A stretch of DNA of 20,058 nucleotides, taken from positions 1-20,058 of IMG/VR virus record IMGVR_UViG_3300028835_000225, one strand, 5' to 3'. Position numbers and translations under genes: made by a program. The notes under the pieces were generated by a model. It did not search any database and had not been told where the DNA came from. It saw nothing but the letters and a program-made list of their open reading frames with translations. This DNA comes from a virus. This document shows, piece by piece, positions 1-20,058 of this stretch (positions within the stretch are counted from its first letter, which is position 1; each line of letters starts with the position of its first letter).

Positions 1-80
1 TCGCAAATAGAGCAGCAGCTATTGCTGTATCACAGATTGGTACTGTAGCTGTTCCTTATTACGAGGTGGAATATGATTAA
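1..80 (+). CDS. 3' end of an upstream gene (partial)
   Basis: An open frame enters from the left edge (codons in phase from base 3) and ends at TAA 78-80. The last 25 residues are rich in Ala and Val and end VPYYEVEYD. The stop lies 8 bases inside the next gene, whose GAGGTGGA ribosome-binding site (63-70) falls within this frame. This tight overlap is typical of co-transcribed phage genes. There is too little sequence to assign a function. Confidence 0.6.
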   Translation, partial: ANRAAAIAVSQIGTVAVPYYEVEYD

Positions 81-1215
81 AACACATTGGACTAGAGCAG
101 AGGTTATGGACACTCTAGAGAAGGCTAGTGTTAGTGGGCTTGAGAGTGGTGTAATGTCACCGCAAGATACTGTAGAGTTGATAATGTATGTAGAGCGACT
201 ATTCTACACTAAGCATGTTGCAGATATACGAGGTAGGCAAGACAAGGTAGCAGGGCTGTGGCAAGATGACACAGGGTTCTTATCATTCTGGTTTCCTACG
301 GAGAGACATAAATACAGTGAGCTAAAAGATGTTATATCACCAGGATGTCACGCTTGTTTGTTTGGTGTGATAACACATGTTAGACATTCGGATAAGTGTA
401 CACAGAGTTGTGACTACTGCTATTATGCATCACCTGAATCTAATATGAACACGAAACCTATAGGAAAAGGTTTATATAGTTTTTCATCTTCCAACATGGA
501 CTTCACTGTAGAGGAAGCACTTGCATTGGTTGCTAGACAAGGCGACCAATATGATGCTATAGGATGGTTACATAAGGAGCCTCTTGAAGAACTAGATTCT
601 ATAGAGCCTGTTATGGTTGAGTTAGCTAAGAGAGGACACCACCAGTATCTATATACTAATGGTGTGAGAGCAACCAAAGAAGTGATAAACAAGTTGATCT
701 CTTGGGGGTTAAATGAGATTAGGTTTAATCTACAAGCTACAGACTTCAGTACTAAGGTTATAGATAAGATTAAGTATGCGAAGAAAAAAGACATATGGAC
801 TTTGATTGAGACACCTATGTTTTCCAAGAGCTATGACAACTTTGTGAAACATAAAGAGAGAATTCTTGATACTGGTCTGTGTCAGATTAATATTCCAGAG
901 CTTCAGGTGTGTGCACCAGGCTTGGTAGATCATTTCGAAGAAACTGAAGGTCCAGTCTATAAACACAGGAGAGGTTACGTTTCTCCTATTTCAAGTAGAC
1001 ACTACGTTTATGATCTTATTGAAATGGCAGAAGCAGAGAATTGGAATGTGGTTATAAACGATTGCTCTAATGATACCAAGTATCTCAGAGGTGCGTTCAA
1101 GCATGCACCTATGGGTCACGTGATGTATGAGTCTTCATTCGAGTTACCGTTTAAGAATGTAGCATACCTAGCGTCAGAAGTGCTAGAGGACGGAGTGACA
1201 TATGAGTTCTTCTAA
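73..1215 (+). CDS. Radical SAM superfamily protein
   Basis: This 380-residue protein carries the radical-SAM cluster motif CX3CX2C (C109, C113, C116, in CTQSCDYCYY), which binds the 4Fe-4S cluster that cleaves S-adenosylmethionine. Other core elements are recognisable: HKEPLEEL near 168-174 stands where GGEP-type motifs lie, YLYTNG (192-197) matches the usual TNG strand, and EIRFNLQA (215-222) matches a later barrel strand. An extra CXXC (SPGCHAC, C92 and C95) lies just before the motif, an arrangement I recall in some anaerobe radical-SAM proteins. Family membership is well supported. The substrate is unknown. The start at 73 has a GAGGTGGA ribosome-binding site 3-10 bases upstream. The gene overlaps the preceding frame by 8 bases and the next gene by 14 bases, so it sits inside an operon that ends at the terminator at 1706-1745. 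Confidence 0.88.
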   Translation: MIKTHWTRAEVMDTLEKASVSGLESGVMSPQDTVELIMYVERLFYTKHVADIRGRQDKVAGLWQDDTGFLSFWFPTERHKYSELKDVISPGCHACLFGVITHVRHSDKCTQSCDYCYYASPESNMNTKPIGKGLYSFSSSNMDFTVEEALALVARQGDQYDAIGWLHKEPLEELDSIEPVMVELAKRGHHQYLYTNGVRATKEVINKLISWGLNEIRFNLQATDFSTKVIDKIKYAKKKDIWTLIETPMFSKSYDNFVKHKERILDTGLCQINIPELQVCAPGLVDHFEETEGPVYKHRRGYVSPISSRHYVYDLIEMAEAENWNVVINDCSNDTKYLRGAFKHAPMGHVMYESSFELPFKNVAYLASEVLEDGVTYEFF

Positions 1216-1384
1216 ACGGAAGTTGAAGAGTGGAATGAGAGTGGTGAAGAATACTGACACACAGGTATTAGATGGAAGGCATAAGAATACTAACAAGTAT
1301 TGTAAGAGACATAAGTGTAAGTTGATAAAAGACTGTTGGAAAGGAAAGGTGGCTTCTATAGCTTTATGCGATGACGTTCTATAA
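1202..1384 (+). CDS. Small Cys-rich basic protein, unknown function
   Basis: A 60-residue protein with a Lys/Arg-rich N-terminal half and cysteines at C34, C39, C45 and C56, with H37 inside CKRHKC. The spacing could bind a metal but matches no family I recognise. The gene overlaps the end of the radical-SAM gene by 14 bases and the next gene by 14 bases. Such nested overlaps fit translational coupling and support real coding. A weak GGAG precedes the ATG. A role with the radical-SAM protein is possible from adjacency only. Confidence 0.6.
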   Translation: MSSSKRKLKSGMRVVKNTDTQVLDGRHKNTNKYCKRHKCKLIKDCWKGKVASIALCDDVL

Positions 1385-1679
1385 CGCAGATGTACCTACA
1401 ATCATAGTACGTCATACAGAGTTGACGTATCAGCAGAAAGCATTCTTACTTTGGTGTTGGAGTTGCCGAGAGACTGACGAGAGGTGTAACCTCATTTCCA
1501 AACGGCAAGACTGTAGACTAAGAGATAAGACTATACAGGATTATGCCCATTTTTTTGGCATACGTAGAGCTAGTCTTAGTGAGATGTTTACTTTCTTTAA
1601 GCAAGTAGGTATAATGAAAATAGAGGACGTTGACACCAGGAACGAATTAGTATATATTGACTTCACACTTTTTATGTAA
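1371..1679 (+). CDS. Small protein with a probable helix-turn-helix, unknown role
   Basis: A 102-residue protein. Residues 53-86, including TIQDYAHFFGIRRASLSEM, read like a winged-helix or helix-turn-helix unit: helix, turn at FGI, recognition helix, then a strand at IMKIED. The N-terminal half is helical and Cys-rich (C29, C32, C39, C48). It could be a small DNA-binding regulator, but no specific family is recognised. The start overlaps the preceding stop by 14 bases and has no strong ribosome-binding site nearby (GGAAAGGTGG lies about 20 bases upstream), so translation may be coupled. It is the last gene before the terminator at 1706-1745. Confidence 0.6.
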   Translation: MTFYNADVPTIIVRHTELTYQQKAFLLWCWSCRETDERCNLISKRQDCRLRDKTIQDYAHFFGIRRASLSEMFTFFKQVGIMKIEDVDTRNELVYIDFTLFM

Positions 1680-1705
1680 TTAATGTAGATCGGCACTGTT
1701 ATTAT

Positions 1706-1745
1706 AAGGCGAAGCGTACGGTTTCCGTACGACTTCGCCTTTTTT
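1706..1745 (+). terminator. Rho-independent terminator before the packaging genes
   Basis: An inverted repeat of about 16 base pairs (left arm AAGGCGAAGCGTACGG, with one bulged base in the right arm) has a short T-rich loop and is followed by a run of six T. It separates the radical-SAM operon from the terminase/capsid operon. Confidence 0.9.
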
Positions 1746-1817
1746 CGTCTACTTGATTTATAGAGTCTACTTTGGAGGAAGATAGGCTTGATTTTAGTAA
1801 ATGAAAGGTGGATACCT

Positions 1818-2342
1818 ATGGCAAGATTACCGAAAGACGAAGAAGCAAGATGGAGATATAGAATCAAAGAGCTAAAGGATGCTGGTAGAACCCATCATCA
1901 AGTAGCTGTTATCCTAGAAGACGAGGGATACGCTGGTAGTACCAGACCTCAGAACATTAAACGAATAATGGACAACATGGATAAAGGGGCTTATGCCTCT
2001 GGTGATATAGTATCTCCCGAAGAACAGAAAGACAAGTTGATGGAAATCACTGAAATGATAGAGGATGACCTAGTAAGAATTGACGCTCACATAGCAATCC
2101 TGGCGGACAAACCGCACGAAAATGCGACGAAGATCGAAAAGCTTTTTAAGCTAAAGAATGAATTGTATAAGAACGTTGGCACTTTATGGTCGTTATCAGA
2201 AAGCATTTCAGGAAGCAAGAAGAGTCCATCTACTATTACTGGAGATAAAGTACAAGTTAACTTTGCGCAACTTGATTATAAGAAACTACATGAAGCTGCT
2301 AAAGATGCTACGAAAGCACTAGACGAGGCAAGAAGTGAGTAA
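1818..2342 (+). CDS. terS: Terminase small subunit (putative)
   Basis: This 174-residue protein lies directly upstream of and overlaps the large terminase gene, the standard position for TerS. The N-terminal part (residues about 8-52, RIKELKDAGRTHHQVAVILE and following) looks like a helix-turn-helix DNA-binding domain. The rest is strongly helical and charged, as expected for an oligomerising core. TerS proteins recognise phage DNA and regulate the packaging motor. I chose ATG 1818 because AAGGTGG (1805-1811) sits at good spacing. A TTG at 1788, with GGAGG at 1774-1778, would add ten residues (MILVNERWIP) and cannot be excluded. Sequence alone gives weak family evidence, so the call rests on position plus fold pattern. 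Confidence 0.78.
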   Translation: MARLPKDEEARWRYRIKELKDAGRTHHQVAVILEDEGYAGSTRPQNIKRIMDNMDKGAYASGDIVSPEEQKDKLMEITEMIEDDLVRIDAHIAILADKPHENATKIEKLFKLKNELYKNVGTLWSLSESISGSKKSPSTITGDKVQVNFAQLDYKKLHEAAKDATKALDEARSE

Positions 2343-4050
2343 CATAGACTTAAATGAAGAGTCACATCGTGTGATCGAAAAGACTCTGATGCTGATGGGC
2401 ATGCCTATGGACGCTCAGCACCGCAAGATACTGTGGTCAGTGTCGATGGAGTTGTTCGGTTACTATTACTTTCCTCACATTATTAACAAGAAGAACAATC
2501 CCTTTCATAAGTGGGTGTACAGCAAGACTGCTGACATTCTATCTAAGCCACTGGACAAGGGAGTTAAGTTAGCAGTAGCAGCACCTCGTGGATACGCAAA
2601 GTCTACATTGTTATCGTTTGTTCTGCCTATGTGGTGTGCATGTATGCAGTTCAAAGAATTTATACTTCTTATATCAGAGACGGTTGGACAGGCTGAAGAC
2701 TTTCTAGATGATATGAAATCTGAACTCATGTCTAATGAGAGAATCCAAGAAGACTTCCCAGAAGCAACAGGGAAGGGAGATTATCGCTGGCGACAAGATG
2801 ATATCGTTCTCAGAAATGGAATAAGGATATATGCATTAGGCTGTGGTGGCAAGACTCGTGGCCGAAAGCACAGGGGAGGTCGTCCAGACCTAATCTTGCT
2901 TGACGATGTCGAGTCACGTGAATCAGTTGAATCAGAAACCACACGAGATAAGTTGTGGCACCAATGGTTAAACAAAGAAGTTATAAAGGCTGGAAAGACA
3001 GACGGTAGCACTGATATAATTGTGCTTGGTACTATCCTACACGAGGATAGTTTGCTGAGCAAACTTCTAGACAGGAAGCAAGCACCCGATTGGCAGCGGA
3101 AGGTGTTTAAGGCTGTACTCAAGTTTGCCGAGAATCTCGACCTATGGGAAGAGTGGCAATTCATCTATATGATGCATGACGACGAGGAAAAAGCAGCCGA
3201 GGCCGCCTCAGATTATTTCAAGGACAACGAAGAAGATATGATGAAGGGTGTTAAAGTTCTCTGGCCTGAAGGAGAGTCATACTACGACCTTATGGTTATG
3301 TGCCTGACTCCAGATGGAATGTCCGCATTCCAATCTGAGAAGCAGAATAATCCAATTGATGTTACAAGGATGATAATACAGAAGGATGATTTACAAACCT
3401 TCTGGTTGGAACAGTACAAGGGAAGAGGCACAACTGAGACTGTTGTACGTATGCAGGAAGAAGAAAAGGAACACAAATCTCAACTGATGGTGTTAAGTGA
3501 CCTCACGTTCTATGGAGCGTGGGACCCGTCAAAGGGGAAGAAAGCACGGTCAGGAGATTTCTCCGCCATTGTGACTATAGGTAGACACAAGGACGGAAGA
3601 GTATTTGTTGTCGATTTCGATTTGAAACGTAGACCAGTAGAGCGAAGGATGGAAGACATCCTAGCATTACATCAGAGATATAATTACCGTCTTTTTGTAG
3701 TGGAGACTACAGCGTTTCAGTACTTCGTGAAAGACGCATTAGTAAAGAGAGCACGTGCACTGGATAGTGACTTGAAATACAAAATACGAGAAGACACAGG
3801 ACAAACTGACAAGAAGATGCGTATCGAAGGGCTAGTACCTTACATCAATGACGGAACCCTTCGCTTCAGACATCACACTCAATGGAACATGGATTATAGA
3901 GAGGGAATAAATCAACTGGTTGGTTATGACGCAGGAGCAAAGCATGATGATGGACCAGATGCTCTCGCAATGGTTTTTGAGTTAGTGAAGCATGGAGTTT
4001 TTAGAAGGAAAGCATTGGTTGATGGTCGCACAGTTGTTGTTGGTAGATAA
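2335..4050 (+). CDS. terL: Terminase large subunit (packaging ATPase and nuclease)
   Basis: A 571-residue TerL of normal length. The ATPase domain has a Walker A-like loop APRGYAKST (83-91, with K89) and Walker B LILLDDVE (186-193, D190, D191, E193). LGTILHEDSL (231-240) fits the coupling region after Walker B. The C-terminal RNase H-fold nuclease shows its acidic residues in GAWDPSKG (D397), FVVETT (E457) and HDDGPDALAM (D539, D542 region). The protein cuts concatemers and pumps DNA through the portal. The start is GTG 2335, inside the end of terS (8-base overlap), with AGACGAGG just upstream. Both active-site sets look intact. Confidence 0.96.
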   Translation: MSNIDLNEESHRVIEKTLMLMGMPMDAQHRKILWSVSMELFGYYYFPHIINKKNNPFHKWVYSKTADILSKPLDKGVKLAVAAPRGYAKSTLLSFVLPMWCACMQFKEFILLISETVGQAEDFLDDMKSELMSNERIQEDFPEATGKGDYRWRQDDIVLRNGIRIYALGCGGKTRGRKHRGGRPDLILLDDVESRESVESETTRDKLWHQWLNKEVIKAGKTDGSTDIIVLGTILHEDSLLSKLLDRKQAPDWQRKVFKAVLKFAENLDLWEEWQFIYMMHDDEEKAAEAASDYFKDNEEDMMKGVKVLWPEGESYYDLMVMCLTPDGMSAFQSEKQNNPIDVTRMIIQKDDLQTFWLEQYKGRGTTETVVRMQEEEKEHKSQLMVLSDLTFYGAWDPSKGKKARSGDFSAIVTIGRHKDGRVFVVDFDLKRRPVERRMEDILALHQRYNYRLFVVETTAFQYFVKDALVKRARALDSDLKYKIREDTGQTDKKMRIEGLVPYINDGTLRFRHHTQWNMDYREGINQLVGYDAGAKHDDGPDALAMVFELVKHGVFRRKALVDGRTVVVGR

Positions 4051-4059
4051 GGAGATCAC

Positions 4060-4206
4060 ATGGAAGAGTGCAAAGAATGTACGTGCAATACCAAAGCAAT
4101 GCCAACTATTACAGTTACTATTAATTATAACGATAATAGAGTGCATGAAGATGAATGTAACTACGTGGATAACGTGGATATGAGAGATGCAGATTCGGAC
4201 GAATAA
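4060..4206 (+). CDS. Small acidic CxxCxC protein (48 residues), unknown
   Basis: A short frame from ATG 4060 to TAA 4204-4206 has an ideal GGAG at 4051-4054 and fills the gap between terL and the portal gene. The product starts MEECKECTC, a CxxCxC cluster (C4, C7, C9), has another Cys at C33, and ends in an acidic tail (DMRDADSDE). It may bind a metal. It is too short for most gene finders. No family is recognised. Confidence 0.65.
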   Translation: MEECKECTCNTKAMPTITVTINYNDNRVHEDECNYVDNVDMRDADSDE

Positions 4207-4221
4207 ATAGGAGTGAATTAA

Positions 4222-5733
4222 ATGGCAAAGAAAAAGAAACAAGGGATGCAAGATCGTACACATCCATTGTACAGACAGTATATTAAGGAATGGCTCTTTT
4301 ACGAAGAGTCAGCCCAAGGTGGAAAAGAATACTACTCTAACGAGGACAACCTGTATTCCCATAGATTAGAAGATCAAGCTGGTGATTACCAAGATCGTCT
4401 TGATAGAGTCTACTACCTTAACTACTGTAACTTGGTGTGTGCCATTTACGCTGACTATATATTCAAGGAGATAGTGAGACGACCTCCAGACCCTAAGTTA
4501 GACGGTTGGAGAATTAACACTGATGGTAGAGGAACTGATGTGGATACGTTTATGAACCATGTGTCGTATCTATCTAGTGTGTATGGTCAAGTGCATGTGG
4601 TGGTGGATTCCCCGTACGCAAAGGATATTAATGTTCCGTTGCATGTTTACAAGGCGGACAAAGAACGATTCAATCCCTATTCAGTCATTGTTACTCCACA
4701 AGACCTGAGAGATTGGTCTGTTGACGAGTTCGGAAACTATAATTGGGTATTAATCAGAAGTAGAGGGTATCTCGATATGAACCCTCATGGGGAGAGAGTA
4801 GACGATACAACCTATCGTCTTATAACGAGAGATAAGTGGGAAGTTTATAATGCTAAGGGAAAGAAGATAAGACAAGGCGAGAACACTTTAGGCGAAGTCT
4901 ATATGACAACGTGTTATAACAGTGACACTAACTTGGACATTATCGGAGAATCCCTAATCAAAGATATATCACGTATCAATCGTGTAGTATATAATTGGTG
5001 TTCAAACATCGACGAGATGATTGAGCGTCAAACGTTTAGTCAGCTTGTTATGCCTGAAGACCCACAAGCGCAACTAGAAGAAAGTGACGAGGGCGGTGAC
5101 CCATTACGGGTGATAGGTACTTCGCAGATATTTACGTTTCCATCTACGGCTGGACACCCACCTGCGTTTATATCACCTGATAGGCAACAGATAGATGCGA
5201 TATGGAAAATGATTCAGCAGCATATAGATAAGATTTATGAGTTGGCAGGACTAGGTACTGTTGGTTCACAGTCGAAGTTCCTTTCACAGAGAAGTGGAAT
5301 TTCACAAGCCTATCAGTTCTTAAGCATCAATAGTTCATTGGCTAGGAAAGCTAAGAAGTTAGAGAAGACTGAGAATGACATTGAGAAACTAGTACTGAAG
5401 TGGCAGAACCAAAAAGAACAAGCTGAGCCAGTGGAGTACCCGACTCAGTTTGACATCTTGAGTCTTGAAGAAACTATGGAGTCTACATTCGGAATCGTAA
5501 CCCAGAATTTCTCAGAGACTCTGAATATTGAGTTGTTACAAACTCTAGCAAAGAAGGCTGCTCCAGTTCTTCCTACAGAGAAACTACAAGAGATTTACGA
5601 CGAGATCGAAGAGAATGCTGGTACACTAATGAATCCATTAGTATTACTTGGTGGACCGCAAGCTGGTGGAGGCGCAAATCCAGATGAAGTACCTGAAGAG
5701 GAAGAGTCTGAAACAGGATTAGAAAAATCATAA
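4222..5733 (+). CDS. Portal protein
   Basis: A 503-residue protein between TerL and scaffold, the usual portal position and size. It has the portal pattern: N-terminal helices that include DQAGDYQDRLDRVYYLNY, a mixed central wing, a long helical stem region at about 320-345, then SKFLSQRSGISQAYQFL (351-367) followed by a charged helix (371-395), a motif common in portals of siphophage type. The C-terminal 30 residues are Gly-rich then acidic. The portal is the dodecameric ring at one capsid vertex through which DNA passes. TAGGAG precedes ATG 4222. Confidence 0.88.
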   Translation: MAKKKKQGMQDRTHPLYRQYIKEWLFYEESAQGGKEYYSNEDNLYSHRLEDQAGDYQDRLDRVYYLNYCNLVCAIYADYIFKEIVRRPPDPKLDGWRINTDGRGTDVDTFMNHVSYLSSVYGQVHVVVDSPYAKDINVPLHVYKADKERFNPYSVIVTPQDLRDWSVDEFGNYNWVLIRSRGYLDMNPHGERVDDTTYRLITRDKWEVYNAKGKKIRQGENTLGEVYMTTCYNSDTNLDIIGESLIKDISRINRVVYNWCSNIDEMIERQTFSQLVMPEDPQAQLEESDEGGDPLRVIGTSQIFTFPSTAGHPPAFISPDRQQIDAIWKMIQQHIDKIYELAGLGTVGSQSKFLSQRSGISQAYQFLSINSSLARKAKKLEKTENDIEKLVLKWQNQKEQAEPVEYPTQFDILSLEETMESTFGIVTQNFSETLNIELLQTLAKKAAPVLPTEKLQEIYDEIEENAGTLMNPLVLLGGPQAGGGANPDEVPEEEESETGLEKS

Positions 5734-5779
5734 TACTAAGGTGGATACCAAACACCTATGGATATAGGAGGTAATACAA

Positions 5780-6676
5780 ATGGAAAAAGAAATCAAACTA
5801 CTTAGGTGGTTTTGGGAAGGTGACCCTGACCCTGACCTCGACTTAGACCCCGCACCAAAGAAGAAAGACGAACCTACTTTCACCAAGGCGGACATTGAGA
5901 AAGCTGCGGCACGTAGGCAAGCTGCTCTTAAAAGAGCGAGGGATGCAGAGGATAAGTTCAAAGCCCTTAAGACTAAAATGAGCGACATGCCTGACCCTGA
6001 CGAGTTCGATAGTATGAGAAGTGATTATGAGAAGCTTCAAACACAGATCAAGGACTTAAAGGAACATCAAGCGGACGAGGACCTGAAGTTAATAGAGGAC
6101 GAGAAAGAACGTGCAAGAGTGAAGATGGAACGTGAGTTCGATAAGGAACGCTCCAAGTTGCAGAAGACTATGGATGACATGAACAAGCAGATTGATTCAT
6201 TTTCTCTAGAGAAGAAGCAACATCAGGAGACCCTAGACAAATGGCGCAGGAGTTCTCTCGAAAGTGACATTATTTCTTCAGCAGCCCCGAAGGCTTATAA
6301 CCCTGGTCAGATAGTCAAGCTGATCGTTGAAGATTTCGAATATGACGAACAAGATGATAGGTGGTACAAACATGTCTACGATGCAAAGGGCAAGCTTACT
6401 ACAGTCCTGAGTGTTAAAGAGTTTGTCACCGCATTCTTGGCAGACGAAGATAATGAGAATTTACTTAAAGTAGATATCAAGAGAGGCTCTGATACACCTC
6501 GTGGGAATCAACAGCAACGGCTGGACGATGGTCCTCCTGTTGAGAAGGCTCCTACTGACGAGATGTTTCGTTGGGCTGAGATGTCAGGGCTAGAAGTAAA
6601 TAAGAAAAGTTCAGCAGAAGATCAGACTTGGTTGTTCAACACTTTCAACAAACTACATGGTAGAAAAGTTGAGTAA
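5780..6676 (+). CDS. Scaffolding protein
   Basis: A 298-residue, highly charged protein located between the portal and capsid genes. An acidic DPDPDLDLDP stretch (15-24) is followed by a long predicted coiled coil, about residues 35-160, rich in Glu, Lys and Arg. A compact C-terminal region then includes NPGQIVKLIVEDF. Late-gene scaffolds have this design: the coiled coil organises capsid subunits during shell assembly and the C-terminal part contacts the coat protein. The ribosome-binding site is a strong AGGAGG about 9 bases before ATG 5780. No protease domain is seen, so the scaffold is probably released or cleaved by something not encoded here. Confidence 0.85.
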   Translation: MEKEIKLLRWFWEGDPDPDLDLDPAPKKKDEPTFTKADIEKAAARRQAALKRARDAEDKFKALKTKMSDMPDPDEFDSMRSDYEKLQTQIKDLKEHQADEDLKLIEDEKERARVKMEREFDKERSKLQKTMDDMNKQIDSFSLEKKQHQETLDKWRRSSLESDIISSAAPKAYNPGQIVKLIVEDFEYDEQDDRWYKHVYDAKGKLTTVLSVKEFVTAFLADEDNENLLKVDIKRGSDTPRGNQQQRLDDGPPVEKAPTDEMFRWAEMSGLEVNKKSSAEDQTWLFNTFNKLHGRKVE

Positions 6677-6706
6677 CTAAGTAAAATATGTCGGAGGTGA
6701 ATTAAC

Positions 6707-7198
6707 ATGGCAGATGGTGAAGCTTTGAAATATGGTTGGGTTAGAGGCGGACGACAAGGCACCGAGATGATGATGGCTAGGAATTATTCCTACAATCGTT
6801 TGGGTGGTGCGTTTGTTACTGCGTCAGGTGGTTACATGAAACCAGTAACCGCTATAACAGAAGTATGTATTGGTTGGGCCGAGGTTCCAAGAGCGGCTGT
6901 TCCTGGTGTGGTAGATTATTACACCACTAATACTGAGGCTGGTAAGGATAAGTGTTTAGTTATCCATGACCCTACCGCAATTTTTGGGTTACCTGCGGCT
7001 GAAGCTGCGGCTTCTTTATCCGCTTCATTAGTCGGGCGTTTTGTCTGTGCTACATGGACAGGCTCAGGTATAACTCTTATTCAGAAGGTTGACTCCGTAG
7101 CTACGGCTGTAGACACGAGTCAAATGTTTTTCGTTACAGGTGTGGACCTTACTAATAAAATTACGTACGTTAGACTTAATCCGCATCACGTAGCATAA
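6707..7198 (+). CDS. Probable virion decoration or structural protein, copy 1
   Basis: A 163-residue, Gly/Ala/Val/Thr-rich protein just before the capsid gene and next to a clear paralogue. Shared blocks with the next gene are KYGW.RGGR.GT, GGAFVTAS, IGWAEVPR.AVPG, AGKDK.LVIHDPTAIF and YVR.NPHHV. The composition is that of a beta-rich structural protein. The position suggests a capsid decoration or stabilising protein, but I do not recognise a named family, so that role is inferred. The ribosome-binding site is CGGAGGTGA, in a leader nearly the same as those before the next two genes. Confidence 0.7.
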   Translation: MADGEALKYGWVRGGRQGTEMMMARNYSYNRLGGAFVTASGGYMKPVTAITEVCIGWAEVPRAAVPGVVDYYTTNTEAGKDKCLVIHDPTAIFGLPAAEAAASLSASLVGRFVCATWTGSGITLIQKVDSVATAVDTSQMFFVTGVDLTNKITYVRLNPHHVA

Positions 7199-7224
7199 CA
7201 TAAATATTACGGAGGTGAAATAAT

Positions 7225-7728
7225 ATGGCAGGTGGAGAAGTTTTAAAATATGGATGGGCTAGAGGTGGCCGCATGGGAACTGATATGCCGATAGATGCTA
7301 ACATTACCTTTCATCGTCAAGGTGGGGCTTTTGTTACTGCGTCTGCGAATACTGGTTTGATGGAAATGGTCAATGCTTCGACTGACGTTATCATTGGTTG
7401 GGCTGAAGTACCTCGTTGTGCTGTTCCTGGTACAGCAGATTACTGGACTTCAAGTTCTACTGCTGGCAAGGACAAAGTGCTAGTTATCCATGACCCCACA
7501 GCGATTTTTGCGATGCCAGCAGACGAGACTTTAGCTAGTCTTACCGCTTCTTTAATTGGTAGATTTACTTGTGCTTCTGCCCCACAAGGCAGAGAGAGCA
7601 CATCAATGAAGCAGTTTGCGGGTGCTAAACCATCAACCGCTGTAGGTACACAGCAGTTATTCGTTACTGGCGTGGACGTACCTGAAAAGATTATATACGT
7701 TCGGGTTAATCCGCATCACGTAGTGTAA
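7225..7728 (+). CDS. Probable virion decoration or structural protein, copy 2
   Basis: A 167-residue paralogue of the preceding gene. It is collinear over its whole length, with a few extra residues near GRESTSMKQFAGAKP in the C-terminal third. The ends are the most conserved: the N-terminal KYGW.RGGR and the C-terminal YVR.NPHHV. Conservation of both ends with a diverged middle suggests duplication followed by specialisation, possibly to occupy two capsid sites or to form mixed assemblies. GGAGGTGA lies at good spacing before ATG 7225. The gap to the capsid start (75 bases) contains a small hairpin. Confidence 0.7.
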   Translation: MAGGEVLKYGWARGGRMGTDMPIDANITFHRQGGAFVTASANTGLMEMVNASTDVIIGWAEVPRCAVPGTADYWTSSSTAGKDKVLVIHDPTAIFAMPADETLASLTASLIGRFTCASAPQGRESTSMKQFAGAKPSTAVGTQQLFVTGVDVPEKIIYVRVNPHHVV

Positions 7729-7760
7729 AAGAACAATAAGTAAAGAACAAGTTTAGAAGG

Positions 7761-7803
7761 TCAAATCGTATGATTTGATTAAAATATTCGGAGGTGAATT
7801 ACT
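7761..7803 (+). promoter_or_regulatory. Hairpin and strong ribosome-binding site before the capsid gene
   Basis: TCAAATC (7761-7767) pairs perfectly with GATTTGA (7772-7778) across a four-base loop. There is no T-run after it, so it is not a terminator. It is followed by the AAAATATTCGGAGGTGA leader of the capsid gene. A 5' stem next to a strong ribosome-binding site could stabilise the mRNA; that role is inferred. Confidence 0.4.
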
Positions 7804-8772
7804 ATGGCAGGTGTTCGTAGATCAGACTTTTCAGAAGCTATGAAAAAGGACATGTACGATTACTTTCTAGAATGGGAAAAGTATCAAGAGATTAAACCTG
7901 TTTACGAAAGTATTTTCGATATTATGCCTTCAAGCGCCGCTTACGAGAAGTTCAATTCAGCTATCGGTCTAGGCGATCTAATTGAGAAACCTGAAGGTGA
8001 AGACCTTAAGGCAGACGCTCCATTAGAGAGCTACACGATCTATTGCAAGAATCGAACTTACGGGCGTATGGTACGCTTCACAATGGAATCTGTTCAGGAT
8101 AATCAGAAGTTTGGCGACTTCTTAAAGACTACAGTAGGTTCTTGGAAGGAATCATTAGTTCGTACAAAGGATAGGTTTTACGTCAAGTTCTTCAACAAAG
8201 GTGCGTTAACCGCTGGCGACGACGTTTTCAATAACACCATCACTGGTCTTGTTGATGACACTAGTGGAGACGTTATTTATGACGTACTTCCGTTCTTTGA
8301 TACTGTACATCCAGATAAGGTTGGCGGTACGTATGCTAATTTATCTGATGCTCGTGCGTTAAACCACGACAACCTTGAAACTACATGGGAAACCTACACT
8401 TCAACTAACAACAGAGACGAAAGAGGAAACGAAATTGAGCTTATGCCCAACGTCCTTTTGCTTCCGCCTCAACTGAAGTTTACGGCTGACCGTATTCTTA
8501 AGAGCGCAAATATTCCTGAGAGTGCAGATAATGACATCAATGCGATGCAGAATCTAGTTACTCCTTTAATATGGCAACGACTTACTGACCCAGACGGTTG
8601 GTATTTAGGTGCGCTTGGTAAGGGCCTTATGGGTACAGACCGTATGGCTCCAGAGTTTGACTTTTACCAAGATGAAACTTCCAAAGATTACTACGCTACT
8701 GTTATCTACCGCTTTGGCGGTTGTGTAACTAACTGGCGATTCTGGTATGCATGTAATGTAGCCGCTGCGTAA
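7804..8772 (+). CDS. Major capsid protein (HK97-fold, Mu gpT-like pattern)
   Basis: A 322-residue protein after the scaffold, preceded by one of the best ribosome-binding sites in the window (CGGAGGTGA) and followed directly by a terminator, as for a very highly expressed gene. The order of motifs resembles the Mu-like head subunit group: LPFFDTVHPDKVGGTYANLS in the middle, PNVLLLPPQL, then IPESADNDINAMQN, DGWYLGA, and a C-terminal YRFGGCVTNWRFWYA. The N-terminal region is helical and charged. It forms the icosahedral shell. The family link is from recalled sequence pattern, and position makes the capsid call strong. Confidence 0.88.
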   Translation: MAGVRRSDFSEAMKKDMYDYFLEWEKYQEIKPVYESIFDIMPSSAAYEKFNSAIGLGDLIEKPEGEDLKADAPLESYTIYCKNRTYGRMVRFTMESVQDNQKFGDFLKTTVGSWKESLVRTKDRFYVKFFNKGALTAGDDVFNNTITGLVDDTSGDVIYDVLPFFDTVHPDKVGGTYANLSDARALNHDNLETTWETYTSTNNRDERGNEIELMPNVLLLPPQLKFTADRILKSANIPESADNDINAMQNLVTPLIWQRLTDPDGWYLGALGKGLMGTDRMAPEFDFYQDETSKDYYATVIYRFGGCVTNWRFWYACNVAAA

Positions 8773-8799
8773 GATAGTGGCTTTTAATAAACACATAAC

Positions 8800-8825
8800 G
8801 GGGTAGGAAATACCTACCCCTTTAT
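8800..8825 (+). terminator. Rho-independent terminator after the capsid gene
   Basis: A perfect 8-bp GC-rich stem, GGGGTAGG / CCTACCCC (8800-8807 and 8813-8820), has an AAATA loop and is followed by TTTAT. The T-run is short, so it may allow read-through and lower transcript levels downstream of the capsid gene. Confidence 0.75.
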
Positions 8826-8838
8826 AAAGGAGAACATT

Positions 8839-9072
8839 ATGTATTACTATGTTGACACCAACGAGATGTTGAAGGAACCTAAAGAGGGTCCTCAATGGAC
8901 TGCTTGGTATATTGGGTCTTCCATTAACAATCCTGGTGGAAGCGAGTTTTCAGATGTTATCAAGGGTAATGAAGTACATGTTAGGGCAATGACTGAAGAA
9001 GCCTTAAAGAAGTTTCTCAAGTCCGCATACAAGCGTGCGCCCTACATTAAACCGTATTCAATTACTGAATAA
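8839..9072 (+). CDS. Small hypothetical protein (77 residues)
   Basis: It starts MYYYVDTNEMLKEPKEG and ends in a basic helix (EEALKKFLKSAYKRAPYIK). There is no signal peptide, membrane segment or known motif. AAAGGAG precedes ATG 8839 at good spacing, and the next gene starts 15 bases after its stop. Its place between capsid and neck genes hints at a virion or assembly role, but no function can be assigned. Confidence 0.65.
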   Translation: MYYYVDTNEMLKEPKEGPQWTAWYIGSSINNPGGSEFSDVIKGNEVHVRAMTEEALKKFLKSAYKRAPYIKPYSITE

Positions 9073-9087
9073 AAGGAGAGTGTAAGA

Positions 9088-9543
9088 GTGGGTACTGAGA
9101 TTCTAAAGCCAACGTGGGCTACGTGGGATTTATTCGATGCTGAGTATAACGTATGGAAGAATGACTATATGGCTTCACCAGCTTCAGCAGGGAAGTTCTT
9201 CTCTGGAGGGGAGATACTACCTGATGGGAGTACTGTGCTTGAGGATTATACCTACGAAGTCTTTACGGCTTCTACAGGAGGTACTGGCTCCATTCCCTAT
9301 AACGTTAAACTGTACGATGGTCATATGATTCCTAGAAGTAGGACTGACATGGCTAATCTGTACAAGTGGGATTTTAATACTCAATCACGCAGAGACCTCA
9401 AAGGTACTCGTGTGAAAGAGACTGAATTCTACAAACAATATCTTAAGGATATTGAGGACGCAAAAGATAGAGACCCTGACGATGTTGATCGTTGGGTTGA
9501 CACGTTTAGGAAAATCAGCCCTCAAGTTGAAGAGGGCAAATAA
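9088..9543 (+). CDS. Hypothetical late protein (151 residues)
   Basis: The protein is aromatic-rich at its N-terminus (LKPTWATWDLFDAEYNVW), has a Gly/Ser/Thr-rich middle (TASTGGTGSIP) and a highly charged C-terminal helix (YLKDIEDAKDRDPDDVDRWV). It starts with GTG 9088, with AAAAGGAGAG (9071-9080) as ribosome-binding site. It ends in two consecutive TAA codons. No family is recognised. It could be a minor structural protein, on position alone. Confidence 0.65.
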   Translation: MGTEILKPTWATWDLFDAEYNVWKNDYMASPASAGKFFSGGEILPDGSTVLEDYTYEVFTASTGGTGSIPYNVKLYDGHMIPRSRTDMANLYKWDFNTQSRRDLKGTRVKETEFYKQYLKDIEDAKDRDPDDVDRWVDTFRKISPQVEEGK

Positions 9544-9682
9544 TAAAAGGCAGGTGTGCCTTAACTAAAAAACACCAAGGCCGACGGAACAAAGAACAGG
9601 AATGCGTGTGTTCCCAGATACGCAATGCACAGAAGGACCCCATCCTTTCTGGAGCAATCCCCGGCAATGGGAGGTGTAACGA
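9544..9682 (+). promoter_or_regulatory. Structured leader before the small fibre-like gene
   Basis: This 139-base gap is longer than most here and looks locally GC-richer. It holds several short inverted repeats: AAGGCA/TGCCTT (9547-9562), GGAAC/GTTCC (9586-9590 and 9610-9614), CAGAAGGA/TCCTTTCTG (9630-9651, one bulge), and CCCC (9659-9662) facing GGG (9669-9671). The last could cover the GGGAGG ribosome-binding site of the next gene. A 25-codon frame, ATG 9602 to TAA 9679, also lies here without a well-spaced ribosome-binding site. A regulatory role is inferred only. Confidence 0.35.
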
Positions 9683-10102
9683 ATGGGAAGTACACATTAT
9701 AGATCAGATGTAAGAGAGAAGGGTGCCCGTACAGCCAGTTTTAGTACGATTTCGGCTGGTGCATTAACATGCGACAGTCTTGTTAACGCTGGTACTGTTA
9801 CGCAAACGGGACTTATTACAGCTACAGGTGGAATTGCGATTCCAGTGACTAGCTATATTAAGCTCGGTGCCGTTTATCTTATTACTGCTAATCAGGCCGA
9901 TGTTGACGGCTTTACCAATGCGAGCATTAATGCTCTAGCATCAGTAGCCCTAACAGGCGTAGTGGCGACAAAGGGTGACATTCCGAGAGGAACGCTATTC
10001 TTGAATGCCAGTTCAAACGCTGTTGCTAGTAACATGATTCTAGTGAAGGTAGGCTTGGCTTCATGGTACGGTTCTGGTGGCGGTAGCATAATCCAAGATT
10101 AA
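9683..10102 (+). CDS. Fibre- or decoration-like structural protein with MGSTH module
   Basis: A 139-residue protein rich in Ala, Gly, Ser, Thr and Val, typical of beta-structured phage surface proteins. The first 19 residues (MGSTHYRSDVREKGARTAS) match those of the larger fibre-like protein at 15916 at 14 positions, suggesting a shared attachment module. The remainder (ATGGIAIPVTSYIKLGAVYL and onward to a Gly-rich end) is a small beta domain. GGGAGG precedes ATG 9683, and a strong terminator follows the gene. The function is inferred from composition and context; no named family is recognised. Confidence 0.65.
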   Translation: MGSTHYRSDVREKGARTASFSTISAGALTCDSLVNAGTVTQTGLITATGGIAIPVTSYIKLGAVYLITANQADVDGFTNASINALASVALTGVVATKGDIPRGTLFLNASSNAVASNMILVKVGLASWYGSGGGSIIQD

Positions 10103-10116
10103 TTAACAAACTAAAA

Positions 10117-10158
10117 TAGGGATGGGGAACCAACACGGTTCACCTATCCCTTTTTTTT
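10117..10158 (+). terminator. Strong rho-independent terminator
   Basis: AGGGAT-GG-GAACC pairs with GGTTC-CC-ATCCCT across a small AACAC-type loop, with minor bulges, and is followed by eight T (10151-10158). It closes the unit that ends with the small fibre-like gene. Confidence 0.9.
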
Positions 10159-10181
10159 ACTAAACAAGGAGGATTCCTATT

Positions 10182-10622
10182 ATGAGTTATGAAGAATGTA
10201 AGATATGCCGAAAGGTAAAAGCAAATCCGTTACATGTCAAAGCAGCACATATGATGACATGGAACGAATACAAGACAATGACTAATGACCCTGAGTTCAT
10301 GCAGGAAGTTGCAGATCACAGGGATGAACGAGAAGAAAGAGAATCCAAAGAATACAATCTTAGCAGATTGTTAATGTATCATTGGTTTCCAAAAACTACT
10401 ACACTAACGGGGATTATGCGGAGATACACTGAACACGCAAAAGGTTCCAAGGAAGTGTTTGTAGGAAGCAGAGTTGACTTGAGCGAGTTTGATGGGAAAG
10501 ACGACGCAATTGTTAGCACTGTAGAGGTTGCAGAAGCTATGACTAAAGACGGATGGGAATGTGTTACTGGTCGTGGCGGACACAGTGGAATAAAGAAAGA
10601 GTACGTCATGAGACGACTTTAA
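10182..10622 (+). CDS. C2H2 zinc-finger protein, Ros/MucR-like N-terminus
   Basis: A 146-residue protein. Its N-terminus has CKIC, then H18 and H23, a C-X2-C-X8-H-X4-H zinc finger followed by MTWNEYK, which resembles the (G)LTPEEYR segment after the finger in Ros/MucR regulators. A charged helix follows (DHRDEREERESKEYN). The C-terminal half, including MTKDGWECVTGRGGHSGIKKEYVM, is not assigned. It may bind DNA or RNA as a regulator, but phages use such fingers in several ways. AAGGAGG precedes ATG 10182. It is the first gene after the terminator, which fits a regulator at the head of the following block. Confidence 0.65.
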   Translation: MSYEECKICRKVKANPLHVKAAHMMTWNEYKTMTNDPEFMQEVADHRDEREERESKEYNLSRLLMYHWFPKTTTLTGIMRRYTEHAKGSKEVFVGSRVDLSEFDGKDDAIVSTVEVAEAMTKDGWECVTGRGGHSGIKKEYVMRRL

Positions 10623-10639
10623 ATTAGGAGGTGCCTTGA

Positions 10640-10981
10640 ATGGCAATAACAAGAACGACAAATTCAGGAAAGACTTTCATTACATTAGGAAGTTTGGACT
10701 CAGATTATAACTACACCACAGACTACCCAGATCATTCCAATGGGATACGTGTGCATTCTATTCAGTTTGTACCTTCTGGTTGGGCTACTGATGTTTGTGA
10801 GATCAAGGATGGTGGCGATACTGGCCCTGTTATATTTAATTCAGCTAGTCTTAACCGACATCAGATAAAGTATTTTCACGGTTCATGGTTGAAGCCTTAT
10901 TACGATATTAGTGATAGTAATAAATGTGTTGCTTCGACTGGTGCTAGGATTATAATTCATTTAGGTGGCTTTTCAAGTTAA
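10640..10981 (+). CDS. Small probable structural protein (113 residues)
   Basis: A Ser/Thr/Tyr/Asp-rich protein that begins MAITRTTNSGKTFITLGSLD and ends ARIIIHLGGFSS. It appears beta-rich and has no signal peptide or membrane segment. AGGAGGTG precedes ATG 10640. The composition is like that of small virion decoration or fibre-linked proteins, but I do not recognise a family, so the structural role is inferred. The glycosyltransferase-like gene starts 10 bases after its stop, which makes it one candidate substrate by position. Confidence 0.6.
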   Translation: MAITRTTNSGKTFITLGSLDSDYNYTTDYPDHSNGIRVHSIQFVPSGWATDVCEIKDGGDTGPVIFNSASLNRHQIKYFHGSWLKPYYDISDSNKCVASTGARIIIHLGGFSS

Positions 10982-10991
10982 GGAGTAAACA

Positions 10992-12056
10992 ATGAAGTTC
11001 GAAGACGTAGATACAGTTTTCTTCGGCCCGATGGCAGGAGAGTTAGGTTGGGCATGTTCAAGATGGCATGCGTGGTGTCGATACCGCAGGTTCATGGAGT
11101 TTACTAACTGTAGATCAATGGCAGTAGATTATGATTGGAGATATCCATTGTACGCTGACTTTATCGACGAGTTCATCCCGTTGCCTAAGTGGTTTACTGA
11201 CCTAGGACTAGAGCAAGATTGTTATGAGGCAGTATTACCAGAGGCACCAGCAGGAGGTATGATGCCACAAGATATGTATACTGAGTTGTTAAACTATTGC
11301 AAACAGCATTACAATGTAGGCACTACATGGACGATAAGACCTCCCAGAGGATGCAACTTTATAATTCAAGAGAGGGCTAAGCAAATGTGGAAGCCGCTAA
11401 CCCCCTCACCACAAGCAGAAGATTACGTGAATAGTTTACTAGCTGGAACTACCAGAGAACTAGTAATTGTTTCTGCGAGAGCTAGGTCTAGAGCCGATAA
11501 CCGAAACATACCTGAACAGGTATGGGAGACTGTGGTTAATGGATTGACTACGCACTTTCAAGTAGCTATCACTGGAACAAAACATAGTTCGTCTTTGGTA
11601 ACAAAGGTTGGAAGAGATATAATTAATTTAATACCTCGTACAGGAGTTGATGGGTTAGACGTTCTAATCGCTTTGATGCATCGAGCTAGAATGAGCGTAA
11701 CGTCACAGTCGGGACCCACACTGATTTCGTTATTGTGTGAGACTCCTAGTTACATTGTTGGACATGAGGCTAAGAGACATAGCAAAGATGAAAACTTTCT
11801 GAATACACCAACGATGTTTAGGGAAGCACCATACCACGTGTACGCAGGTGTAAATCCTGAGATTATGCTTAGCGACATAAACGCTTTTTACAACGGCTTG
11901 CGTGAAGCTGAAGGGGTTGTCGATATGGCATACCGAGATTGTCAGACTAAGGACAAGAGCGTTATGCATAGCTTAGTGCACGAAGGCATTAACCTATACA
12001 ACATCTCAGCAGAACAAATGAGACAGGAGATTATTTATGGGAAACCACAGGGGTAA
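10992..12056 (+). CDS. GT-B glycosyltransferase-like protein
   Basis: A 354-residue protein. GPMAGELGWACSRWHAW (12-28) forms the Gly-rich first loop expected at a GT-B N-terminal domain. VIVSARARSRADNRNIP (158-174) and VAITGTKHSS (191-200) fit the start of the second Rossmann domain. TSQSGPTLISLLCETP (237-252) matches the SGP-type donor-site motif of family 9 and related transferases. These enzymes move a sugar from an activated nucleotide to an acceptor. Donor and acceptor cannot be read from the sequence. AGGAG precedes ATG 10992. The gene overlaps the next transferase by 20 bases, so both are probably made together. Confidence 0.75.
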   Translation: MKFEDVDTVFFGPMAGELGWACSRWHAWCRYRRFMEFTNCRSMAVDYDWRYPLYADFIDEFIPLPKWFTDLGLEQDCYEAVLPEAPAGGMMPQDMYTELLNYCKQHYNVGTTWTIRPPRGCNFIIQERAKQMWKPLTPSPQAEDYVNSLLAGTTRELVIVSARARSRADNRNIPEQVWETVVNGLTTHFQVAITGTKHSSSLVTKVGRDIINLIPRTGVDGLDVLIALMHRARMSVTSQSGPTLISLLCETPSYIVGHEAKRHSKDENFLNTPTMFREAPYHVYAGVNPEIMLSDINAFYNGLREAEGVVDMAYRDCQTKDKSVMHSLVHEGINLYNISAEQMRQEIIYGKPQG

Positions 12057-12981
12057 CATAGTACTCGTCGGAGTTCTTGACCAACCTGGGAGCACAAACT
12101 TATACATGGCTAAAGCGTTTGAGAAGGCAGGATTTAATGTTATACCAGTTAACTACAGAACTATTATGGAGAAGTATGGTCCTAACACATTGAACCATCT
12201 TCTTTTCAAGTTATCTAAAGACAATCCAAAGCTTATGTTGTACTCTAAGTTTAACGGTATTGACTCTATGGTTATAGGTAGGTGTAGTCAGAACGATATA
12301 GTGAAAAGCTGGTTCTGGTTTATGGATGGTATAAATACTCTGAGTAAAGTTCCTGAGTGTATACAGCATGCACAGTTAGCTACCTTCTCTTCATTCACAG
12401 GGTTAGGAGTACTTAATTATGTGAAGAAGAAGATAGGAACTGCTGAAGGAATGTTTCATATCATGGAAGGTATAGACCAAGTTGTCTATCGACCTACCAT
12501 AGTGATACCAGAGTTTCAGTGTGACATTGCATTCATTGGTTCGTCGAATCAAGAGAGGTTACACTATCTTAAAGTTTTAGTAGACGCAGGATATAACGTA
12601 AAAGCATATGGTCAAGGATTTAACGAAGAGATTCATGGACATCAATTTAACATGGTGTGTTCTGGTGCGAAGGCGATGTTAGCCTTGAGTGCTGAGTACG
12701 ACACACAAGAGTACTTCTCTGATAGAGTGTTTAGATATGGTGCATGTGGTAGTTTCGTTTTTCACAAGCATGCCCCAGGATTAGACAAGTACTTCACACA
12801 CCAGCAAGACTTGGTTTACTTTAGCGATGAAGAATCATTGTTACAGGTAATGGACTATTACATAAAACAAGACAAAGCAGAGGAACGACAAGCTATCTCA
12901 AAGAACATCTTAGATAAGGTTGTCAATACTCACACTTGGGATAATGTGATTAAACAGATATGTAGTATTGCAAAGATATAA
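12037..12981 (+). CDS. CgeB-like glycosyltransferase
   Basis: A 314-residue GT-B-type protein. The N-terminal half (NIVLVGVLDQPGSTNLYMAK) is the acceptor-side Rossmann fold. MEGIDQVVYRP (143-153) and CDIAFIGSSNQERLHYL (162-178) mark the junction, and YFSDRVFRYGACGSF (226-240) followed by HAPGLDKYF is the typical C-terminal block of CgeB/family-1-type transferases, where the fold binds the sugar nucleotide. CgeB is known in Bacillus spore-coat maturation, and related genes occur in phages. The target here is unknown. GGAG lies before ATG 12037, inside the preceding gene. Confidence 0.8.
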   Translation: MGNHRGNIVLVGVLDQPGSTNLYMAKAFEKAGFNVIPVNYRTIMEKYGPNTLNHLLFKLSKDNPKLMLYSKFNGIDSMVIGRCSQNDIVKSWFWFMDGINTLSKVPECIQHAQLATFSSFTGLGVLNYVKKKIGTAEGMFHIMEGIDQVVYRPTIVIPEFQCDIAFIGSSNQERLHYLKVLVDAGYNVKAYGQGFNEEIHGHQFNMVCSGAKAMLALSAEYDTQEYFSDRVFRYGACGSFVFHKHAPGLDKYFTHQQDLVYFSDEESLLQVMDYYIKQDKAEERQAISKNILDKVVNTHTWDNVIKQICSIAKI

Positions 12982-12991
12982 GGAGTGTGTA

Positions 12992-13756
12992 ATGAAAACT
13001 CTGATAGTATCATGGCATGGGTTAGGTGACAACATCATTATAACCCCTGCGCTGAAAGCCTACAAGAAACAGAATAAAGACGAAGACCTTTATCTTGCTC
13101 ACTTGGCACGCTTACCAGTACATGACCTTCTGGCGAAGTGTCCATATATAAAAGGCTTTCACACCGTCAGCGATGTGTGGAACGATTATGCTGACGTAGA
13201 GTTGGGCAGAGAAGAAGTTATGAATGAAGCGTTAGGATATGCTAATCAATTTGGTTACGAAAAAGTTATAGAATTAACTCTATCACCGAGCTTGGGAATC
13301 CTACACAAAATTCATAGAGCTGCTCACGAGTTAGGAGTTACAGTTACGGATTACCAAACTAATATATACCCAAGGTCAACGAAGAAGATTAAAGCAGAAG
13401 CAGACAAGTTTTTAGAAGGTTCGCATAAGCCCCTCACCTTTATTTCGAGTAAGGCAGGTAATCCCCCAAAGGATTTACCAGAAGAGTTGGTGTTGCGGTT
13501 GTTAGGTTCATATGCCCCTTCAGGAGTAATTGAGTATGGTAGCGATACACTTCCAGCATTGAAGCTACCCATAGGTAACATACCACTAGAGATGGAGATT
13601 CTGAGTAGATGTGATAAGGTACTTTGTGCCGACTCATTCATCCTACACGCTGCTGGAGCGTTGGGGATACCGACTACGGCTGTATTCTTAGTAACACCGC
13701 CTGAGTGGGTAATACCTCTACATGATACTCCGTTAGAGTTGTACATAAAAGTATAA
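12992..13756 (+). CDS. Family 9-like glycosyltransferase (heptosyltransferase-like)
   Basis: A 254-residue protein. VSWHGLGDNIIITPALKA (6-23) is the signature GLGD-type N-terminal loop of ADP-heptose/family 9 transferases. LCADSFILHAAGALGIP (211-227) matches their DSG..H.A.ALG.P donor site, with Phe where Gly is usual. It is shorter than classical heptosyltransferases (about 320-350 residues). I chose ATG 12992 because AGGAG (12981-12985) sits six bases upstream. An in-frame TTG at 12968 would add eight residues but has no ribosome-binding site. Third of three consecutive transferases. A heptose donor is not implied. Confidence 0.78.
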   Translation: MKTLIVSWHGLGDNIIITPALKAYKKQNKDEDLYLAHLARLPVHDLLAKCPYIKGFHTVSDVWNDYADVELGREEVMNEALGYANQFGYEKVIELTLSPSLGILHKIHRAAHELGVTVTDYQTNIYPRSTKKIKAEADKFLEGSHKPLTFISSKAGNPPKDLPEELVLRLLGSYAPSGVIEYGSDTLPALKLPIGNIPLEMEILSRCDKVLCADSFILHAAGALGIPTTAVFLVTPPEWVIPLHDTPLELYIKV

Positions 13757-13769
13757 GGAAGTGAAATGA

Positions 13770-14513
13770 ATGGCTGATTATTTACTAAATCCAAAGGCAG
13801 GAGATCACTACGCTAACAGTTATGTGACGAGAGTAGAAGCTAGTCAATACTTTGACAGGCATTATACTGGCATAAGTTATTGGTCTAACCTGAATGCTAC
13901 ACAGCAAGAGCAGGTGTTGATTCAGGGAGCGCATGACTTAGAGTTACTTAACTATAAAGATAAGAAGTATTACCCTACGCAGTTCCTCTCCTTCCCAAGG
14001 CACACTAACAAAATAAGGACAGGTACGGCTAGCATGGTTGCTTCCGCTACTGCGTTTACAGTTAGAGGATTGAATCTCTATAGTTCGACTTACAACGCAA
14101 TACCTGAAAACTATTTCAAGTATGGAACCGTGGTAATGGACAATGGACTTAACAGAGGACAATCTAGATACATCTCTTCATCTAATGCTTCCATTGATGG
14201 GAAGTTTGGAGAGATCGTTGTATCCTCGCCATTCAATCAGATGGTAGCAGCGTCAGATACTTATATTGTATTTGACCCGATACCACCACAGGTTAAGTGG
14301 GCGCAATGTGAACAAGCCCTTGCTATTGCAGAGAATAGATATTATAATTATGGAGACTATAACTATTCTGGGATAGGGTACGTACGTACTGGTGATTTGG
14401 GTATGTCTTTCAAGAACCCAGATAGCACCATCCCAGGTAGAAAGATATGTTTGAAAGCAAGACGATTATTAGGACGATTCACAAGGAAGACAATGAAATA
14501 CGGGAGAGCGTAA
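13770..14513 (+). CDS. Head-tail adaptor (connector) protein with internal insertion
   Basis: A 247-residue protein. WSNLNATQQEQVLIQGAHDL (38-57), then QFLSFPR (71-77), and finally IPPQVKWAQCEQALAIAE (171-188) form the pattern of the phage connector family often labelled DnaT-like. It binds the portal ring and starts the neck. About 90 residues (79-169), rich in Ser, Thr, Tyr and Asn, sit between the FPR and IPPQV segments, where family members usually have a short loop. This insertion may form an exposed beta domain. The gene lies between transferase genes, and its stop overlaps the next start by one base. Confidence 0.78.
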   Translation: MADYLLNPKAGDHYANSYVTRVEASQYFDRHYTGISYWSNLNATQQEQVLIQGAHDLELLNYKDKKYYPTQFLSFPRHTNKIRTGTASMVASATAFTVRGLNLYSSTYNAIPENYFKYGTVVMDNGLNRGQSRYISSSNASIDGKFGEIVVSSPFNQMVAASDTYIVFDPIPPQVKWAQCEQALAIAENRYYNYGDYNYSGIGYVRTGDLGMSFKNPDSTIPGRKICLKARRLLGRFTRKTMKYGRA

Positions 14514-15031
14514 TGTACAAACTAGTACTATCACCACGAAGATACTCAGCGATCTTACATGCTTCGAGTGTGCTTGATAGCGGAACAGTGATGATGATTA
14601 TAGCGAATGGTATGGAAGAAGACTCACCATACAAGTTCTGCTTGGAAGCAATGACAGTACAGAGAAAGTTTGAGCTAGAGAAGGCGCATAAGATATTTGG
14701 AGTTAAGCAGTTGTATACTATGAACCAGAGCGTGTATCATTTAGACTACGACCTAATCACACTGAAGTTACAACTACTGCTTGCTGTTTCTCCTTTCACG
14801 CACTTCTACTTTATGAATAACGGAGACCAACGCTTGTTCCAAATTTGTCAATCTGTTAATACTAATGCGAAGAAACTAGTGTACAAGCCCAAAGGTAAAG
14901 TAAGTTGGGTGCACACTCTCAACGAGAAAGAAATAGAAAGAAAGCTTAATGCGATTGAACGAATGACTACTGTGCGTAAAGAGTTGCTTGCGTACGATCT
15001 AACTACAGAATACGTACAGAGGTATTTATGA
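14513..15031 (+). CDS. PIG-L/LmbE-like protein lacking the metal ligands
   Basis: A 172-residue protein whose layout resembles PIG-L/LmbE de-N-acetylases: a first strand YKLVLSP, then GTVMMIIANGMEED, R51, ELEKAHKIFGVKQLY (54-68), LQLLLAVSPFTHFYFMNNGDQ, and a C-terminal K..AIE helix. The usual PHPDD metal motif is replaced by PRRYS (8-12), and no HPDH-type motif follows GDQ. If the homology is right, it is a non-catalytic relative. The resemblance is from memory and needs a profile or structure search. I chose ATG 14513 (TAATG junction, GGGAG upstream) over in-frame ATG 14447, which would overlap the adaptor by 66 bases more. Confidence 0.55.
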   Translation: MYKLVLSPRRYSAILHASSVLDSGTVMMIIANGMEEDSPYKFCLEAMTVQRKFELEKAHKIFGVKQLYTMNQSVYHLDYDLITLKLQLLLAVSPFTHFYFMNNGDQRLFQICQSVNTNAKKLVYKPKGKVSWVHTLNEKEIERKLNAIERMTTVRKELLAYDLTTEYVQRYL

Positions 15032-15897
15032 TAGAGAATCTAATGGAGAAGTACTACGGTGACAAGTTGTACGATTACAACTTACCTAGAGCAGAAGCAG
15101 AACTACAAACGATAATTGATTTTGAAGAAAAAAAAGGAGAACTCTTTGTATCTATTAGTTGTCCTATCTGTTACGAGAAACCTGTTTTCTCTGTACATAA
15201 AAGTAGAGCAGGATGTGTAGGTCAGTGTTTATGCTGCGGTACTATATATAATTACATACGTCTTAGTGACTTAGTAACTTCTGCATGGTACGAGAACTTT
15301 CTACCAGGGTTTCTTATTAACCTTAAGATACGTAAGGATGATTGGGTTAGACGACCACTGTTGAACAACTATGATTTAGATGTAATAGAGTCCTACACTG
15401 ACGTAGGAAACTTACTAGACATAGGAGCATGTGGTGGAGACTTACTGGTGTACGCAAGAGAACGTGGATGGGTAGTAGCAGGACAAGACCTAAGCAAGCC
15501 GTGTATGTATGTGTTAAAAGAGTTAGACATACCAGCAGTACTTGGGCATGTACACAGCACTATGTACCAAGAAGCTTCTTTCAGTGTAATCTCTATGAGA
15601 CACACATTAGAACACTTCATGTATCCACAGACTGAACTAAGAGTGTTGCGTCATGTACTTGCGGAAGATGGTTTGTTGTACATAGTTGTACCGAGGTGGC
15701 AAGAATACTTTGTTGAAAAGAACTATGATCTTCCACAACACCTAACACATTATACATTGGAATCCTTAGACATGATAATGAACTTCACAGGATTCGAGGT
15801 TCTGTTGCTGGAAAACGCTGAGTGTTCAAGAACATTAATAGATGATGAATTCAAAGGAATTTATAATAACATAAGATGTGTAGCAAGAAAAAAATAA
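15028..15897 (+). CDS. Zinc-ribbon class I SAM-dependent methyltransferase
   Basis: A 289-residue protein. An N-terminal zinc ribbon, CPIC (C45, C48) and CLCC (C67, C70), precedes the Rossmann methyltransferase: LLDIGACGGDLL (129-140) is motif I for SAM binding, QDLS the acidic end of strand 2, SVISMRHTLEHFMYP (186-200) the post-II/IV region, and LRHVLAEDGLLYIVVP (207-222) the next strand. Zinc ribbon plus this methyltransferase type is known from deoxysugar C-methyltransferases, so sugar methylation is a reasonable idea, while protein or other targets remain open. Its ATG overlaps the preceding TGA (ATGA), so the two are translated in tandem. Confidence 0.8.
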   Translation: MIENLMEKYYGDKLYDYNLPRAEAELQTIIDFEEKKGELFVSISCPICYEKPVFSVHKSRAGCVGQCLCCGTIYNYIRLSDLVTSAWYENFLPGFLINLKIRKDDWVRRPLLNNYDLDVIESYTDVGNLLDIGACGGDLLVYARERGWVVAGQDLSKPCMYVLKELDIPAVLGHVHSTMYQEASFSVISMRHTLEHFMYPQTELRVLRHVLAEDGLLYIVVPRWQEYFVEKNYDLPQHLTHYTLESLDMIMNFTGFEVLLLENAECSRTLIDDEFKGIYNNIRCVARKK

Positions 15898-15915
15898 ATA
15901 AAGTAGGTGAGTTAG

Positions 15916-17196
15916 GTGGGTTCAACACATTTAAGATCAGACTTTCGTGAGCATGGCGAAATTACGGCTAGTATCACTAACATACAAACAGCATCATTGT
16001 CAGTACAGACTATCCAACTTGACATTGACTATCCTCAAGATTCTGCTATAGAAGGACAAGTACGATGGAATAGTGTTGACGGTACTATGGAGTACGGACT
16101 TGCTGGTGGTAATGTTGTTTTACAGGTTGGGCAGGAATCTGTCATAAGAGTAGTAAACAAAATAGCTACAAATATAGCTGATGGTGATGTCGTGTATCTT
16201 TCTGGTGCACAGGGTGGAAGACCTACAGTAGCTCTAACACAGAATGACGTACATGACCCCTCTCATGTTATAGGTATGGCAACTGAAGACATAGATATAA
16301 ATGCTAATGGTTATGTAACTGTTCATGGTCTTGTCCGTGATCTTGATACATCTGCTTGGACAGCAGGTGACTCATTATACATAGCGGCAACTCCTGGCGG
16401 TTATAGGAATTCAATGCCTGAAGCAGATAGGTATGTTTGCCATGTAGGACACATTATAACTTCTAATGCTGATAGTGGTATAATATTCATTAGTCCTAAT
16501 GTACATCCACAACTTGAACATATGTCGTTAGTTGCTAGTACACCAGCTTCGATTTCTGGACAGGTATTATCGTGGAACACAGGTGGGTACTATGAACTAG
16601 CTACTAGGTTATATGTAGGTAATGCTGCTAGTAATGTTACAATAAGTCAGAGATCAGGTATACGTTTCACAGGAATTGACATTTGGGATAGTATAGATAT
16701 TAATGCTGCCGCTGTGCAGATTAACCCAGGAACTTCTAAACCAGATACAGTTGATATAGGCATAGGTAAAATACAGACATTGGGATTTGACAATACTTCA
16801 TCTGAATGGGTATCAGCAGAGGTAACTCTGCCTCACAGTTGGAAAGAAGGTACAGATATACATAACCATATTTCATGGATGGGTTCCGACGATTCAGCGG
16901 GTGGAGTACGTTGGGTACTTGAGTATGCATGGGTGAACAGGGAAGATCAGCTTACTAGTGTAGCTACACTAGGAGTAACGGGTACTGCCGCCTCAGACCT
17001 ACAAATTATAGACAATGAATTTGCAGATATATCAGGTTCAGGCAAAACAATAGGTAGTCATTTTGTTCTATCTTTAACACGTAACGTTACACATAGTGAG
17101 GATACATATGGAGCCGATGCATTACTTCTAGATTTAGATTTCCATTATCTAAAAGATGGTATTGGTTCAGATCAAGAGGATGCTAAAAACGCATAA
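15916..17196 (+). CDS. Fibre-like virion protein with MGSTH module
   Basis: A 426-residue, beta-rich protein. Residues 1-19 (MGSTHLRSDFREHGEITAS) repeat the N-terminal module of the small protein at 9683. A middle domain with GDVVYLSG, HVIGMATEDIDI and AGDSLYIAATPGG resembles repeated beta units of phage fibres. The C-terminal domain, about 285-426, holds VTLPHSWKEGTDIHNHISWM and GGVRWVLEYAWVN, a pattern I recall at the ends of phage surface proteins. It may be a head or neck fibre that binds host or glycan. The start is GTG 15916, with AAGTAGGTGAG upstream. It sits among neck genes, before the stopper. Confidence 0.72.
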   Translation: MGSTHLRSDFREHGEITASITNIQTASLSVQTIQLDIDYPQDSAIEGQVRWNSVDGTMEYGLAGGNVVLQVGQESVIRVVNKIATNIADGDVVYLSGAQGGRPTVALTQNDVHDPSHVIGMATEDIDINANGYVTVHGLVRDLDTSAWTAGDSLYIAATPGGYRNSMPEADRYVCHVGHIITSNADSGIIFISPNVHPQLEHMSLVASTPASISGQVLSWNTGGYYELATRLYVGNAASNVTISQRSGIRFTGIDIWDSIDINAAAVQINPGTSKPDTVDIGIGKIQTLGFDNTSSEWVSAEVTLPHSWKEGTDIHNHISWMGSDDSAGGVRWVLEYAWVNREDQLTSVATLGVTGTAASDLQIIDNEFADISGSGKTIGSHFVLSLTRNVTHSEDTYGADALLLDLDFHYLKDGIGSDQEDAKNA

Positions 17197-17208
17197 GGAG
17201 TGAGTTGA

Positions 17209-17532
17209 ATGGTAGGTACAGGCGAGATATTCTTTCATCAAACAATATCAGCAATACAAAGAAACACCAGAGACAAGTGGGGAGACTTAACCCCTGGTGC
17301 GTTGTATACTAATGTAGACACTAGGTTTGTCTTTGATACATCTCGTACACGAGGCGTAGCAGAGGACGAACGAGTTGATGCACTAGCGTACATAGGTCCG
17401 CAGTATGCTGTACAGCCTGACGACATCGTCACGTACCTGAGTGTGAACTACATGGTAGTTAAAGTATTCCATGAGTACGATCTATTCGGCAATGTAGATC
17501 ATTTAAAGTTGACACTGAGGCAGAGAACATAA
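17209..17532 (+). CDS. Head closure (stopper) protein, putative
   Basis: A 107-residue protein directly before the tail-completion and tail-terminator genes, where the stopper normally lies. It is mostly beta: ISAIQRNTRDKWGD near the start, an acidic/basic middle (RTRGVAEDERVDALAYIG), and VQPDDIVTYLSVNYMVVKV leading to a final strand HLKLTLRQRT. This fits the small beta-barrel head-closure proteins that plug the portal channel and receive the tail. Similarity is by order, size and strand pattern, not a diagnostic motif. AAGGAG precedes ATG 17209, and the gene overlaps the next by one base. Confidence 0.65.
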   Translation: MVGTGEIFFHQTISAIQRNTRDKWGDLTPGALYTNVDTRFVFDTSRTRGVAEDERVDALAYIGPQYAVQPDDIVTYLSVNYMVVKVFHEYDLFGNVDHLKLTLRQRT

Positions 17533-18179
17533 TGGCTGGCGAAGGCTTGAATGCAAAGTATGCGTACAACAGGTCTCGTAAAGTAGCACAACAGATTATG
17601 AACAAAGATATTAATGAATACGTTAAGAGTATAGTTGGGATAAAAAGCAGACGGAGTTTTTACTTCCTAGCTACAAAGTATATCTCAAGACGATTGATAC
17701 AGATTGCCGCTGTGATACTTGAAGATGCTGCTAAGAGATGCCCGTATGAATCGGGCGAGCTTCGGGAAAGTGGAGAAGTTAGACTGACAGCAGGTGCAGT
17801 AACAGGCATGGATACTTACGTAAAGGTTGAAGAAGGTACTGGCAACACAGAAACCCCACAGGTTGTTATCTTAAAGGATTATATATCAAAGGGTGCCGCT
17901 ATCATGGAGATGTCAATAATCTTTGACAAGCAAATTAAAGGTAGAGACTTAGCACTGTGGGCGCACGAGGAACTACTTAGGTATGTCAGGAGACCAAAGA
18001 CAGATACGAATGTAGGACAATGGCATGCCACTCATTTTGGAACTGGACCTAAGTACTTGGAGAACGCTTTCAAGCTACACAAGTCAAGTATCCCAAGTGA
18101 GCTAAGAAGAGGATTAGTAGAAGCAATAAGAGCATACAATAAAAGACACGGTACACGTGCAAGAAGGAGGGCAATCTAA
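17532..18179 (+). CDS. Tail completion protein (HK97 gp10-like), putative
   Basis: A 215-residue, basic protein. It has helical N-terminal segments (about 30-75), then RCPYESGELRESG (residues about 75-87), which matches the P..tG.LR.S motif of HK97 gp10-like proteins. TGMDTYVKVEEGT fits the strands that follow, and GTGPKYLENAFK near 170 fits their final helix (family pattern: p.fL..A). These proteins act between stopper and tail tube. Overlaps of one base on both sides (TAATG) indicate coupled translation with its neighbours. The C-terminal tail is strongly basic. Confidence 0.75.
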   Translation: MAGEGLNAKYAYNRSRKVAQQIMNKDINEYVKSIVGIKSRRSFYFLATKYISRRLIQIAAVILEDAAKRCPYESGELRESGEVRLTAGAVTGMDTYVKVEEGTGNTETPQVVILKDYISKGAAIMEMSIIFDKQIKGRDLALWAHEELLRYVRRPKTDTNVGQWHATHFGTGPKYLENAFKLHKSSIPSELRRGLVEAIRAYNKRHGTRARRRAI

Positions 18180-18607
18180 TGCCGAGTTTGATAGAAGATT
18201 TAGGTACACATTTTTTAGGGTTAGCTAGTACTAATGCAGTTCTCACTAACTTTGGGGCAACTCAGTTCGTAGAGAACAGTAATCTATTTTATATAATGGA
18301 ACCAGCCACCCCTAACAACAGTGTGACGCTTATTCCTTACGGTGGAGGAAAGCCTGACACAGCACATAGGAATGCTCAGTATCCGTCAATGCAAGTTAGA
18401 GTGAAGGCAAGCGGTGTAGCAAAGGGATACAAAGTTACTCAGGCTATCATTAATGAATTACATCAGAACAATGAGTTGGGTTCAAACATCCCGATGAAGT
18501 GTTTTGCTATACAGTCTTCACCAATGTTTTTGAAATGGGATGAAGAAGATTATCCAGTATATGTATGTAACTTTGACTTCATGCATATCAAGTATACAGT
18601 TAGCTAA
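18179..18607 (+). CDS. Tail terminator protein, putative
   Basis: A 142-residue protein in the usual tail-terminator position, before the tail tube gene. It contains NSVTLIPYGGGKPDTAHRNAQYPSMQVRVKA, split here as PYGGGKPD then YPSMQVRV. This resembles the group annotated as bacteriophage minor capsid/tail terminator proteins, where a short Gly/Pro loop precedes a YP..Q..vR strand. A helix follows (VTQAIINELHQN), then a last strand pair. The terminator caps the tail tube and joins it to the head. GGAGG is found inside the preceding gene, and translation is coupled (TAATG). Confidence 0.72.
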   Translation: MPSLIEDLGTHFLGLASTNAVLTNFGATQFVENSNLFYIMEPATPNNSVTLIPYGGGKPDTAHRNAQYPSMQVRVKASGVAKGYKVTQAIINELHQNNELGSNIPMKCFAIQSSPMFLKWDEEDYPVYVCNFDFMHIKYTVS

Positions 18608-18618
18608 AGGAGAGAACA

Positions 18619-19707
18619 ATGGGTAGGAGACAAGCTCTTTGCACAAAGAAAAATGGCGAACCGATTAGGATACTACACATCGGTCACCACTTCTGCATTC
18701 GGAATGTTAAGCAATGCAGAGCGTTAAAGAAGAAAGGTTATCAAGTAGACGCATTAACGAATAGGGTTTCTTATGGTACAGAATCGTATGATCGTATTCT
18801 GTTCTACCATACCAGAGACCAGTACCGAGCAATATTAGAGGATGTTAAAGATTGGTATGACATCATTCAGGTAGCGAATGAACCTGATTGGATGTTAGTA
18901 GTTGCGCACAATGTTGGTTGCAAGAACCTTGTGCATGATTGCCATGACTTAGATTCTGTTAGACTAAATGCGGCAAACTTGGACGAGATCAGAGTGTTCC
19001 AACGAGCAGACGCAGCAATCTTCGTATCGAAACCGATAGAGAAGTTTGCTAGAGAGTTATATCAATTTGATATGCCTACTGCTGTGTTGTATCATTTCTG
19101 CAATGACGACATCGTAGAGTACCCTCCAGAAGACGAGTCAGGTAGGTCGGGTATTGTATACGAGGGTGGAGCAAATCCCCCTTGGCAAGATCAGCAAACT
19201 CCTTTCAAGTATCGGAGTTTATACAGTCACTTTAAGAAACTAGTTGAGATGGGTAACGAAGTCCACATGTTTATTGGCAACATAGATGGATACGAAGCTT
19301 ATCAAGACATAGGTGCTTTTGTAAGACCGCCAACTCACTACGATACATTAATGAAACAAATGTTAGGCTTTAAATGGGGTGCCCTCATCTTCAACAATGA
19401 GGACTTAGATCAGCCACAAACTAATCTAACAACCATGAATAAAGCCTATGAGTATATTATGTGTGGGCTACCTATCATAGCGATGGGTGCACCGGAACAA
19501 GTGAGAGTACTAGAGAAGTATGGGGTAGTGCTCGACCACAAGAAGACGGAAGACATAGGAAACGTAGAGCAGAAATACGGTCATCTCTATCCAGAGCTTA
19601 AAGCGAACGTAGACAAGGCTCGTAAGACGTTATCTATGGAACGCCATATACACATAATCGAGAATCTTTACAATGAGGTTCTTAAGAAGAACACACGCAA
19701 AAAATAA
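18619..19707 (+). CDS. GT4-like glycosyltransferase
   Basis: A 362-residue GT-B protein. IRILHIGHHFCIRNVKQCRAL (16-36) resembles the first strand and loop, VHDCHDL (about 112-118) the region near the acceptor, ADAAIFVSKPIEKF the domain hinge, and NKAYEYIMCGLPIIAMGAPE (274-293) the E.x7.E-type segment with GLPII. The C-terminus is a basic helix (VLKKNTRKK). It transfers a sugar to an unknown acceptor. AAAGGAG precedes ATG 18619. It lies between tail terminator and tail tube genes, apart from the other three transferases by about 5 kb. Confidence 0.82.
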   Translation: MGRRQALCTKKNGEPIRILHIGHHFCIRNVKQCRALKKKGYQVDALTNRVSYGTESYDRILFYHTRDQYRAILEDVKDWYDIIQVANEPDWMLVVAHNVGCKNLVHDCHDLDSVRLNAANLDEIRVFQRADAAIFVSKPIEKFARELYQFDMPTAVLYHFCNDDIVEYPPEDESGRSGIVYEGGANPPWQDQQTPFKYRSLYSHFKKLVEMGNEVHMFIGNIDGYEAYQDIGAFVRPPTHYDTLMKQMLGFKWGALIFNNEDLDQPQTNLTTMNKAYEYIMCGLPIIAMGAPEQVRVLEKYGVVLDHKKTEDIGNVEQKYGHLYPELKANVDKARKTLSMERHIHIIENLYNEVLKKNTRKK

Positions 19708-19742
19708 GTAAGGCCAAACTAATAACAGAGAGGTGAAATTAG

Positions 19743-20058
19743 ATGGCATATTCAGGAGTTATTAAGAGTGACAACTATAGTGTGGGTATGGCTTACATTT
19801 ATATCCATAATACTACTGGTACTACTGGCTTGGCTTCGATTGATGCGCAGATAGCTTCGGCTGCTTACCACACACATTTCTGTGTTGGTAATACGACTAG
19901 CGTTGAGATCACTCCAGATGTAACTTATCTGGACCACTTCATTAGTATTAATGGTGAGCGTAGGCGTGATAAAACTGTTAGTACTCAGCACGCTATCGCT
20001 GTAAACTTCACTCTAGACGAAATAAACGCTACTAACATCATGCGCTTTATGTATGGTG
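19743..20058 (+). CDS. Tail tube (major tail) protein, 5' part
   Basis: An open frame starts at ATG 19743 after AGAGGTGA and runs off the right edge with 105 complete codons. It begins MAYSGVIKSDNYSVGMAYI. Later VTYLDHFISINGERRRDKT and FTLDEINATNIMRFMYG form the tail tube pattern: an acidic site, GERRRD, then a LDEI..N helix, commonly found in major tail proteins of long-tailed phages. The position after the tail terminator supports the call. The missing C-terminal part means length and any added Ig-like domain cannot be judged, and sheath genes (myovirus) cannot be ruled out. Confidence 0.75.
   Translation, partial: MAYSGVIKSDNYSVGMAYIYIHNTTGTTGLASIDAQIASAAYHTHFCVGNTTSVEITPDVTYLDHFISINGERRRDKTVSTQHAIAVNFTLDEINATNIMRFMYG

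Follow-up and report, generated by a model that had tools for sequence, protein, structure and literature searches.

An uncultivated tailed phage carries four glycosyltransferase genes (GT1 to GT4) within the operon that encodes its head, neck and tail, and on balance we favour the reading that their products glycosylate the phage's own virion proteins, late in infection and in the cytosol. Virion glycosylation itself is already known, from mycobacteriophages. The GT1 family, the possible link of this enzyme set with heptose, and the transfer of a GT1-GT2-GT4 set between phage backbones all look new.

Gene organisation of the window

The stretch analysed here, hereafter the window, is a fragment of 20,058 bases (IMG/VR virus record IMGVR_UViG_3300028835_000225), in which a search for end repeats found none. 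Its main genes all lie on the plus strand and run from terminase, portal and capsid through small proteins to the block that starts with GT1. The features discussed below are:

3..80, +, HldE-like (RfaE domain I) sugar kinase, final 25 codons, cut by the window edge; C-terminus ANRAAAIAVSQIGTVAVPYYEVEYD and stop, identical in the L003 kinase
73..1215, +, radical SAM protein (PF04055, 5.9e-9); identity 68% to L003 and 59% to L004
7804..8772, +, major capsid protein (PHROG 371, 3.9e-10)
9683..10102, +, small MGSTH-type protein; N-terminal motif in common with the fibre gene
10992..12056, +, GT1, divergent within a viral GT9-like family (motif GPWxGEFGWE; family HMM)
12037..12981, +, GT2, glycosyltransferase (PF13524, 1.4e-18)
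12992..13756, +, GT3, GT9/heptosyltransferase-like (PF01075, 4.3e-4; hhalign; GLGD and ADSFIxH)
13770..14513, +, head-tail adaptor (PHROG 477, 2.6e-16)
14513..15031, +, PIG-L-like protein, probably without a metal site (weak PIG-L similarity; ligands replaced)
15028..15897, +, SAM methyltransferase, zinc ribbon at the N-terminus (PF13489, 3.5e-17; CxxC at residues 45 and 67)
15916..17196, +, fibre-like or decoration-like protein starting with GTG (PF09956, 4.8e-7)
17209..17532, +, small protein of the neck region, probably head closure (by position only; PHROG 911, function unknown, 7.4e-9)
17532..18179, +, neck / tail completion protein, neck1 (PHROG 5, 1.3e-5)
18179..18607, +, tail terminator (PF12691, 2.6e-13)
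18619..19707, +, GT4, glycosyltransferase (PF13439, 1.1e-8)
19743..20058, +, major tail protein, truncated at the window end (PHROG 807, 4.2e-10)

The first-pass annotation had described the genes from 10992 onwards as co-directional with short gaps or overlaps, and this description was confirmed: twelve plus-strand genes, from GT1 to the major tail protein in the order listed, have junctions that vary between an overlap of 20 bases and a gap of 35. Overlaps were found at GT1/GT2 (20 bp), adaptor/PIG-L-like (1 bp), PIG-L-like/methyltransferase (4 bp), head closure/neck1 (1 bp) and neck1/tail terminator (1 bp); the remaining junctions are gaps of 10-35 bp, and a Shine-Dalgarno sequence is recognisable at most gene starts of the block. 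The adaptor, fibre and neck assignments are borne out by the PHROG 477, PF09956 and PHROG 5 matches, as is the zinc-ribbon methyltransferase by PF13489 and its two CxxC pairs. A profile search for relatives of the capsid protein in 84,980 prokaryote genomes returned none.

The four glycosyltransferases

The order of the three adjacent glycosyltransferases proposed earlier was retained, with two amendments: the start of GT3 was moved to the ATG at 12992, which follows AAGGAG, instead of the TTG at 12968, and GT1 could be placed only through a family profile. On its own, GT1 matched no Pfam family at E 1 and no PHROGs entry. Its family was gathered with a DNA pattern for the GT1 N-terminal motif, which yielded at least 100 viral stretches, and GT1 scored 102 bits against a family HMM built without the window's clade. 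A 54-member profile of the family matched the GT9 enzymes 3tov (9.2e-8), 1psw (1.2e-7) and 2gt1 (2e-7) in the PDB and, more weakly, TibC (3.3e-5). The GT9 family PF01075 was matched by 41 of the 54 members at E <= 0.1, and hhalign paired the family profile with GT9 over the C-terminal half (96.0%, E 4.3e-9). The 54-member profile was required because GT1, represented by four sequences, gave a weak match to GT3 or to the E. coli GT9 enzymes when compared directly by hhalign. At the level of the family profile, GT1 is kin to GT9. AlphaFold models of GT1 and of the PIG-L-like protein reached a mean pLDDT near 40, too poor for fold searches.

The family is present on at least 100 viral metagenome contigs, and none of some 50,700 named phage records matched it; a tblastn search of the named-phage collection with the window's GT1, GT2, GT3, PIG-L-like protein and methyltransferase, together with three other GT1-family members, also gave no match, and PHROGs covers only one family member. 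Most other viruses of the family seem to hold the gene among sugar genes and not among structural genes.

GT2 and GT4 scored above the Pfam cut-offs of PF13524 and PF13439, respectively, and GT3 just under that of PF01075 (20.1 bits, cut-off 22). GT3 was aligned over residues 1-247 with E. coli WaaF/WaaC/WaaU by hhalign (94.6%, E 6.8e-8), and its GLGD (the GD aspartate) and ADSFIxH (the DS...H motif) are invariant in three homologues and align with WaaF. The earlier call of a fourth glycosyltransferase was upheld by the PF13439 match, although its placement needed correction, as GT4 has the tail terminator gene before it and the major tail protein gene after it. None of the four enzymes has a long hydrophobic segment, apart from one borderline stretch in GT3.

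PIG-L-like, methyltransferase, fibre and MGSTH genes

The PIG-L-like reading frame, which starts at 14513, had been counted among the sugar-tailoring enzymes, and for this catalytic role we found no support. The PF02585 profile gave no match with the window's own protein and an E value of 0.015, under the cut-off, with its L004 homologue, while the PDB returned two weak archaeal matches (E 0.13 and 1.7), which we take to be PIG-L-family deacetylases. As we read the alignment of two homologues and of a PDB match, RRYS/NGDQ stand in place of the HPDD/HPDH metal ligands of PIG-L. The weak profile and PDB matches suggest at most a PIG-L-like fold, and since the metal ligands appear to be lost in both homologues, the protein is not called a deacetylase here.

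The methyltransferase gene, whose two CxxC pairs are N-terminal, is missing from both relatives that span its position (L004 and L005). The small MGSTH protein and the fibre share the motif MG[SN]THxRSDxRExG at their N-termini; the former is 72% identical to its L003 counterpart, compared with 93-97% for most neighbours. The fibre gene matched annotated tail fibre proteins by tblastn (e.g., phage Rollin, 6e-24), and residues 215-424 of its product can be aligned with the L004 fibre.

Conservation in close relatives

Three related contigs were compared, with identities to the window's terminase, portal and capsid proteins of 93-97% (L003), 81-84% (L004) and 61-75% (L005). GT1-GT2-GT3 are kept in place in L004 and L005 at 54-69% identity, and the L003 contig runs through GT1 and breaks off after the start of GT2. 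The dN/dS values against L003 were 0.12 for GT1 and 0.27 for GT2, with 0.07-0.21 for the neighbouring structural genes. Because of this identity in two relatives, and of dN/dS values in or near the range of structural genes, the three-gene block is not regarded as a chance arrangement.

The surroundings of the block are more variable. L004 has the adaptor and the PIG-L-like gene without the methyltransferase, and L005 has different genes after GT3, with neither a second fibre gene nor an adaptor directly after the glycosyltransferases. The comparison of gene order, which the first-pass annotation had named as a way to see if enzymes and fibre genes move together, gave the following picture: the three-glycosyltransferase block stays, the fibre, methyltransferase and small MGSTH genes vary, and GT1-GT2-GT4 recur after unrelated capsid genes in two phages (see below). 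Upstream, the kinase is followed by the radical SAM gene in L003 and L004, in the same order as in the window. Further genes on the L004 contig encode NeuB, a formyltransferase-like protein and two cytidylyltransferase domains, among others, all of them recorded for that contig and not claimed for the window's phage. Phage ct2os315 has a capsid protein 28.6% identical to that of the window, and several fibre genes between its capsid and adaptor genes.

Recurrence beside unrelated capsid genes

In G109 (L050, L288) and in L270, the gene after the capsid is a fused GT1-GT2, and behind it come a small gene and a GT4 homologue. Searches of the window proteins against these two phages by blastp and phmmer matched only GT1, GT2 and GT4, plus a marginal p10182; the capsid, adaptor, neck, terminator and tube proteins of the window gave no match. 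The L270 capsid and protease were called from PHROGs matches and the G109 capsid by eye from its similarity to that of L270, while the G109 neck and tail calls follow position and general appearance, all seven L050 proteins tested having failed to match PHROGs. The GT4 homologue, present in only these two of the 50 records searched, is 39% identical to the window's GT4 in L050 (7236-8285, beside the fusion).

Linkage of GT1 and GT2 is wider. Among 112 listed GT1-family stretches including the window, a GT2 homologue is adjacent in 21 and fused in six; with the window left out, 26 of 111 stretches have the pair side by side or fused, compared with 3.3% when genes are placed at random within the same stretches (binomial p 2e-15, a guide only, because the records are partly near-duplicates and not fully independent). 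Homologues of GT1, GT2 and GT3 occur together in seven other stretches, some of them near-duplicates and one on a 349 kb contig.

An HldE-like kinase among the neighbours

The window begins within the last codons of an HldE-like kinase gene. The kinase of L004 matched TIGR02198 at 2.7e-89 and 299 bits, which does not reach the curated domain I cut-off of 345. TIGR02198 was matched in 27 of 49 GT1-family records and in two of 46 control viral records drawn with an arbitrary pattern of 14 bases (Fisher 2.7e-8), at a lenient threshold that also catches other PfkB kinases. Within the 30-100 kb class the counts were 14/28 and 0/25; at a strict threshold of at least 180 bits they were 9/49 and 1/46 (p 0.016), and counting per base gave a weaker enrichment (p 0.0009). 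GmhA, GmhB, HldD and HldE domain II were sought in the relatives and none was found, the kinase step alone being present; the phosphoheptose isomerase domain PF13580 had no match in 50 records, although PHROG 1238 did match two neighbours.

Proposed function and alternatives

That the particle is coated with sugar seems probable because two unrelated phages hold three of the four glycosyltransferases at the same place, and the virion is the favoured target because the enzymes, which appear soluble and would be made together with the particle, are under selection and lie beside capsid genes in unrelated phages. The first-pass annotation had proposed a virion glycosylation system made at the same time as the particle. 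The stable three-gene block and the GT1-GT2-GT4 sets behind unrelated capsid genes argue for late expression with the particle and make the virion a likely target, with acceptor and sugar both putative. The further suggestion, that interleaving keeps acceptor and modifier together through recombination, is supported only in part: the glycosyltransferases recur beside different capsids and are therefore not tied to one acceptor sequence.

In the mechanism that we propose, the enzymes, presumed soluble, would work on head, fibre or tail proteins during assembly, within the cytosol. A GT9-type enzyme (GT1 or GT3) would set the first sugar, perhaps a heptose drawn from the host ADP-heptose pool, which the phage kinase would raise, so that the coat sugar may be of the heptose type. 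GT2, the partner of GT1, would extend this first sugar, and GT4, beside the tail tube gene, might modify the tail or supply one more sugar. The glycan may then be capped by the methyltransferase, and the PIG-L-like protein would more likely be a binding subunit than a deacetylase. Masking of the particle or tuned binding would be the likely use of such a glycan.

More tentatively, and with a good deal of doubt, these observations could reflect a widespread, undescribed viral module, in which a GT9-like enzyme with the GPWxGEFGWE motif and a PF13524 partner, frequently accompanied by an HldE-like kinase, would place heptose-based glycans on virion proteins in the cytoplasm, and which would have moved as a set between unrelated morphogenesis operons.

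The main rival to virion glycosylation, in our view unlikely, is that the enzymes remodel the LPS core or O-chain on the host surface, to block superinfection or to change how rival phages adsorb, the late operon being a mere convenience. GT9 enzymes are the classic builders of the LPS core, and because those of LPS synthesis are soluble as well, the solubility of the window's enzymes is compatible with this target too. In other viruses many nucleotide-sugar genes surround the GT1-family gene, which points the same way, and the authors who described rfaE and glycosyltransferases in the tail-fibre region of Pelagimyophages read them as modifying the host O-chain (PMC7029224). However, no membrane anchor, flippase or polytopic transferase was seen when these were sought in the window and a 44.6 kb relative, late-gene timing falls past the most useful moment for superinfection control, and the presence of GT1-GT2-GT4 between capsid and neck genes of unrelated backbones is left unexplained.

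A narrower version, which we consider improbable, would have only fibre or decoration proteins glycosylated, for receptor binding, with no coat over the whole particle. Fast-varying MGSTH-type and fibre proteins do flank the glycosyltransferase block on both sides, and the capsid-to-adaptor interval of ct2os315 is likewise occupied by fibre genes, but GT4 adjoins the tail tube gene, and L005 keeps the three glycosyltransferases without those fibre and adaptor genes right after them. Glycosylation of hypermodified phage DNA in the T-even style is very improbable: phage glycosyltransferases do act on modified bases (work cited in PMC12619734), but the genes here lie among virion genes and not replication genes, and the thymidylate-synthase-type pyrimidine hydroxymethylase domain PF00303 is absent from the four records of the group, all of them fragments.

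Comparison with known systems

Glycosylation of virion proteins by the phage, the reading preferred here, has its closest precedent in the mycobacteriophages Che8, Corndog and Myrna, for which glycosylated virion proteins have been reported (Freeman et al. 2023, as described in PMC12363180 and PMC12619734). According to the same sources, the glycans are carried by capsid and tail tube proteins, with Che8 gp110 and Corndog gp38 named. The likeness lies in the phage-encoded glycosyltransferases, which in the window stand beside both the capsid and the tail tube gene groups. Unlike the mycobacteriophages, the window encodes several glycosyltransferases of other families, GT9-like enzymes with an HldE-like kinase among them, and belongs to an uncultivated phage known from its genes alone.

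WaaC and WaaF, the GT9 ADP-heptose:LPS heptosyltransferases, resemble GT3 and the GT1 family by profile, and GT3 also shares their GD and DS...H motifs; in contrast, in the GT1 family GD is replaced by GE and a family-specific block is conserved at the N-terminus, GT3 falls just short of the Pfam cut-off, and the window's enzymes are set in a phage morphogenesis operon. Bacterial autotransporter heptosyltransferases such as TibC are GT9-like enzymes that heptosylate proteins (PMC4358343), and TibC is matched in the PDB by the GT1-family profile; because the CxxC pair of its four-cysteine iron finger is absent from GT1 and GT3, neither is taken to have such a finger. In Pelagimyophages, rfaE and glycosyltransferases lie near the fibre genes, in the host-recognition region of a T4-like genome (PMC7029224). 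The combination of an rfaE-type kinase with glycosyltransferases is common to both, whereas the window's enzymes lie within the head-neck-tail operon. Against these systems, the locus suggests that virion glycosylation, with other enzymes and perhaps heptose, also occurs in environmental phages; if so, many environmental virions would carry sugars whose genes are now overlooked by annotation or filed as host-surface genes.

The radical SAM gene of the window (73-1215) shares 68% identity with that of the relative L003, whereas the genes from terminase to capsid share 93-97%, and this difference suggests a recombination boundary immediately upstream of terminase in the comparison of the two. 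Two paralogues, probably decoration proteins, are present in tandem in the window, while the relatives L004 and L005 show a single copy:

6707-7198, small protein, paralogue of 7225-7728, upstream of the capsid gene
7225-7728, small protein, paralogue of 6707-7198, upstream of the capsid gene

In the window and in L003, L004 and L005, the N-terminal motif MG[SN]TxxRSDxRExG is common to another small protein (9683-10102) and the fibre-like protein (15916-17196), for which it may represent a shared docking segment.

The remaining parts of the L004 contig (L018 and L019) harbour NeuB, cytidylyltransferases, a formyltransferase-like gene, DUF4910 and several methyltransferase and radical SAM genes, together with a weak sulfotransferase match; judging by gene content, these form an apparent nonulosonate-type sugar cassette on a phage contig. 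The family of the glycosyltransferase GT1 (10992-12056) is not restricted to viruses, since members are present, surrounded by sugar genes, in bacterial MAG contigs (L272, L275 and L280).
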